A model generated the notes under the pieces. That model saw only the letters and a program-made list of their open reading frames with translations, had not been told where the DNA came from and made no database searches. From an uncultured Bacteroidales bacterium (GTDB lineage Bacteria; Bacteroidota; Bacteroidia; Bacteroidales; UBA932): a stretch of 64,000 nucleotides of DNA. The DNA lies in NCBI GenBank assembly GCA_944326235.1, contig CALVDH010000002.1, positions 62,001 to 126,000 on the forward strand. The letters are read 5' to 3'. Positions 1 through 64,000 of the stretch are shown here, in pieces. Every line of letters starts with the position of its first letter. Position 1 is the first letter of the stretch. The position numbers and the translations under genes were made by a program.

Positions 1-1056
1 GTTGTCGACCACGGATGAGAGCAGACCGATGATGGTGCTGATGGCGTAGGCGTTGTGGACACCCTCATTGAGCCCCTCGGCCATGGTGCTGAGCACACCG
101 GCAGTACCGAGAGCGGATACGGACATCAGGATACCGAGAAGGAAGAGCACCGTAGGCATATCGAGCTGCTTGATGATCTTGGACACCCTGTTCTTCAGCG
201 ACTCGGCGACCTCTTTCTTCTTCTTGTACATCATATCGGTGTATATCCACATGATGGCCAGCGCGAACATCACGCCTATATAAGGAGGAAGTCCGACAAC
301 ACTCTTGAACACCGGAACCAGGATAAGCAGCACCACACCGAGCACCAGTATCGTGCGGCTCTCCCTGCCTGTAATGTAGGACGGTCTGAAAGCAGCCTCC
401 TCATTGGTCTGCTGCTCGGCTATCACGCCCTTGAGGAACCTGGCGGCTATGGCCACCGGGATATACAGACAGATGAGACAGGGGACAATAAGGGACTTCA
501 TCAGATCGAGTGAGGTCACATTACCCTTCATCCACAACAGGATAGTCGAAACGTCTCCGATAGGCGACCAGGCACCGCCGCAGTTGGCGGCTATAACGAT
601 AATCGAGGCGAAGAGCCAGCGTTCCTTATAGTTGGTGATCATTCTCCGCAGGAGCATCACCATGACGATAGTCGTGGTCATGTTGTCCAGCACGGAGGAC
701 ATCAGGAAAGTGATGGTGGCCAGCAGCCACAGCAGACGGGTCTTCTTCCGGGTAGTGATATGCTTGGTGATGACCTCGAAACCGCCGTGGGTATCGATGA
801 TGTCCACGATGGTCATGGCACCGATAAGGAAGACCAGTATCTCACAAGTGCTGCCTAAGGCACCCAGCAGGTCCGAGGATATCCTGGCATGGTCCAGGGA
901 CGGGTCGATGGATGTCGAGAAGAGGCTGAGAAGGCTCCACATCAGGCAGCAGAGGAGGAGCGCAACGGATGATTTATTGATGTTGATCCTGTTCTCCATG
1001 GCTATAAGCACGTATGCCAGGATAAAGACCACAACCAATATAACTGCAAGATTCAT
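1..1056 (-). CDS. nhaD: NhaD-type Na+/H+ antiporter (3' end cut by window)
   Basis: An inner-membrane sodium/proton antiporter of the NhaD/ArsB-like ion transporter superfamily. 352 codons are visible from the ATG at 1056; the C terminus lies beyond the window. The protein is almost entirely hydrophobic helices. It shows the family's half-helix signatures: SSVLDNMTTTIVMVMLL near residue 120 and ANCGGAWSPIGDVSTILLW near residue 157. The visible part ends in SSVVDN, the start of the second DN motif. It lies 33 nt downstream of folC on the same strand with no promoter box between, so co-transcription is possible. The fold assignment is solid; the NhaD label rests on the DNMTT and GDVST motifs and could be a close citrate/anion-permease relative. 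Confidence 0.85.
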   Translation of the reverse strand, partial: MNLAVILVVVFILAYVLIAMENRININKSSVALLLCCLMWSLLSLFSTSIDPSLDHARISSDLLGALGSTCEILVFLIGAMTIVDIIDTHGGFEVITKHITTRKKTRLLWLLATITFLMSSVLDNMTTTIVMVMLLRRMITNYKERWLFASIIVIAANCGGAWSPIGDVSTILLWMKGNVTSLDLMKSLIVPCLICLYIPVAIAARFLKGVIAEQQTNEEAAFRPSYITGRESRTILVLGVVLLILVPVFKSVVGLPPYIGVMFALAIMWIYTDMMYKKKKEVAESLKNRVSKIIKQLDMPTVLFLLGILMSVSALGTAGVLSTMAEGLNEGVHNAYAISTIIGLLSSVVDN

Positions 1057-1089
1057 ATCTTTTTTAACTTTTTAGTTTTATGCTTATAA

Positions 1090-2469
1090 CTATTTTGTTT
1101 CAATGCTATTCTGCAGCGGAACGTCCGACTTCTGCAAAAAACGCGCCATAGCCTCCGCCACCACATAACTGCTTCCCCCAATGAACACCAGGTCGGAAGT
1201 GCCCGCCTCCCTCATTGCCATATCCACAGCCTCATCCACGCTCTCTACCGCAACTGAGTCCGCAGCACCTGCATCTGCCTTGCCCCTCTCCCTGCGGGAA
1301 GAGTCCACCAGTTCCCTCAGCTGACCGGCCGGCATGGCCCTGCTGCCCTGAGCCTGAGTGAAGATGTACCTGGCCTCGAGAGGCAGAAGTCCGCGGACCG
1401 CCTCCACATCCTTGTCCCCGGCCATACCGTACACCATTATTATATGTCTGCCGGCGGCCTCTGCCTCCAGCTGCGGCATTGTCTCCGACAGAGCCTGGAC
1501 ATTGTGCCCTATGTCGCATATCACCTCAGGGTTCATAGAAAGCCTCTCCCACCTGCCCCGGAGACCGCTGACTGCCGCTGCATGTTCCAGTGCGTAGAGC
1601 ACAGCCTCCGTGGAAGCGGCGTCCCATGCTCCCAATACATGAAGGGAGGTCATCACAGTCCGGATATTCCGCACCTGGCAGGAAGAGCGCAGGTCTGCCT
1701 GGGAAGCAATGCTCTGCGGATCCGCGTCTTCCCCGCACAACTCACCGGAGCGGTACAGCCTGGAGCCGCACGAAGAAGCGGTCTCCACGGCCACAGCCTC
1801 CGCCTCAGGGGGCAACTCTCCGATGACCACCGGCACTCCGGGCTTTATGATTCCGGCCTTCTCGCGGGCGATCTTTTCTATTGTATCTCCGAGGATATCC
1901 TTGTGGTCCAGACCGATGGAGGTGATAATGCTGAGCTCCGGCACGATGATGTTGGTCGAGTCCAGCCTTCCTCCAAGCCCCGTCTCGATAACGGCAATAT
2001 CCACCCTTTCGCGGGCAAAATAGTCGAAGGCCATGGCTGTGGTAATCTCGAAGAACGAGGGCCTGCACTCCTCGATAAAGCTCATGCAGCGGGACATGAA
2101 ATCCACCACATCCTCCTGCCCTATCTCCCTGTAGTGACGTCCGTCAGGCCCCTTTCCGGAGCTGACGACCCGTATTCTTTCCCTGAAATCCACCAGATGC
2201 GGCGAAGTGTACAGTCCCACCCTGCTTCCGGGATACCTGAAAGCCAGGGCTGAAGCCAGCATGTGGGCCACGGAGCCCTTGCCGTTGGTACCGGCTATAT
2301 GTATGGTACGCAGTGACTTGTGGGGATCTCCCAGGAACCGGGCGAAATCAGTCATACTTTCCAGACCGGGGTGATATCCCGAAACCCCTACCCGCTGAAA
2401 CGAGGGGGCTATGCTGTAGAGCATCCGGACACATTCCCGGTACCGGTTCTGTAGACTTGGGTCGGTCAT
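1090..2469 (-). CDS. folC: Bifunctional folylpolyglutamate synthase / dihydrofolate synthase
   Basis: A cytosolic Mur-ligase-family enzyme. It adds glutamate to dihydropteroate and extends the polyglutamate tail of folates. The 459-residue product carries the ATP-binding loop GTNGKGS at residues 60-66, preceded by the FolC signature GVSGYHPGLESM. The central Mur-ligase region includes ETGLGGRLDSTN and EKAGIIKPGVPVVIGE, and the C-terminal ligase domain includes CDIGHNVQAL. Length is normal for the family. It is divergent from purL, and folB is in the same window at 25.5 kb, so two folate-pathway genes are present though not adjacent. No frameshift or missing motif is seen. Confidence 0.95.
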   Translation of the reverse strand: MTDPSLQNRYRECVRMLYSIAPSFQRVGVSGYHPGLESMTDFARFLGDPHKSLRTIHIAGTNGKGSVAHMLASALAFRYPGSRVGLYTSPHLVDFRERIRVVSSGKGPDGRHYREIGQEDVVDFMSRCMSFIEECRPSFFEITTAMAFDYFARERVDIAVIETGLGGRLDSTNIIVPELSIITSIGLDHKDILGDTIEKIAREKAGIIKPGVPVVIGELPPEAEAVAVETASSCGSRLYRSGELCGEDADPQSIASQADLRSSCQVRNIRTVMTSLHVLGAWDAASTEAVLYALEHAAAVSGLRGRWERLSMNPEVICDIGHNVQALSETMPQLEAEAAGRHIIMVYGMAGDKDVEAVRGLLPLEARYIFTQAQGSRAMPAGQLRELVDSSRRERGKADAGAADSVAVESVDEAVDMAMREAGTSDLVFIGGSSYVVAEAMARFLQKSDVPLQNSIETK

Positions 2470-2532
2470 CGGTATTTTTTAAAATTTTGAGCGCAAAAAT
2501 GGGAAATATTCTCAAGAATTAGCAAAATAATC

Positions 2533-2540
2533 TCTATTTT
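2533..2540 (+). promoter_or_regulatory. Bacteroidota -7 box for purL
   Basis: TATTTTTG matches the TAnnTTTG -7 consensus and lies 23 nt before the purL ATG. No TTTG is found at the expected -33 position. Confidence 0.55.
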
Positions 2541-2563
2541 TGAACCCCAAATTCTAGAATATC

Positions 2564-5500
2564 ATGGTATACTTTTTCCGCTCCCCCGAGGGGCAAATCA
2601 TAGCAGTCGACTCTAAGACAGCATTTTCTGCTGAAACAGCGGACACCCTCAAATGGCTTTTCTCCGGCGCGGAGCTCCTACAGGACCCGTCAGTGACCGG
2701 CACATTCATCGGCCCCAGGCGCGAGATGATTACGCCCTGGAGCACCGCAGCAGTGGAAATCACTCAGAACATGAACATTACCGGCATCGCCAGAATCGAG
2801 GAGTTCTTCCCTGTGCCCGAGGGCCGCTACGCCTCCGACACCGAGATACCCCACGACAAGATGCTACAGAGGATATACCACGGACTGGACGGCGACATCT
2901 TCGTCATCGACCGTCAGCCCGAGCCCATCCGCCACATCACTGATTTCGAAGCATATAACAAGGAAGAGGGCCTGGCTCTCTCCGAGGACGAGATCCAGTA
3001 TCTCAAGGACCTCTCCGCCAAGCTCGGCAGACCTCTGACCGACAGCGAGGTATTCGGATTCTCCCAGGTCAATTCGGAACACTGCCGCCACAAGATATTC
3101 AACGGCACCTTCGTCATCGACGGAGTGGAAATGGAAAGTTCCCTCTTCAAGCTGATAAAGAAGACCTCTGCGGTCAATCCCGGCCGCATCGTCTCCGCAT
3201 ACAAGGACAACTGCGCCTTCATTGAGGGTCCCAAGCTCAGGCTCTTCCACCCCGCTGCGGCCGCCAAGCCCAGCTTCTTCAAGGAAGAGGAGGTCAAGAC
3301 CGTCATCTCGCTGAAGGCCGAGACCCACAACTTCCCCACCACCGTGGAGCCGTTCAACGGAGCGGCCACCGGCAGCGGAGGAGAGATACGCGACCGTATC
3401 GGAGGCGGCAAGGGCTCCTTCCCCATCGCCGGTACCGCCGTCTATATGACCTCCTACCCCCGCATCGACAGCGACCGCGAATGGGAGGCCCGTCCTCCCC
3501 GCAAGTGGCTGTATCAGACCCCCGCGGAGATTCTCATCAAGGCCTCCAACGGTGCCTCCGACTTCGGCAACAAGTTCGGCCAGCCCCTCATCTGCGGCTC
3601 CCTCCAGACCCTCGAGCACACCGAGCAGGATCCCGACGGTTCCGAGCGCAAGTACGGCTATGACAAGGTCGTGATGCTCGCCGGAGGAGTGGGCTACGCC
3701 AAGAAGGCCGACGCCGCCAAGGACCGCCCCTCGAAGGGAGACGACATCATCCTCATGGGCGGTGACAACTACCGCATCGGCATGGGCGGAGGAGCAGTTT
3801 CCTCCGTCGCCACAGGAGAATATGCCAATTCGATTGAGCTGAACGCCATACAGAGGGCCAACCCCGAAATGCAGAAGAGGGTCTACAACGCCATCCGCGC
3901 GGTGGCCGAGAAGGACCACAACTCCATCATCTCGATACACGACCACGGCGCCGGCGGACACCTGAACTGTCTCTCGGAGCTGGTCGAGGAGGTCGGCGGC
4001 GACATCGACATCTCCAAGCTGCCCGTAGGCGACCCCACCCTCTCGGACAAGGAAATCATCGGGAATGAGAGTCAGGAGCGCATGGGCCTGGTAATGAAGA
4101 AGGGCGACACGGCTGAGTTGCGCAGGATTGCCGAAAGGGAAAGGGCGCCGTTCTACGTCATAGGCGAGGTCAGCGGCAAGGGCAATTTCACCCTCCGCGA
4201 CAGCAAGACAGGCAACGCTCCCATCGACCTGGAGCTCAGCGATATGTTCGGTTCTACTCCCAAGACCGTGATGCACGGTTCCTCTCCCAAAGGAGGCGCC
4301 GACGGTCACGGAGGCTTCGCCCCGCTCAGGCAGACTCCCGCCGGAATGTCTCCCGAAGCCCTCACCGAGGCCATCCGCAAGGTGCTGATGCTTGAGTCAG
4401 TGGCCTGCAAGGACTGGCTGACCAACAAGGTGGACCGCTCCGTCACAGGACTCATAGCCTGCCAGCAGTGCTGCGGTGAGCTTCAGCTGCCGCTCAATGA
4501 CCTGGGAGTCACCGCCATCGGATACGACGACCCCGAGGGCATAGCCGTGTCCATCGGACATGCTCCCGCAGCCGCCATGATTGACCCGGCAGCAGGATCC
4601 CGCCTGGCCATAGCCGAGGCCCTGACCAACATCATCTGGACCCCCATCCGCGACAATATCTACGGCATCTCCCTCAGCGCCAACTGGATGTGGCCCTGCC
4701 GCAACGAGGGCGAGGATGCCCGCCTCTACCGCGCCGTCAAGGGCGCCAGCGACTTCGCCATCGCCATAGGCGTCAACATCCCCACTGGCAAGGACTCCAT
4801 GTCCATGACCCAGAAATATCCCGACGGAGAGAAAGTCCTCTCGCCCGGAACCCTGATTATCTCCGCCACCGGCCAGAGCAAGGATGTGGCCGCCACCCTG
4901 CATCCCGTCATGTCCCGCGAGGAGGACACCACCCTGCTCTACATTCCGTTCGTACACATAGATAAAGGTGATGCCTGTTTCCCCCTGGGAGGCTCCGCCT
5001 ACGCCTCCACCATCGGACAGGTAGGCGCCAAGGCTCCCGACATCACCGACCCCGAATATTTCAAGACCTGCTTCAACCGCCTCCAGGACGCCATGTTCAA
5101 CTCCATGAGCAACCCCGTCCTGGCCGGACACGACATCTCCGCCGGAGGTCTGATCACCACCCTCCTGGAGATGTGCTTCTCCAACACGGAGGGAGGCGCC
5201 GACATCGACCTCAGCGCCCTGGAATCCTCCGACATCCTCCTCTCCGAGGTGCCTGGAGTCGTACTTCAGGTGAAGAATGCCGGCATGGACGAATTCCTCC
5301 GCAACCTCGGCCCTGTCAAGGCCTGGACTATCGGCCGTCCCGTACAGAAGGGACGTACCCTGAAAGTGGTGTACGGTTCCGACAGCAGGACATTGTCCCT
5401 GGACATCGACGCCATGCGCGAAAGCTGGTACCGCACCTCATGGATGCTGGACAGCCTCCAGACTCCCAAGGAACTTGCCGCCGAGCGCTATGCCAACTAC

Positions 5501-6319
5501 GGCCGTCAGCCCCTGGAATTTGCCTTCCCCAAGCACTTCGACGGACACTACACCGCTCCCGCCGAACGCCGCATCAAGGCCGCCATCATCCGTGAGACCG
5601 GCTCCAACGGCGACCGCGAGATGGCATGGGCCCTGTACATGGCCGGATTTGCCGTCAAGGACGTGCACGTGACCGACCTCGTATCGGGACGCGAGACCCT
5701 CGAGGACGTACAGATGATAGTCTTCGTGGGCGGTTTCTCCAACGCCGACACCCTCGGCTCGGCCAAGGGATGGGCCGGTGCCCTGCTCTACAACGAGAAG
5801 GCCCGCACCGCCATCGAGCGCTTCTACGCCCGCAAGGATACCCTCAGCCTCGGAGTCTGCAACGGCTGCCAGCTGATGGCCGAGATGGGCCTGATCACTC
5901 CCGAGCACAAGGAACTCTCGCCCAAGATGAAGCACAACGCCTCGCACAAATACGAATCCGCATTCGTAGGCGTACACATCGAGAACTCGCCTTCCATCCT
6001 CCTGTCCTCCCTGCAGGGCTCCAGGCTCGGCATCTGGGTGGCTCACGGAGAGGGCCGTTTCTCCTTCCCCAGACCTCTGGAGGAATACAACATCGCCCTG
6101 AGATACAACTACGACGCCTATCCCGGCAACCCCAACGGATCCCCCGCCGCAGTGGCCGGAGTATGCTCCCCTGACGGCCGCCACCTGGCCATGATGCCCC
6201 ACCCCGAGCGCTGCCTAAGACCCTGGAACTGGGCGCATTACCCTGACAGAAAGGGTGATGAGGTTACCCCCTGGCTCGAAATGTTCATAAACGGCAGAAT
6301 ATGGCTCGAAAGACTATAA
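2564..6319 (+). CDS. purL: Phosphoribosylformylglycinamidine synthase, single-chain
   Basis: Catalyses the fourth step of de novo purine synthesis: FGAR plus glutamine and ATP gives FGAM. At 1251 residues this is the large fused type, with synthetase and glutaminase in one chain, as is usual in Bacteroidota and Proteobacteria. An N-terminal PurS-like region is followed by the linker motif [16 protein letters not shown]. The first ATP-binding half contains [27 protein letters not shown] (shown here only to fix the motif region near residue 255), and the second PurM-like half contains [11 protein letters not shown]. The C-terminal class I amidotransferase has the nucleophile Cys in GVCNGCQLM near residue 1097 and the His/Glu pair in PHPERC near 1211. 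The last 19 nt overlap the downstream PhoH-like gene. Confidence 0.97.
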
Positions 6320-7695
6320 GACAGATGGAGAACCGGTTCCGCGGGCTGGACAGCCGCCCTCCCCGCCCCCCGAAACTCTTCGTGCTGGACACCAATGTGA
6401 TCCTCCACGACAGCAGGTGCATCTTCAACTTCCAGGACAATGACATCTACATCCCGGTGAGTGTCATCGAGGAGCTGGACAAGTTCAAGAAGGGGGACGA
6501 CAACCTCGGGTTCAACGCCAGGGCCTTCGTACGCGCCCTGGACAAAATATCGGACAACACCCTCTTCGACCGGGGCATCAGCCTCGGCAAGGACCGCGGC
6601 CACATCAAGATAGAGATGGGCCACGGCTATACAGGCCAGATACGCGACTCGCTCATCGACGACATCCCCGACCACCGTATCATCGCCACTGCCATCTGGC
6701 TCAGGGACAACAACCCCGACCGCAAGGTAATCCTTGTGACCAAGGACCTGAACATGAGGCTCAAGGCAAAGGCTCTCGGCCTCATGGCCCAGGACTATCT
6801 CTCCGACAAGGTGCAGGAGGAACGCGTCGTCAAGACCGAGAAGGAGGTGCTCACGGTCCGCAATATGAAGGATGATTTCATCCGGAAGATAAATGAATCA
6901 CAGGAAGGAGTCCCCTTCGCCCAGGTCGGCATCCGCCGCAGACCGGCGCCCAACCAGTACTACAAGATATACGACAGTTCCAAAAGCCTTACCCTGGCCC
7001 GCTACGACGACCGGGACAAGACCATCGTCAGAGTCAAGCCGCAGACTGCCTACGGTATCTCGCCCCGCAACGACGAGCAGACCCTGGCCATGGACGCTGT
7101 CATGAATCCGGACATCAAGCTGATAGCCCTTACAGGCAGGGCCGGTACCGGCAAGACCCTCATAGCCCTGGCCGGAGCCCTTTCGCAGTCCGGCAACTAC
7201 GAGCAGATACTCCTCTCCCGCCCCGTCATCCCGCTCAAGAACCAGGAACTCGGCTTCCTGCCCGGCTCGGTGAACGACAAGATAGGCCCTTACATGCTGC
7301 CACTGTTCGACAACCTGGCCGTCATCAAGAGCTGCTTCTCGTCCACCAGCAAGGAAGTCGTCAAGATAGAGGACATGCTACGGAGGGAGAAACTGATAAT
7401 CAACCCTCTGGCCTATATCCGCGGCCGCAGCCTCGGCAACGTCTTCTTCATCGTGGACGAGTCCCAGAACCTCACCCCGCACGAGGTCAAGACCATCATC
7501 ACCCGCGCAGGAGAGGGCACCAAGATAGTCTTTACCGGAGACATCTACCAGATAGACCAGCCCTATCTGGACTTCTACTCCAACGGCCTCACGCACCTTT
7601 GCGACAAGTTCTTCGGCCAGAGCGTCTTCGCCCACATCAATATGGTGCGGGGCGAGCGCAGCCAGCTCTCCGAGCTTGCCGGCAAATTGCTGTAA
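6301..7695 (+). CDS. PIN domain plus PhoH-like ATPase
   Basis: A 464-residue cytosolic protein. The N-terminal PIN nuclease domain (about residues 25-155) starts with [13 protein letters not shown], in which Asp30 is the first acidic metal ligand; further acidic residues lie at EELDKFKK and DDIPDHRI. The C-terminal PhoH ATPase domain has Walker A GRAGTGKT near residue 279 and Walker [11 protein letters not shown] near 380. This PIN-PhoH arrangement is known from the PhoH2/YlaK-type proteins, RNA helicase/ribonucleases thought to act in RNA turnover. Translation is probably coupled to purL, since the ATG at 6301 lies inside the purL end; an ATG eight codons later is an alternative start. The stop codon is the first three bases of the inverted repeat at 7693. 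Confidence 0.92.
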
Positions 7696-7817
7696 TTCTT
7701 GTCAGAACGGGTCGACTGCTGCGTTGTCTTCGACTCTTGGCTCGGTCATTTACGCCCAGTAAACTCCCTCGCCAGGAGCCTCGATGCCTTGCATTCGGCC
7801 CGTTCTGACAAGAATTA
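7693..7817. repeat. 125-bp palindromic element at the end of the PhoH-like gene
   Basis: A perfect 19-bp inverted repeat has arms at 7693-7711 and 7799-7817 (core TTCTTGTCAGAACGGG). They enclose 87 nt with weaker internal pairing: GGCTC at 7739-7743 with GAGCC at 7776-7780, and TTTAC at 7749-7753 with GTAAA at 7759-7763. The left arm begins exactly at the phoH stop codon. There is no U-tract, so it is not a simple intrinsic terminator. It contains no ORF of note. It could be a REP-like element or an mRNA 3'-end stabiliser. Confidence 0.8.
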
Positions 7818-7832
7818 TGATACACATTGATA

Positions 7833-8002
7833 AGTACTCAGGCTGTTATAAGGCTTGCAGAAGCATGCCACCCTCGGCCTGTTAGAGGGAGGGACCCGCC
7901 ATGAGTATCACCGAGTTACGAAGTAACGAGCTGATACTCACGGTGGGAGGGAAAAGCGCCATAGGCGCGTCCTTCTGCAAGCCTTATAACAGCCTGAGTA
8001 CT
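7833..8002. repeat. 170-bp cloverleaf element closed by a perfect 31-bp inverted repeat
   Basis: The arms at 7833-7863 and 7972-8002 are exact reverse complements over 31 bp (outer sequence AGTACTCAGGCTG). Inside are three hairpins. CCCTC at 7871-7875 pairs with GAGGG at 7885-7889. CCCGCC at 7895-7900 plus TGAGTATCA at 7902-7910 pairs with TGATACTCA at 7932-7940 plus GGTGGG at 7942-7947, and is topped by GTTAC-GAA-GTAAC. GCGCC at 7956-7960 pairs with GGCGC at 7964-7968. One G-T pair in the central stem favours an RNA-level structure. No flanking target-site duplication is evident. It lies upstream of the ppdK -7 box, so it is not in the ppdK leader. It could be a structured RNA, a MITE or a large REP-type element. 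Confidence 0.85.
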
Positions 8003-8064
8003 GAAACGATATTCATTTTGCTAAATATTTTTAAGCGGTTGGTAGGGGATTTGTGAAAAATCGT

Positions 8065-8072
8065 TATTTTTG
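8065..8072 (+). promoter_or_regulatory. Bacteroidota -7 box for ppdK
   Basis: TATTTTTG matches TAnnTTTG. The predicted transcript start is about 8078, which leaves a leader of about 48 nt before the ATG at 8126. The -33 element is not clear. Confidence 0.55.
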
Positions 8073-8125
8073 CGCCTTAATAGTTTACGGTCTTTGACTC
8101 AAACCAATATTTTATTTTTATATCT

Positions 8126-10846
8126 ATGTCAAACAAAAGAGTTTATTTCTTTGGAGGAAAAGAGGCCGAAGGAAACGGTTCTATGAGAAACCTCTTGGGC
8201 GGTAAAGGCGCGAACCTCGCCGAAATGTGCACGCTCGGAATGCCCGTACCCGCGGGATTCACCATCACCACCGAATGCTGCACGGAGTATTACAATCTGG
8301 GATGCAAGTATCCCGCAGAACTCGAAAAGGAAGTCAATGACGCTCTCTCACGCGCAGAAAGCATGATGGGCCGCAAGTTCGGGGACAAGGACAACCCTCT
8401 CCTCGTATCCTGCCGCTCCGGCGCACGCTCATCCATGCCCGGCATGATGGAGACCGTTCTCAACATAGGTCTTTGCTCCGCGACCATACCCGGTATGATC
8501 GCCAAGACCGGCAATCCCCGCTTCGTCTACGACGCATACCGCCGTCTGATCATGATGTACTCGGACGTGGTAATGGAGAAGGCCGAGGGCATCGAGCCCG
8601 CAGAGGGCCAGGGTATCAGGGTCCAGCTCGACAGGATGCTGGGCGACCTGAAAGCGAAGAAAGGCTACAAGAGCGACACAGACCTGACCGAGGAAGACCT
8701 CAAACAGCTCTGCACAGACTTTAAGGTACGTGTAAGGCAGGTACTCGGCAAGGAGTTCCCTGACAATGCATACGAGCAGCTCTGGGGCGGTATCGGAGCC
8801 GTGTTCAAATCCTGGAACGGCAAGCGTGCCATCGCCTACCGCCGCATCGAGGGCATACCCGATGACTGGGGAACAGCCGTGAACGTACAGGCCATGGTAT
8901 TCGGCAACATGGGAGACAACTCCGCTACAGGCGTGGCCTTCTCCCGTAACCCCGCAACAGGTGAGAACAAGTTCTACGGAGAGTGGCTCATCAACGCTCA
9001 GGGCGAGGATGTCGTAGCCGGTATCCGCACCCCCAACCCCCTGAACGAGGCCACCAAGAACGAGCACAACCGCCATCTGGCCTCCCTTGAGACAGCCATG
9101 CCCGAGGTATACAAGGAACTGGACGAGATACAGAATCATCTCGAGAACCACTTCCACGACATGCAGGACATCGAGTTCACCATCCAGGACGGCAAGCTCT
9201 GGATGCTCCAGTGCCGCGTCGGTAAGAGGACAGGTCTGGCAGCCCTCAATATGGCCATGGACATGCTCCATGAAGGCCTTATCGATGAGAAGACAGCCGT
9301 CATGAGAGTGGCCCCCGCCCAGCTTGACGAGCTCCTCCACCCTATCCTGAACCCCGCTGCTGAGAAGAAGGCCACCGTCATCGCACAGGGTCTGCCCGCA
9401 GGTCCCGGCGGCTCTGTCGGCAAGATCGTCTTCACAGCCGAGGATGCCGTAGCCGCTGCTGAGCGCAAGGAGAAAGTGATTCTCGTCCGTGAGGAGACCA
9501 ATCCCGAGGACGTGGAAGGCATGCGTGCCGCAGACGGTCTGCTCACAGCCCGCGGAGGTATGACCTCGCATGCGGCTCTGGTAGCCCGCGGATGGGGCAA
9601 GTGCTGCATCGTAGGCTGCGACGCCCTGCATATTGACCTTGAGGCCAAGACACTCACCATCAACGGCAAGACCTACCACGAAGGAGATGTATTCTCGCTC
9701 AACGGCTCCAAGGGCTTCGTTTACGACGTCGCAGTAGAGACCATGGACGCATCGGAGAATCCCCGTTTCGTAGAATACATGACCCTCGTAGACAAATACC
9801 GCCGGCTCGGTGTGCGCACCAACGCCGACACTCCCGAGGACGCAGCCCGCGCCCTGTCCTTCGGAGCCGAGGGTATCGGCCTCTTCAGGATAGAGCACAT
9901 GTTCTACGGAGCCAACTCCGAGGAGCCTCTGTCCAAGCTGCGCAAGATGATTCTCTCCAAGACTGAGGAAGAGAGAAAGGCCGCACTGGACGAGCTCGAG
10001 CCTTACATCAAGGAGGCCGTGAAAGCCACCATGAAGGTGATGAACGGCAAGCCCGTGACCTTCCGTCTGCTCGATCCTCCTCTCCATGAATTCGTACCCC
10101 AGACACCCGAGAAAGAAGCAGAGCTGGCGAAAGAACTGGGAGTATCCATTGACGATATCCAGAAACGCGGAGAAAGCCTGCACGAGGTCAACCCCATGAT
10201 GGGCCACCGCGGAGTACGTCTCGGTATCACCTATCCCGAAATCAGCGAGACCCAGTTCCGCGCCATCTTCGAGGCTACTGCCGAACTCCTCAAGGAAGGC
10301 CTCGATCCCAAGCCTGAAATCATGATTCCCGTAACCATCATCGTCCGCGAGCTGGATTTCGAGAAGAAGATCTGCGACCGCGTACACGACGAGGTGGAGA
10401 AAGCTACCGGCATGACCATCAATTACCTCTACGGCACCATGATCGAGATTCCGAGAGCTGCCCTGCTGGCTAACTTCATGGCTAAGACGGCACAGTTCTT
10501 CTCCTTCGGAACCAACGACCTGACCCAGATGACATTCGGTTTCTCCCGCGACGACATCGGAGCCTTCATGGGCGACTATCTGGAGAACAAGCTCCTCGAT
10601 GCCGACCCGTTCCAGACCATAGACGAGGAATCTGTCGGCAAACTTCTGGAAATAGGCGTTCATGGCGGCCGCAGCACCAACCCCAACCTCAAGGTAGGTA
10701 TCTGCGGTGAGCACGGCGGAGACCCCGCATCGGTGGAGTTCTGCCACAAGATCGGCATGAACTACGTATCCTGCTCGCCTTTCAGAGTGCCCATCGCACG
10801 TCTGGCTGCTGCGCAGGCTGCCATCAAGAGCGGAATGAACAGATAA
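8126..10846 (+). CDS. ppdK: Pyruvate, phosphate dikinase
   Basis: Interconverts pyruvate, ATP and phosphate with PEP, AMP and pyrophosphate. In anaerobic Bacteroidota it works near the PEP-pyruvate node. The 906-residue length is the normal full-length form. An N-terminal ATP-grasp region begins with FFGGKEAEGNGSMRNLLGGKGANLAEM. The central swivelling domain carries the phosphohistidine in GGMTSHAALVARGWG (His482). The C-terminal PEP-binding TIM barrel contains GLFRIEHMF, NPMMGHRGVRLG, FSFGTNDLTQMTFGFSRDD and the catalytic Cys in GICGEHGGD. It stands alone, with a terminator just after it at 10868. Confidence 0.98.
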   Translation: MSNKRVYFFGGKEAEGNGSMRNLLGGKGANLAEMCTLGMPVPAGFTITTECCTEYYNLGCKYPAELEKEVNDALSRAESMMGRKFGDKDNPLLVSCRSGARSSMPGMMETVLNIGLCSATIPGMIAKTGNPRFVYDAYRRLIMMYSDVVMEKAEGIEPAEGQGIRVQLDRMLGDLKAKKGYKSDTDLTEEDLKQLCTDFKVRVRQVLGKEFPDNAYEQLWGGIGAVFKSWNGKRAIAYRRIEGIPDDWGTAVNVQAMVFGNMGDNSATGVAFSRNPATGENKFYGEWLINAQGEDVVAGIRTPNPLNEATKNEHNRHLASLETAMPEVYKELDEIQNHLENHFHDMQDIEFTIQDGKLWMLQCRVGKRTGLAALNMAMDMLHEGLIDEKTAVMRVAPAQLDELLHPILNPAAEKKATVIAQGLPAGPGGSVGKIVFTAEDAVAAAERKEKVILVREETNPEDVEGMRAADGLLTARGGMTSHAALVARGWGKCCIVGCDALHIDLEAKTLTINGKTYHEGDVFSLNGSKGFVYDVAVETMDASENPRFVEYMTLVDKYRRLGVRTNADTPEDAARALSFGAEGIGLFRIEHMFYGANSEEPLSKLRKMILSKTEEERKAALDELEPYIKEAVKATMKVMNGKPVTFRLLDPPLHEFVPQTPEKEAELAKELGVSIDDIQKRGESLHEVNPMMGHRGVRLGITYPEISETQFRAIFEATAELLKEGLDPKPEIMIPVTIIVRELDFEKKICDRVHDEVEKATGMTINYLYGTMIEIPRAALLANFMAKTAQFFSFGTNDLTQMTFGFSRDDIGAFMGDYLENKLLDADPFQTIDEESVGKLLEIGVHGGRSTNPNLKVGICGEHGGDPASVEFCHKIGMNYVSCSPFRVPIARLAAAQAAIKSGMNR

Positions 10847-10867
10847 TATCCGGTCTCACACTTTATG

Positions 10868-10907
10868 AAAGGCTGTATCAGGAATATTTTCCGGTACAGC
10901 CTTTTCT
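10868..10907 (+). terminator. Intrinsic terminator after ppdK
   Basis: AAAGGCTGTA at 10868-10877 pairs perfectly with TACAGCCTTT at 10895-10904 across a 17-nt loop. The stem ends in a short T-run, 21 nt after the ppdK stop. Confidence 0.8.
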
Positions 10908-10950
10908 GTAAAATAGTGTCACATCACACCTGCGTGTTCATTTTTTTGAT

Positions 10951-10958
10951 TATATTTG
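10951..10958 (+). promoter_or_regulatory. -7 box of the 10.99-14.89 kb envelope operon
   Basis: TATATTTG is a perfect TAnnTTTG match. The predicted transcript start is about 10964, so the upstream TTG at 10966 would be at the very 5' end of the RNA. This supports the ATG at 10993 as the true start of the first gene. Confidence 0.6.
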
Positions 10959-10992
10959 TAACATATTGATAAATCCTAAATTTGTAATTAAC

Positions 10993-11469
10993 ATGAAACG
11001 AATTCTGTTACTGTCTCTCATGTGTCTGATTACCTTTTCGGCTTTCGGACAGGGAAAACTTATTGAAAGCAGCGAGGACAAACGTCCGGTATGGATCAAG
11101 AGGAATGTAGACCGCTACGACCTTCTTAAAATCGACCAGCAGAGCACCGTCAGTCTCCAGGACGCCAGAGACAAGGCTTTTGAAGAACTTCACAATCTTG
11201 CCTCCAATGCTATAACCGCATACCTGATGCGTACTCACGTAGAGGGTGCCGACGTAGAGAAAGTCCGCAACGACGTAGAAAATTCACAGTTTATCCGCAA
11301 CATATCCGAAGCCACATCCATCCAGACCTACTGGGAGCATCGGCTGGTCAAGAAACAGGACGTTTATTACTATTACATTCTCTATGATTTCAACAACACT
11401 GAGAAGAAGAAAGTCGCACTTGAAATCAACAAGGACAATTTCCAGAACCGACTTGACGAAAAATTCTAA
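10993..11469 (+). CDS. Exported LPP20-like protein, first gene of envelope operon
   Basis: A 158-residue protein with a signal peptide (MKRILLLSLMCLITFSAFGQ, likely cleaved after FGQ). The mature part starts with RPVWIKRNVDRYDLL and has the alternating residues and Ala-rich helix typical of LPP20/FlgT-type domains. It ends with TYWEHRLVKKQDVYYYYILYDF. That segment closely parallels YYWERRYYRSTGRYEYFYAVKYPF in the fourth gene of this run, so the two are probably paralogous domains. The ATG at 10993 was chosen over an in-frame TTG at 10966 because only the ATG gives a clean signal peptide. The next gene starts 11 nt after its stop. Function unknown; periplasmic or outer-membrane location inferred. 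Confidence 0.8.
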   Translation: MKRILLLSLMCLITFSAFGQGKLIESSEDKRPVWIKRNVDRYDLLKIDQQSTVSLQDARDKAFEELHNLASNAITAYLMRTHVEGADVEKVRNDVENSQFIRNISEATSIQTYWEHRLVKKQDVYYYYILYDFNNTEKKKVALEINKDNFQNRLDEKF

Positions 11470-11480
11470 CGAGCTACGAT

Positions 11481-12446
11481 ATGAGAAAATTATTGTTTGT
11501 CACAGCCCTTGCTCTCCTTTCCACAGCCCTGTTCTCCCAGGCCAGGAAACCGGTCATAATGGTTATCCCAAGTGACGCATACTGCGTAAGGGAAGGATAT
11601 GTAATGACTTATGATGACGGAAACGGAAGCACCCAGAGCGCACCAGATTACTCCAAGGCCTTCATCTCCGACGAGAACCTCAGACTCGCCGTATCCGAGC
11701 TCTCCAAGATCATGGCTGACCGCGGATTCCCTCTGAAGGACCTGGAGCAGACACTCAAGAGCATGGAGACCCAGCAGGCGGAAGCCGCCCTCTTCTCCGG
11801 GACAGGCGGCGGCACCATCACCGAAACCCCTCTGGACAGACTGAAAAGAACTGCGAAGGCCGATATCATCATGGACCTGGATTTCAGCATCAAGTCCCGC
11901 GGCCCTCAAAAGTACATCTCCTTCAATCTCCGCGGAGTTGATGCGTACACCAATAAAGTCATCACCGCAGCCTCAGGCGACGGGGCTCCTTCCACGGCTG
12001 CGACTGTCGGTCTGCTTCTGGAAGAGGCCGTACTCAATTACATGGACTCGTTCAATGCAGCCCTCCAGTCCCACTTCGACGACATGTTCGCCAACGGACG
12101 CGAAGTGACCATATCCATACGCATGACCGACAACTGCCCGCTGACCATGAATGACGAGGTGGAATTCCTGGGCGAAGTGGTCCTCCTCTCGGACGTACTG
12201 GATTACTGGATGGACGAGAACACTGTCAACCACCGGTTCTCAAGAGTATCCGGAGGTGACAGCTTCGTAGACTACGAACAGGTACGCATCCCTCTATACA
12301 AGACTGTACTGGGAAAGGAAAGAGCCATAGACACCCGCGGTTTTGCGATGGACCTGGCCCGTTTTCTCAACAAGGAACCGTTCAATCTTCCTTACAAGAT
12401 CAACGAGAGAGGACTCGGAAGTGTATGGATTGTCCTTGGTGACTGA
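11481..12446 (+). CDS. DUF6175 family exported protein
   Basis: A 321-residue protein with a signal peptide (MRKLLFVTALALLSTALFSQ). Its sequence strongly resembles the Bacteroidota DUF6175 family: KPVIMVIPSDAYCVREGYVMTYD near the mature N terminus, a middle region LDRLKRTAKADIIMDLDFSI, then FNLRGVDAYTNKVI. The C-terminal part (FEQVRIPLY-like YEQVRIPLYKTVLG, then DTRGFAMDLARFLN) is also family-typical. The family has no assigned function. It is the second of four exported proteins read in one direction with short gaps, so a shared role in the cell envelope is likely. Three 11-bp tandem repeats begin at its stop codon. Confidence 0.85.
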   Translation: MRKLLFVTALALLSTALFSQARKPVIMVIPSDAYCVREGYVMTYDDGNGSTQSAPDYSKAFISDENLRLAVSELSKIMADRGFPLKDLEQTLKSMETQQAEAALFSGTGGGTITETPLDRLKRTAKADIIMDLDFSIKSRGPQKYISFNLRGVDAYTNKVITAASGDGAPSTAATVGLLLEEAVLNYMDSFNAALQSHFDDMFANGREVTISIRMTDNCPLTMNDEVEFLGEVVLLSDVLDYWMDENTVNHRFSRVSGGDSFVDYEQVRIPLYKTVLGKERAIDTRGFAMDLARFLNKEPFNLPYKINERGLGSVWIVLGD

Positions 12447-12472
12447 TATTTGACTGATATTTGAGTGACATT
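12440..12472. repeat. Three 11-bp tandem repeats at a gene junction
   Basis: TGACTGATATT at 12440-12450 and 12451-12461, then TGAGTGACATT at 12462-12472. The array spans the DUF6175 stop codon and the start of the gap to the next gene. It looks like slippage. Confidence 0.7.
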
Positions 12473-12489
12473 TAACCAGATTGAAAATT

Positions 12490-12945
12490 ATGAGAAGATT
12501 TTTTACTGTCCTTCTTCTGACACTGTCCGCAGCGGCATATATTCATGCCCAGGAGCGCCTGACTGTCAGTGTTACGGTTCCTGACGGCATCTCCAGCGAA
12601 AATGCCGTCACCACGCTCACTTCCAATCTCAAGCAGGCGCTGGTTCTCAATGACGCGGCTGCGGACAACAGCCGTTTCGTGCTGCAGACCAAGATTGCGG
12701 AGCTGTCCAAGGACGTCACCTCCACTGCTCCCCCGATGTTTGTCACAGAACTTGAAATATCTCTTTTCATCACTGATACCGCATCCGGAGATATTCTGAG
12801 CCAGACATCATTTACTGTCAAGGGTATAGACGACAATGAACAGGCTTCCTACATGGATGCCGTAAAAAAAGTCAAGGCCCGCGACCCCAAGCTCAGAGCC
12901 CTGATCAATCAGGCCAAGGAGTATTTCGATGAGCATATTTACTAA
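12490..12945 (+). CDS. Small exported protein of the envelope operon
   Basis: A 151-residue protein with a signal peptide (MRRFFTVLLLTLSAAAYIHAQ). I do not recognise a named family. The mature part runs TVSVTVPDGISSENAVTTLTSNLKQ..., a Ser/Thr-rich beta-strand region followed by DTASGDILSQTSFTVKGIDDNEQASYMDAVKKVKARDPKL. It resembles small Bacteroidota exported proteins found beside LPP20-like genes, possibly a CsgG/LpoB-like half-domain; this is a weak impression. The ATG at 12490 is preferred to an in-frame TTG at 12481. It is followed 15 nt later by the large fourth gene, so it almost certainly belongs to the same transcript. Confidence 0.75.
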   Translation: MRRFFTVLLLTLSAAAYIHAQERLTVSVTVPDGISSENAVTTLTSNLKQALVLNDAAADNSRFVLQTKIAELSKDVTSTAPPMFVTELEISLFITDTASGDILSQTSFTVKGIDDNEQASYMDAVKKVKARDPKLRALINQAKEYFDEHIY

Positions 12946-12960
12946 ACAGATACCAACTAT

Positions 12961-14889
12961 ATGAGAAAGTTTTATACGTATTTCCTGTCTGCGCTCGTGC
13001 TGGCTATCGCCGCCGCCTTCTCAGCCTCAGCCCAGAAGAAGGAATTCAAGGTGGAGGAGTCCAGTGCCAGGAACATGCCGGAATGGGTCAATTCCGTTGA
13101 ACGGGACTTCCTGATAGCAACAGCATCAGGCGGGGACATAGAAGAGGCCAAAGCCGCGGTAATAGAGAATGTCAAGAAACAGATTGCCCAGAGCATTGCC
13201 ACCCGTATCGTCTCGGAGTCCAGTCTCACAACATCCGCATACCAGAGCGGAAGCGATTTCAGCAAGACTCAGAATCTGGAGTCATCCATCCTTTCCCGTA
13301 CAGCCAAACTCCCTTTTATCGGAGAAATATCCTTGTCAAAGGCAGCCGACTACTATTGGGAAAGAAGGTACTACCGTTCTACCGGCAGATATGAGTACTT
13401 TTATGCCGTCAAATATCCGTTCAGCGAGTTTGAGATGAAAAAGCTCGTAATGGAGTATCAGGAGCATGACCGCGGACTGAACGAGAAGATTGCCGACTAT
13501 CAGGCAGGCATAGATTTCGTGACTTCCATTGAGGAGATTTCAGAAACCCTGAACAGCCTCAGGGCTTTCCAGGACGAGTTCGATGTCCAGGACCCCAGAT
13601 TCAATCAGGTTCAGAGCATCGCCAACCAGTACCGTCAGCTTTACGACCAGATTACCATTGACTGGTTCCAGGAGAAAAAAGGTGTCGCTGTCGTCAGCCT
13701 TTCATTGGCCGGCCGCAGTATCTCGACCAGCCAGAGGCCTCAGATCAAATCCAACTGCGCCTCCCAGATATCCTCGTCATACGAGGGCAACACCCTGGTG
13801 ATCAAGTACAATGACGAATATTGCTACGAAGATGACCAGAACTGGATAGAGGTACGTTTCCGTGCAGGCAACAAATACATAAGCGGCAAGATCTATTTCA
13901 AGAACAATGTGGACATTTCCATCACCGGTGTAGTCTCCGACGCGGCCACAGGTCAGCCCCTGCCCTATGCAAGGCTGACTCTTATCCCCGGAGGCAAAAC
14001 GGTCACTACCGGTCGCAATGGTCTGTACGTATTCAACGACCTTGCCTCCGGCACATACTCCGTCCAGGCTGTCAAGAACGGATATTCCGCAAGGGAGGTG
14101 CAGGCTTCCGTAATCTCCGGGACTACTGTCAGGGCCGATATCAGCCTTACCTCCGACGGCTCGGCAGCACAACAGCCCGCAGTACAGCCCCAGCCGACTG
14201 CCGCAGCCACCGTACAGGAAGAGACTGTTCCTGCTGCAACCAAGCCTTCCCAGGATCCGCTCAACACAGTCCGCAACGGTCTTGCAGCCTATTTCCGGTT
14301 CAACGGCACGACCCGCAGCGAGGTATCTGCTGTACAGGGCAATCCCGTAAACAATCCCCAGTACACCACAGGAGCCGACGGCACACAGGCCATCGCTGTA
14401 AGTTCGATAGACGGCAGCCAGATATCTTTCCCCAAGCCCCTCATCGCATATCCCAACATGAACTACAGCGTCACTTTCTGGATGAAAGGCTTCGCTGACG
14501 GGCATGTGTGGTCCATGGCCAGCGGTGACAGCCGGTACAACCAGCCAAAGCTGACAATCAAGGACGGGAAATTCTACCTCTATAACAGTTCCAACTACAA
14601 CGGCTCAAGTTTTACCCATCCACAGCTCGACTACAACTGGCATTTCATAGCAGTTGTAGTGAGAACAGAGGGCAATACCGTAATCGGCTCGCTGTATATC
14701 GACGGAGTGCTGGTCGACTCGCTCAGACTATACGGCTACACCGACAAATCCTGCACCAAGTTCATGCTTGGAGGAGCCAGTGAGTCTGGTGACAATGCGA
14801 TAGATACCAACTTCGACAACCTCAGGATATACAATTCCAGAGCCCTTTCCGACAAGGAAGTGGCTCAGATCTATATGTCCGAGAAGTAG
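12961..14889 (+). CDS. Exported LPP20 / carboxypeptidase-regulatory / LamG multidomain protein
   Basis: A 642-residue exported protein with signal peptide MRKFYTYFLSALVLAIAAAF. The domains in order are: an LPP20-like domain (about 38-200; MPEWVNSVERDFLIATASGGDIEEAKAAV, Ala-rich helix, then YYWERRYY); a linker with EKKGVAVVSLSLAGRSIST; a carboxypeptidase-regulatory-like beta-sandwich (about 318-398; ITGVVSDAATGQPLPYARLTLIPGG); an Ala/Pro/Gln-rich linker (about 400-435); and a C-terminal concanavalin A-like (LamG/laminin-G-3) domain (about 440-640; GLAAYFRFNGTTRSE ... FDNLRIYNSRALSDKEVAQIY). The first domain is a likely paralogue of the first gene in this run. The lectin-like end suggests binding to a glycan or protein at the cell surface (inferred). 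The gene ends 3 nt before the convergent hydE stop. Confidence 0.8.
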   Translation: MRKFYTYFLSALVLAIAAAFSASAQKKEFKVEESSARNMPEWVNSVERDFLIATASGGDIEEAKAAVIENVKKQIAQSIATRIVSESSLTTSAYQSGSDFSKTQNLESSILSRTAKLPFIGEISLSKAADYYWERRYYRSTGRYEYFYAVKYPFSEFEMKKLVMEYQEHDRGLNEKIADYQAGIDFVTSIEEISETLNSLRAFQDEFDVQDPRFNQVQSIANQYRQLYDQITIDWFQEKKGVAVVSLSLAGRSISTSQRPQIKSNCASQISSSYEGNTLVIKYNDEYCYEDDQNWIEVRFRAGNKYISGKIYFKNNVDISITGVVSDAATGQPLPYARLTLIPGGKTVTTGRNGLYVFNDLASGTYSVQAVKNGYSAREVQASVISGTTVRADISLTSDGSAAQQPAVQPQPTAAATVQEETVPAATKPSQDPLNTVRNGLAAYFRFNGTTRSEVSAVQGNPVNNPQYTTGADGTQAIAVSSIDGSQISFPKPLIAYPNMNYSVTFWMKGFADGHVWSMASGDSRYNQPKLTIKDGKFYLYNSSNYNGSSFTHPQLDYNWHFIAVVVRTEGNTVIGSLYIDGVLVDSLRLYGYTDKSCTKFMLGGASESGDNAIDTNFDNLRIYNSRALSDKEVAQIYMSEK

Positions 14890-14892
14890 ATA

Positions 14893-15936
14893 TTAACGTT
14901 TTTCGAAATGCTTTGAATCTCCCCATTGGCCCCAGCCGATGGGGATTTTCATTTCGTTCAGACGCTGTTCTGTCCTGGATGAGGATATCGCGGCATCCTC
15001 CCCCACCCCGGGTTTATTCTGGTATATCTGATATTCTTCACGGACCTCGGCCAGAGTCAGATTGGGCATGAGCACGTTGGCTCCGGCCAGGATGGCCCTT
15101 TCCCGGCCATTTGGATCGATGGCCTGCATCGCCGTAGTGGCAGCGATATTGATATCCGGCATCAGCAGACGCAGCAGCGCCACCATCTTTATTGAGAGTT
15201 CCAGTCTTTCTGTCTGCGGCAGGAGCATGCTCCTATACTGATATAGAGGAGTCTGACTGTGTTCGAGATAAGGCCCCATCCCACACATGTCTATGTCCAG
15301 GGAACGGAAGAAGAGCAGGTCGTCCGCCAGATGGGCCGCCGTCTGGAAAGGAAGGCCTATCATTACCCCGGTTCCGACCTGGTAACCGACTGTCCTCAGA
15401 TCTTTAAGAGCCTGTACCCGGGAATCATAACTGTGCAGGCTGTCCACCGGATGAATTTTTTCATACAGTTCCCTGGAAGAGCTCTCTATGCGCAGCAGAT
15501 ACCGGTGAGCTCCGGCCCCGAACCATTCCCGGTATACTTCCAGAGGCTGTTCTCCCAGCGACAGAGTAATACCGAGCGGCCAGCGCCGTTTGATTTCCTT
15601 CAGCAGGGATGTGATCCTGTCTATAAAGGCCCTGTCAGTTCTTTCCCCTCCCTGAATCACCAAGGACGCATACCCTTCCTTATAGGCGAACTCAGCCGAC
15701 TGCAGTACCTCCTCCGAGGATATCTCATAGCGTCCCGCGGCATGATTGTCCCGACGGATACCGCAGTAAAGACAGTTCTTGCAGCATATATTGGAAATCT
15801 CGACCAGCCCACGGAGATATACCTTGTCTCCTACGGTTGACACCTTGGTCCTGTACGCCCCGCTGTAGAGATGCTCCAGACGGGTGGTGTCCTTTTCCTC
15901 CAGCCATGAAATCAGTGTATCGCGGTCAAACTCCAT
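14893..15936 (-). CDS. hydE: [FeFe]-hydrogenase H-cluster maturase HydE (radical SAM)
   Basis: A radical SAM enzyme that acts with HydG and HydF to build the [2Fe] subcluster of [FeFe] hydrogenase. The 347-residue protein has the cluster motif at Cys51, Cys55 and Cys58 (ICCKNCLYCGIRRDN), the GGE-like stretch VIQGGERTD, and the HydE region MIGLPFQTAAHLADDL. The C terminus has MPNLTLAEVREEYQIYQNKPG. It lies 3 nt downstream of hydF, so the two are one transcript. No hydG or hydrogenase gene is in the window. Biotin synthase-like paralogues are the main alternative, but pairing with HydF makes HydE secure. Confidence 0.94.
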   Translation of the reverse strand: MEFDRDTLISWLEEKDTTRLEHLYSGAYRTKVSTVGDKVYLRGLVEISNICCKNCLYCGIRRDNHAAGRYEISSEEVLQSAEFAYKEGYASLVIQGGERTDRAFIDRITSLLKEIKRRWPLGITLSLGEQPLEVYREWFGAGAHRYLLRIESSSRELYEKIHPVDSLHSYDSRVQALKDLRTVGYQVGTGVMIGLPFQTAAHLADDLLFFRSLDIDMCGMGPYLEHSQTPLYQYRSMLLPQTERLELSIKMVALLRLLMPDINIAATTAMQAIDPNGRERAILAGANVLMPNLTLAEVREEYQIYQNKPGVGEDAAISSSRTEQRLNEMKIPIGWGQWGDSKHFEKR

Positions 15937-15939
15937 AAC

Positions 15940-17148
15940 CTACTTAAGCAAAGGCCTCAAAGCCCGTTCATAGATACCCTTCATATATGAAATCGCCATT
16001 CCGTAATTGGTTACAGGGATACCGTTCTCTATGGCCGGAAGAAGTCTGGAATACAGTTGACGGCGGGTTATCATACATCCTCCGCACTGAAGCACGAGAG
16101 CGTAGTCGGTGACCGGCCTGCCTATGCTGTCCAGTCCGCCGACGACATCGAACGTCAGGTCCTTCCCGGTCCTGCGTCTGAGAAGGGCCGGGATCTTGAC
16201 TCTTCCTATATCCTCGCAGGAGGAATGATGGGAGCAGGACTCGAGTATAAGGACCCTGTCCCCGTCCTTCAGCCGGTCTATGGCCGGTGTTCCCTGGATA
16301 TACTTGTCGAAACATCCCTTGCTGCGCGCCAGCAGCATACTGAAACTGGTCAGAGGGACCTCCTCCGGAACTGCGGACGCGACTTCTGAGAAAGCCTGGC
16401 TGTCCGTCACCACGAGGTCGAAGCGCTCCCCTTTCCCAGGAAACAGTCCTGCAAGAGCCGCCGGCTGTACTACCGTCGCGACAGCACCGATATCCAGAAG
16501 AGAGCGTATGGCATTGACCTGAGGCAGAATCAGCCTGCCAGTAGGCGCCTCGCTGTCTATCGGGCACACCAGCAGAACTCTTTGTCCTGCTGATACTATT
16601 CCGTCGAACATGGGCCGCTCTACCATGCGGGAGGAAGAGACCAGGCGGCGGACCGTCTCCAGAAGGGACTGTATCATACTGTCTTTTTCAGGGATTCCCG
16701 CAGACGAAGAGAAATCCTGAAAACCGGCGTCGGGATACTTCTGCAGAAGCCGGTCCTTAAGCCTGCTGTCTACTGAGGATATGTCAGACTTGCTGTGAAT
16801 CAGAACCACTGGAACAGAATAGCGCGTCAGAATATCCATCAGGTCCTCTTCAGGCTTACCGAAATCACTCGCCGAGAACAACAGCAGAGCGATATCTATC
16901 TGGGCTGTAACATCTTCAGTTCTTGCTACCCTCATACGGCCCAGACTGCCGTCATCATCTATTCCCGCCGTATCGATAAGGACACAGGGGCCGAGGCCGA
17001 AAATCTCCATGCGCTTGCGGACAGGATCCGTAGTAGTGCCCGGATGGTCTGACACTATAGCAACCTCTTGACCTGCAAGTGTATTGATAAGTGAAGACTT
17101 ACCTACATTACGCCTTCCGAATATTCCGATATTGACAGCTGTACTCAT
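15940..17148 (-). CDS. hydF: [FeFe]-hydrogenase maturation GTPase HydF
   Basis: The scaffold GTPase on which the H-cluster [2Fe] unit is assembled before transfer to HydA. With the chosen ATG the product is 402 residues and begins STAVNIGIFGRRNVGKSSLIN, with the P-loop at residues 10-19. G3 is DTAGIDDDG and G4 is the variant HSKSDIS. The C-terminal iron-sulphur domain has the CxH motif in LESCSHHSS and the CGGC pair in VLQCGGCMITRR. An upstream in-frame ATG would add eight residues ahead of the normal HydF N terminus, so it was rejected. A TATTTTTG box lies 22 nt upstream. It is divergent from the DUF6913 gene. Confidence 0.95.
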   Translation of the reverse strand: MSTAVNIGIFGRRNVGKSSLINTLAGQEVAIVSDHPGTTTDPVRKRMEIFGLGPCVLIDTAGIDDDGSLGRMRVARTEDVTAQIDIALLLFSASDFGKPEEDLMDILTRYSVPVVLIHSKSDISSVDSRLKDRLLQKYPDAGFQDFSSSAGIPEKDSMIQSLLETVRRLVSSSRMVERPMFDGIVSAGQRVLLVCPIDSEAPTGRLILPQVNAIRSLLDIGAVATVVQPAALAGLFPGKGERFDLVVTDSQAFSEVASAVPEEVPLTSFSMLLARSKGCFDKYIQGTPAIDRLKDGDRVLILESCSHHSSCEDIGRVKIPALLRRRTGKDLTFDVVGGLDSIGRPVTDYALVLQCGGCMITRRQLYSRLLPAIENGIPVTNYGMAISYMKGIYERALRPLLK

Positions 17149-17169
17149 TTTAGAAATATTAAAACCGAG

Positions 17170-17177
17170 CAAAAATA
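17170..17177 (-). promoter_or_regulatory. -7 box for hydF-hydE
   Basis: Read on the minus strand this is TATTTTTG (TAnnTTTG). The predicted start is about 17164, 15 nt before the hydF ATG. Confidence 0.5.
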
Positions 17178-17198
17178 TAAAAAATCAAAACAGTTTCG

Positions 17199-17206
17199 TA
17201 TCTTTG
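17199..17206 (+). promoter_or_regulatory. -7 box for the DUF6913 gene, leaderless geometry
   Basis: TATCTTTG ends only 4 nt before the ATG at 17211, so transcription would start at or next to the start codon. Confidence 0.55.
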
Positions 17207-17210
17207 TCGG

Positions 17211-17771
17211 ATGATTGATTGGTTTTTAACACGGATACTGCAAAAAAAGGCACTGAAGAAGATAGTAAACCCTCATAAAGGGAAATATGTCTCTCTTTCT
17301 GATGCCGGGCTGGTCGGCTTTATCGTAAATGCCGAGATCCAGGGGTCCGCAGAAGCAGTCAACGATCTGAAATGGGAGCTCCAGAAACGCAGAATCAATT
17401 ATAAAGGAATCTGCGTGGATCTGCGGAAATCCCCCCAGGGTGAAGCAGGATTTCTTTCAACACCCTTCATGTCAATCATCCACCGTGACAACCTCAACTG
17501 GTACGGAGTTCCTGACGAGAAGATTGTCACAGAGTTTATTACCGACCACTTTGACATACTCATAGACCTTACCGCAGGCAAGCGTCTCTTCGCCGTGGAC
17601 TACATACTGGCAAGGACCGACGCTTCTTTCAGAATAGGCATATCGTCCTCCTCCCCTTCCCCATACGATATGTTCGTCTCCATGGGAGGAGACGGGGTCA
17701 TCAAGCCTGATGAGCTCATGAAGAACATTCTAATTTATCTCACTACAATACACACTGATTCTACAAAATGA
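17211..17771 (+). CDS. DUF6913 family protein
   Basis: A 186-residue cytosolic protein of a Bacteroidota-specific family without known function. Recognisable stretches are the basic N terminus (TRILQKKALKKIVNPHKGKYVSLSDAGLVGFIVNAE), the middle LKWELQKRRINYKGICVDLRK, and the C-terminal ILIDLTAGKRLFAVDYILA followed by FRIGISSSSPSPYDMFVSM. No signal peptide or membrane helix is present. The stop overlaps the start of the DUF368 gene by 4 nt (ATGA), so the two are translationally coupled. The -7 box next to its ATG suggests a leaderless message. Confidence 0.85.
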   Translation: MIDWFLTRILQKKALKKIVNPHKGKYVSLSDAGLVGFIVNAEIQGSAEAVNDLKWELQKRRINYKGICVDLRKSPQGEAGFLSTPFMSIIHRDNLNWYGVPDEKIVTEFITDHFDILIDLTAGKRLFAVDYILARTDASFRIGISSSSPSPYDMFVSMGGDGVIKPDELMKNILIYLTTIHTDSTK

Positions 17772-18697
17772 GAACATTTTCATCCTACGCACTTATCACC
17801 GTCAAAGGCATAGGTATGGGAGCCGCAGACGTAATTCCAGGAGTCTCCGGCGGTACCATTGCCTTCCTGACAGGCATCTACGAGGAACTGCTCAATTCGA
17901 TCAAATCAATCAACACACAGGCTTTCAAACTGTTGTTTACCGGGAAGATCGGTAAGTTCTGGAAACACATCAACGGAACTTTCCTCTTCTCCCTGATTCT
18001 CGGTATTGCCATCAGTTTCTTCTCTCTGGCCAAGCTCATGCAGTACCTGATGGCCAACGAGCCCATACCCCTGTGGTCCTTCTTCTTCGGACTTATCATT
18101 GCCTCGGCTATACTGATTCTCAAGGACATAGATCTGACTAAAATCAAAAACATCATCGCACTCCTGCTCGGAATAGCCGCAGGCGCAGCGATATGTCTCG
18201 TCTCTCCCACAGAGACTCCCAACCACCTTTGGTTCATCTTCCTCTGCGGCGCCATAGCCATCTGCGCCATGATTCTGCCCGGAATATCCGGCAGTTTCAT
18301 CCTGCTTCTGCTGGGTAAATACGAATATATGCTCAAGGCCCTGACCGACTTAAACATAGTCCTGATACTGGTCTTTGTAGCCGGAGCCGCCATAGGCATC
18401 GTCTCATTTTCCCATTTCTTGTCCTGGCTGCTCAAGAAATATCACGTGACCACCATATCCGCCCTGGCCGGCATCATGATCGGCTCACTGGTCAAGGTAT
18501 GGCCCTGGCAACATCAGATCGGTGATGTCTCCAGGCCCGTAATGCCCCACCATCCCGACCTCGAGCCGCTGTTCTCGGGCCATATCGGCCTGGCAGTCAC
18601 CTTCGCCCTCATCGGAGTCGCACTGGTACTGGTACTCGAGCTTACCGCTGCCCGCATGCAGAAGAAACGGGAGCAGGAAAAAGTCATTTCCGACTAG
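17768..18697 (+). CDS. DUF368 membrane protein, undecaprenyl-phosphate translocase family (PopT-like)
   Basis: A 309-residue polytopic membrane protein. The DUF368 signature is at the N terminus (KGIGMGAADVIPGVSGGTIAFLTGIYEELL) and again in the repeat half (CGAIAICAMILPGISGSFILLLLGKYEYML). DUF368 proteins (PopT) have been shown in other bacteria to flip undecaprenyl phosphate back across the inner membrane for re-use in wall and O-antigen synthesis. That role is inferred here from family membership. The C terminus is short and basic. It overlaps the upstream DUF6913 gene by 4 nt and the convergent EamA gene by 14 nt. Confidence 0.9.
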   Translation: MRTFSSYALITVKGIGMGAADVIPGVSGGTIAFLTGIYEELLNSIKSINTQAFKLLFTGKIGKFWKHINGTFLFSLILGIAISFFSLAKLMQYLMANEPIPLWSFFFGLIIASAILILKDIDLTKIKNIIALLLGIAAGAAICLVSPTETPNHLWFIFLCGAIAICAMILPGISGSFILLLLGKYEYMLKALTDLNIVLILVFVAGAAIGIVSFSHFLSWLLKKYHVTTISALAGIMIGSLVKVWPWQHQIGDVSRPVMPHHPDLEPLFSGHIGLAVTFALIGVALVLVLELTAARMQKKREQEKVISD

Positions 18698-19559
18698 CCA
18701 GCCAGACCCCGGCCATGATACACAGAGCCCCTGTCACAGCGACGGGGGTTATTTTTTCTCCCAGGACAATAGCGGAGGTCACGCAGGTAATGACCGGATT
18801 GAGATAGAGGTAGTTCGAGGATTTCACCACTCCGATGTGCCTAAGAACCAGGTTCCAGGTCAGGAAGCACACCAGGGAGGCCATGACTGCCAGAAAGAGC
18901 AGGTTCATCCATACCCGGGCTCCGGAGTTGAAAAGCAGTCCAGGCTCAGGAGGATTGACTATGAAAGTAGGAAGAATAGTGATCAGTCCGTAAAAGAACA
19001 CCTTACGGGTAATCAGCATGTTGTCATACCGATTCTCCAGTTTGCGGATAAATATGCTGTAGAAGCCCCAGGACAGAGCCGCCGCCAGGGTCAGCAAGTC
19101 ACCGGCAGGAGATATCCTAAGACTGGTAGCCCCGTCAAAGACCACCAGGGCCACGCCTGCCAGGGCTACAGCGGAACCGATATATACCATGCGGCTTATC
19201 TTCTCGTTCTTGAAAAACAGCCGGCTGAGCAATGTGGTGAGAATAGGCGTACCGCAGAGCAGGAACGACACATTGGAGGCCTGGGTTATGCCGAGAGCCG
19301 TATTCTCCGTCAGGAAGTACAGGGAACCTCCGAACAGGCCTGCGCCGGCCAGCATCAGTTCGTCCTTCCAGTTGTCGGCAAAAAGTTTTTTATGGGACAC
19401 GATCCATATCCCCGCATAGGCTATGAGGAAACGGTAGAAAAATATCTCATTGGGAGAAAGCCCGTTATTGATCAGTATCTTAGTCGACACGAATGTAGCC
19501 CCCCAGATGACCACCGTCATAATGGCCAGGAAATGATAAAAACCTTTATTCTGTCCCAT
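18684..19559 (-). CDS. EamA/DMT family transporter
   Basis: A 291-residue inner-membrane protein with about ten hydrophobic helices in two homologous EamA halves. The first half starts FLAIMTVVIWGATFVSTKILINNGLSP and the second has LLTLAAALSWGFYSIFIRKL. The end, LGEKITPVAVTGALCIMAGVWLASRK, is typical of the drug/metabolite transporter superfamily. Substrate cannot be told from sequence; amino acids or metabolites are usual. Its 3' end overlaps the DUF368 gene by 14 nt on the other strand. Its promoter box crosses that of tamB (see 19580-19607). Confidence 0.88.
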   Translation of the reverse strand: MGQNKGFYHFLAIMTVVIWGATFVSTKILINNGLSPNEIFFYRFLIAYAGIWIVSHKKLFADNWKDELMLAGAGLFGGSLYFLTENTALGITQASNVSFLLCGTPILTTLLSRLFFKNEKISRMVYIGSAVALAGVALVVFDGATSLRISPAGDLLTLAAALSWGFYSIFIRKLENRYDNMLITRKVFFYGLITILPTFIVNPPEPGLLFNSGARVWMNLLFLAVMASLVCFLTWNLVLRHIGVVKSSNYLYLNPVITCVTSAIVLGEKITPVAVTGALCIMAGVWLASRK

Positions 19560-19579
19560 AATTCAATTCAAAAAAATAT

Positions 19580-19587
19580 TAACTTTG
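19580..19587 (+). promoter_or_regulatory. -7 box for tamB
   Basis: TAACTTTG matches TAnnTTTG, with a predicted transcript start near 19593. It forms an inverted pair with the box at 19600-19607 on the other strand. Confidence 0.55.
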
Positions 19588-19599
19588 TAAGTCATAGTG

Positions 19600-19607
19600 C
19601 AAAGTTA
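19600..19607 (-). promoter_or_regulatory. -7 box for the EamA gene
   Basis: The minus strand reads TAACTTTG, the exact mirror of the tamB box 12 nt away. The two predicted start sites nearly coincide. Confidence 0.5.
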
Positions 19608-19695
19608 AAAGTAAAGTTAGAAAACCATAAGAACATTTAGAAAAATATTATCCGGCCTTCTGATTCTCATCTGCATAGCTCCCGTCGCAGCCTAT

Positions 19696-22600
19696 GTGGC
19701 CCTGCAGTTTCCTCAACTCCAGACCCGCATAGCGCATAAGGCGGTCTCATCCCTGCAGGACAGAATCGACGGCAGGATAGAGGTGGACAGGGTGGCCATT
19801 GTGTTCATAAACAAGGTAATGGTCTATGGGATATCCATTACAGGAGAGAAAGGGGACACACTCGCCGCTGTAGGGAAACTCTCGCTCTCCATCTCACCCT
19901 CCGACCTGCTCCGCGGCCGTATCCACATTAACCGCCTGTTCATGCAGGACGGTTGTTTCAATCTAGTCAAGGAGGGCCCCGGGCAGTACAACAACATCAA
20001 CCGCATCTTCAGAACAACCCCAAAGCCGGACTCGCTTAAGAAGCCTTTCAGCATTCCGGACATGACCGCGGACGAGATTACCCTCCGGAACATGGCGTTC
20101 TCCCTGCTCAGTCCGCTATCGGACACGGTTCCTGTCAGGAAAGACTGCATGAACTTCAAAAATATGAGGCTAAAGGATATAGATGCACGCATCAACCGGG
20201 TGAGAATTGAGGACAACACCATCTCATGCAGGATAAGGGACCTGGGATGCTACGACCGGTGCGGCTATCAGCTGCAGTCCCTCAGCGGCTCTTTCTCCCT
20301 GGATTCGGTCGAGTCCAGGCTGGACAACCTGCACCTGATAGACTCCTGGTCGGAGATCAACGCCGATTACCTGTCTTTCGGATACACCGGCGGCAAGGAC
20401 CTGCAGGACTTTGTGAATAAGATAGTGCTGGGTGCAGACCTGAACAGCAGCACACTGGACTTCAGGAGCATAGGCGTGTTCGCTCCTTCCTTGAGGGACA
20501 ACGCTCTGAGAATAGGGCTCAAAGGTGTCATAAACGGAACTGTCAGCGATCTGAGGACATACGGCCTGGAGGTCACATCAGGGTCTGATACAGAACTGCG
20601 CCTGAGCGCAGCCCTTACAGGTCTACCGGATATCAAGAACACATACTTCAACGTGACTCTCAAGAATATCGCCTCCACCCCACAGGAACTTTCCGAGATA
20701 ATATCCCGCTTCAGCGGCAAGCCCAACGGCATAGCCTCGGTAATTCCGGATACCAAAGTCTCTCTGAACGGCATAGCGTACGGAAGCATCGGTGACCTGT
20801 ACAGCATCGGCTCCCTTTCTTCGGAGACAGGCACCATAGGCTACGAGGCGGAACTTAAAAGCGACAGCTCCGGAAACGGCATTAGAAGCAGCATCTGGGT
20901 GGAGAACCTGGATTTCGGGCAGATTCTGAACAACAGCACATTGGGACGTGCCGGCTTCAATACCAGATTCAATGCTCACCTGCCCCGCAAAGGCTCCACT
21001 GACCGCCTCTCGGCCGAGATAGAGTCCCTGAATATATCCAGTCTGAATATCAACGGATACGAATACAGGGACATTGACATCAAGGGCTCGCTCGCCGACA
21101 GCATTGCGGACGTAAGGCTCATCAGTCATGACAAGGCGGTTCCAGCCATGTTCCAGGGCGTGGTGACACTGGACAGACACCTGCGCCCCGGACGTATCCG
21201 CGTATTCATGGACATTCCGTACGCTGACCTTACCGCCATGAACCTGGAGAAAAAGGGCACTATGGCCACAGCCGGCGTAACCGCAAGCGCCGACCTCCGT
21301 CTGACCGAAAGGAGTATCCTTGGAAATATCATGCTGGACAACATCAGCTATGCCAACACCAACGGCCAGTACCACATCGACTCCATCTACATCCGTTCCG
21401 CCTTTTCAGATCAGCGGCACATCGTAACCCTGGAGTCTCCTATCCTTCAGGCAGGCTATACCAGCACGGACTCCCCTGCCAGGCTTGCCGACAGGCTCAA
21501 ACTGGCCATGAAGTCCGCATCCACTGAACGGCTCCTGAAGATAGATACGTCCAGGACAGCCGGAGATAACGGCTACTATAATTTTCACCTGCGGACCTTC
21601 GACATGTCGCAGATCTGCGATATCATCATGCCTGGACTCTACATCGCAGACAGCACTACCATAGACATGAGCCTGGACGAGAACAACATCCTGAAGCTGG
21701 GACTGCAGTCTTCATCCATAGCCTTCCGCAACAAGAAAGGAAGCGGATACACATTCGACGGCCTGGCGGTAAAAGCCGGCAACGGGGAGGAAGATATAAG
21801 GGCGGCAGTCGAGGTAGGCAGCATCCGCTCCGGTGGAATGACGGCAGAGAACACTCTCCTGTCTCTTGCCGGTCAGGAGGACAACCTGCACCTGAGGCTG
21901 ACATACAACAACGCCGACACCACATGGCTGGACTTTTCCGCCATGATCAACGCCTGGAAGGACAGGAACGGCAGACTGATGGCGGATATAGCCATAGACA
22001 GTTCCGGATTCAATATCCGGAACCACATCTGGAGACTGTCACCGGCAGAGCTCAGCATAAGACCAAGGGAATATACGATTGACGGTCTGGGACTCTACAG
22101 CGGAAACGACTCCCTGTATATTTCCGGAGCAGTTTCCGAAAACCCTGAGAGCACCCTCTCCCTCCGTCTGGCCAACTTCGACCTGGACCTGCTCAATTCC
22201 TTTACAGGAAACACTCTGGACCTGCAGGGGAAATTGTCAGGAGAAGTCGATATTGACAATATATTCTCTAACATGGGAGCCACCATGGAACTTACAGGCG
22301 ACAGCCTCAGCATCAAGGGCGAAAAACTCGGCAGACTGTCCGTCCTCAGCCGCAGGGATCTTGCTCGTGACAGGTTCAACCTACTGGTAAACAACTATAT
22401 CGATGACCGCAACCCCATCAACATAAGCGGATACTTCATTCCTGGACGCAATTATCTGGATCTGGACATGACTCTGACTCAGATGCAACTTCGCGTACTG
22501 TCTCCCTTCCTCTCCGATTTTGTTTCCGTAACAGACGGATGTCTCAGCGGTGAGATAGATGTCACCGGCCAGCCGGACAGACTGATGCTGGGCAGCAGCA

Positions 22601-24261
22601 ACAGCCGCATCGATTCCCTGGCCATCACTCCTACATTTACCAAAGTTCCGTACATAATCAACGGCCCGATAACCCTGAGCACCCGGAGTATAGACCTGGA
22701 CAGCCTGACTATAGCCGACCCCGCCGGCTCGACAGCCCTGCTTACAGGAAACATTACCCACGACTTCTTCAAGAACATCTACCTGGATGCCAATATGGCA
22801 TTTGACAACTTCCAGGTACTCAACACCCAGGAAAGGGACAACGAGAAATTCTACGGAAACGCCTCCGCATCCGGGACAGTGACTCTTTCTGGATTTACCG
22901 ACAACCTTACCGTCGATGCGCAGGTCGCCACTGCCGGAAACTCTTCCCTTCACGTGCCGCTGTCCTCATCATCCTCCGCCACTACCTCCGATCTCATATC
23001 CTATACCGACTTCCGTATTCCCGCCGACAGTTCCGCAACGGTATCCTCCGAAGCCGGCGAGACCTCCGGACAATCAGGCAAAGGCAATATCGAAATCAGA
23101 GCCACGGCCTCTGTTACTCAGGGCACCGAACTGCTGATAGAGATGGACAAACAGCTCGGAGAGGTATTGCGCTGCACCGGTAACGGCAACATAAACCTGA
23201 CACTGAATCCATCCCGCAATCTCTTTGACATCCGAGGGGACTACACCATCTCGGAAGGCAGCTACCATTTTGTCCTGTCCATTCAATCCAGGGACTTCAT
23301 CATCAACGAGGGCGGTACGATAGCATTCAACGGTGACTTCCGCAACACCAACCTCAATGTAGGCGCGACTTACCGGACCAAAGCCTCCATCTCCACCCTG
23401 ATAGCCGACACTACATCCGTAGGCAACAGGCGCAATGTGGACTGCGGCATTCATCTCCAGGGTCCGCTGTCCAACCCCGAGCTTTCCTTTACCATAGACA
23501 TACCCGACCTGGACCCCATCACGAAAGGACAGGTGGAAAGCGCCCTGAGCACCCCCGACAAGATACAGAAACAGTTCATGGCCCTGCTCATATCCGGCAG
23601 TTTCGTACCGGACGAGCAGTCAGGCATCATAAACAACTCCACGATTCTGTACTCCAACGCCAGCGAGATACTGTCCAATCAGTTCAACAACATTTTCCGA
23701 CAGCTGGACATTCCGCTGGACCTGGGACTCAACTACCAGCCGGGCGGCTCCGGCGGAAGCTGGGGCATGTTCGATGTGGCCGTATCCTACCAGGCCTTCA
23801 ACAACCGCCTGGTCATCAACGGAAACGTCGGAAATGACGAGACATCATCCAACTGGGCAGGAGACTTCGACGCGGAGATCAAGGTGGACCGCCAGGGAAA
23901 ACTGCGCGTCACCCTCTTCACCAGGTCGGCGGACAGTTATTCCAACTATCTGGACAACACCCAGAGAAGCGGCCTCGGTGTCACGTACCAGGACGAATTC
24001 GACACTTTCGGTGACTTCTGGAGAAACATCTTCATGAGCCGCAAACGCAAGGAACAGTACGAGCTGGAACAGCTCCGGAAAGCGGAGGAAGAACTCGAAA
24101 AGGAGGCGGCCGAAGCCAACATCGTCAAGGAAGAGGTGCTCAAGCCCAAGGAGAATCCCATGAATTTCCTGGAAGAGACCGGATCAGTAGAATATCAGGA
24201 ACAGGGGGCCGAGGTCTACTACTACAAAGAAGAAGAGGAAGGAAATGTCAAGGCAGAGTGA
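19696..24261 (+). CDS. tamB: Translocation/assembly module protein TamB (DUF490)
   Basis: A very long AsmA-like envelope protein that links inner and outer membranes and helps move phospholipid or insert outer-membrane proteins. From the first canonical start (GTG 19696) it has 1521 residues. It is mostly repetitive beta-strand, with the conserved C-terminal DUF490 region (about 1100-1420; LNPSRNLFDIRGDYTISEGSYHFVL, then VGATYRTKASISTLI and FMALLISGSF). A charged coiled tail (RKRKEQYELEQLRKAEEELEKE) follows. The reading frame is open for 25 more codons upstream. It encodes RTFRKILSGLLILICIAPVA, exactly the inner-membrane anchor expected of TamB, but with no ATG/GTG/TTG; an ATA at 19627 is in the right place. 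The true protein is probably about 1544 residues. The end overlaps convergent mtaB by 14 nt. Confidence 0.93.
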   Translation: MALQFPQLQTRIAHKAVSSLQDRIDGRIEVDRVAIVFINKVMVYGISITGEKGDTLAAVGKLSLSISPSDLLRGRIHINRLFMQDGCFNLVKEGPGQYNNINRIFRTTPKPDSLKKPFSIPDMTADEITLRNMAFSLLSPLSDTVPVRKDCMNFKNMRLKDIDARINRVRIEDNTISCRIRDLGCYDRCGYQLQSLSGSFSLDSVESRLDNLHLIDSWSEINADYLSFGYTGGKDLQDFVNKIVLGADLNSSTLDFRSIGVFAPSLRDNALRIGLKGVINGTVSDLRTYGLEVTSGSDTELRLSAALTGLPDIKNTYFNVTLKNIASTPQELSEIISRFSGKPNGIASVIPDTKVSLNGIAYGSIGDLYSIGSLSSETGTIGYEAELKSDSSGNGIRSSIWVENLDFGQILNNSTLGRAGFNTRFNAHLPRKGSTDRLSAEIESLNISSLNINGYEYRDIDIKGSLADSIADVRLISHDKAVPAMFQGVVTLDRHLRPGRIRVFMDIPYADLTAMNLEKKGTMATAGVTASADLRLTERSILGNIMLDNISYANTNGQYHIDSIYIRSAFSDQRHIVTLESPILQAGYTSTDSPARLADRLKLAMKSASTERLLKIDTSRTAGDNGYYNFHLRTFDMSQICDIIMPGLYIADSTTIDMSLDENNILKLGLQSSSIAFRNKKGSGYTFDGLAVKAGNGEEDIRAAVEVGSIRSGGMTAENTLLSLAGQEDNLHLRLTYNNADTTWLDFSAMINAWKDRNGRLMADIAIDSSGFNIRNHIWRLSPAELSIRPREYTIDGLGLYSGNDSLYISGAVSENPESTLSLRLANFDLDLLNSFTGNTLDLQGKLSGEVDIDNIFSNMGATMELTGDSLSIKGEKLGRLSVLSRRDLARDRFNLLVNNYIDDRNPINISGYFIPGRNYLDLDMTLTQMQLRVLSPFLSDFVSVTDGCLSGEIDVTGQPDRLMLGSSNSRIDSLAITPTFTKVPYIINGPITLSTRSIDLDSLTIADPAGSTALLTGNITHDFFKNIYLDANMAFDNFQVLNTQERDNEKFYGNASASGTVTLSGFTDNLTVDAQVATAGNSSLHVPLSSSSSATTSDLISYTDFRIPADSSATVSSEAGETSGQSGKGNIEIRATASVTQGTELLIEMDKQLGEVLRCTGNGNINLTLNPSRNLFDIRGDYTISEGSYHFVLSIQSRDFIINEGGTIAFNGDFRNTNLNVGATYRTKASISTLIADTTSVGNRRNVDCGIHLQGPLSNPELSFTIDIPDLDPITKGQVESALSTPDKIQKQFMALLISGSFVPDEQSGIINNSTILYSNASEILSNQFNNIFRQLDIPLDLGLNYQPGGSGGSWGMFDVAVSYQAFNNRLVINGNVGNDETSSNWAGDFDAEIKVDRQGKLRVTLFTRSADSYSNYLDNTQRSGLGVTYQDEFDTFGDFWRNIFMSRKRKEQYELEQLRKAEEELEKEAAEANIVKEEVLKPKENPMNFLEETGSVEYQEQGAEVYYYKEEEEGNVKAE

Positions 24262-25510
24262 CCTTGACGACCTTCCCTATCAGAGCCTTGTCATAAGGCA
24301 TCTCTACCTTTATGTAATTGCGCGTGTATCCGGCCATCTTCCCGTCCTTGGACTTGCTCTCGAAAAGCACTTCCTCCGTCCTTCCGCTGTTCTCCCTGCA
24401 GAACTCCGCATGCAGGCGCCCGCACATCTCCTCCAGTATCTCCACACGCGAGGTCTTAACATGCTCAGGAACCTGGTCCGGCATACCGGCCGCAGGAGTC
24501 CCCCTTCTGCGGGAATAAGGGAATACGTGGATAAATGCGGGACGGATCTCCTCCAGAAAATCATACGTGGCCCGGAAATCCTCCTCCGTCTCCCCGGGAA
24601 ATCCCACTATCACGTCTATTCCGAAAAATACATGATCGATATGACTGCGGATCAGTTCTATCTTCCTGCGGAAATCCTCTGTCCTGTACCGCCTTCCCAT
24701 CCGGCTGAGTATCCGGTCGCAGCCCGACTGCAGGGGAATGTGGAAATGCGGGAGGAACTTGGTCCCGGAGGCAATCCACTCCACTATCTCCGGAGTCAGG
24801 AGATTGGGTTCAATGGAGGATATGCGGTAACGGTCAATGCCTTCCACCGCATTCAGGCCCTGCAGCAGGGAGAGGAAGCTCTCCCCCGTCTTACGCCCGT
24901 AATCCCCGGTATTGACCCCCGTCAGGACTATCTCCACTATGCCGGAAGCGGCTATCTCCCGGGCCTGTTCCAGCAGCAGAGCCGTGGGAAGGCTCCGGCT
25001 GCCTCCGCGGGCATAGGGAACCGTGCAGTAGGAGCATTTGTAGTCGCAGCCGTCCTGGATCTTGAGGAAAGCCCTGGTTCTCTCCCCCGTAGAGTACGCG
25101 GGGAAAATATTGTCCACTGAGTCTATGTCGCAGATCTCCACTCTCTGAGGAGCCTTCCCGCGGCCTCCGGCGGCCAGCAGACGCTCCACCTCGTCCACCA
25201 CCAGTCCCTTGCTGCGGGCTCCCAGGACGATGTCCACTCCTTCCAGAGCGGCTATCTCCTCCCCTCTCAGCTGGGCGTAGCAGCCCACAACGGCGATCAG
25301 GGCCCCGGGAGAGCGGCGGTGGAGGCGGCGGATGAGATTGCGGTCCTTCTTGTCGCTGTGCTCCGTCACCGAACAGGTATTGACCACGTAGATATCCGCC
25401 TCCGAGGAGGAAGGCACCACCTCATAGCCCCTCAGGGCAAATTCCCGGGTTATCGTGGAGCTCTCGGCATAGTTCAGCTTGCAGCCTAGGGTGTGTACGG
25501 CCACTCTCAT
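24248..25510 (-). CDS. mtaB: tRNA (N6-threonylcarbamoyladenosine37-C2)-methylthiotransferase MtaB
   Basis: A radical SAM methylthiotransferase that converts t6A37 to ms2t6A37 in tRNAs reading ANN codons. In 420 residues it has the N-terminal auxiliary cluster ligands Cys10 (TLGCKLNYAES), Cys46 (NTCSVTEHSD) and Cys77 (VVGCYAQL). The SAM cluster motif is DGCDYKCSYCTVPYARGGSRS. The VFFGIDVIVGFPGETEEDF region and a short C-terminal TRAM domain follow. TLGCKLNYAES separates MtaB from MiaB and RimO, which have NTCxMN-type starts. The start codon overlaps the folB stop by 4 nt. It is the last gene of a three-gene leftward cluster (methyltransferase, folB, mtaB). Confidence 0.95.
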   Translation of the reverse strand: MRVAVHTLGCKLNYAESSTITREFALRGYEVVPSSSEADIYVVNTCSVTEHSDKKDRNLIRRLHRRSPGALIAVVGCYAQLRGEEIAALEGVDIVLGARSKGLVVDEVERLLAAGGRGKAPQRVEICDIDSVDNIFPAYSTGERTRAFLKIQDGCDYKCSYCTVPYARGGSRSLPTALLLEQAREIAASGIVEIVLTGVNTGDYGRKTGESFLSLLQGLNAVEGIDRYRISSIEPNLLTPEIVEWIASGTKFLPHFHIPLQSGCDRILSRMGRRYRTEDFRRKIELIRSHIDHVFFGIDVIVGFPGETEEDFRATYDFLEEIRPAFIHVFPYSRRRGTPAAGMPDQVPEHVKTSRVEILEEMCGRLHAEFCRENSGRTEEVLFESKSKDGKMAGYTRNYIKVEMPYDKALIGKVVKVTLP

Positions 25511-25866
25511 ACGTCCTGCAGCTCAAGGGTTACCTTCGACGCTCCCACCTCCCCGCCTAGAGGAGGATTGAGCTTGGCAATCGAGATCCTGGCCCTCTCC
25601 ACTGCCGGGAAGGCCGCCCGGAACCGGCGCAGGATACGGCCGCCGACGTGCTCCAGCAGATTGGATGAGACGGCCATTTCCTCCTTGACGATATCGAAGA
25701 TAATCTGATAGTTGAGTGTGTCCTCGAGGGCATCGCTCTCAGATGCCGCGCGGGTATCTGTCCAGGCCTCGAAGTCCACTACAAAGTGGTTGCCGATGAC
25801 CTTCTCCTCATGGAAGCATCCGTGGTGGGCGAAAAAGCGCATTCCGCAAAGTTCTATTTTTCCCAT
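25507..25866 (-). CDS. folB: Dihydroneopterin aldolase
   Basis: Cleaves 7,8-dihydroneopterin to 6-hydroxymethyl-7,8-dihydropterin and glycolaldehyde in folate synthesis. The 119-residue length is normal. The N terminus GKIELCGMRFFAHHGCFHEEKVIGNHF carries the usual FxxxHGxxxEE motif, and the C-terminal part has RISIAKLNPPLGGEVGASKVTLE. The enzyme works as a tunnel-fold oligomer in the cytosol. It lies 4 nt after the methyltransferase gene and overlaps mtaB by 4 nt, so all three share one transcript. The FolC gene is at 1.1 kb. Confidence 0.94.
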   Translation of the reverse strand: MGKIELCGMRFFAHHGCFHEEKVIGNHFVVDFEAWTDTRAASESDALEDTLNYQIIFDIVKEEMAVSSNLLEHVGGRILRRFRAAFPAVERARISIAKLNPPLGGEVGASKVTLELQDV

Positions 25867-25870
25867 ATTT

Positions 25871-26575
25871 TCAGGCGTAGATTAGAAAAACTGCCGGCCG
25901 TTTGGAAATAGTCAGACCCTCCCTGCGCCACTGGGCGACGGTGCGGGTCCGTATCATCTGGTCCGGAAGGGTGATGCCGGCGGCAACACATACCCTCGTG
26001 GACGGATCGCAGACTGAGAGGATGTCCTGAAAGAGGGCATCGCTCCGGTAAGGGGTCTCGATGATTATCTGGGTCTCGGAGTTCCGGCGGGAACGGGCCT
26101 CCAGCTCCTTGAGCCTCTTGCGGCGGGCATCGGTCTTAGCCGGGATATAGCCCGCAAAGGCGAAGCACTGCCCGTTCATGCCGGAGGACATCAGGGCCAT
26201 CATCAGGGACGAGGGACCGGAGAAAGGCACCACCTCCACCCCGGCCTTGTGAGCCAGGGCTACCAGGGCGGCACCGGGATCCGCCACAGCAGGCAAGCCG
26301 GCTTCGGATATCAGGGCCATGTCCTCACCGTCGGTGAAGGCAGCCGCGATCCGCTCGATGTCCTCAGGAGTGGAATGCTCGTTGATCTCGTAGAAGGTAA
26401 GAGAATCTATCCTGCCCCTGAAGCCTATCCTGGACAGATACCGGCGGGCAGTGCGTATGTCCTCCACCGCAAAGCGGGTGACATGGGCTATCTGCCCGAA
26501 AACATAGGGAGGGATGACCTCCTCGGGAGGATTGTCCCCCAGAGGGGCGGGAACGAGATAAAGTCTGCAATTCAT
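25871..26575 (-). CDS. RsmI-like SAM-dependent methyltransferase (tetrapyrrole methylase family)
   Basis: A 234-residue cytosolic methyltransferase of the tetrapyrrole/corrin methylase fold, closest to the 16S rRNA C1402 2'-O-methyltransferase group (RsmI/YraL). Visible motifs are the N-terminal RLYLVPAPLGDNPPEEVIPP, the family core ALISEAGLPAVADPGAALVALAHKAG, the loop VVPFSGPSSLMMALMSSGMNGQCFAFAGYIP, and EIIIETPYRS-like QIIIETPYRSDALF. Bacteroidota often carry this shorter paralogue as well as true RsmI, so I do not give a symbol. A -7 box ends 6 nt before its ATG, so the message may be leaderless. It heads the cluster with folB and mtaB. Confidence 0.85.
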   Translation of the reverse strand: MNCRLYLVPAPLGDNPPEEVIPPYVFGQIAHVTRFAVEDIRTARRYLSRIGFRGRIDSLTFYEINEHSTPEDIERIAAAFTDGEDMALISEAGLPAVADPGAALVALAHKAGVEVVPFSGPSSLMMALMSSGMNGQCFAFAGYIPAKTDARRKRLKELEARSRRNSETQIIIETPYRSDALFQDILSVCDPSTRVCVAAGITLPDQMIRTRTVAQWRREGLTISKRPAVFLIYA

Positions 26576-26581
26576 ATTTTA

Positions 26582-26589
26582 CAAAATTA
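26582..26589 (-). promoter_or_regulatory. -7 box for the methyltransferase-folB-mtaB cluster, leaderless geometry
   Basis: The minus strand reads TAATTTTG and ends 6 nt before the ATG at 26575. Confidence 0.55.
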
Positions 26590-26601
26590 CACAAATTTCC
26601 C

Positions 26602-26609
26602 TATCTTTG
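26602..26609 (+). promoter_or_regulatory. -7 box for the MBL hydrolase gene, leaderless geometry
   Basis: TATCTTTG ends 6 nt before the ATG at 26616. It excludes the in-frame TTG at 26607, which lies inside the box. Confidence 0.55.
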
Positions 26610-26615
26610 GGGCCG

Positions 26616-27395
26616 ATGAGCGCTAAAGTCCGCAATAAAATAGAATTTCTGGGGACAGGCACCTCCCAGGGCATGCCCATCATCGGCTGCTCCTGTCCCG
26701 TCTGCCGGTCGGACGACTTCCACGACAAGCGGCTGAGAACCTCCGCATACATCGAATACGGGGGTCTGAGACTGGTGGTGGACGCCGGCCCGGACTTCCG
26801 GCAGCAGATACTGCGCAGCGGCATACGGGAGCTGGACGCAGTGCTGCTCACCCACATGCACAAGGACCACACCGGCGGACTGGATGACGTACGGGCCTTC
26901 AACTATTTCATGCACCGGGCATTCCCCATCTACGCCGAGCCTATGGTCCAGGATTCCCTCAGACGGGAGTACGCCTACGCCTTCGGCGACCACCGCTACC
27001 CAGGAGTTCCGGACTTCGTCCTGCACACCATCGGAGAAGAGCCCTTCAGCATCGGTGGAGTGGAGATAATCCCCGTGCGGGCCATGCACTACAAGCTGCC
27101 CATCCTGGGATTCCGCTTCGGCCGCCTTGGCTATCTTACCGATGCCAACTACATCTCCGAAGAGTCCATAGAGCGCTTCCGCGGAGTGGACATCTTCGTA
27201 GTCAGCTGCATCCGCAGGACCCCGCACATTTCCCATTTTTCCCTGGACGAGGCCATTGATGTCTGCCGCAGGGTGGGTGCGCGGCGCTGCTTCCTTACCC
27301 ATCTGTCCCATCAGCTGGAGAAGTATGAGGACCTCTCCAAAACCCTGCCTGAGGGCATTGAGCCGGCATACGACGGTCTTTCCCTGACGTTTTAA
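26616..27395 (+). CDS. MBL-fold metallohydrolase (PhnP-like phosphodiesterase)
   Basis: A 259-residue cytosolic metallo-beta-lactamase-fold enzyme. The N terminus IEFLGTGTSQGMPIIGCSCPVC resembles the PhnP/RNase Z-like group, with a CxC...C set that may hold structural zinc. The metal-binding motif is LTHMHKDHTGGLDDVR (HxHxDH). A later GYLTDANYISEE region supplies the bridging Asp, and CFLTHLSHQLEKYEDL the last His. Likely a cyclic phosphate or nucleotide phosphodiesterase; substrate not known. It is divergent from the methyltransferase gene, and both have a -7 box directly against the start codon. The ATG was chosen because the longer TTG start falls in that box. Confidence 0.88.
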   Translation: MSAKVRNKIEFLGTGTSQGMPIIGCSCPVCRSDDFHDKRLRTSAYIEYGGLRLVVDAGPDFRQQILRSGIRELDAVLLTHMHKDHTGGLDDVRAFNYFMHRAFPIYAEPMVQDSLRREYAYAFGDHRYPGVPDFVLHTIGEEPFSIGGVEIIPVRAMHYKLPILGFRFGRLGYLTDANYISEESIERFRGVDIFVVSCIRRTPHISHFSLDEAIDVCRRVGARRCFLTHLSHQLEKYEDLSKTLPEGIEPAYDGLSLTF

Positions 27396-27417
27396 ATGCT
27401 ATTTTAGGAGGCCTAAA

Positions 27418-27449
27418 TTTGGTTTTTCCGGATTTTTGGCTTATCTTTA
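27418..27449 (+). promoter_or_regulatory. Bacteroidota promoter for the MaoC-like gene
   Basis: TTTG at 27418-27421 and TATCTTTA at 27442-27449 are separated by 20 nt, the expected -33/-7 spacing. The -7 box has one mismatch to TAnnTTTG. The ATG is at 27476. Confidence 0.55.
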
Positions 27450-27475
27450 TAGGGCTAATCTAAAATCTTCATGTT

Positions 27476-27895
27476 ATGATCAAGGAACACGACACCTATG
27501 ACTACAACACCGTCTTCACCCAGAAAGACGCCGAGGTCTATGCAAAACTTACGGATGACTACAACCCCATCCACATAGACCGCGAATATGCCACCGCGAC
27601 CGAGTTCGGACGTCCGGTTGCTCAGGGAGTACTCATCCTGTGCGCGTTTGCCAAGGTATTCGGCACCATGTGGCCGGCTGACAAGTTCGCATACTTCATC
27701 TCTCAGAATGTCACCTACCTCAGGCCGGTGTACATCGACGAGCCCTATCACATCCGCTTCGAGTGCACCAACGTGGACCACAAGAGGATGATCGGAACCC
27801 TCGTCGGCACCATGAGGGACAAGGACGGCAACAGCGTGGTGATCACCGAGGCCCGCATCTTCTCCAAGGAGCATTTCTCGGCTCCCGCAATATAG
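27476..27895 (+). CDS. MaoC-like (R)-specific enoyl hydratase/dehydratase
   Basis: A 139-residue single hot-dog-fold protein. The hydratase-2 motif is in LTDDYNPIHIDREYATATEFGRPVAQGVL (Asp and His of the catalytic dyad in DDYNPIHID). The strand-rich C terminus contains YLRPVYIDEPYHIRFECTNVD. Members hydrate trans-2-enoyl-CoA or related acyl thioesters. Without fatty-acid oxidation genes nearby the substrate stays open; acyl-ACP/acyl-CoA is expected. It has its own promoter and is followed by a strong bidirectional terminator shared with the convergent DUF5723 gene. Confidence 0.9.
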   Translation: MIKEHDTYDYNTVFTQKDAEVYAKLTDDYNPIHIDREYATATEFGRPVAQGVLILCAFAKVFGTMWPADKFAYFISQNVTYLRPVYIDEPYHIRFECTNVDHKRMIGTLVGTMRDKDGNSVVITEARIFSKEHFSAPAI

Positions 27896-27911
27896 ATGAG
27901 CGGCCGCTGAA

Positions 27912-27955
27912 ATATAAAAGCCTCCGTATCGTTCCGGATACGGAGGCTTTTATAT
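27912..27955. terminator. Strong bidirectional intrinsic terminator
   Basis: A perfect 19-bp stem (27912-27930 with 27937-27955) has the core AAAAGCCTCCGTATC and a 6-nt loop. A/T runs at both ends let it serve the rightward MaoC-like gene and the leftward gpsA-to-DUF5723 run. Confidence 0.92.
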
Positions 27956-27971
27956 GGTAACTCCACGGATT

Positions 27972-29393
27972 CTAGTACCTTCTGTTGGATCCGCCCAGAG
28001 ATATTGTCAGACCGAAGTGCGCGTTCAGCACCAGTTCCTTCGCCGGAACGGGCAGCCTGACACCCTCGATATTGAATGCGGTATAGTTCAGAGGCGTGAA
28101 ATCACTGCCCACGAACAGACCTACTCCCTTGGTAGGCACGAAGGTTATCAGCCATCCGAATGTGGAGTGAGTCTTGAGGAGAGAGTAACTCAGGGCTATG
28201 TCGAAACTGCGTACGGGAGCATAGTTCCATGCCAGGGTAAGCTCATTCTCCGTACGGAAACGTCCGAAGCGGGCTGAGTAGAGCAGACCTACGTTCATCT
28301 TGTCATCCAGGAACGAATAGTCCACACCGGCATACAGTGTCGCCGCCAAGGAACCGTTCTGACTCTTGTCCACTTTCTGCTCGGTAAACGAGGCCAGGCC
28401 CATAAGCTCGTCCGTTATGCCGTTCAGCTGGGAATTGATATCTCCTTCACCTCCGAGATCCTCTATACCCTCATAGCGCACAGAACCGTCGGCCGAGAGA
28501 AGGCGGGACTTATTCTTGCCGTAGGAAATAAAGCCGAGATCCGTTACGGACACCGAGAACCGCAGTCCGTCCACCGGTGTACCTTCGGATATCGTGTATT
28601 CGGCACCCAGATCAAAGGCCATGCCGAAACCGCCGACACCCAGGCCAGACGGATCGAAGTTCAGACCGTTGAGATAGCCGTCCTCATCGAAACTGGGAGA
28701 AAATCCTCCGCCGAGGATACGGGCAGAACCCAGAGAATTGACGGTCCAGGCCTCGGAACTCATGTTCAGGTCAAGCCTGTCTATCTGCATCTGCAGGTCA
28801 GCGACACTGGCCAGCAGCTTTACCTTCGCTCCGACGCGGAGTCCCTTCACCAGTTCGTCAAGTCCGCGGGAGTAGCCGAGGGACAGGTTGGCGTAGGCCT
28901 GGGCCCCTATGCCCAGATTCTCGATTGTATAGCTCTGAGGGTCAGTAGCCATACCGTTCTTCAGGAAACGGAAAAGTTCCTTGGGAATGGAGGAGTCCAC
29001 ATTCACGTCCAGCCCCAGGGATATGGTCCAGAAGGAGTCCTTACCGGTGAACCATCCCGCATCGACGATATTGTATCCGAAGTTGAAATCCAGGGACGAA
29101 GTGTTCCTGAGTCCGGAGAGGAAAGTCTCGGAACTTACTTCCTGATTGAGGAAAAGTCCCGTCTTGCCGTTGGACAGGGGATACAGGAAAGTACTGGGGC
29201 CGAAATTGCCGCCCAGCTGAATATCGAAACCATTCAGGAAAGGCACTCCCACATAGCCCTGGTCAGGAACGAACGCCGCATTCATGTAATGGTTCTGAGT
29301 CGAGTTGCGTACGAAGTAACTCGTCCTGCTCTGCGCACTGAGCAATATCGCACCGAGAGTCAGAAATGATATGACTGAAAGTATCTTTTTCAT
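27972..29393 (-). CDS. DUF5723 family outer-membrane protein
   Basis: A 473-residue exported protein with signal peptide MKKILSVISFLTLGAILLSAQ. The start of the mature part, RTSYFVRNSTQNHYMNAAFVPDQGYVGVPFLNGFDIQLGGNFGP, is typical of the Bacteroidota DUF5723 family. Alternating hydrophobic strands and glycine turns suggest an outer-membrane beta-barrel, with an end of strands such as VLNAHFGLTISLGGSNRRY. It lies 12 nt downstream of a lipoprotein gene on the same transcript, which suggests the two act together at the outer membrane (inferred). It is the last gene of a long leftward run, just before the terminator. Confidence 0.85.
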   Translation of the reverse strand: MKKILSVISFLTLGAILLSAQSRTSYFVRNSTQNHYMNAAFVPDQGYVGVPFLNGFDIQLGGNFGPSTFLYPLSNGKTGLFLNQEVSSETFLSGLRNTSSLDFNFGYNIVDAGWFTGKDSFWTISLGLDVNVDSSIPKELFRFLKNGMATDPQSYTIENLGIGAQAYANLSLGYSRGLDELVKGLRVGAKVKLLASVADLQMQIDRLDLNMSSEAWTVNSLGSARILGGGFSPSFDEDGYLNGLNFDPSGLGVGGFGMAFDLGAEYTISEGTPVDGLRFSVSVTDLGFISYGKNKSRLLSADGSVRYEGIEDLGGEGDINSQLNGITDELMGLASFTEQKVDKSQNGSLAATLYAGVDYSFLDDKMNVGLLYSARFGRFRTENELTLAWNYAPVRSFDIALSYSLLKTHSTFGWLITFVPTKGVGLFVGSDFTPLNYTAFNIEGVRLPVPAKELVLNAHFGLTISLGGSNRRY

Positions 29394-29405
29394 CGTATTC
29401 TTGCT

Positions 29406-31229
29406 TTAAAAATTGAGGTCATTGAAGTCTACAGTCACTCCGCCCGGTACGTTAAGGATAATATCCGCCTGTATGGATGAGTCCTCTGAAAGAGGTATTC
29501 CGGGTGTCTGGCCGGAGAGCAGTTGGAACTCAAAGACCAGGTAAGAGATGTCATTCCGGATATCAGTCTGCGGCACATTGAGCTCCAGAGGAGTCTCCTG
29601 AGGTGTTCCTGCCGAGGCCGTACCGTTGATAAGCTGGGTTATCACAGGCATCTCTATTCTGTTCATGTAGCTGTCCAGGAAATATGCGTTGAGATTGACA
29701 TTCACGGGAATGGTAGTGGTCACCGTTCCAGCAATCTGTACATTGGCGGACCTGACCAGAGTGGAAAGAATCTCCGGCATGCCTTCTATAGTGTCCCTCA
29801 CTGCAAATCTCAGGCTATCGCCGAAAGAGAAAGGCACATTGAAGGCAAACTCGCCATCTACGGTATATTCCTCGTCACATACTACGTATGCAGACTCTGT
29901 GGGATCGGTACCAGCGGTTATATTGACCCTTACTTCATCAGGAATACGGGTCAGGAGACCGCGGACATCGGCCTCCACCCATTCGTAACCGGCTGCGTCT
30001 AGATTACCCGAAGGGTCATCGGAGGATATCCAGAACAGGGCTGTTTCAATTACATCCGGATCAGGCGAAACGGGAGCCTCGAGATCCAGAGAGACCTCGT
30101 CCCCGTCTCCTGTCGGGAATACCGGGATTATCTGAGCATGCATATCCACAGGCACATTGGCATTGGTGCTGACCCTGGCCGTAAGCCTGGGATTATAGAA
30201 ATCCAGGCTGGCATCCTCGGACTTGAGCATGTCGGGTATACCTGTCAGTACAAGACTCTCGTTTACAGGATCCACATCAATGTCCACCTTACCTCTGAAT
30301 GACTCCGGCCTGAGATTGCCGTCGTCAGAACCGGCAATAATCGTCAGGGCCGCATCCATGACTCCGCCGGATACACCCTCAAGGTCCTCACGTGAAACCA
30401 TCAGCACCGACTGGGTCACGGCGAAAGTATCGGTAAACACGAAGTCCTGCATGGCATCGTCTCCAGGCTCGAACTCGATGGCGACAAGCGTTACGGGCGT
30501 GAACTCCACTACTCCCTCATCGTTCATCACACCCGTGAAAGTCACAGTGCCCGCCTCCGGATCAACCATAGGAGATTCCTCGAAGACATAATGTTCAGGC
30601 ACCTCAACGGTAACCCTTACCTCCATGGATTCCGGCAGTTCGTCAAGACCGCTGAGTTCTATCTCGGGACGGAGAAAAGTCTCGCTCAGGTCCACACGGT
30701 CAATGCTCTCCAGCCCCTCATCCTTCGCTTCCTCAAAACCGAACTCATATATGAACTCCTCCTCGAAGCCCATATTGACTCCTATCTTGTCTCCATCTAC
30801 GATAATACCAGGAATATCCTCACCCGGAACATCCTCCGGCACATCCACGTCGGGAGTATTTTCAGGAATATCCCCTAAATCAGGAAGGCGCACCGGCCTG
30901 GGCTTGAAATCATGAGCAAAGCCGGGCACAGTCAACCTACTGGTAAACTGAGTCATGGATATAGTCTGGGAAAATGATTCGGAGAACTCCAGATAGTAGT
31001 TTCCATCCTCATCGGTACGGATAATGTCCCCCTCGGACAACTCCAGAAAGTCTCCGACAGCAATTTCCGCCGTGGAGCCTATGGGCAGGGAGAAAGCCTC
31101 TCCGCCCCATGTGACAGTTGTGTCAAGCCCGTCTGTAAGATCTATTTCGGACGAGCACGACACAATCGCGACAGCGGACACCGCTGCCAATACAGCAATG
31201 ACCGCCGTTTTAAAATTAAATCTCATCAT
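29406..31229 (-). CDS. Large acidic lipoprotein of unknown function
   Basis: A 607-residue lipoprotein. The signal peptide ends in a lipobox (AVAIVSC) with Cys at about residue 25, followed by SSEIDLTDGLDTTVTWGGEAFSLPIG. The mature protein is very acidic and beta-rich, with a Pro/Asp/Val-rich stretch (LGDIPENTPDVDVPEDVPGEDIP) near residues 115-140. I do not recognise a named family; similar large lipoproteins are common beside outer-membrane barrels in Bacteroidales. The second of two adjacent ATGs is an equally good start. It is tightly placed between an HMA-domain gene (20 nt) and the DUF5723 barrel gene (12 nt). Confidence 0.8.
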   Translation of the reverse strand: MMRFNFKTAVIAVLAAVSAVAIVSCSSEIDLTDGLDTTVTWGGEAFSLPIGSTAEIAVGDFLELSEGDIIRTDEDGNYYLEFSESFSQTISMTQFTSRLTVPGFAHDFKPRPVRLPDLGDIPENTPDVDVPEDVPGEDIPGIIVDGDKIGVNMGFEEEFIYEFGFEEAKDEGLESIDRVDLSETFLRPEIELSGLDELPESMEVRVTVEVPEHYVFEESPMVDPEAGTVTFTGVMNDEGVVEFTPVTLVAIEFEPGDDAMQDFVFTDTFAVTQSVLMVSREDLEGVSGGVMDAALTIIAGSDDGNLRPESFRGKVDIDVDPVNESLVLTGIPDMLKSEDASLDFYNPRLTARVSTNANVPVDMHAQIIPVFPTGDGDEVSLDLEAPVSPDPDVIETALFWISSDDPSGNLDAAGYEWVEADVRGLLTRIPDEVRVNITAGTDPTESAYVVCDEEYTVDGEFAFNVPFSFGDSLRFAVRDTIEGMPEILSTLVRSANVQIAGTVTTTIPVNVNLNAYFLDSYMNRIEMPVITQLINGTASAGTPQETPLELNVPQTDIRNDISYLVFEFQLLSGQTPGIPLSEDSSIQADIILNVPGGVTVDFNDLNF

Positions 31230-31249
31230 CGTATGCTTAATCGTTTTGG

Positions 31250-31462
31250 TTAATCCTCCAGAACATAATTCCCGGCCTTGTCTGAGATCACAGCCTGAAG
31301 TTCCTGCCTGTCATAGACTTTGTCAGAAAATTCAATCTCGGCCTGAGCCGGCTCCAGTGTTACATTGGCCTTTACGCCAGGTAGTGTCTCCAGGGCTTTC
31401 TGAACGTGCATGACGCAGTGACCGCACATCATGCCCTTGACTTTGTAAACTACTTTTGACAT
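31250..31462 (-). CDS. Heavy-metal-associated (HMA) domain protein, CopZ-like
   Basis: A 70-residue ferredoxin-like metallochaperone. The metal site is KGMMCGHCVMHVQKALETLPGV (MxCxxC), as in CopZ and the HMA domains of copper ATPases. It should bind Cu(I) or another soft metal in the cytosol. No copper ATPase is in the window. It has its own -7 box, which sits in the 35-nt gap after the addA-like gene, so it may head a separate transcript with the lipoprotein and DUF5723 genes. Confidence 0.92.
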   Translation of the reverse strand: MSKVVYKVKGMMCGHCVMHVQKALETLPGVKANVTLEPAQAEIEFSDKVYDRQELQAVISDKAGNYVLED

Positions 31463-31488
31463 AATTCAGTTCAGTTTAAATCCGGACG

Positions 31489-31496
31489 CAAATATA
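31489..31496 (-). promoter_or_regulatory. -7 box for the HMA-lipoprotein-DUF5723 genes
   Basis: The minus strand reads TATATTTG, a perfect TAnnTTTG match, immediately after the addA-like stop codon. The ATG is 26 nt further on at 31462. Confidence 0.55.
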
Positions 31497-31497
31497 A

Positions 31498-34400
31498 TCA
31501 TTTCCCCGCAGATTGTCTCACTTCCTCCACTCCGTCCTCCCCGTACCACAGCCATCCCTCCACCTCCCGGTAGCCCATCTGCCCGAGAAGGTCCATATAT
31601 CCCCGGACCTGGGCGCGGTACTGCCCGTCCCTGCGGCTGCCGAACTTGTAGTCCACCACCACAGCCTTCTGTCCGTCAGGGCTGAACATCATCCGGTCCG
31701 GACGGTAGCTGTCCCCTCCGGGAGCAATGACGTTCGCCTCGTTCATCAGAAGGTAAGTCCCGTCGAACCAATGCCTGCCGCTCACCGACCGCAGCATCCC
31801 GGAGAGCTGCTCCAGCACCTGCGGCCCCTCCTTGGCGGGGAGAATGCCGGAGACCACGGCCCCCCGCACCGCCTCCTCCAGATCGGAGGCCGTCTCCACC
31901 CTGGACAATATCTCATGCAGGACAATACCTCTGGTGCGGCGGCTGTCCCTCTTGAAGAACTCCTCCCCGCGGAAGGAGAGCCTGAGCCTGTCCCCTATGG
32001 GAACCGACGGCACGCGGGCCATCTCCTCCCCGGCCGCTCCCCTCTCCCCGCCTTTCCGGTATTGGGGCGAGGTCCATTCTCCTAATTCGTAGATCCCGTC
32101 CTCGAGCTGTCCCTGAAGGTGGGAATAGAGGATATGGGATACGGACGTGGGGGCCGGGCCGTTCTTGGAAGGACGCACGAGGGCAAAGACAATGAGCTCC
32201 TGCACCGCCCTGGTAAAGGCGACGTATGCCACATTGACCGCATCCACGGCGCTGTAGCGCTTCTCGCGCTGATAATCCCCGGCAAATACGGTCTGTTCCA
32301 GACTGCTGCGGCACTCCAGGGGATAGACCGGCAGCATATCGAAGGGCTGTACGGAGGATCCGCACCAGATGTATTTGGCGGTGTTGCCCTTGGGCGCAAA
32401 GGGTATCTGGAGGAAAGGCACGATGACGGCCTTGAATTCCAAGCCCTTGGACTTGTGTATCGTAATCACGCGCAGGGCGTCCCTGCCCTCCGGGGCCGAG
32501 ACGGAGCGGTCGGCCCCCTCGGTCTCCCACCAGCGCAGGAAGCCGGTGAGGTCGGAGCCCTCCGCCCCGATATATTCCAGAACACAGTCCAGGAAGGCGT
32601 TTACAAAGGCCGAGCCGCCGTCCTCCTGCCCTTCGGGACGGGAGCGCAGAAGGGTCTCGCAGATATTGTAGAGGGATTTCCCGGCTGCCGGGCCGTCCTC
32701 CCCGTCCGGAGCTGTCCCGGACATACCGGCGGCCATCTCTTTCAGGCAGTCCACGGTCCGGCGCACCGCTGCGGAGGAGGAGAGACGGAGGGAGTCCTCC
32801 GTCATGATATTGTAGCCGTTGGCTATCAGCAGGTCCGATATGGCGGCGCCCTCGGCACGGGTCCGGACCAGGAAGGCTATGTCCCCGGGGCGGTAGCCGT
32901 GTTCCATAAGGGTGCGGACCGCATCGAGAATCCGCTGCAGGTAACTTTCCTCCCACATATCCGCGCTGCTGCCTTCGGTAAATGTGACCCGGATATGCCC
33001 CGCGGGACGGCTGCTGCCCTCCGGTATCCGCTGCACGGCGTCGGAGTAGATGCGGCCTATGAGCTCATCACCGGTCAGGGCCCCGACGGAGCCGAAGAAG
33101 GAATTGTTGAAGGAAACCACTTCGGCGGAACTGCGCCAGTTGTAGGCCAGGGTATCGGTGTGGACCTTGCGGGGGTCGAAGCGGGAGGCTATCTCCGTAT
33201 CCAGCAGCCTCCAGTCGGAGCCTCTCCAGCGGTAGATGCTCTGCTTGACGTCGCCCACTATCAGGCAGGGACTGCCGGCGTCCACGCTGTCGCGGAGCAG
33301 GGGTTCGAAGTTGTCCCACTGCATCCGGGAGGTGTCCTGGAACTCGTCCAGCAGGTAGTTGTCCAGGCGGGAGCCCACACGCTCGTATATAAAAGGTGTG
33401 TCGCTGCCGTCGATGATGTCCGACAGGAAGCGTGGGGTGTCAGAAAGCAGGACCAGGTTGTTGCGGCGGCAGTGGTCCCGGACCTGAGCCTCGATGTCGC
33501 TCAGGATACCGGCCACGGAAAGATTGCGCAGTATCTCCAGGGCTGTGAAGTATTTGGTGAGGCGGTCCGGGTCGGAGGCCCTGCGGACCAGCTCCGCAAG
33601 CCCGGCATGATATGCGGAGGCGATGTCGGAGGCCCGGGTTTTGGCCGAGGAGGCGCACCATCTGGCCGGCTCTTCCTCCGCCATGCTGACAAATGTGGCC
33701 GGAGGGGCCTCGTAGCGTCCGGAACGCAGCTTGTCGAAATAGTTCATGAACGAGCGGGAACCGCCCTTGAAATCAGAGGGTACAAGATCATAACGGCTCA
33801 TTATGGCCGCCGCCTCGTCCGCCATGCTGCGGCACTCCTCGCGGAAGTCCCTAACTACCTTCCGCATGGTCTTCCCGCACTCGGCTATGGAAGTGCGCCC
33901 GGCCAGTTCCACCCCGGAGCCGCGCACCGCCAGCTTGAACGGTTCCTTGAAGAGTTCCGAGCCCAGACGGAGCAGCTGGGGCACGCTGTTCCAGTCGCGG
34001 CCGTTCTCCACCGCCTCCACGGACAGGTCGATGAGCCACTGCAGCAGTTCCTCGTTGTCATCTATCGAGCCCATCAGCTCGTCCACAGCTATGGCTAAGA
34101 TGCTGTCGTCGTTGATCTCCACATTATAGGACGAGAAATGCCCGGTCTCTATGGCGAATGCCCTGAGCACCTGCTGGAAGAACCGGTCGATAGTGCTGAT
34201 ATTGAAGAGAGAGTAGTCGTTCAGAATAGCCGAGAGCAGAGCCGAGGCATGCCGGCGCACCGCTTCTTCCACGGCCTCCGGAGTGCTGCCGGCGGAAGCC
34301 ATGTCCGCAAACCGGCCCGAGCGGGCGAGGTCAGCGATGAATGGGGATTTCTCCCCGGAGGCTATCCGGTGCAGCTCCTCGAGGACTCTCTGCTTCATCT

Positions 34401-34542
34401 CGCCGGTAGCCTTGTTGGTGAATGTCACCGCCAGAATCGCTTTATAGCGGTCGGTCCCGCCGCTGAAGAGCATCCGCAGATACTCCCCGGTAAGTTTGTG
34501 GGTCTTGCCCGACCCGGCCGACGCCTTGCATATCTCCAGCAT
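31498..34542 (-). CDS. AddA-like UvrD/REP helicase-nuclease
   Basis: A 1014-residue helicase-nuclease subunit for double-strand-break end processing before RecA-dependent repair. SF1 motifs in order: Walker A KASAGSGKTH at residues 6-15; Ia VTFTNKATGEMKQRV; II LLDEFQDTSRMQWDNF; III VGDVKQSIYRWRGSD; V VITIHKSKGLEFKAVIVPF; VI VAYVAFTRAVQELIVF. The C-terminal RecB-type nuclease domain has the YRPDRMMFSPDGQKAVVVDYKFG active site (D...DxK) and QVRGYMDLL. It begins 12 nt after the AddB-like gene, the usual pairing in Bacteroidota. The arrangement supports an AddAB-type rather than a RecBCD complex. Confidence 0.92.
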   Translation of the reverse strand: MLEICKASAGSGKTHKLTGEYLRMLFSGGTDRYKAILAVTFTNKATGEMKQRVLEELHRIASGEKSPFIADLARSGRFADMASAGSTPEAVEEAVRRHASALLSAILNDYSLFNISTIDRFFQQVLRAFAIETGHFSSYNVEINDDSILAIAVDELMGSIDDNEELLQWLIDLSVEAVENGRDWNSVPQLLRLGSELFKEPFKLAVRGSGVELAGRTSIAECGKTMRKVVRDFREECRSMADEAAAIMSRYDLVPSDFKGGSRSFMNYFDKLRSGRYEAPPATFVSMAEEEPARWCASSAKTRASDIASAYHAGLAELVRRASDPDRLTKYFTALEILRNLSVAGILSDIEAQVRDHCRRNNLVLLSDTPRFLSDIIDGSDTPFIYERVGSRLDNYLLDEFQDTSRMQWDNFEPLLRDSVDAGSPCLIVGDVKQSIYRWRGSDWRLLDTEIASRFDPRKVHTDTLAYNWRSSAEVVSFNNSFFGSVGALTGDELIGRIYSDAVQRIPEGSSRPAGHIRVTFTEGSSADMWEESYLQRILDAVRTLMEHGYRPGDIAFLVRTRAEGAAISDLLIANGYNIMTEDSLRLSSSAAVRRTVDCLKEMAAGMSGTAPDGEDGPAAGKSLYNICETLLRSRPEGQEDGGSAFVNAFLDCVLEYIGAEGSDLTGFLRWWETEGADRSVSAPEGRDALRVITIHKSKGLEFKAVIVPFLQIPFAPKGNTAKYIWCGSSVQPFDMLPVYPLECRSSLEQTVFAGDYQREKRYSAVDAVNVAYVAFTRAVQELIVFALVRPSKNGPAPTSVSHILYSHLQGQLEDGIYELGEWTSPQYRKGGERGAAGEEMARVPSVPIGDRLRLSFRGEEFFKRDSRRTRGIVLHEILSRVETASDLEEAVRGAVVSGILPAKEGPQVLEQLSGMLRSVSGRHWFDGTYLLMNEANVIAPGGDSYRPDRMMFSPDGQKAVVVDYKFGSRRDGQYRAQVRGYMDLLGQMGYREVEGWLWYGEDGVEEVRQSAGK

Positions 34543-34554
34543 ATTCTCTGTTAT

Positions 34555-37380
34555 TTATCTGTTACACAATGCAGTGAAGGGGCAATACTCACAGGCTGCC
34601 CCGTCCTCGCAGGCAGTGAACGGCTCGTCCGGATTCAGGATACGGTCCAGAAGGGTCCCCAATGCCTGAGTGAACTCCTCATATTCGGATTTAAGGGGCG
34701 TGCGCCAGGCCTGTCCCCCGGTATAGAGGTTCCGGGTGTAGTATATCTCCAAGAGGACGTTCTCCACGTCATCCACCTTCGGCTCCTGCTTACGGTCAGA
34801 CAGGATAAGCAGATACAGCAGCAGCTGGAAGAAATGACTGCCTCCGCCGTGGGTATCGCTCTGGAAGAGCTCGCTTATCTCCCGGCAGCTGAAATGCTCC
34901 CCGCCGGTCTTGTAGTCCACGATTCTCAGCCGGCCTCCCACCCTGTCGACCCGGTCGAAAATGCCCCGGAGCCGGACATCGTGCCCTGCCGGAGTCCGGA
35001 ATGACGCGGTGTAGTTCTCCTCCAAGGCCACGACGGAACTGATCTCCTCTCCATCCGGACGGGCGGCATCCACCTCCAGAGTCCTGGCCGCCAGCTTGGC
35101 CACTAAGGCTCCGGCGATACGGTTGCGTCCGCTTATCTCCTTCAGTTCCAGCTCGCCATGGAAGCCTTCATCCACCAATGCGGCTATGCGTTCTGTATCC
35201 GCAGCCATTTTCCTGAGTGCGGCCCTGTCTGCGGGATGGCCTTTGAAGGGTTCGTAGAGCCGGCGCATTACATAGTGGTAGAGCGTGCCGAAGGCGGCAT
35301 TGTCCACCCCCTCGGAAAGGTCTTCCTCTTCCTTGAGACTCAGGATATACTGGTAGTAGAAACGCATGGAACAGCCCATCCACGTCTGCAGGGAGGAATT
35401 GGAGAATGTCATCCCGCGCAGTCTCTCCAGATGCTCCGGGGTCTTGGGCACCGGAGCCACCTCCGGCAGGGAATTGCCGGTAATGGTAAAGGAGACTGTA
35501 CGGCGCTCCACCGGCAGGCCGTAATGATACTCGAGCTGCTTGATATAGCGGCTCTCCTCTCCGGAGCGCAGGCCGTCGCCCCGGCTGTCGGTCAGCAGCC
35601 ACACCCTGCGGGCCCGGCAGATACTGCGGTAAAAATGATAGGCCGAGATCGAGTCCTGAAACTCGTAGGTGGGCAGGCCGAAGCCCCGGCGGAGGTTGTA
35701 CGGTATCATCGAGGCCGCCGTATTCCGGGAAGGGAAAGTGCCCTCGTTCACCGAGAGGATTATCAGGTTCTCGAAATCCAGGGCCCTGATCTCTAACGGT
35801 CCCATGATCTGCAGACCGTCCAGCGGCTCTCCGCTGAAGGGGATCGACACCGAGGCCTCTAAACGGCGCAGCAGGCGGAAATAAGTATCCTTGCGCATGT
35901 CTATCCCGAGCGAGTGCAGCAGGTTGAGACTGCGGCTGTAGCCCGCTAAGAATTCCTTGTCGATACGGTCCGCTCCTTCCGTAACAGCATCCAGAATGGA
36001 GGTGAGGTAGTCCGAGACAGCCTCCGAGGCTGGGACATCCGCCCTCGCGGCGTCCTGGAATATCAGGCCGAGGAGAGGCTGCCCCTCGCTGAGGAAGCCG
36101 GCCTCGGGATAGATGGTATTGGCCTTGATAATATTGTCCCTGAGTTCCTTCGCCCGATCCTGAAGAGCCGGACTGCCGCTGATGTAGGGATGGGCTAAAA
36201 GTGCCAGGACGTCCCTCCAGTAGAAACGGACCTGCCCGTCACGGAGCCGGAGCCGGTCCTGAAGGGAGGCGATGGCTGCCACGAATGAGGATACATTGCT
36301 GTGGGCCAGGGAATAGCCCATGGTGACATTGACCGGAGTGACCTCCTCCGGAAGGGAATTGAGCAGAGGGAAAAGCAGCTGCTCGTCCGGCAGGAGGACG
36401 GCGGTCGAGAAGAGGTCGGAGGTGCCTTCCTCCCGGACTATCCGCTGCAGGATGTCGTGGACGTACTTGGTCTGGCCTACAGCCGAAGGGATGGAGACCG
36501 CCTCTATCTTAGGAGGAGCCTCACACAGCCCTCCGTCCTCCGGCAGCGGGTGGAGGGAGGGATAGCGGGAGACATTGTCCTCCATGAAGAGGGAGGATTT
36601 GTTGGCAGGGTCGCGGACAGCCTCGCCGTAGTAGTCCCAGTAGAAGTCCCCGCGGCCGAGTTTCTGAAGAGTCTCGAAGAGGGTGCGCTCGCAGCGGTTC
36701 GGGGCATTGAGTCCTACGAACACCGTCCGGTCATAGCGTTCCAGAGCCCGGAGCAGGTCCGGGTCGCCCTCCTTGAGACGTTCGGCCACAGAGCGGTATA
36801 TCATGCCCTCGTAGGCCTCTCCCCTGCTCTCCAGCAGAGTCCGCAGACCGGTGTAGATCCCGTGCATGCTGTCCCACATTCCTAAGAACTGCTGTTCCTT
36901 GCGGCCCTCGCGGCAGGGGATGACCACTCCCCAGAATGAGGCTATGGCCTCCCGCTGGGCCGGACTGAGGTAGTCGTAGCGGTCCTCTATCTCCTTGAGG
37001 TCCCTGATGTTCGTAAAAAGTCCGGCGGCATCGGCCATGTATTTGTCGATGTCGTCGAAGTCGGACAGGATCACCTCGCCGCGGTAGACGAAATCGTCGA
37101 AACTCTCGTCGAAGCCCTCCACCTTCTCCCGGTACACGGTGTAGAGCCGGTGCAGGAGGGTGATGCGGTCGAGGGAATGGAGGCCTGAAAGTTCGGTGAA
37201 GAGGTCGTTGATGTTGGTTATCGCGGGGGAGAAAATGGGTCTGTCGGCCGTCTCTCCCAGATAGCGGCGGAAGAAGAGGGACGAGCGGCGGTTGGGGAAG
37301 ACAAAGCAGTAGCCGCGCAGCTCTCCGCCAGTAAGGCTGTAGAACTGCCCGGCTACACTTCTGAGAAACTCCTTTCTCAT
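34555..37380 (-). CDS. AddB-like PD-(D/E)XK nuclease with Fe-S cysteines
   Basis: The 941-residue partner of the AddA-like helicase. The N-terminal helicase-like region begins with CFVFPNRRSSLFFRRYLGE, without a good Walker A, as expected for the inactive-helicase subunit. The nuclease site near the C terminus is LRGIFDRVDRVGGRLRIVDYKTGGE (D...DYK). Iron-sulphur ligands are visible as GCSMRFYYQYIL before the nuclease and CEYCPFTALC (C-x2-C-x5-C) at the very end, matching the AddB four-cysteine layout. It is located between pgi (28 nt) and the AddA-like gene (12 nt). Confidence 0.9.
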   Translation of the reverse strand: MRKEFLRSVAGQFYSLTGGELRGYCFVFPNRRSSLFFRRYLGETADRPIFSPAITNINDLFTELSGLHSLDRITLLHRLYTVYREKVEGFDESFDDFVYRGEVILSDFDDIDKYMADAAGLFTNIRDLKEIEDRYDYLSPAQREAIASFWGVVIPCREGRKEQQFLGMWDSMHGIYTGLRTLLESRGEAYEGMIYRSVAERLKEGDPDLLRALERYDRTVFVGLNAPNRCERTLFETLQKLGRGDFYWDYYGEAVRDPANKSSLFMEDNVSRYPSLHPLPEDGGLCEAPPKIEAVSIPSAVGQTKYVHDILQRIVREEGTSDLFSTAVLLPDEQLLFPLLNSLPEEVTPVNVTMGYSLAHSNVSSFVAAIASLQDRLRLRDGQVRFYWRDVLALLAHPYISGSPALQDRAKELRDNIIKANTIYPEAGFLSEGQPLLGLIFQDAARADVPASEAVSDYLTSILDAVTEGADRIDKEFLAGYSRSLNLLHSLGIDMRKDTYFRLLRRLEASVSIPFSGEPLDGLQIMGPLEIRALDFENLIILSVNEGTFPSRNTAASMIPYNLRRGFGLPTYEFQDSISAYHFYRSICRARRVWLLTDSRGDGLRSGEESRYIKQLEYHYGLPVERRTVSFTITGNSLPEVAPVPKTPEHLERLRGMTFSNSSLQTWMGCSMRFYYQYILSLKEEEDLSEGVDNAAFGTLYHYVMRRLYEPFKGHPADRAALRKMAADTERIAALVDEGFHGELELKEISGRNRIAGALVAKLAARTLEVDAARPDGEEISSVVALEENYTASFRTPAGHDVRLRGIFDRVDRVGGRLRIVDYKTGGEHFSCREISELFQSDTHGGGSHFFQLLLYLLILSDRKQEPKVDDVENVLLEIYYTRNLYTGGQAWRTPLKSEYEEFTQALGTLLDRILNPDEPFTACEDGAACEYCPFTALCNR

Positions 37381-37408
37381 CTGCTGATCTGCTGTAATGC
37401 TTTAACGG

Positions 37409-38710
37409 CTACTCGAGCCTCTTGCGGATGGCCTCGGCCTGTGCCTCGTAACCGGGCTTGCCGAGGAGGGCGAACATATTCTTCTTGTAGGCCTCCACTC
37501 CGGGCTGGTCGAAAGGATTTACTCCGAGGACGTAGGCCGATATACCGCAGGCCTCTTCGAAGAACATGAAGAGTTCGCCGAGATTGTACTCGTCGATGCG
37601 GTCCACTGTCACCCTGCCCTGGGGCACTCCGCCGTCGAGGTGGGCCAGACGGGTACCGGCCTCGGCCATCTTGTTGCAGTGTTCGAGGTGCATGCCGGTG
37701 AGGAAGTTAAGTCCGTCGAGATTCTGGGGGTCGTTGGTGATGACCAGTTCGCGGCCGGCATTCTCTACGGAGATGACTGTCTCGAAGAGCATCCTCTCGC
37801 CCTCCTGGATGTACTGGCCCATGGAGTGCAGGTCGGTGGTGAAATTAACCGAGGCGGGGAAGATACCCTTGCCCTCCTTGCCCTCGGACTCGCCGAAGAG
37901 CTGCTTCCACCACTCGCCGACGTACTGGAGCTTGGGGTTGAAATTGACTAAGATCTCCACCTTCTTGCCGGCATCGTAGTGCTCGTTGCGGGCTGCGGCG
38001 TAGATGAGGGCGGGATTCTCCTCACTGCGCTCGGAGCAGCGGCGGGCCATGGCGGCGGCACCCTTGAGCAGGGCGCGGATATCGTAACCGGCCAGGGCGA
38101 TGGGGAGCAGACCCACGGGGGTGAGGACGGAGAAGCGGCCGCCTACGTTGTCGGGAATCACGAAGGTGCGGTAGCCCTCCTGATCCGAGAGGCTCTTCAG
38201 GGCACCGCGGGCCTTGTCGGTGACGGCCACGATACGGGAAGCGGCTTCGGACTTGCCGTAGCGCTCCTCGATATGCTCCTTGACGACACGGAAAGCCACT
38301 GCGGGCTCAGTGGTGGTACCGGACTTGGAGATAACCACGGCTGCCACCGATTTATCCTGGATGTAGTCTATAAGCTCGGCGTGATATTCCTCCGAGAGGT
38401 TGAAGCCGGCGAAGACTACGTGAATGCCTTTCTCATTGAGGCCGAAGGAGTGCGAGAGAGCCTCGAGGGCTGCCTTTGCTCCGAGATAGGAGCCGCCGAT
38501 ACCGATGACCACGGCCACCTGCACGCCCTTGTCCTTCCATTCCTTGGCGATGTCCTCGCAGCCTTTTACGATGGACTCCGGAGTGTCCGAGGGCAGATCG
38601 AGCCAGCCTAAGAAATCATTGCCTCTTCCCTGTCTTCCCTGAAGGGTGCCGAAAGCGTTGAGTGCCTTCTCGATATACGCCTTCGAGGGTTTGAAATTTA
38701 CATTTACCAT
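37409..38710 (-). CDS. pgi: Glucose-6-phosphate isomerase
   Basis: Interconverts glucose-6-phosphate and fructose-6-phosphate in glycolysis and gluconeogenesis. At 433 residues this is the short bacterial type. SIS-domain motifs are IGGSYLGAKAALEAL, VVISKSGTTTEPAVAFRVVKEHI and VGGRFSVLTPVGLLPIALAGYD. The C-terminal catalytic region has GGVPQGRVTVDRIDEYNLGELF and ending GVNPFDQPGVEAYKKNMFALLG. It lies 57 nt after gpsA on the same strand, so sugar-phosphate and glycerolipid steps share a transcript upstream of the DNA-repair pair. Confidence 0.97.
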   Translation of the reverse strand: MVNVNFKPSKAYIEKALNAFGTLQGRQGRGNDFLGWLDLPSDTPESIVKGCEDIAKEWKDKGVQVAVVIGIGGSYLGAKAALEALSHSFGLNEKGIHVVFAGFNLSEEYHAELIDYIQDKSVAAVVISKSGTTTEPAVAFRVVKEHIEERYGKSEAASRIVAVTDKARGALKSLSDQEGYRTFVIPDNVGGRFSVLTPVGLLPIALAGYDIRALLKGAAAMARRCSERSEENPALIYAAARNEHYDAGKKVEILVNFNPKLQYVGEWWKQLFGESEGKEGKGIFPASVNFTTDLHSMGQYIQEGERMLFETVISVENAGRELVITNDPQNLDGLNFLTGMHLEHCNKMAEAGTRLAHLDGGVPQGRVTVDRIDEYNLGELFMFFEEACGISAYVLGVNPFDQPGVEAYKKNMFALLGKPGYEAQAEAIRKRLE

Positions 38711-38767
38711 AACTTTTGTTTTTAAGTTTATTGTTTTTCTGTTCTTTTCCAGTGTTCCGTTCCGGTT

Positions 38768-39814
38768 CTACATCAGGCTGTCCTGCAGGGCCCGCATGGC
38801 CTCCACGGCATTTTCCCTCCCGTAGAGGATGGAGTAGACCGTATCGGCGATGGGCATGCTGACCCGGAACTTGCGGTTGATCTCGTGTATCGCCTTGGTT
38901 GCGTAGTAGCCCTCGGCCACCTGGCTCATCTCGAGGATGGCGGTCTGGACCGAATAGCCCTTGCCGAGCATGCGGCCGAAGTTGCGGTTGCGGGAGAAGG
39001 GAGAGTTGCAGGTCACGAGCAGGTCGCCGAGATAGGCCGACATGGAGGTGTTGCGGCGGGTATCGGGATTGGTGACGTTGATGAACTCCTTCATCTCACG
39101 GAAGCAGCTGGCTATCAGTACGGCCATAAAGTTGTCACCGTATCCGCAGCCATAGCAGACACCTGCGGCGATGGCGTAGACGTTCTTCAGGGCTGCGGCG
39201 TACTCCACACCATAGATATCGGTGCATGCTATCGTGTTCACATAGTAGTTGCGGAAAAAGCCGCAGAGATATTCTGCCACCTCTATGTACTTGGACGAGA
39301 GGGTGATGTACGAGAGGCGCTGCATGCCCACCTCCTCTGCGTGGCAGGGGCCGCTGATTACTCCTATCCGGTCGAAAGGCACGCCGTGGTCGTCATGGAA
39401 ATACTCAGCGATGGTCAGATAGCGGTCACCCACGAAGCCCTTGACCGCCGAGATGAGCAGCTTGCCGTCGTAAGACGCGGTAATCCGGCTCACCTCTTTC
39501 AGAAAGTAGGCCGAGGGAATGGCGAAGATCAGGATATCCGATTCCTCCACCACATAATTGATATCGTTGGTGATGGTAAAACTGTCGGCGTCCAGTTCCA
39601 CCGCAGGCAGATATTTCGAGTGATGGTGATACCGCTCTATATGCTCTATCGCACCTGTGTCGCGCATGTACCAGTTCAGCTGCCGCCCGTTGTCCGTCAG
39701 CAGCTTCACCAAGGCCGTAGCCCAGCTTCCCCCACCGATGACCCCGAACACGGGATCGTCCTTCATCTCCACCGCGGTATCCCCGCCCATCTTCTCGTAT
39801 ATCGTATTTTTCAT
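38768..39814 (-). CDS. gpsA: NAD(P)+-dependent glycerol-3-phosphate dehydrogenase
   Basis: Reduces dihydroxyacetone phosphate to sn-glycerol-3-phosphate for phospholipid synthesis. The 348-residue product has the Rossmann motif VFGVIGGGSWATALVKLL near residue 20. The central region includes ILIFAIPSAYFLKEV, LISAVKGF and SGPCHAEEV, then the catalytic Lys region YAAALKNVYAIAAGVCYGCGYGDN. The ATG at 39814 was chosen: a longer ORF start would run through the -7 box at 39842-39849. It is the first gene of the leftward run ending at 27.97 kb and is divergent from the lysophospholipase-like gene. Confidence 0.95.
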   Translation of the reverse strand: MKNTIYEKMGGDTAVEMKDDPVFGVIGGGSWATALVKLLTDNGRQLNWYMRDTGAIEHIERYHHHSKYLPAVELDADSFTITNDINYVVEESDILIFAIPSAYFLKEVSRITASYDGKLLISAVKGFVGDRYLTIAEYFHDDHGVPFDRIGVISGPCHAEEVGMQRLSYITLSSKYIEVAEYLCGFFRNYYVNTIACTDIYGVEYAAALKNVYAIAAGVCYGCGYGDNFMAVLIASCFREMKEFINVTNPDTRRNTSMSAYLGDLLVTCNSPFSRNRNFGRMLGKGYSVQTAILEMSQVAEGYYATKAIHEINRKFRVSMPIADTVYSILYGRENAVEAMRALQDSLM

Positions 39815-39841
39815 GCCTGAAAATTTGCAAACTCTATTCCG

Positions 39842-39849
39842 CAAATATA
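39842..39849 (-). promoter_or_regulatory. -7 box for gpsA and the leftward run
   Basis: The minus strand reads TATATTTG, a perfect TAnnTTTG match 27 nt before the gpsA ATG. Confidence 0.6.
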
Positions 39850-39897
39850 CGAAAATTTCCGATACCCGCACCCACTGCGGCACGGGTAAATTGTGGC

Positions 39898-40869
39898 ATG
39901 CTTTTCGATATATCCTGCAGTATCATGACAGACACAACACAGGCCATAATCAAGAAAGAGAAGATTGCGTCCGAGTCCGACGGACTGGAGATCAGCATCC
40001 TGCTGTGCGGACCCGCCGCCGGCACGCCCAAGGGCATCGTTCAGATAGTGCACGGAATGTGCGAGCACAAGGAGAGGTACATCCCGTTCATGGAATACCT
40101 GGCGGCCAACGGGTTCTTCAGCATCATACACGACCACCGCGGACACGGGGAGTCGGTGCGCTGCTCCGAAGACCTCGGGTATTTCTACGAGGGAGGCTGG
40201 ACGGCCATGATAGACGACATCAAGGCTGTCACGGAGAGAGTGCGGACGGAGCATCCGGACCTGCCGCTGATTCTTCTCGGGCACAGCATGGGCTCGATGG
40301 CAGTCCGCTCATTCGTAAAACGTTACGACGACATGATCTCGGGCCTGATCGTCTGCGGCAGTCCCAGCCGCAACAGCGGAGCCGGCATCGGGAAACTGGT
40401 GGCCAGACTCTATGCCGCGCGGGCCGGGGAAAAATGCCGCCCGAAGATCATCCAGACCCTCGCCTTCGGTTCGTTCAACCGCCGCTTCCGGCACGAAGGC
40501 TCGCCCAATGCCTGGGTCTGCTCCGACCCCGAGATCGTACGCAACTACGACGCCGACCCTCTGTGCAACTTTCAGTTCACGGCCCACGGCTTTCTCAACC
40601 TCTTCACCATCATGCAGGACGCCTACAGCATCTCCGGATGGAGGCCCCGCAACCCCTCCATGCCCGTACTCTTCATCTCCGGAGAAGACGACCCCTGCCT
40701 GCTGAGCCCCAGGAAATTCCACCAGGCAGTCCGCACCATGCAGCGGGCCGGATACACGGACGTGCGGTCCCGCCTCTACCCCTCCATGCGCCACGAGATA
40801 CTCAACGAGAAGGGCAAGGAGGCCGTATGGGTGGATGTCCTGAGTTTCTGCAAAGGCCTCGTGGACTGA
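39898..40869 (+). CDS. Alpha/beta hydrolase, lysophospholipase/monoacylglycerol lipase-like
   Basis: A 323-residue cytosolic serine hydrolase of the PldB-like (Hydrolase_4) group. Visible motifs are the oxyanion region VQIVHGMCEHKERYIPFMEYLAANGF, IIHDHRGHGESVR, the nucleophile elbow LGHSMGSMAVRSF, the acid in FISGEDDPCLLS and the His in YPSMRHEILNEKGK. Substrate is likely a monoacylglycerol, lysophospholipid or other small ester; not decided by sequence. An ATG nine codons in (39925) is an alternative start and may be the real one, since the first residues match no family feature. Divergent from gpsA. Confidence 0.88.
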   Translation: MLFDISCSIMTDTTQAIIKKEKIASESDGLEISILLCGPAAGTPKGIVQIVHGMCEHKERYIPFMEYLAANGFFSIIHDHRGHGESVRCSEDLGYFYEGGWTAMIDDIKAVTERVRTEHPDLPLILLGHSMGSMAVRSFVKRYDDMISGLIVCGSPSRNSGAGIGKLVARLYAARAGEKCRPKIIQTLAFGSFNRRFRHEGSPNAWVCSDPEIVRNYDADPLCNFQFTAHGFLNLFTIMQDAYSISGWRPRNPSMPVLFISGEDDPCLLSPRKFHQAVRTMQRAGYTDVRSRLYPSMRHEILNEKGKEAVWVDVLSFCKGLVD

Positions 40870-40917
40870 ACCTGACACTTCATGTCAAAATAACTTGCTA
40901 AAAACCCGACACCTTCC

Positions 40918-40925
40918 TAATTTTG
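40918..40925 (+). promoter_or_regulatory. -7 box for the DUF554-EamA pair
   Basis: TAATTTTG matches TAnnTTTG, 16 nt before the ATG at 40942. Confidence 0.55.
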
Positions 40926-40941
40926 CACGGATTTAGGAAAA

Positions 40942-41619
40942 ATGTTAGGAACTATTGTCAATACCTCGTGCATCATCGCCGGCAGCCTGCTCGGAAGCCT
41001 GGCCCGAAAGGCCATCAAGCCCGAGTACCGGGACGCCCTGTACAACGCGATGGGACTGGCCGCCCTCCTGCTCGGGACGGGCGCCTTCGTCTCCAACATT
41101 TCCAAGAGCGAATACCCTGTCCTGTTCATCGCCAGTCTGGCCATAGGCTCGCTGACAGGTACGGTACTGAAGATTTCAGACCGGTTCAACGGACTGGTCT
41201 CCAGGTACTCGAAATCGCGGCTGGCCGAAGGCCTCTCCACCGGCATCCTGCTCTACTGCATCGGCACCCTGTCGATGGTCGGTTCGGTGATGAGCGCCCT
41301 GTACGGGGACAATACCTATCTGTTCACCAACGCCATGCTCGACCTCGTGACATCCACTGTCCTGGCCAGCACCTACGGCATAGGCATGGTCCTGGCAGCC
41401 CCGGTGCTCTTTCTCTTCCAAGGGTCGATATACCTGGTCACCTCCCTGGCCGGTGACGTCATATCCGACAGCCTGATGTGCGAGATATCGATAGTCGGCG
41501 GAGTCCTCATCGCCAGCTCCGGACTCTCCATCCTCGGCATCAAGGACTGCAGGACCCTCAACATGCTGCCGGCCCTGCTCGTACCCGTACTGTTCTACAT
41601 CGTCAAGTCGTTTTTTTAG
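40942..41619 (+). CDS. DUF554 family membrane protein
   Basis: A 225-residue inner-membrane protein with about six hydrophobic helices. The N terminus MLGTIVNTSCIIAGSLLGSLARKAI is the DUF554 signature. The core has GLAALLLGTGAFVSN and LLYCIGTLSMVGSVMSALYGDNTYLFTNAMLDLVTS, which is highly conserved in the family. Members (YdfK-like) are widespread and uncharacterised; a transport role is presumed. The EamA permease follows 3 nt after its stop, so they are co-transcribed. Confidence 0.92.
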   Translation: MLGTIVNTSCIIAGSLLGSLARKAIKPEYRDALYNAMGLAALLLGTGAFVSNISKSEYPVLFIASLAIGSLTGTVLKISDRFNGLVSRYSKSRLAEGLSTGILLYCIGTLSMVGSVMSALYGDNTYLFTNAMLDLVTSTVLASTYGIGMVLAAPVLFLFQGSIYLVTSLAGDVISDSLMCEISIVGGVLIASSGLSILGIKDCRTLNMLPALLVPVLFYIVKSFF

Positions 41620-41622
41620 AAT

Positions 41623-42675
41623 ATGAACCAGCATTTCGGAGAGATCATCTCACTCATCGTCGCCGTCTCCTGGACCCTCACGGCACTGAGTTTCGAATAC
41701 GCCAGCAAGAAAGTAGGCTCCCTGTCTCTCAACATCATCAGGCTGATCATGGCCATGGTGATGCTCGGAATCTTCCTGCTTGCCGTCACCGGCTCGCCCT
41801 TTCCCGTCAATGCAGGAGGGGCCGCCTGGCTGTGGCTCGCCCTCTCTGGCCTCGTCGGATACGTCTTCGGAGACTTCTGCCTATTCAACTCCTATGTGGT
41901 CATCGGCTCCCGGCTCGGCCAGCTGTTCATGACCCTCGCCCCGCCTACAGCCGCCATCGCCGGCTACTTCTTTTTAGGACAGAAGATGTCGCTGACAGCC
42001 ATTGCCGGCATGCTGGTCTGTGTCGCCGGTATCGGCATCTCGATTCTCGGCAGGACGGACTCTGGGAATACTGGCCAAGAGGACACAACAGACAAGACAT
42101 ATCATGCAGACCACGAAAGCAGTAAAAGACGTCACGGGCATGCCTTAGGACACTACCGCAAACCGCACGGACTGCACCATCATCACAGAATCGGCATCAA
42201 TCTACCGCTGAAAGGCGTGCTCTTCGGCATCGGAGCCGGCATCGGCCAAGGCGTCGGTCTGGTACTCAGCAAGATAGGCATGAACCACTACATGGAGGCC
42301 GCCCCGCCCGTCACCGACCTGGACAACCTCGTCATCCCCTTCGCCTCCACCCAGATACGCGCCGTCGCCGGCCTGGCCGGTTTCCTGGTCATCATGTTCC
42401 TGCAGAAAAAGGGCCGGAGCCTGCTCGCCTCCTTCAAGGACGTAAAATCCATGGGCGCCGCCGCCACCGGTACCTTTTTCGGCCCCTTCCTCGGCGTTTC
42501 CCTCTCCCTGCTCGCCGTCAACTACACCGAAGCCGGCATCGCCTCCACCATCATGGCCCTCACCCCCATCCTCATCATCCTCCCCTCCAAGCTCATCTAC
42601 AAGGAGAAAGTCACCGCCAGACAGGTCGTCGGAGCAGTAATCAGTGTCACCGGGGCATCGCTGTTCTTCATCTGA
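41623..42675 (+). CDS. EamA family transporter with a histidine-rich central loop
   Basis: A 350-residue permease of the drug/metabolite superfamily: two EamA halves of about five helices each (1-143 and 192-350). Between them is an unusually long hydrophilic loop, residues 144-191, with ten histidines between residues 161 and 188, including four in a row (GLHHHHRIG). Normal EamA proteins have a short linker here. Such loops in ZIP and CDF carriers bind zinc or nickel, so metal sensing or transport is a fair inference, but the EamA fold itself is not known for metals. It sits 3 nt after the DUF554 gene. The first half ends FLGQKMSLTAIAGMLVCVAGIGIS, typical for the family. Confidence 0.88.
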   Translation: MNQHFGEIISLIVAVSWTLTALSFEYASKKVGSLSLNIIRLIMAMVMLGIFLLAVTGSPFPVNAGGAAWLWLALSGLVGYVFGDFCLFNSYVVIGSRLGQLFMTLAPPTAAIAGYFFLGQKMSLTAIAGMLVCVAGIGISILGRTDSGNTGQEDTTDKTYHADHESSKRRHGHALGHYRKPHGLHHHHRIGINLPLKGVLFGIGAGIGQGVGLVLSKIGMNHYMEAAPPVTDLDNLVIPFASTQIRAVAGLAGFLVIMFLQKKGRSLLASFKDVKSMGAAATGTFFGPFLGVSLSLLAVNYTEAGIASTIMALTPILIILPSKLIYKEKVTARQVVGAVISVTGASLFFI

Positions 42676-43075
42676 GCAGAGCAGTCTGTAATTTAACTTT
42701 TCAGCCTACATTCACATTTCCAGCACGTTACCCCCAATCACCTCACTACAGACACCACCAATTTTCCGACAGTCTGTAGGAGAGGAGATTCAGTATGATT
42801 CTTGTTTTCAGAGTATTCCGCGGAAGGACGGAAAACAGATACAGGGGGTAAAAGGCGGAAAAGAGTGTCTGCGCCCCTCAGTCTGTAAGAGAGAGAATCC
42901 GGTACTGCTCTTGTTTTCAGTGTGTTTTCAGGATATATAGAAAACAGACACACCTATATCAGTGCCAGTCTGTAGAGCACCCGACTCACACATCCCTCTC
43001 AAGACACGATGGTTAGTACGGATAGCTGATTACAGACTGAATAGAAAAATTTCATAATTTTGCACCCACTCACTT
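42676..43075. repeat. Gene-free gap with repeated CAGTCTGTA units
   Basis: Four direct copies of CAGTCTGTA (42682, 42770, 42879 and 42966) and one inverted copy (43031-43039) occur in 400 bp. The copies at 42770 and 42879 start degenerate repeats about 109 bp apart; both continue through CTTGTTTTCAG. No ORF looks real. The last part holds the -7 box of the next gene at 43055. Confidence 0.7.
43055..43062 (+). promoter_or_regulatory. -7 box for the LuxR-like regulator gene
   Basis: TAATTTTG matches TAnnTTTG, 13 nt before the ATG at 43076. The inverted CAGTCTGTA copy ends 15 nt upstream of it. Confidence 0.55.
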
Positions 43076-43849
43076 ATGATGATGACGAAATTCCCAACAA
43101 TCTGCCTGACGATTCTGCTCTGCATTTCCGCCGGTATCTGCGCGGCACAGAGCAAGGACACAACTGCCTGCTTGAAGCTGGAGGAGACGATGCAGGCCGG
43201 GGAAGAGGATGCCGGGCGCAGGATTGAGGAGACCGGGCGCAGGATAGAGGAAGTGCAGGAGAAGGTCGTCCGGCAGAAGAAGGCCATGACCGCGTACCGG
43301 AAAGCCCTGGACCCGAAAGTACGGACGAGGAGAGTCATCGGTTGGACTGCCGCGGCGGTACTCGTCACCGCGCTGCTCTCTGCGATGACTGTCATCATGA
43401 GGAAAAAATACGGAAACAGTACCGCATCCCCCGTATCAGACCAGGAGCGGAAAAACATAGAGGAAATGACTGCCCTGCTGACAGGCCTGCTCTCCGAAAA
43501 GGACCCTGAAAGCGGAATTTCCAAGGAGAACTGCGCACGCCTGAAAAGGATGGCCGGAGACAAGCGCAGCCTCATCTCCGCCGTACTGAGCTCCTACCGC
43601 ATAACTCACCCGGAGTTTATCTCCGTACTTCAGAGCCACGGCCTCACCGATGAGGAGACCGGATACTGCTGCCTCTACGCCGCGGGGCTCAACGGCAAGG
43701 ACATCTCGTTCCTGCTCAACAACGGAGGCCGCAGCCACTACAACACCGCCAGCCGGATACGGGCCAGGCTCGGCCTGCGGGAAAGCGACACGAACCTCAG
43801 CATCTATATCCGCAGCCTGCTCGCAAACTGCGACAGGGACAGCAAATGA
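43076..43849 (+). CDS. Membrane-anchored regulator with C-terminal LuxR-like HTH
   Basis: A 257-residue protein. An N-terminal signal/anchor (FPTICLTILLCISAGICAAQ) and a coiled-coil stretch rich in Glu, Arg and Lys (about 32-78) lie outside the membrane. A transmembrane helix (about 87-108, VIGWTAAAVLVTALLSAMTVIM) follows, then a cytosolic part. The C terminus (about 188-250; SHGLTDEETGYCCLYAAGLNGKDISFLL ... SRIRARLGLRESDTNLSIYIRSLL) has the layout of LuxR/GerE helix-turn-helix domains seen in Bacteroidota membrane regulators, though it is divergent. Two further in-frame ATGs at codons 2 and 3 are possible starts. It lies 133 nt upstream of a TonB-type receptor, which it may control (inferred). 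Confidence 0.7.
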   Translation: MMMTKFPTICLTILLCISAGICAAQSKDTTACLKLEETMQAGEEDAGRRIEETGRRIEEVQEKVVRQKKAMTAYRKALDPKVRTRRVIGWTAAAVLVTALLSAMTVIMRKKYGNSTASPVSDQERKNIEEMTALLTGLLSEKDPESGISKENCARLKRMAGDKRSLISAVLSSYRITHPEFISVLQSHGLTDEETGYCCLYAAGLNGKDISFLLNNGGRSHYNTASRIRARLGLRESDTNLSIYIRSLLANCDRDSK

Positions 43850-43982
43850 CCGCCGGCCGGGGCAGATGAAACTTTCCCTTAACACAACCCTGATAACCAA
43901 CGATTTGCATCCTAAAAAATTAAACTTTTCATGTTGTGATTAAACTTTATTCCCTCCATTTTTGGGATAAAAACCGATCACC

Positions 43983-46100
43983 ATGAAACCCATTTTACTC
44001 ACCGTTCTCAGAACTTCAGTCCTATTGCCCCTCCTATGCATATCCGCTGTACCGGCATATTCCCAGGACACCTCCGAATCCACCCTCAAGGACACCCTGA
44101 CCCTCGAAGAAGCCATCGTCATCGCCCGCCGCACCCGCCATCAGGCCGACGGCTACACTGTAAACCTGCGCTCCTCCGACATTGTCAGGGGCAAAACCAC
44201 TTCGGATGCCCTTGTATTCCTGCCGGGTGTCAGCCGCCAGGGCTCCGTCTACAGAATCAGCGGCATCGATGTCAGCGAGATCTACGTGGACGGAATGAAA
44301 CTCACGAGTTTCGACGAGCTGGACAACATCCCGGCGGACAGAATCGACAAGGTCAAGGTCAATTACCTCGCAGGACTCAACCAGAACGCCTCAATCACCG
44401 GCGGAACCATCGAAATCACACTGAAACGTATTCCGGAAGGCGGCTACTCCGGCAGCGTCTCCGCCATAGGAGGCTATGCCAATTACGGAGGTCTGGGCAA
44501 TGCCGGTATGCTCTTCCAGGCCCGCTACGGCGCAACCAGCATCTACAACAGCCTCACCGTCAACGGCGGAGCAATGAAGGAGCGCGGCCTGCAGAGTACC
44601 CTGACCTCCGGCGGCGGGCTGCTTTCCGAGAAAGACGAGCTAACCTCTGCCCCGTTCTGGGGAATCCAGGACCGCCTCAGCATCAATCAGGAAATCAACA
44701 GAAGGAACAATATCGGGTTCAGCTACTATGCAGGATGGAGCCGCTCCTCCACGGAAACCGCCACACGCGAGGGCACCGTCTCCACCTCCATGCTCAACAA
44801 CAGCGGACGCCTGACCCAGGAGGCCACTCTCAGATATTCCTCGGTATTCAATGACCGAGGGACATCCATGACCGTCACCGCCGACTGGCTCAACCGCAGC
44901 CTGTCCACCGAATACCTCTATACATCGGGACAGGAACCGTCCCGGCAGCAGGAGCAGTCCGCGCAGGAGAGCCGGAACAACATGCTGAAACTGGCAGCCG
45001 ATTTTTCCGACCCTCTGTCAGAAAAATTGGAACTGGAATACGGAGCCTCGGCCCAATACATCACCTCCACGTATGCTCCCGAAACCGCGTCAGAAGGATT
45101 CCTGAGCAGCAGCCTCCCTACCCGGACCAGGGCCTTTACCCCGCTCGCCCATGCCTCCATCTCCGGAAAATTGTGGAGAATCCAGTACAGCGCCGGCCTG
45201 AACCTCCAGATGAACTGGATAGAGTACTCCCCTCTTGACGGCAGCGGCAGCCCTTCCAGAAACATCCAGTGGGGCATCAACCCCTCCGTCCAGTTCCGCA
45301 TGCCCCTGGACAGCCGCGGACGTTTCTCCATGAGACTGAACTACAGGCATCAGCTCGACAACATCCCGTATGACGCCATCTCCACCACCGTCCGCTGGAC
45401 CGACCCCTGGCATTATTCCGTCGGCAATCCGGACCTAATCGCCCCTACCCGCGACCGCATCATGCTCTGCCTCTCCCTTTTCGGAGATATCCTGACGCTG
45501 CAGGGCTCCTACACTCATTCCCGCAACTCCATTTACTGGGACAACCGCACCGACCCCGGCTCTCCCGACATTTTTTACGAGACCCCTGTCAATCTTCCCC
45601 ATCGCAATTCCTACGGCCTCAACGCCGAGCTCAACCTCAACCCTCTCAAGCCGTGGCGGATGAAACTCTCCGCCGAATACACCTTCAACGTGGAAAACAG
45701 CACCATCGGCGGGATTACCTACAGGGGCACGAACCTACACCAGTTCTACATGCTCCTCAACCAGCTCAGCTTCAAGGGCTGGGGAACGGTCATCAACGCA
45801 GTCTACGAACCGACATTCCGTACCTTCGGGTACACCTACCAATCAGTGTACACGGTCAATCTCCAGCTGTACAAGACATTCTTAGACGGCAGGCTCAGGG
45901 TGGCCCTGTCCGGTAACGTCGCGGGAAAACGCCGCCGGATAGACCGTACGGTCGGCGACCGGATCATCACCCACGCCTACACGACTCCCGCGCAGACCGC
46001 CACACTGTCCGTCTTCTGGTCCTTCTCAGGAGGCCGGAAAGTCAGTGTGCGCAGGGTCAGCGGCAGCCAGAGTTACGAGGAGATCGTCAATGAACGGTGA
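43983..46100 (+). CDS. TonB-dependent receptor-like outer-membrane beta-barrel protein
   Basis: A 705-residue exported protein with signal peptide LLPLLCISAVPAYSQ. A plug-like domain follows (about 45-145; VNLRSSDIVRGKTTSDALVFLPGVSRQGSVYRISGIDVSEIYVDGMKL ... GGTIEITLKRIPEGG), then a large beta-barrel of the outer-membrane-beta-barrel-family type. It lacks the N-terminal carboxypeptidase-regulatory domain usual for SusC proteins, and no SusD follows. It therefore belongs to the smaller TonB-receptor group. Ligand unknown. The neighbouring membrane-anchored regulator upstream and the lipoprotein downstream (87 nt) may belong to the same function. Confidence 0.85.
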   Translation: MKPILLTVLRTSVLLPLLCISAVPAYSQDTSESTLKDTLTLEEAIVIARRTRHQADGYTVNLRSSDIVRGKTTSDALVFLPGVSRQGSVYRISGIDVSEIYVDGMKLTSFDELDNIPADRIDKVKVNYLAGLNQNASITGGTIEITLKRIPEGGYSGSVSAIGGYANYGGLGNAGMLFQARYGATSIYNSLTVNGGAMKERGLQSTLTSGGGLLSEKDELTSAPFWGIQDRLSINQEINRRNNIGFSYYAGWSRSSTETATREGTVSTSMLNNSGRLTQEATLRYSSVFNDRGTSMTVTADWLNRSLSTEYLYTSGQEPSRQQEQSAQESRNNMLKLAADFSDPLSEKLELEYGASAQYITSTYAPETASEGFLSSSLPTRTRAFTPLAHASISGKLWRIQYSAGLNLQMNWIEYSPLDGSGSPSRNIQWGINPSVQFRMPLDSRGRFSMRLNYRHQLDNIPYDAISTTVRWTDPWHYSVGNPDLIAPTRDRIMLCLSLFGDILTLQGSYTHSRNSIYWDNRTDPGSPDIFYETPVNLPHRNSYGLNAELNLNPLKPWRMKLSAEYTFNVENSTIGGITYRGTNLHQFYMLLNQLSFKGWGTVINAVYEPTFRTFGYTYQSVYTVNLQLYKTFLDGRLRVALSGNVAGKRRRIDRTVGDRIITHAYTTPAQTATLSVFWSFSGGRKVSVRRVSGSQSYEEIVNER

Positions 46101-46161
46101 CATTCTGTCAAGATTTTAATAACTAAAAAAAATCTTTATATTCGCGATATATTTTTTATCG

Positions 46162-46169
46162 TATTTTTG
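46162..46169 (+). promoter_or_regulatory. -7 box for the first beta-propeller lipoprotein
   Basis: TATTTTTG matches TAnnTTTG, 18 nt before the ATG at 46188, in an AT-rich gap. Confidence 0.5.
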
Positions 46170-46187
46170 TTATAAAATCCGCATTGT

Positions 46188-47252
46188 ATGAAAAAGCATC
46201 TCATCCTCCTGCCGGCAGCCCTGATATTTGCTGCCTCCTGCTCCGGAACATCCGGGGACATTCCTACTTACACAGAGTCCGAATTTGCCTCCGCATCCGC
46301 TGAAATCTCGATGGCAGACCTCGGGGAACAGGGGTACGAAGTGGAGAGGATCCTTCTCACGGGCGCTGAGGAAAGCGGACGGCTGCTCATTTCGGATGCC
46401 GTAGACGTAGTATTGACCGAGGACAATATTTTCATGCTTACGGCAGACATGAAGGTGCTGAGGCTGTCCAGGGACGGCAGACTGGAAGGTTATGTCGGAG
46501 TCAAGGGCAACGGTCCCGGGGAATACCTGTACGTCAATGACATCTATCTCGCTCCGGACGGGAACGGCATCTGTATCAATGATATAATGAAAGGCGTCCT
46601 CACTTACGGACTGGACGGGACATACATCGGGACCCGGGAGCCAGAGACTCAGGCACAGATGGTCTTCACCTTGGCCGACGGTCCATACACACTGGAATCC
46701 GTACAGACAGTGCTCGGAAACGAAGCCGACCGGCTCCGCATCCGGGACACCAGCGGCCGTCAGACAGGCAGGTTCGCCAACCATCTGCTTTTCCGGCTCA
46801 CCCCCAAGGCCAATGTCACTGCATATCAGGAATACAAGGCCCTCTTCCAGAACGGGGACGGAGAGATAATCTTCCACCAGATGAGCACCGACACCGTATT
46901 CACCGTGCATCCGGAAGTCCCGTCCCTCGAACCGAGGTGCTGCTTCACCTTCCGGCACGGAATCGCTCAGAGCGACCTGTCCTCATTCACTGATGTCTGG
47001 AACGATATCTACTTTGTCTATGACTACGCCGAGGATGCTGCCTTCCGCTACGTCACCCTCATGGAGCCCGGCCAGCAGAAACAGCTCTACCTGATCGACA
47101 AGACCGACGGCACCATCTACCGCTCAGCACTCACCTTCCCCGGCTCCGAGGAAGCCTTCTACCCCAAGTGGCAGTACGGCGACCAGCTCATCGACTACTG
47201 CCTCACCGATGACGAAGAACCCTGCCTGACGATACTCCGCCACAGAAACTGA
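46188..47252 (+). CDS. 6-bladed beta-propeller lipoprotein
   Basis: A 354-residue lipoprotein: signal peptide MKKHLILLPAALIFAASC with lipobox AASC. The mature part shows the Bacteroidota 6-bladed propeller layout: DNIFMLTADMKVLRLSRDGRLEGYVGVKGNGPGEYLYVNDIYLAPDG (blade motif GxGPGEY) and later FVYDYAEDAAFRYVTL. Role unknown; such lipoproteins are common in Bacteroidales and probably face the periplasm or cell surface. A second, related lipoprotein gene is at 48843-50021 on the other strand, so the two flank trpB2. Confidence 0.87.
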   Translation: MKKHLILLPAALIFAASCSGTSGDIPTYTESEFASASAEISMADLGEQGYEVERILLTGAEESGRLLISDAVDVVLTEDNIFMLTADMKVLRLSRDGRLEGYVGVKGNGPGEYLYVNDIYLAPDGNGICINDIMKGVLTYGLDGTYIGTREPETQAQMVFTLADGPYTLESVQTVLGNEADRLRIRDTSGRQTGRFANHLLFRLTPKANVTAYQEYKALFQNGDGEIIFHQMSTDTVFTVHPEVPSLEPRCCFTFRHGIAQSDLSSFTDVWNDIYFVYDYAEDAAFRYVTLMEPGQQKQLYLIDKTDGTIYRSALTFPGSEEAFYPKWQYGDQLIDYCLTDDEEPCLTILRHRN

Positions 47253-47289
47253 CGGCCGGCACCCTCCAGATATTGCAGAAGAGGCCTTG

Positions 47290-48594
47290 CTACATATCCC
47301 CGGTCAGGTACCTGTCGTAGGCCGCCATGTCGACCATCCCGTGACCTGAGAGGCAGAACAGGATTGTCCTGGGAGTGCCTTCCTCCCTCGCCCGGATGGC
47401 TTCCCTTACGGTCGCCGCTATTGCATGAGCGGACTCGGGAGCCGGCACGATGCCCTCGGTGCGGGCGAACAGGACTCCGGCCCTGAACGACTCTTTCTGC
47501 CCGATATCCACTGCCTCGATCCTTCCTTCCCCGAGAAGGCAACTGGCGATGGTCCCGGCTCCGTGATAGCGGAGTCCTCCGGCATGGATACCTGCGGGCG
47601 TGAAGGTATGGCCGAGGGAATACATCGGCAGCAGAGGAGTGTAGCCGGCCTCGTCCCCGTAGTCGTACATGAACTGCCCTTTCGTAAGTTTCGGGCAGGC
47701 TTCAGGCTCCGCAGCCACAAACCTCGTTCCCGCATGTTCTCCCCCGAGACAATGCCGCATAAACGGATAGGATATCCCTCCGAAATTGGATCCACCGCCG
47801 AAACAGCCTATCACCACATCCGGCCATTCCCCCGCCATCTCCATCTGCTTCTCCGCCTCGAGGCCGATTACGGTCTGATGCAGGGTGACATGATTCAGCA
47901 CACTGCCCAGAGTGTACTTGCAACCCGGCACCGTCGTCGCCAGCTCCACCGCCTCCGAAATCGCAGTACCCAGACTGCCCTGATGATTGGGCGTCTCTGT
48001 CAAAATTCTCCTCCCAGCCTTGGTAGACATACTTGGAGAAGCCACTACCTGAGCACCCCATACCTGCATCAGCGACCTGCGGTAGGGTTTCTGTTCATAA
48101 CTCAGCTTGACCATGTACACGGCCAGTTCCAGCCCGAATACATTGGCCGCGTATGCCAGGGCAGTACCCCATTGTCCGGCCCCGGTCTCGGTAGTAATAT
48201 TCGTAAGTCCCTCCTGCTTGCAGTAATAGGCCTGGGCCAGAGCCGAGTTGAGCTTATGCGACCCTACCGGGCTGACACTCTCGTTCTTGAAATAGATATG
48301 CGCCGGTGTATCCAGGGCCTTCTCCAGACCGTATGCCCTCACCAGAGGCGTAGACCGGTAGAGACGGTACTGGTCCCGCACTGCTTCGGGAATCTCAATC
48401 CACCGGTCCACCGTATTCAGCTCCTGTCTGGCAGCTTCTTCCGAAAATATCCGGCTGAGGTCCTTCTGCGTAAGAGGCTGACGGGTAACGGGGTCCAGAG
48501 CGGGCCTGGGCTTCTGCGGCATATCTGCCACGATGTTGTACCATCTGCGCGGGATATCGCGCTCTTCGAGGATGAATCTTTTTCTGGGTTCCAT
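47290..48594 (-). CDS. trpB2: TrpB2-type tryptophan synthase beta chain
   Basis: A PLP enzyme that joins indole to serine (or phosphoserine) to give tryptophan. The 434-residue length and the N-terminal extension (RRWYNIVADMPQKPRPALDP) mark the TrpB2/TrpB-like class rather than the TrpA-bound TrpB1. The PLP lysine is in SPVGSHKLNSALAQ. The TETGAGQWGTALAYA motif, the phosphate loop CFGGGSNFGGISYPF and the C-terminal ESAHAIAA are all present. The ATG at 48594 was chosen because the family N terminus begins at MEPRKRF. No trpA is nearby, so it probably salvages indole. Its leader carries a Trp attenuator (48622-48829), which is strong independent support for a tryptophan role. Confidence 0.95.
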   Translation of the reverse strand: MEPRKRFILEERDIPRRWYNIVADMPQKPRPALDPVTRQPLTQKDLSRIFSEEAARQELNTVDRWIEIPEAVRDQYRLYRSTPLVRAYGLEKALDTPAHIYFKNESVSPVGSHKLNSALAQAYYCKQEGLTNITTETGAGQWGTALAYAANVFGLELAVYMVKLSYEQKPYRRSLMQVWGAQVVASPSMSTKAGRRILTETPNHQGSLGTAISEAVELATTVPGCKYTLGSVLNHVTLHQTVIGLEAEKQMEMAGEWPDVVIGCFGGGSNFGGISYPFMRHCLGGEHAGTRFVAAEPEACPKLTKGQFMYDYGDEAGYTPLLPMYSLGHTFTPAGIHAGGLRYHGAGTIASCLLGEGRIEAVDIGQKESFRAGVLFARTEGIVPAPESAHAIAATVREAIRAREEGTPRTILFCLSGHGMVDMAAYDRYLTGDM

Positions 48595-48621
48595 GATAGT
48601 TTTGATTGTTAAGGTAAAATG

Positions 48622-48661
48622 TAAAATAAAACGGCCCGCCGTTTGAGTAAACGACAGGCCG
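48622..48661 (-). terminator. Attenuator terminator in the trpB2 leader
   Basis: On the minus strand a 13-bp stem (48649-48661 with 48632-48644, fully paired with two G-U pairs) has a 4-nt loop and is followed by TTTTATTTT. It stops transcription 28 nt before the trpB2 ATG. Its 5' arm contains CGTTTAC, which can instead pair with GTAAACG in the leader (48725-48731). Confidence 0.9.
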
Positions 48662-48733
48662 CTCGGATATTTCTCTATATAAAGTCCTCTTATGACCAAT
48701 ACATGAGTTCAGGCAGCACCCGACCGTTTACCC
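48645..48733 (-). promoter_or_regulatory. Antiterminator pairing region of the trpB2 attenuator
   Basis: Leader nucleotides 48720-48733 (minus-strand GGGTAAACGGTCGG) can pair with 48645-48658, the 5' arm and loop of the terminator. The pairing has 13 of 14 positions matched counting G-U pairs, with a perfect 7-bp core GTAAACG/CGTTTAC. The region lies about five codons after the Trp triplet, so a stalled ribosome would leave it free. Confidence 0.8.
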
Positions 48734-48782
48734 GGAAAGGAGCGCGCCACCACCAGAAACATATATTGAGAAGAGTATTCAT
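48690..48782 (-). CDS. Tryptophan-rich leader peptide of trpB2
   Basis: A 30-codon ORF on the minus strand, ATG at 48780-48782 and TAA at 48690-48692, beginning about ten nt after the predicted transcript start. Residues 8-14 are CFWWWRA, with three Trp codons in a row, and a fourth Trp is the last but one codon (MYWS). Three adjacent Trp codons by chance are very unlikely in a 30-residue ORF. The ORF sits between a promoter and a terminator hairpin just upstream of a tryptophan synthase gene. This is the arrangement of classical trp leader peptides: ribosome stalling at the Trp codons when charged tRNA-Trp is short would favour the antiterminator. The peptide itself should have no other role. 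Confidence 0.88.
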   Translation of the reverse strand: MNTLLNICFWWWRAPFRVNGRVLPELMYWS

Positions 48783-48798
48783 ATTCTGTTTTGCGAAG

Positions 48799-48829
48799 CG
48801 AAGATAGCAAATCTTCCAGATTATCCAAA
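48799..48829 (-). promoter_or_regulatory. Promoter of trpB2 leader
   Basis: On the minus strand TTTG (48826-48829) and TATCTTCG (48799-48806) are separated by 19 nt, the Bacteroidota -33/-7 spacing. The -7 box has one mismatch. It starts just after the stop of the upstream propeller gene. Confidence 0.7.
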
Positions 48830-48842
48830 AATTTTATCCGTC

Positions 48843-50021
48843 TCAGTCTTTGAGCCGGGCCAGCATCAGCACATCGTTGTCCGTAGGCTGCAGGTCGGAA
48901 AGAATCGCCCGGACCCGCTTCGCCGCAGAGCCGGTCAGCGTCCCCTGCTCCAGAGCCTGAGGAGCTGCCGCTAAGAACTCCTCTGCCGGAATGCTCTGTA
49001 CCAGATAGCCGCACTGGATAGAATATCCGCCCTGATACCCGCCGAGAAAGTCATTGAGAATCTCCGTAGGATAACTTACGCTCTTCCCTGACTTCAAGTC
49101 CGTAAGCACATTGGCCACAGGTACTCCGATGATTATGCGCGGCATGTATTCCTGCATTTCCGTCAGGACAGAGAGCACTTTCCCCGGCAGCAGGGTACTT
49201 TTCAAGGAAGAGCCGCTCTTCAATGACCGGGTATTGACAGTAAACACCGGCCGCAGCACATCCCCTTCCAGGACATACAGGGTATCGGGCCAGTTGCCGC
49301 TGGACTCGAACGACACATCCAGCGCACCGTCGATATTGAATGACGTACCCACGAGAGTATTGGACGGAGTCCGGGTGCGCTGCCTTCCGGCCTCGGGTAT
49401 CTCCCAGAGAATCTTGCCCGAAAGGTCCTGGCACCAGGCTATAGCCGGACAGGCATCCTCCTCATAAGGCACCGCCATGACCGTCAGCGTACCGGCCCGC
49501 CCGTCCACCATAAAACTGGCCGAGCCCGCTCCGAACTCGTCCATCGGCTTATATGCCAGAGGGACAGTCCCCAGATATTTCCCCGAAGTCAGGTCATAGG
49601 TCTTGATACGGTCCGCCGCATCCATTATCCACACCCTGCCGCCGTCCTCGTCCACAAAAGTCTGAGAAGAATTCAGATACTCCCCTGGGCCGCGCCCGAG
49701 ATGCCCCACGTTACAGATGAACCTCCCGGTATGCCGGTCTAACACCCTGACAGGAGCCTTGCTCAGAATAGCCTGAGCGTCCTTGACCAGATAATTTTCC
49801 GTAATGAGCACTTTCGCCGCGGTGAATGCATCCAGAGTATCGCTGTCCAGCGCGATGAATTCCGGCTCCGCAGCCAGGTCCGAGAACACCAGAGTATCCT
49901 GCCCCTCCGTCATCTGAGAATAGTCGAAAGTCACCAGACCTCCCTCTCCGAGCCCTCCCCTGCCGCAGGAGGCTGCCAGGAGCACCGCCGCTGCAGCCAA
50001 GAAAAATTTTACCGATTTCAT
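48843..50021 (-). CDS. 6-bladed beta-propeller lipoprotein
   Basis: A 392-residue lipoprotein with signal peptide [15 protein letters not shown] (lipobox AASC). The mature part shows PVRVLDRHTGRFICNVGHLGRGPGEYLNSSQTFVDEDGGRVWIMDAADRIKTYDL, the same GRGPGEY blade motif as the lipoprotein at 46188. Its role is not known. A -7 box lies 26 nt upstream. Its stop lies directly before the trpB2 promoter on the same strand. The two propellers share layout but differ in sequence, so duplication is old or they were recruited separately. Confidence 0.87.
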   Translation of the reverse strand: MKSVKFFLAAAAVLLAASCGRGGLGEGGLVTFDYSQMTEGQDTLVFSDLAAEPEFIALDSDTLDAFTAAKVLITENYLVKDAQAILSKAPVRVLDRHTGRFICNVGHLGRGPGEYLNSSQTFVDEDGGRVWIMDAADRIKTYDLTSGKYLGTVPLAYKPMDEFGAGSASFMVDGRAGTLTVMAVPYEEDACPAIAWCQDLSGKILWEIPEAGRQRTRTPSNTLVGTSFNIDGALDVSFESSGNWPDTLYVLEGDVLRPVFTVNTRSLKSGSSLKSTLLPGKVLSVLTEMQEYMPRIIIGVPVANVLTDLKSGKSVSYPTEILNDFLGGYQGGYSIQCGYLVQSIPAEEFLAAAPQALEQGTLTGSAAKRVRAILSDLQPTDNDVLMLARLKD

Positions 50022-50047
50022 ATTTTTGCCTTTTAGTATATCTCAAG

Positions 50048-50055
50048 CAAATTTA
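50048..50055 (-). promoter_or_regulatory. -7 box for the second beta-propeller lipoprotein
   Basis: The minus strand reads TAAATTTG (TAnnTTTG), 26 nt before the ATG at 50021. Confidence 0.5.
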
Positions 50056-50090
50056 AGGAAAATCCCCGGCGTGCGCAACTAAAAAATCAT

Positions 50091-51113
50091 TTATTTATTC
50101 ATGCGGTCAAATCGGTATTTCCCCCGCTCCGTCCTGTCCGTGAAAAACCGGAAAGAGGCGATCTCCCGGTCAAAGACATGAAGCGATGCCGTAACCTCCG
50201 GATATTGTTTTACATGCACCTTCTCCATTGAGAGCGGGCAGAAAGCGTATATGCGGTCCGTTCCCTCCACATCGAGCAGCCGGCATATACTGTTGAAAAT
50301 AACAGCATCCCCCGATTTCAGGACAATATTGAAGAATGGAAGATCCTCCTTGCCGCATTTCACCTCCACTTCAAAACAAAGCAGCGCCGGGTTGATTTCG
50401 ACCTCGTCGCTTACCGGGTCGAAATGAATGTCCGAGAAAAAGCCGCTGTAGTGACGATAGTCTTTAGATTTGCTGAAACATATCTCTCCGCCCACCGGTG
50501 TCATGACTTTCAGACAGGCGGAATAAGGGACAAACGCCTCCTCCACCGGCATTGTCAGACGGAAAAATTTAAAGCAAGCCCACTCTTTCCACTGCAGAGG
50601 GACGTCACCCTCCTCAATGATTCCTATATCATAGAGAACTCCGGGCTCGAGCATCCCGCTGCTCACCGGAACAGTCAGTGTCAGCTTGTCCTCCTCCTGC
50701 CCGACCGGCATGGAATAATCCACATCCATCTTACAGACGATCTTCCGTGGAATCTCCTTCGTCGCCTTTTTAGAGGCCTCGCTGTACATATCCAGGATCT
50801 TACGATACGAGGAGCGGTCCATCTTTATGGACTCGGACACCTGGCCTTCCTTATATTCCCATTCATTGAACCGGCTGACAACATGCTGATAAGCCGCGCA
50901 GTCCTCGTCCTTGAAAATCGCTACTCTTATCCTGACAGTCTTCTCCTCATTGAGGTCCCCGTTACTAAACACCTCCTGCTGAAGAGTTATACCCTTGATG
51001 CTGTCATCCCAGATCAGGCTTTTGAATCTCGAGTCCGGATTCGGCTCATGGCCGTCCTTGCAGACATCGACAAGGGATGAGAGGTGAAAGAAAAAGTATT
51101 TACGGCTGTCCAT
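50091..51113 (-). CDS. Unrecognised cytosolic protein
   Basis: A 340-residue protein that I do not recognise. There is no signal peptide or membrane helix. The sequence is rich in Lys, Asp and Glu and in short beta strands (for example IKGITLQQEVFSNGDLNEEKTVRIRVAIF and EEDKLTLTVPVSSGMLEPGVLYDIGI), and ends IASFRFFTDRTERGKYRFDRMNK. The ATG at 51113 (DSRKYFFFHL) was chosen because a -7 box at 51142-51149 lies within the longer 356-residue reading. It stands alone, between the propeller gene and a hairpin-pair repeat upstream. Confidence 0.7.
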   Translation of the reverse strand: MDSRKYFFFHLSSLVDVCKDGHEPNPDSRFKSLIWDDSIKGITLQQEVFSNGDLNEEKTVRIRVAIFKDEDCAAYQHVVSRFNEWEYKEGQVSESIKMDRSSYRKILDMYSEASKKATKEIPRKIVCKMDVDYSMPVGQEEDKLTLTVPVSSGMLEPGVLYDIGIIEEGDVPLQWKEWACFKFFRLTMPVEEAFVPYSACLKVMTPVGGEICFSKSKDYRHYSGFFSDIHFDPVSDEVEINPALLCFEVEVKCGKEDLPFFNIVLKSGDAVIFNSICRLLDVEGTDRIYAFCPLSMEKVHVKQYPEVTASLHVFDREIASFRFFTDRTERGKYRFDRMNK

Positions 51114-51141
51114 AGGCTGATTGCTGTTTGTGTGGTTAGTG

Positions 51142-51149
51142 CAAATATA
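51142..51149 (-). promoter_or_regulatory. -7 box for the unrecognised protein gene
   Basis: The minus strand reads TATATTTG, a perfect TAnnTTTG match 28 nt before the ATG at 51113. Confidence 0.6.
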
Positions 51150-51167
51150 CGGATTTTCCACTCAATA

Positions 51168-51318
51168 TTGCCACAACGGCACCGTTTTGCGTAATTCTCT
51201 GCCGTTGCGGTAATGTCTTTTCCGCACAACCGCCGTCACAGGCGCTCTGGACGGCATCGACCCGCCGCCTCCTTGCCACAACGGCAGCAAATCACGCTAA
51301 ACACTGCCATTGCGGCAA
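51168..51318. repeat. Pair of oppositely oriented 46-bp hairpins
   Basis: Hairpin 1 has arms TTGCCACAACGGCA (51168-51181) and TGCCGTTGCGGTAA (51200-51213). Hairpin 2 has arms TTGCCACAACGGCA (51273-51286) and TGCCATTGCGGCAA (51305-51318). Both loops are 18 nt. The reverse complement of the second loop resembles the first (both carry a TTT(A/T)GCGT(A/G)ATT core), so the hairpins are inverted copies of one unit, 59 bp apart. The pair lies in a gap between two divergent promoters. This resembles a BIME-like pair of REP elements. Confidence 0.8.
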
Positions 51319-51331
51319 CAGAATTTTTCCG

Positions 51332-51339
51332 TACTTTTG
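51332..51339 (+). promoter_or_regulatory. -7 box for the DUF2007-like gene
   Basis: TACTTTTG matches TAnnTTTG, 21 nt before the ATG at 51361. It excludes the longer in-frame start at 51310. Confidence 0.55.
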
Positions 51340-51360
51340 TCTGCCGATAAAGCATCACCC

Positions 51361-51858
51361 ATGGACGAGAGACTTCTGATAAAATGCGACAGCAGCATCT
51401 ACGCCGACAACATTTCGAGCGTACTGGAAGCCAACAATATCACAGTGCGCAGGCACGACTATGAAAGCACTGACCGGCGGACCGGGACACATGATCCTGA
51501 CTCCGGCACCGCACTGTACGTAACAGACAAGGACTACGAAAAGGCCCTGGAGATAATAGCCCCCATCGCCGACAGGATGCACGAAGCCATCCCCTTCTGC
51601 CCCAAATGCGGCAGCGACAACGCCATACCCATAGCCCCTTCCCGGTACACCACCGCAGTTATAGTCGCGTCCGTCATCCTGGGACTCGGCTCAGGCTTCT
51701 ACCCCTGGTGGTCATTGCAGCTCGGCATCCAGTCCGGCACCGGCAGCATCATCGCCGGAATATTCCTGCTGCTCGCCATCTTTATGGTCATGTCCACCAA
51801 ATACCTTAACGCCAACTACCGGTGCCGTAAATGCGGCCGAAAGTTCAACCACCATTAA
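51361..51858 (+). CDS. DUF2007-like domain protein with split zinc ribbon and two membrane helices
   Basis: A 165-residue protein. The N-terminal part (residues 1-75, LLIKCDSSIYADNISSVLEANNITVRRHDYE ... YVTDKDYEKALEII) matches the DUF2007 layout, a small ferredoxin-like domain thought to act in signalling. One CPKCGSDN half-ribbon follows, then two hydrophobic helices (TTAVIVASVILGLGSGFYPWW and IIAGIFLLLAIFMVM). The end is a second half-ribbon CRKCGRKFNHH. The two Cys pairs could form one zinc site only if both ends of the hairpin of helices face the same side, which fits. Substrate or partner unknown. The exported hydrolase follows 9 nt later. Confidence 0.75.
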   Translation: MDERLLIKCDSSIYADNISSVLEANNITVRRHDYESTDRRTGTHDPDSGTALYVTDKDYEKALEIIAPIADRMHEAIPFCPKCGSDNAIPIAPSRYTTAVIVASVILGLGSGFYPWWSLQLGIQSGTGSIIAGIFLLLAIFMVMSTKYLNANYRCRKCGRKFNHH

Positions 51859-51867
51859 CCCATCATC

Positions 51868-52740
51868 ATGAAAACGATATCCCGACTCCTGGCCTCGGCC
51901 CTCATCCTGTTCGTCAGCCTCACAGCTGCCCGCGCCATCAACCCGCAGAAAGAATACACCTACACCCCGAAGGACTTCGGCATCGAGTACGTCGAGGACT
52001 CGGTGGTAACCTCTGACGGGTACAGAATCAATATCTGGAATCTGCCCGGCACCGGGGAAAATGGAAGGTCCGTACTGATAGCCTGCGCCGACGCCGGTAA
52101 TATGGGACAATGGCTGGGGATAGGAGCGACACTCTGCTTCTTAGGCTACGACGTATGGATGTTCGACTACCGCGGTTTCGGAGGGAGCCAGGACTTCTCG
52201 ACGGACCGGGACATGCTCTACCACAGCGAGTATCTGCAGGATTTCGGGGCGGTACTGGAACATGTCGCCGTCCTCCGGGACAGGCCGGTGGACGTGCTGG
52301 CATTTTCAATGGGCACCATCATGGTCGGGGAGCATCTGCGGCAATACCCCGGCAGGAAGTCGCTCATCCGGAGCTGCGTCATGGACGGTTTCATCTCCGA
52401 TCCGGCGGAGAGCGTCAGGATTCTGAACGGGGACAATGACAATGACAATGGCAACGGCAGCGATAACGGCAATGCAGCCAATTCCGGCAGTGACGGAAAA
52501 TCCGTGCAACTGCCGGCAACTCCCCTCCTCTCCCCCGGCTTCCGTCCTCAGGACATCTCCGTCCCCATGCTGCTGATCCACGCCACGGAAGACACCGTCA
52601 GCCCCCGCCGCCTGCTCGAACCCCTGACCACCTCCCCGCTCGTCACCCTCCGTGAATTCGACTGCAAGCACCTCCAGGCCGCATTCACCCATACAGAAGA
52701 ATATTTCACCGCACTGGATACATTTCTCAAGGCGCACTGA
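51868..52740 (+). CDS. Exported alpha/beta hydrolase with an Asn/Asp/Gly-rich insert
   Basis: A 290-residue protein with signal peptide TISRLLASALILFVSLTAARA. The fold is shown by WMFDYRGFGGSQDFS, the nucleophile elbow AFSMGTIMVGEHL (Ser in SMG), the acid in LIHATEDTVSPRRLL and His in FDCKHLQAAF. It looks like the serine hydrolase group of small esterases. Before the acid is a low-complexity insert, about 26 residues of Asn, Asp, Gly and Ser (NGDNDNDNGNGSDNG), encoded by GACAAT-type microsatellite DNA that could expand or shrink. It is 9 nt from the zinc-ribbon gene upstream. Confidence 0.82.
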   Translation: MKTISRLLASALILFVSLTAARAINPQKEYTYTPKDFGIEYVEDSVVTSDGYRINIWNLPGTGENGRSVLIACADAGNMGQWLGIGATLCFLGYDVWMFDYRGFGGSQDFSTDRDMLYHSEYLQDFGAVLEHVAVLRDRPVDVLAFSMGTIMVGEHLRQYPGRKSLIRSCVMDGFISDPAESVRILNGDNDNDNGNGSDNGNAANSGSDGKSVQLPATPLLSPGFRPQDISVPMLLIHATEDTVSPRRLLEPLTTSPLVTLREFDCKHLQAAFTHTEEYFTALDTFLKAH

Positions 52741-52779
52741 GCCAGCCAACTCTCCCGCTGTCCCATCTTCCCTCTTTCC

Positions 52780-53067
52780 CACCTTCCGAAGGTGAGACGA
52801 TTCTCGGGGTTTTCTGCACACCTTCCGAAGGTGGGATTGAGCAACGGTACCGCTACAGCGCGTACAATGCCGTTCCCAGACTTTCTAGACATCTCCCACC
52901 TTCCGAAGGTGAGTTGTTTCTCGGGGTTTTCTGCTCACCTTCTGAAGGTGGGATTCAGCTACGACACCGCTACAGCGCGTATAATGCCGTTTCCAGACTT
53001 TCCAGACATCTTCCACCTTCCGAAGGTGAGACGTTTCACAGGGTTTTATGCACACCTTCCGAAGGTG
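52780..53067. repeat. 117-bp tandem repeat with six 15-bp palindromes
   Basis: CACCTTCCGAAGGTG (7-bp arms about a central C) starts at 52780, 52819, 52897, 52936, 53014 and 53053; the fourth has T for the central C. Spacing alternates 39 and 78 bp, so the repeat period is 117 bp and all distances are multiples of 39. The stretches between are also repeated (for example ACCGCTACAGCGCGTA twice). It lies between two genes, and the remaining 60 bp on either side hold nothing obvious. Reading frames through it exist only because the period is a multiple of three. Confidence 0.9.
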
Positions 53068-53128
53068 AGACTATTCTCAGGCCTTTCCGATTCCCACAAA
53101 CAACCTTTTACACATTTGCCCAAGAGCG

Positions 53129-53614
53129 TTACCCATTTCGTTGAGCAGCCACCGCAACGATCACGCGGACAATCAGAACGACTGCCGCTATCACAATGAG
53201 AGCGAGGATCACTGCGTAAATCCAGGACGGCATGGCCTGCGCCTTTCCGAGAGCGACCGCCAGTCCGGAATTGGAGACGGACGAATGAAGCAGCATGCAG
53301 ACAAAGCACAGGTGCGAGATAAAGTCCTTCACTGCGGAACTGACCCCTGGGGTAATCTTCGCCGGCTCCGGCTCCAACGTATTCATCAATTGCGGAGCAC
53401 GCTGACACGCCAAGAAGAACACATACGCAGCAGTAGCTATAACGCAGAGAATCAGCAGCGAAGTCATGTCACCCCAGCGGTCGGGCATCCCGTCTATACC
53501 GAAACGGGTAGGTATCCGCACACCTTCCAGCCTGTTCCAGAACAGCAGCGGATAGAAAGAGGCCAGCAGCACAGCCGCCGACACGATGTTGAATATCTTG
53601 CGTAACTGTTTCAT
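53129..53614 (-). CDS. DUF1648-like membrane protein
   Basis: A 161-residue inner-membrane protein with four hydrophobic segments. The sequence PLLFWNRLEGVRIPTRFGIDGMPDRWGDMTSL has the PxHF(N/G)xxGxPDRWG motif of DUF1648, the domain found in SdpI-type immunity proteins. Typical members are longer or carry a further SdpI domain; here only the first is present. Role unknown. The 3' end abuts the 117-bp repeat region. Confidence 0.8.
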   Translation of the reverse strand: MKQLRKIFNIVSAAVLLASFYPLLFWNRLEGVRIPTRFGIDGMPDRWGDMTSLLILCVIATAAYVFFLACQRAPQLMNTLEPEPAKITPGVSSAVKDFISHLCFVCMLLHSSVSNSGLAVALGKAQAMPSWIYAVILALIVIAAVVLIVRVIVAVAAQRNG

Positions 53615-53855
53615 ATTTTGCTCAGGTTATAATATCCGTAATTTGAAATAATGTCTGCTACAAGCACTTGTGCAAATTTACAAAAATTTACGGAGTATTC
53701 CGTCTTCTCACCTTAGGAATGTGGACTTCGGACCTTTATGCGAGCATGCTCTCTGCTTCGCCCCCGTCCTATAGCATTCCCGCCGGTATTCCTGATTCCG
53801 GACGGGCATCCCGGGCAGGGCCGGTGAGAGAGGCTTCTGTGGCAGGGCTGCGGCG

Positions 53856-54893
53856 CTACGGCTCGACGGCGACCTTGATGACTCCGTCGGCGTGTGAGGC
53901 GAAGAGGCGGTAGGCCTCCTCGATGCGGCTGAGGGGGAAGCGGTGGGTGATGAGCGGTGTGGCGTCGAGACGGCCGTCGGCGATGAGGCGGAGGATTTCC
54001 GCGCAGTCGCAGCCGTCCACCCCGCCGGTCTTGAATGTCAGGTTCTTGCCGTACATGTCGGGCAGGGGCAGCACCTGAGGGCGGTCGTACATGGCGACTA
54101 CGGTCACGACGGCATTGGGACGGGCGCACTCCCAGGCCATGCGGAAGGTCTCCTCCGTACCGGCCACCTCCAGAACGGTATCGGCACCTCCTTGTGCGCT
54201 ATATTCCAGAACAGTACACAAACAGTGCTCCGGGTCGGTCACCACCACCTCGGGATAATGCTCCCGGACAAAACGCCTGCGCTCCGGGGATTTCTCACAG
54301 ACAATGATGCGGCGGGGCCTGCGGAGCATCACGCACAGCAGGGTGCATATACCGGTAGGTCCGGCACCGATAATCAGGACGGTATCCTCCTCAGGAACGA
54401 TCTCAGAAATGCGGGCAGCCCAGAACCCGGTAGCCAGCAGGTCCCCGGTAAACAGCGCCTGAGCATCACTCACCCCGTCCGGAATGCGGGTCAGCCCCTG
54501 GTCGGCGTACGGCACCCGGACGTACTTCGCCTGACCGCCGTCGATGCGGCAGCCGAGGGCCCAGCCTCCGAGCGGGTCGCTGCAGTTGTTCACATAGCCG
54601 TGGCGGCAGAAGAAGCACGAGCCGCAGAACGTCTCCACATTGACCGCCACCCGGTCGCCCGGCCGGACAGAGCCCACGGCAGAGCCGACGGCCTCCACCA
54701 CCCCGACCATCTCGTGTCCGAGAGTAATCCCAGGCACGGCCCGGGGTACGCTTCCGTGCAGAATATGCAGGTCACTCGTGCAGATGCTCCCGAGGGTCAC
54801 CCGCACCAGGGCATCGCGCGGTCCCTGCAGCTGCGGCTCCGGTTTGTCGAGCAGGGCCGCCTTTCCTTGTCCAAGATACGTATAGGCTTTCAT
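53856..54893 (-). CDS. Zinc-dependent medium-chain alcohol dehydrogenase
   Basis: A 345-residue NAD(P)-linked dehydrogenase. Catalytic zinc ligands are in [14 protein letters not shown] and [14 protein letters not shown]. The structural zinc is held by four cysteines in [15 protein letters not shown]. The Rossmann fold is [20 protein letters not shown]. The C-terminal [27 protein letters not shown] is typical of the sorbitol/threonine dehydrogenase-like group. The substrate cannot be named. The ATG at 54893 was chosen because the -7 box at 54900-54907 leaves no room for the longer reading upstream. Divergent from xpt. Confidence 0.9.
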
Positions 54894-54899
54894 AGAGCG

Positions 54900-54907
54900 C
54901 AAAATTA
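54900..54907 (-). promoter_or_regulatory. -7 box for the alcohol dehydrogenase gene, leaderless geometry
   Basis: The minus strand reads TAATTTTG and ends 6 nt before the ATG. Confidence 0.55.
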
Positions 54908-54910
54908 ATG

Positions 54911-54918
54911 TATATTCG
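54911..54918 (+). promoter_or_regulatory. -7-like box for xpt
   Basis: TATATTCG has one mismatch to TAnnTTTG and starts 32 nt before the ATG. It is of the same TTCG variant as the trpB2 promoter. Confidence 0.4.
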
Positions 54919-54942
54919 CGACAATTATTCACACACCATCCC

Positions 54943-55530
54943 ATGAAACTGCTCGATGACCGCATACTCCAGGACGGCCGGTCCCTGCCCGGAGGGATCC
55001 TCAAGGTGGACAGCTTCCTCAACCACCAGCTCGACCCCAACCTGATGTACGAGGTGGCCCGCGAGTTCAGCCGCCGCTTCGACAACGTCAGCTACAACAA
55101 GATAGTCACCATCGAGGCCAGCGGCATCGCCCCAGCCATCATGCTCGGCTACATCCGCCAGCTGCCCGTAGTCTTCATCAAGAAGAAACAGCCCAGCACC
55201 ATGGACGGCATGCTCATCTCAGAGGTCCACTCCTTCACCAAGGACCGCACCTACACAGTCTGCATCAGCCGCAACTTCCTCACCCCCTCCGACCGCGTCA
55301 TCTTCATCGACGACTTCTTAGCGTACGGCAACGCGGCCATGGGCATGATCGACCTCGCCCGCCAGTCAGGCGCTTCCATCGCCGGCATGGGATTCATCAT
55401 AGAGAAAGGCTTCCAGGGCGGCGGCGACCGCCTGCGGCAGATGGGCTACAACATCCAGAGCCTCGCCATCGTAGACAGCCTCGACGGATGCCGCATCACC
55501 CTCAGAAAACAGAATACACCCGTGCGCTGA
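54943..55530 (+). CDS. xpt: Xanthine phosphoribosyltransferase
   Basis: Salvages xanthine to XMP with PRPP. The 195-residue length is typical. The N terminus [34 protein letters not shown] is the Xpt signature. [19 protein letters not shown] is the GAP loop region, and the PRPP-binding site is [19 protein letters not shown] (normally DDFLANG; Tyr for Asn-adjacent Ala is a small change). No purine riboswitch is seen in the short 5' region. Divergent from the alcohol dehydrogenase, with overlapping promoter boxes. Confidence 0.96.
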
Positions 55531-55602
55531 CGACAGCATCAGAGCGGTAAAACAACATCCATGCACGCACGGCACAATATGCCGTAGATAACAATTTTGG
55601 TA

Positions 55603-55635
55603 TTTTCGTGCACTTTTTTGAAAATTTTCGTGCAC
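55603..55635. promoter_or_regulatory. Direct repeat TTTTCGTGCAC upstream of the pectin locus
   Basis: TTTTCGTGCAC occurs at 55603-55613 and 55625-55635, 22 bp apart, or two helix turns. The second copy sits at the -33 position of the promoter below. Inverted cores TGCACGAAA recur at 55804-55812 and 55833-55841 inside the GH28 gene. Likely sites for a locus regulator. Confidence 0.6.
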
Positions 55636-55653
55636 GGGAACGGAAATATGTTT

Positions 55654-55661
55654 ATCTTTGT
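55654..55661 (+). promoter_or_regulatory. -7 box of the pectin utilisation locus
   Basis: TATCTTTG matches TAnnTTTG, 26 nt before the GTG start of the GH28 gene. The -33 consensus is absent and replaced by a TTTTCGTGCAC copy, which suggests activator dependence. Confidence 0.6.
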
Positions 55662-55687
55662 AACGTAATTACAAAAAAGAAACACGC

Positions 55688-57355
55688 GTGAAATCTAAAC
55701 TTATTTCGAGACAAGTTCTCAAAGCATTGGTTTTAAGCGCTTTCTGCGCAACAACACCGACGGCCGGCACCTCTTCTCCCGAGGAGTCAGGCACATCTTT
55801 TTTTGCACGAAACACCGTGTACGCACCCGAAATGCACGAAACAACCCATTCCGCCGCCACTGACGGATACAGAACCGCGAGCGACTGCGAATTCGCACAC
55901 CTATATAATAACCTCCCCTTCGAGATGCCCCGCGTAACCCGCCCCGAGATTCCCGACCGCCGGGTATGCCTTACCGACTTCGGAGCCGTAGGTGACGGCG
56001 TAACCCTGAACACCGAAGCATTCGCACGGGCCATCGACGCTCTCGCAGAGCAGGGCGGCGGCCACCTGGATGTACCCGCCGGTATCTGGCTCACCGGCCC
56101 TATCACACTCAGAAGCAACATTGACCTGCATCTGACTCAGAACGCGGTGATTCTCTTCTCCCCCGACAAAGATCTCTACCCCATCATAGAGACTTCCTTC
56201 GAAGGTCTCGACACCCGCCGCTGCACCTCCCCCATCAACGCCTACAGGGAGAAAAATATCTCCATCACAGGCGAGGGAGTGATCGACGGCTCCGGTGACG
56301 CATGGAGACCTCTGAAAAAATCCAAGGTCACATCCTCCCAGTGGAAGGAAAAAGTGGCCTCCGGCGGAGTGCTCAACGAAAAGGGCAACACCTGGTACCC
56401 CTCCGAGGACTACATCCGCGCGGAGCAGCTCAGCGACAAGGGTCTGAACGTCCCCATAGGTGAGTTCGACGATGAGTTCTGGGAGAGCGTCAGGGACTTC
56501 CTCCGTCCCGTGATGGTAAGCATCCGCGAGTGCGAGAACGTCCTCCTCGAGGGCCCCACATTCCAGAATTCTCCCGCATGGAACATACATCCCCTGATGT
56601 GCACCAACGTTATCGTTAACGACATCGTCGTGCGTAACCCCGCCTACTCCCAGAACGGAGACGGCATCGACATCGAGTCGTGTGAGAACGTAATCCTGAC
56701 CAATTCGTCATTCGACGTTGGCGACGACGGCATCTGCATCAAGTCCGGCAAGGACGAGGACGGTCGACGCAGGGCCATGCCCACCAGGAACCTGCTCATT
56801 GACAACTGCTTCGTCTACCACGGCCACGGCGGATTCGTAGTCGGCAGCGAGATGTCCGGCGGAGTCGAGAACATAGTAGTGTCCAACTGCCGCTTCCTCG
56901 GCACAGACGTAGGCCTGCGCTTCAAGAGCAAGAGGGGCCGCGGAGGCGTAGTCCGGAACATATTCATCAGAGACATCTACATGACCGATATTGTAACCGA
57001 GCCACTGCTCTTCGACCTCTTCTACGGCAACATGTCCGCAGTAGACGCCATGAAACAGCAGGGCAACTACAAGGAGCCAGAGCCCATGCCCGTGAACGAG
57101 ACCACTCCGGAGTTCCGCGACATCTACATCGAGCGCGTAGTCTGCAACGGAGCCTCCCGCGCCATGTACTTCAACGGCCTGCCGGAGATGCCCGTCTCCA
57201 ACATCCATGTCACCGACTGCGTCATCACCAGCCGCACCGGAGCACAGATATGCTTCTCCAAGGACGTGACCCTCACCAATGTAACCATTCACCCTGAGGA
57301 GGGAGAGCCCATCACCACATACAAAGTTGAGAATTACAAATATACAGAAAAGTAA
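55688..57355 (+). CDS. Glycoside hydrolase family 28 polygalacturonase
   Basis: A 555-residue exported enzyme that hydrolyses galacturonic acid linkages in pectin (homogalacturonan). The N terminus has a signal-like stretch (LKALVLSAFCATTPTAG) and the start codon is GTG, the only one that fits the -7 box. GH28 catalytic motifs occur in order: NGDGIDIESCENVILTNS, FDVGDDGICIKSGKDEDG, YHGHGGFVVGSEMSGG and the RxK element LRFKSKRGRGG. The parallel beta-helix start is LTDFGAVGDGVTLNTEAFARAIDAL. It is the first gene of a five-gene pectin locus, 62 nt before the next gene. Confidence 0.95.
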   Translation: MKSKLISRQVLKALVLSAFCATTPTAGTSSPEESGTSFFARNTVYAPEMHETTHSAATDGYRTASDCEFAHLYNNLPFEMPRVTRPEIPDRRVCLTDFGAVGDGVTLNTEAFARAIDALAEQGGGHLDVPAGIWLTGPITLRSNIDLHLTQNAVILFSPDKDLYPIIETSFEGLDTRRCTSPINAYREKNISITGEGVIDGSGDAWRPLKKSKVTSSQWKEKVASGGVLNEKGNTWYPSEDYIRAEQLSDKGLNVPIGEFDDEFWESVRDFLRPVMVSIRECENVLLEGPTFQNSPAWNIHPLMCTNVIVNDIVVRNPAYSQNGDGIDIESCENVILTNSSFDVGDDGICIKSGKDEDGRRRAMPTRNLLIDNCFVYHGHGGFVVGSEMSGGVENIVVSNCRFLGTDVGLRFKSKRGRGGVVRNIFIRDIYMTDIVTEPLLFDLFYGNMSAVDAMKQQGNYKEPEPMPVNETTPEFRDIYIERVVCNGASRAMYFNGLPEMPVSNIHVTDCVITSRTGAQICFSKDVTLTNVTIHPEEGEPITTYKVENYKYTEK

Positions 57356-57417
57356 CCTACAGCCGCACCGACGGACACAGCCGGCACGGCACGAACGCTG
57401 TAACTGACCATAGAACC

Positions 57418-59142
57418 ATGATAAAGACGACAATCAGAACTATTTCGCTCATCCTCGCAGCAGCCGCGGCAACCCTACTGCTGACATCATCTGCCGAACA
57501 GGAGCGCAGCAGCTTCACCATCCACCTCATCGGCGACTCCACCATGGCCCCCAAGGACCTGAGCGGAGGCAACCCCGAGCGCGGCTGGGGAATGATGTTC
57601 CCCAACTTCCTGGATGACAGCGTCAAGGTCATCAACTACGCCCACAACGGCCGCAGCACCAAGAGTTTCATGACCCTGGGACACTGGGCAAAGGTCGAGG
57701 CCAACCTCCAGAAAGGCGACTACCTCTTCATCCAGTTCGGGCACAATGACTCCAAGCAGTCCGACACCACCCGCTACGCAGCAGCGTGGGGAGCCTATCA
57801 GGACAATCTCCGCCATTATATTAAGGTAGCCCGCGAGAAAGGAGCCACCCCAGTCCTCCTCACCCCCGTCTCCCGCAGATGGTTCAAGGCCGACACCCTC
57901 GACGAGACCTGCCTGGAGGACTATCCTGAGGCCATGAAGCAGGTGGCCGAGCAGGAGAACGTCACCCTCCTGGACATCACCAAGGTCACCATGGACTGGC
58001 TCAAGAGCCTGGGTGACACCGCCTCACGGGAATACTTCATGTGGGTCGCACCCGGCACGGTTCCCGCCATGCCTGAGGGCAAGACCGACAACACCCATAC
58101 CAACGCCAAGGGTGCCCGCAAAGTAGCGGGCCTCGTATGCAGTGAGATAGCGAAACAGTTACCCGAGATAGCCCGTCACTTCGTCTACTACGATATCGTA
58201 GTGGCCCAGGACGGTACCGGCGACTACTTCACGGTGCAGGAAGCCATCGACGCCTGCCCCGACTACTCCCACGAGGAGATTACCAGGATCCTGATCCGCA
58301 ACGGGGTCTACAACGAGATGGTAACCATCCCCCACAACAAGTTCCGCCTCCACATCATCGGTGAGAGCGCCGACAGCACCGTCATTTCCTGCGGCAAGTA
58401 CGCCAAGCAGATGTGGCCCGGCAGGGACTTCAACGTCGGCACATCGGGCAGCGCCGGATTCTACATCCACTCCTCCTACGTGACCATCGAGAACCTCACG
58501 ATACTCAACCCCGCCGGCGAGGGCAAGGAGATAGGCCAGGCAGTAGCCCTCTTCACCAACGGCGACCACCTCTACTTCAAGAACTGCCGCATCATCGCCA
58601 ACCAGGACACCATCTACACCTACGGACGCTGGAACAAGGAAGGCGGTCCCTGCCGCAACTACTTCCTGAACTGCTACATCGAGGGCACCACCGACTTCAT
58701 CTTCGGCCCCTCCGTCGCCTACTTCGAGAACTGCACTATCCACAGCAAGAAGAACAGCTACGTGACGGCAGCCTCCACCCCCGAAGGCCAGAAATACGGC
58801 TACGTCTTCCACAACTGCCGCCTGACTGCCGCCGAGGGCGTGGACAAGGTCTACCTAGGCCGTCCCTGGAGACCCTACGCCAACACCGTCTTCATCGACT
58901 GCGAGCTCGGATCCCACATCCATCCCGACGGCTGGAAGAGCTGGCCCCGGGAGCTCTGGCCCTCCGGTGAGGGCACCGCATTCTACGCAGAGTACGGCAG
59001 CTATGGTCCCGGCGCCTCTCCTGACACCAGGGTAAAATGGTCTACCCAGCTGACCAGGAAACAGGCGGCTGAATACACCTTCGAGAAGGTAATGCACCAG
59101 GACACCGACACCAAGGCATGGAACCCCGAGGACAACAGATAG
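57418..59142 (+). CDS. CE12 rhamnogalacturonan acetylesterase / CE8 pectin methylesterase fusion
   Basis: A 574-residue exported two-enzyme protein. The N-terminal half (about 28-245) is a SGNH/GDSL acetylesterase of CE12: FTIHLIGDSTMAPKD (Ser block), FIQFGHNDSKQSD, and the Asp/His block DNTHTNAKGARKVAGL. The C-terminal half (about 258-560) is a CE8 pectin methylesterase: VVAQDGTGDYFTVQEAIDACP, the catalytic GTTDFIFGPSVAYFENC, and KVYLGRPWRPYANTVFIDCEL. One chain would therefore remove both acetyl and methyl groups from pectin. Signal peptide LAAAAATLLLTSSAE. Located 62 nt after GH28 and 21 nt before GH105. Confidence 0.95.
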   Translation: MIKTTIRTISLILAAAAATLLLTSSAEQERSSFTIHLIGDSTMAPKDLSGGNPERGWGMMFPNFLDDSVKVINYAHNGRSTKSFMTLGHWAKVEANLQKGDYLFIQFGHNDSKQSDTTRYAAAWGAYQDNLRHYIKVAREKGATPVLLTPVSRRWFKADTLDETCLEDYPEAMKQVAEQENVTLLDITKVTMDWLKSLGDTASREYFMWVAPGTVPAMPEGKTDNTHTNAKGARKVAGLVCSEIAKQLPEIARHFVYYDIVVAQDGTGDYFTVQEAIDACPDYSHEEITRILIRNGVYNEMVTIPHNKFRLHIIGESADSTVISCGKYAKQMWPGRDFNVGTSGSAGFYIHSSYVTIENLTILNPAGEGKEIGQAVALFTNGDHLYFKNCRIIANQDTIYTYGRWNKEGGPCRNYFLNCYIEGTTDFIFGPSVAYFENCTIHSKKNSYVTAASTPEGQKYGYVFHNCRLTAAEGVDKVYLGRPWRPYANTVFIDCELGSHIHPDGWKSWPRELWPSGEGTAFYAEYGSYGPGASPDTRVKWSTQLTRKQAAEYTFEKVMHQDTDTKAWNPEDNR

Positions 59143-59163
59143 GACAATACAAGCAAGGACAAT

Positions 59164-60408
59164 ATGAAACGGTACACTACATTATCAATAATCACAGCAG
59201 CGGCGGCAGGAGCCTTCCTCCTGCTGACCGCATCCTGCTCATCAGGGAGCTCCCGCATTGACGGCAAGGCCAATGCCCTGAGCATGGTCCGCGCCGAGAT
59301 GAGCCGCTGCCCCGACGGCACCTATCTGGACGGAATGGAGGGACGGCTCAAGTGGAACTATACTACAGGACTCGAACTGATGTCCTTCCTCGAAGTATGG
59401 GAGGCATACGGCGGGGCTCCCGGGTATCAGGACATTTTCGATTACGTGCAGGACTGGTACGAAAGAGCGGTAGACACCGCCGGCGTCATCTACAAGTACA
59501 AGAAGTCCAACTTCAACACCGACCACGTCTGCCCCGGCAACGCCCTTTTCGTCCTCTATGACCGCACCGGCGATGCCCGCTGGATGACCGCCATGCAGAC
59601 CCTGCGCGACCAGCTCAAGGACCATCCCCGCACCAGTGAGGGCGGCTTCTGGCACAAGCAGACCTATCCCCATCAGATGTGGCTCGACGGCCTCTACATG
59701 GCCCAGCCCTTCTATGCCCACTATGCGACCGTCTATGATGCCCCTGAAGACAGAGACTCCATCTACAGGGACGTCATCAACCATTTCCTCACAGTGGCGA
59801 AACACACCTATGACCCCGCCACCGGCCTCTACCGCCACGCCTGGGACGAGTCCCGGCAGATGTTCTGGAGCGACTCCCTCACCGGACAGTCCGACCACGC
59901 CTGGGGCAGGGCCCTGGGCTGGTACACCATGGGCATAGTGGACGCACTCGACTACATTCCCGAAGGTACTGAGGGCCGCGACTCCCTCATCGCCATACTG
60001 CAGGGCATCTACGAAGTATTGCCCGAATACGCAGACCCCGCCACTGGCATGTGGTACCAGGTCCTCGACTGCCCCGGACGCGAGGGCAACTACCTCGAGG
60101 CCACCTGCTCCGCCATGTTCTCCTATTCCCTCCTCAAGGGAGTCCGCATGGGCTACCTCTCCCCCGACCTCAAGGACTGGGCCAGAAGCACCTACGAGGG
60201 CTTCCTCGACTATTTCCTCTACACAGATGAGCGGGGCCTGCCCGCCATCAAGGACTGCTGCGAAGTGGCAGGACTCGGCGGCAAGGAGAACCGCAGCGGC
60301 GACTACGAATACTACATCAACGAAAAGAGACGCAGCAATGACCCCAAGGGCGTAGGCCCCTACATCATGGCAAGCCTCGAATATGACAGACTTTTCAATG
60401 AAAAATAA
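59164..60408 (+). CDS. Glycoside hydrolase family 105 unsaturated rhamnogalacturonyl hydrolase
   Basis: A 414-residue lipoprotein (lipobox in LLLTASC) of the YteR/YesR type. It releases unsaturated galacturonic acid from oligosaccharides made by pectate or rhamnogalacturonan lyases. Alpha-barrel motifs include [37 protein letters not shown] (catalytic Asp in WLDG) and [24 protein letters not shown], then [30 protein letters not shown]. It acts on the products of the PL1 enzyme encoded next, which overlaps its end by 11 nt. Confidence 0.93.
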
Positions 60409-62236
60409 TCTTAGACAGTTGACCCTCCTGGCACTCCTGCTGGCCTCCCCGTCCGCTATCTTCTGCGGATGTGACAAGACCCCTGTGCCTCTGGAGGAGG
60501 ATATGAACGGCGGAGTGCCGCAGAACGTACGCCTGGTCGCCTCTGACGGGACATCCCTGACATTTGCCTGGAGTCCCGTGAATGGAGCTGACTACTATTA
60601 CTGGAGGCTCCTGGAGGCGGACGGAGAGCAGCATTCGGCCAGTTCTACCAAGGATACGGCAGTTGTACTGTCTGAACTGGTCACAGGAACCGCATACAGC
60701 TTCTCGGTAAGAAGCCACAGCGGTCTGACTGACTCGGAATTCTCCGAAGCCGTGGAAGGCATTCCCGGAGGTCTCCCCGAGCCCCCGGAGGTCACAGATG
60801 ACCTCATAGCCGAACTGGGACTTCCTGAGGATGAGAATGATGAGCTGGTAAGGGCCTTCCCCACAGCCCAGGGCTGCGGAATGTTCACCACCGGCGGCCG
60901 CGGAGGAGAGATATACCGCGTGACCAACCTCAATGACAACGGTACCGGCTCCCTCCGCTGGGCCATTGACCACGAGGGACCCCGCACCATTGTCTTCGAT
61001 GTGGGAGGCACCATCAACCTCTCCCGCAGCCTGGACATCAACGACGGAGACATAACGATCGCGGGCCAGACCGCTCCCGGCGACGGTATCTGCCTGGCCG
61101 GTTATCCCATAAACATCAAGGCCGACAACGTCATCATCCGCTTCATCCGGGTAAGGACCGGTGACGGCAACGGCAGCGGTGAAAAGGACGCCGACGCCCT
61201 GTTCGCCCGGGACCACTCCAACATCATCATCGACCACTGCTCCTTCAGCTGGAGCACCGATGAGTGCGCCTCCGCATACGACAACTCCAACTTCACCATG
61301 CAGTGGTGCATCCTCAGCGAGAGCCTGCGCAACTCAGTCCATCCCAAGGGCAATCACGGCTACGGCGGCATCTGGGGAGGCACCCCCGCATCCTTCCACC
61401 ACAACCTGATCGCACATCACTCCAGCCGTACCCCCCGTCTCTGCGGCAGCCGCTACACCGGCATGCCGGAGAACGAGAAGACCGAGATAGTCAACAATGT
61501 GTTCTACAACTGGGGCCCTGTCAACGGCGGCTATGCCGGAGAGGGCGGCTCGTTCAACTTCATCGGCAACTATTACAAGCCCGGAGCGGCCACCAACCAG
61601 AAAAAAGACCTGGTTGACAGGATTTTCAGTCCGAACGCCGATGACGGGTCCAACGCCAACAAATCAGGTGTATGGGGCGTGTTCCACCTCTCCGGCAACG
61701 TATTCGACGGCACTTCACCCCACATGAAACCAGAGTATGTGAGCCTCATCGACGAAGTGAACGCCGACAACTGGCTCGGCCTGCAGCCCAAGGGCACACC
61801 TGAAGGCGGCCTGGAGTCCATCTGTTCAGAGACACCTTTCGACATCTCCTACAACGGCTCCTACATCAGCGTGCAGAGCGCCCAGGAGGCCTACGGGAGC
61901 GTCCTCAGCCATGTCGGAGCATCGCTTGTGAGGGACGAGGTAGATGAGCGGATTATCAATGATACCCGCACAGGCACCTATACCGAAGAAGGCTCAAAAG
62001 GCTCCACCGGAGGCATCATAGATTCCCAGAACGATGTGGGCGGCTGGCCCGAGTACCGCTCCGGCGAGCCCTGGACCGACACTGACGGCGACGGCATCCC
62101 CGATGACTGGGAAGACCGCTTCGGTCTGGTGAAGACCAACCCCGCGGACGGAAAGGAAACTACCCTCGACCCCACCGGCCGCTACACCAACCTCGAGCTG
62201 TGGCTCCACTGGTTGGTAAAGGATATAATACAATAA
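60398..62236 (+). CDS. Pectate lyase (PL1) with N-terminal fibronectin type III domain
   Basis: A 612-residue exported enzyme that cleaves homogalacturonan by beta-elimination. Signal peptide [18 protein letters not shown], probably a lipoprotein. Next comes a fibronectin-type-III-like domain (about 28-115; [28 protein letters not shown]). The beta-helix PL1 core contains [29 protein letters not shown], then [20 protein letters not shown] and a TPRLCGSRY element. At the end is an Asp/Gly-rich calcium-binding type repeat ([17 protein letters not shown]). The ATG at 60398 was chosen (overlapping the GH105 stop); one at 60383 is also in frame but adds only five residues before the signal peptide. 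Confidence 0.92.
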
Positions 62237-62273
62237 ACCATATTAATTACTAACCAATACAAACAATCGTCTT

Positions 62274-64000
62274 ATGCGAGAATTATCTAAAAAACTATGC
62301 CTTCTTCTGGCGGCCCTGCTGTGCATGTCCACAGCACTCTACGCCCAGGAGGTAAGAGGTGTGGTCACAGACTCGAACGGTGAGCCCCTCCCGGGTGTCA
62401 GCGTCGTAGTCGAAGGCACCACCCTCGGGACTCAGACAGACCTGGACGGTGCGTATGTCATCGAAGTACCTGACATCAACTCGTCCAGCCTGCAGTTTAT
62501 CTTCATCGGAATGAAGGACCAGATCATTCCGGTAAACGGACGCACAGTCATCGATGTAATGATGGAGGATGACGTCACGATGCTGGAGGAGACCGTCGTT
62601 ATCGGTTACGCTACAGTAAAGCGCCGCGACCTCCTCGGCTCCGTATCGTCCATCAGCAACGAGAAAATAACCGAGCAGCCCGTGACCAGCGTGTCCCAGG
62701 CCCTGACCGGAAGGATGGCCGGCGTGTCGGTAACCACCACAGAGGGTGACCCTGACGCCGACATCAAGATCCGTGTCCGCGGAGGCGGATCCATCACCCA
62801 GGACTCCTCGCCTCTGTACATCGTGGACGGTTTCCCTGTGGACAACATCAACGATATCGCCGCTTCCGAAATCCAGTCAATGGACGTACTGAAGGATGCC
62901 TTCTCGACCGCCATCTATGGTTCCCGCGGTGCGAACGGAGTAGTCATCATCACCACCAAGAGCGGTGAGAAAGGACGCAAGGTGTCTGTCAGCGTCAATG
63001 CCTACTACGGCCAGAAATGGATGGCCAACCGCGACGCCATCCAGACCATGGACTCCGAGAACTTCGTAAGATTCCAGTATGAGCTCGGCCTTATCAGGGA
63101 CAACATCTCCGACAACTACGAGCCCTTCTTCGGCAGCTACGACGACATCGACCTGTACTACGGCCTGCCCACCAACGACTGGGTCGGCATGGTCTTCGGC
63201 AACACCGGCCAGACCTGGAACACCGACGTGACCGTATCCGGCAGCGGTGACAACTATAACTGGACCCTCGGCTACGCCCACATGGACGACAAGGCCATCA
63301 TGATGGGGTCCTCATACGCCCGTGACAACCTCAACCTGAAGGCTCAGTACAGGCCCCACAAGTCCCTGACCTTCGATGTCAACGTGCGCTACTCCAACAT
63401 GAATACCCGCGGCTCAGGCGCCAACTCCATGAACGACGCCGGCTCTACTTCCGGAAACGGACGTCTGAAACACGCCGTATCCTATACTCCGATACCCATC
63501 TCCTCATCTATTCAGAACGTAGACCTTGAGGAGGACTACGGCGACAACGCACCCCCGCTCCTCTCAGTGGCCGACAACGACTCCAAGAGGACCCGTACCC
63601 AGTGGAATGCCAACGGAGCAGTGACCTGGGAGATTATCCCCAACCTCCGCCTGAAAGTCGAGGGAGGTCTGCAGGACTACCGTCAGATGGACAACCGCTT
63701 CTACGGCCTCACCACCTACTATGTGGCCAACACAGCTACCTACAAGAACCTGCCTGCAGCCCGCTACACAGACCGCTCCTATCAGAGATACCGCAACACC
63801 AACACCCTCAGCTATGACTTCGAGGACGTGTTCGATGATGACAGGCACAGGCTCAACTTCATCCTCGGTGAGGAGATGATCATCACCAAGAGCCACCAGA
63901 TCACGGCTATGGTAGAGAATTTCCCCGAGTCCTTCGACTCCGACATGGCCTGGAACTTCATGAGTACAGGTACTCCGATTTCCTACGAGGACTACTACGA
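62274..64000 (+). CDS. SusC/RagA-family TonB-linked outer-membrane protein (3' end cut by window)
   Basis: An outer-membrane receptor that imports pectin oligosaccharides with a SusD partner, presumably just beyond the window. 575 codons are visible. Signal peptide KLCLLLAALLCMSTALYAQ. A carboxypeptidase-regulatory-like domain (about 27-105; VRGVVTDSNGEPLPGVSVVVEGTTLGTQTDLDGAYVIEV) follows. The plug domain (about 110-230) has TVVIGYATVKRRDLLGSVSS, IKIRVRGGGSITQDSSPLYIVDGFPVDNIN and YGSRGANGVVIITTKSG, which are family-diagnostic. Then the barrel begins. Position after four pectin enzymes supports a pectin PUL. The barrel is incomplete here. Confidence 0.95.
   Translation, partial: MRELSKKLCLLLAALLCMSTALYAQEVRGVVTDSNGEPLPGVSVVVEGTTLGTQTDLDGAYVIEVPDINSSSLQFIFIGMKDQIIPVNGRTVIDVMMEDDVTMLEETVVIGYATVKRRDLLGSVSSISNEKITEQPVTSVSQALTGRMAGVSVTTTEGDPDADIKIRVRGGGSITQDSSPLYIVDGFPVDNINDIAASEIQSMDVLKDAFSTAIYGSRGANGVVIITTKSGEKGRKVSVSVNAYYGQKWMANRDAIQTMDSENFVRFQYELGLIRDNISDNYEPFFGSYDDIDLYYGLPTNDWVGMVFGNTGQTWNTDVTVSGSGDNYNWTLGYAHMDDKAIMMGSSYARDNLNLKAQYRPHKSLTFDVNVRYSNMNTRGSGANSMNDAGSTSGNGRLKHAVSYTPIPISSSIQNVDLEEDYGDNAPPLLSVADNDSKRTRTQWNANGAVTWEIIPNLRLKVEGGLQDYRQMDNRFYGLTTYYVANTATYKNLPAARYTDRSYQRYRNTNTLSYDFEDVFDDDRHRLNFILGEEMIITKSHQITAMVENFPESFDSDMAWNFMSTGTPISYEDYY

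Follow-up and report, generated by a model that had tools for sequence, protein, structure and literature searches.

The element at positions 7833–8002 of the window (the whole 64,000-nucleotide stretch of uncultured Bacteroidales DNA analyzed here) belongs to a dispersed non-coding palindromic repeat family, which is scattered through gut Bacteroidales, is apparently undescribed, and is referred to here as family A. Its copies share a conserved core between arms that are unlike from copy to copy yet complementary within each copy, and, judging from the sequences, these arms are most likely kept matched by replication copying one arm onto the other. We assign a probability of about 0.7 to this account as a whole, that is, to a dispersed non-coding palindromic family with a conserved core and with arms homogenized by template switching. 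No earlier description of family A was found in the literature (open-access papers).

Structure of the Window Element

The window copy, A1, lies on the forward strand, with its left arm (7833–7863) and right arm (7972–8002) being reverse complements of each other without a mismatch in 31 bp, as an earlier, sequence-only reading of this stretch had claimed. The outer 28 nt of the left arm are copy-specific, and its inner AAG is shared with other copies. The RNA fold of the element has an energy of −108.6 kcal/mol, compared to −53.1 ± 4.3 kcal/mol for 200 dinucleotide shuffles (z = −12.8), and bears out the three inner hairpins described in that reading. Hairpin 1 (7868–7893, CCACCCTC-loop-GAGGGAGGG) has a closing dinucleotide pair that covaries across the family, with R opposite A being kept. 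Hairpin 2 (7895–7947, CCCGCC...GGTGGG) is present in its long form and contains the G-T wobble reported earlier, which falls at a family-wide invariant T. Hairpin 3 (7956–7968, GCGCC-ATA-GGCGC) is missing from the subtype comprising A7–A11.

Reading the element in six frames gave only short stretches between stops, with no coding sequence, and none of the Rfam 15 covariance models matched it at the gathering score or at E ≤ 10. There is no visible repeated target sequence bracketing 7833–8002, in agreement with the lack of a target-site duplication noted before. No T-run directly follows either arm on reading the sequence, and A1 is thus not a standard intrinsic terminator, in which a T-run comes after a G+C-rich stem. 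The upstream neighbor (6301–7695, forward strand) is, by sequence inspection, a PhoH/PIN-type ATPase gene, with relatives in every genus genome searched, and the downstream neighbor (8126–10846, forward strand), named in the same way, is a pyruvate phosphate dikinase-like gene; the neighbors of A1 are thus co-directional rather than convergent.

A Dispersed Family with a Conserved Core

Family A is defined by the 114-nt core of A1, and has about 12 copies in the window's genome. Using the element as a query against that genome recovered four more full-length loci and one shortened locus, with matches that covered the core but not the outer arms; the core is present there at 6 full-type loci, in copies about 91–95% identical to that of the window, and a motif search adds a shorter subtype. 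The core was found in most genomes of the genus, the motif in 6 of 393 genomes of the order, in several other families (with zero matches for a reversed-pattern control), and the core again in at least 118 GTDB genome stretches, which among the matches listed come almost entirely from uncultured gut Bacteroidales. The earlier reading had held that a single copy with neither covariation nor a transcript would argue for a chance or degenerate palindrome, and multiple mobile copies against an RNA gene, and it is multiple copies that are observed, both in the element's own genome and across Bacteroidales. A chance or decaying palindrome, for which the only argument is that no function is known, is refuted by the more than 150 related copies, found with controls, and by the z-score of −12.8, such that its probability is negligible.

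The core consensus consists of hairpin 1 (GCCRCCC-NN-GGC...NN-GGGAGGGRCCC), hairpin 2, then TGGGAGGG, and often hairpin 3, with strong conservation of the junction sequence. Hairpins 1 and 2 vary in a paired fashion. Among 136 cores, the closing pair of hairpin 1 is TC/GA in 73, GT/AC in 41 and GC/GC in 17, while the invariant T of hairpin 2 stands opposite G in 70 and opposite A in 66; the inner stems of hairpin 2 contain 399 Watson–Crick pairs and 1 G-U pair. In other copies, the long form of hairpin 2 is replaced by short stems (e.g., CGCGAAGCG), and at locus A3 genomes G000 and G016 have the long form, G003 and G007 a short one. We also observed GGGAGGGGCCC-hairpin-TGGGAGGG several times in Azospirillum (L265, L320, L322 and L252), where the first hairpin differs and there are no long arms. 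These repeats share the GGGAGGG..TGGGAGGG half and are a possible distant relative of the family A core; they were left out of our interpretation of the family.

Copy-Specific Arms and Probable Template Switching

The upstream flank of each of 157 family A copies, a set that contains some orthologous copies of one locus, was aligned with the reverse complement of its downstream flank. Complementary arms flank the core in 146 of the 157, with a median score of 44 compared to 13.9 ± 3.5 when partners are exchanged between copies, whereas arm positions 8–32 are only 31% identical between copies, so that arm pairs are particular to each copy. The inner arm sequence is partly common to copies (CTCTGAA, GGAA...), and the consensus that remains near the core indicates arms that are in part inherited, with divergence increasing away from the core. 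The arm pairs comprise 3946 Watson–Crick (93%), 80 G-U (2%), 32 A-C and 180 other pairs; the excess of G-U over A-C among the mismatches has a p-value of 6.6e-6, a statistic which ignores kinship among copies.

Comparison of orthologous loci, recovered through their flanking sequence, shows how the arms change. Between the A1 orthologues of G000 (GGCTTGCAG) and G009 (GATTTGTAG) there are three changes, each matched in the opposite arm, and at A5 a multi-base block with an indel differs in both arms between G000 and G007. Mismatched intermediates also occur: A10 in G003 has GGC-GCAAAATG in one arm and GGCATGAAAATG in the other, with G009 carrying the second form in both, and A2 in G000 combines a G007-like arm with a G009-like arm, where the arms of G009 are homogeneous and those of G007 nearly so. 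The core itself lies in opposite orientation between species at A2 and A5, and, judged from hit strands alone, also at A3. Covariance of the arms, proposed earlier as a check, is found in that both arms change together at orthologous loci, and these changes include blocks and an indel, which are not stepwise. At A6, three species, including a more distant one, have the same arm pair, so perfect arms can be old.

Template switching between inverted repeats has been reported to homogenize arms and to invert the spacer (PMC8604942), and to both create and mend stems (PMC8794818). We infer template switching here because arm homogenization together with core flips fits this published signature. 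Once a core is present at a site, its flanks would form a quasi-palindrome, one arm of which would be copied onto the other by template switching during replication; in this way, the arm sequences would drift without losing their perfect match, the arms may grow into flanking DNA, and the core would sometimes be inverted between them. The likeness to template switching at quasi-palindromes thus covers both arm homogenization and spacer inversion, but the literature on the process concerns scattered repeats and RNA genes, whereas family A consists of dispersed repeats whose spacer is conserved. We know of no description of template switching in a family of that kind.

Of the three origins put forward earlier for the perfect arms (a recent mobile element, recent gene conversion, or selection for a structured RNA), a gene-conversion-like reading is hence the best supported, given that the arms of copies at orthologous loci are homogenized and that cores flip between them. 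With homogenized arms and flips, perfect arms demonstrate neither recent insertion nor, on their own, selection for RNA structure, which is a warning against taking perfect inverted repeats by themselves as evidence of the former, or perfect covarying stems by themselves as evidence of the latter. Family A also provides a natural experiment on bacterial template switching, with dozens of palindromes around one known core, with intermediates and with flips, which would let its rates, strand bias and stem-length limits be measured.

Gain, Loss and Tests for Mobility

Sites that are filled in some species are core-less in others. The core-less site of the family B element of the window (see below) in G009 holds one arm (TAATTCTTGCCAGAACGG|CCGGAATTATG), as do A4 in G016, B7 in G003 and G012, and A8 in G016 (the right arm); the core-less sites of A6 in G002 and of A7 and A11 in G016 hold no arm, and half-deleted copies are found at A11 in G002 and B3 in G003. 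As A6 is filled in the more distant G010, its copy was probably lost from G002, and some other core-less sites could likewise be deletions rather than empty sites. Since the core-less sites hold one arm or none, no insertion process is shown by empty sites: the comparison with relatives suggested earlier does yield core-less sites, but not a clean, polarized insertion. Copies are gained and lost at the 3′ ends of genes, with convergent genes being preferred, and most of these gains and losses are unpolarized. We consider it unlikely that the arms are pre-existing full target palindromes, as the full palindrome is absent from core-less sites.

The earlier idea of a recent mobile element consequently survives as regards a dispersing repeat, which is multi-copy with sites that are filled or core-less, while recency does not follow from perfect arms, which can be old, as A6 indicates. 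A MITE with long terminal repeats does not describe the family, as the arms match within a copy but differ in every copy, and are thus not family terminal repeats; moreover, no target-site duplication is visible, either on comparing filled and core-less A6 sites or around 7833–8002. In a search for an autonomous form, 99 of 101 5′ half-motifs were closed by a 3′ half within 46 nt, and no ORF-bearing autonomous form was seen. The absence of a transposase stated earlier extends to the family, in that none is linked to its copies. No gene family is enriched around copies in other species, and a DUF559 mobilizer was rejected, the DUF559 gene being present in 0 of 19 genomes.

Two ways in which the family might nevertheless move have to be weighed. 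A REP-like element mobilized by a host RAYT/Y1 (HUH) transposase seems to us quite improbable. Y1_Tnp matches of RAYT-like size, for which the earlier reading had proposed a test, do occur in 15 of 19 genus genomes, one of them about 2.7 kb from copy A8, but none of the Y1 genes examined is flanked by family A cores, and the inverted repeats that flank these genes, where present, belong to families other than A. In addition, G004 (99% complete) has 6 family A copies and no Y1_Tnp match, no neighboring gene family is enriched near copies in other species, and the aligned cores lack the conserved GTAG or CGTC foot that would tag a 20–40 nt REP stem-loop. Alternatively, the core could be inserted by an enzyme, with insertion copying the target flank as a second arm and so producing a site-specific perfect pair. 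The core-less relatives that have one outer arm but not its partner (the family B site in G009, A4 in G016, B7 in G003 and G012, and A8 in G016) are in favor of such a self-palindromizing mobile element, but the partly shared inner arm sequence indicates partly inherited arms, A6, A7 and A11 have core-less sites without any arm, and A4 and others are equally explained by deletion at short repeats. We therefore regard this origin as unlikely, and an element making its own arms on insertion as weakly supported. A more elaborate version, in which the structure of the family A core causes the target flank to be copied by fold-back during insertion and the cell then employs the resulting palindrome as a bidirectional transcript end, is more doubtful still.

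Other inverted-repeat elements, 164–187 nt in length, bracket Y1/RAYT-like genes of about 300–320 aa in L197 (1169–1355 and 2580–2766), L200 (850–1023 and 2170–2333) and L201 (704–890 and 2166–2342), and these genes with their flanking repeats are possibly TIRtron-like units. A repeat of about 100 nt (GCTTATAACGAAATTGAGAAGG...GGTATGACTGGAAGC), with many copies per genome, lies near a Y1 gene in the left flank of A8 (L081/L198; contig C3 of G000, at about 14.7 kb).

Genomic Placement and a Possible RNA Role

Family A copies are always non-coding and are located at the 3′ ends of genes, in many cases convergent ones, and thus mark such ends in common gut bacteria. Convergent neighbors flank 12 of the 17 family A and B copies that could be scored in the window's genome, compared to 13% of the window's adjacent gene pairs being convergent (p about 1e-7), based on gene calls that are crude and in some cases doubtful. 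The arms of A4, A6 and A7 are no more than 8 nt away from the stop codon on either side. Such positions may be safe sites, or copies there may serve as a two-sided transcript end; they suggest a hairpin that is tolerated, or employed, as a barrier at which transcripts arriving from either direction end.

The placement also bears on the third origin listed above, that of a structured RNA, in which the element would be a 3′-UTR or bidirectional 3′-end hairpin in transcripts, its pairing kept by selection through successive compensatory changes. We regard this as possible, albeit with less than even odds. In addition to the gene 3′ ends, it is consistent with the strongly conserved junction, with the covariation of hairpin 1 (73, 41 and 17 of 136 cores for its three closing pairs), with the hairpin 2 T, which stays T opposite G in half of the copies and is otherwise opposite A, and with the 80 G-U versus 32 A-C arm mismatches. 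However, the arm pairs are 93% Watson–Crick with just 2% G-U, the inner stems of hairpin 2 have a single G-U pair, block and indel changes in both arms and core flips are not stepwise compensation, there is no Rfam match, and the stem is not followed by a T-run. The G-U excess and the retained T point to a strand-specific structure, and hence to some RNA or single-strand role, although strand-biased C-to-T mutation can also produce the G-U/A-C asymmetry. Homogenization by template switching thus remains our preferred explanation for the matched arms, while the junction conservation, hairpin covariation and G·U bias leave room for a role at the transcript level.

Family B and Comparison with Known Repeats

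Directly upstream of A1 is an element of similar design (7693–7817, forward strand), which starts at the phoH-like gene's stop codon and has 19-bp perfect arms (7693–7711 and 7799–7817) around a core at about 7715–7796. This element belongs to an ERIC-like family, family B, copies of which in Bacteroidales (the window copy, L018, L023, L024 and L059–L076) often stand between a stop codon, which they directly follow, and an intrinsic terminator. Searching E. coli with the window element gave no match; a published ERIC core, the primers having been checked in PMC3696847, was used to find ERIC in E. coli, and family B was then aligned to that ERIC. A consensus-like family B copy scored 43 against the ERIC between ybhI and ybhJ (shuffles 18.7 ± 3.3, maximum 34), and carries the central CAGTCAYTTAC...GTAARCTCCT motif and the outer TGCTGCGT, while the window's own copy scored only 26. 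The arms are not part of a conserved unit, as they differ in B7, L023, L024 and L068. Such copy-specific arms in several family B copies, including L024 from another genus, make this arm behavior common to two unrelated cores.

Family A resembles ERIC/IRU, an intergenic palindrome of about 127 nt, in lying near gene 3′ ends, being non-coding and having no linked transposase. There is, however, no sequence relation that we could find, ERIC is a single hairpin and family A a cloverleaf, and the arms of family A and of several family B copies differ from ERIC in being copy-specific. REP/BIME elements are dispersed short palindromes with a transposase in trans and complementary stem changes (PMC3733652). 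Family A shares the dispersed palindromes and complementary stem changes of REP/BIME and their RAYTs (GTAG/CGTC), but is longer, has a three-hairpin core and no GTAG foot, and no RAYT flanked by family A was found. The streptococcal BOX repeat is, like family A, non-coding and modular, with an internal module that may be absent. The ends form stems in both, but those of BOX are of conserved sequence.

The window contains three further repeats: short repeats that occur as diverged pairs and are palindromic at their ends, at 51168–51318 (TTGCCACAACGGCA..TGCCGTTGCGGTAA) and 42770–42952 (CAGTCTGTA..ACAGA), and a 117-nt unit in three tandem copies (90% and 65% identity) at 52777–53127.
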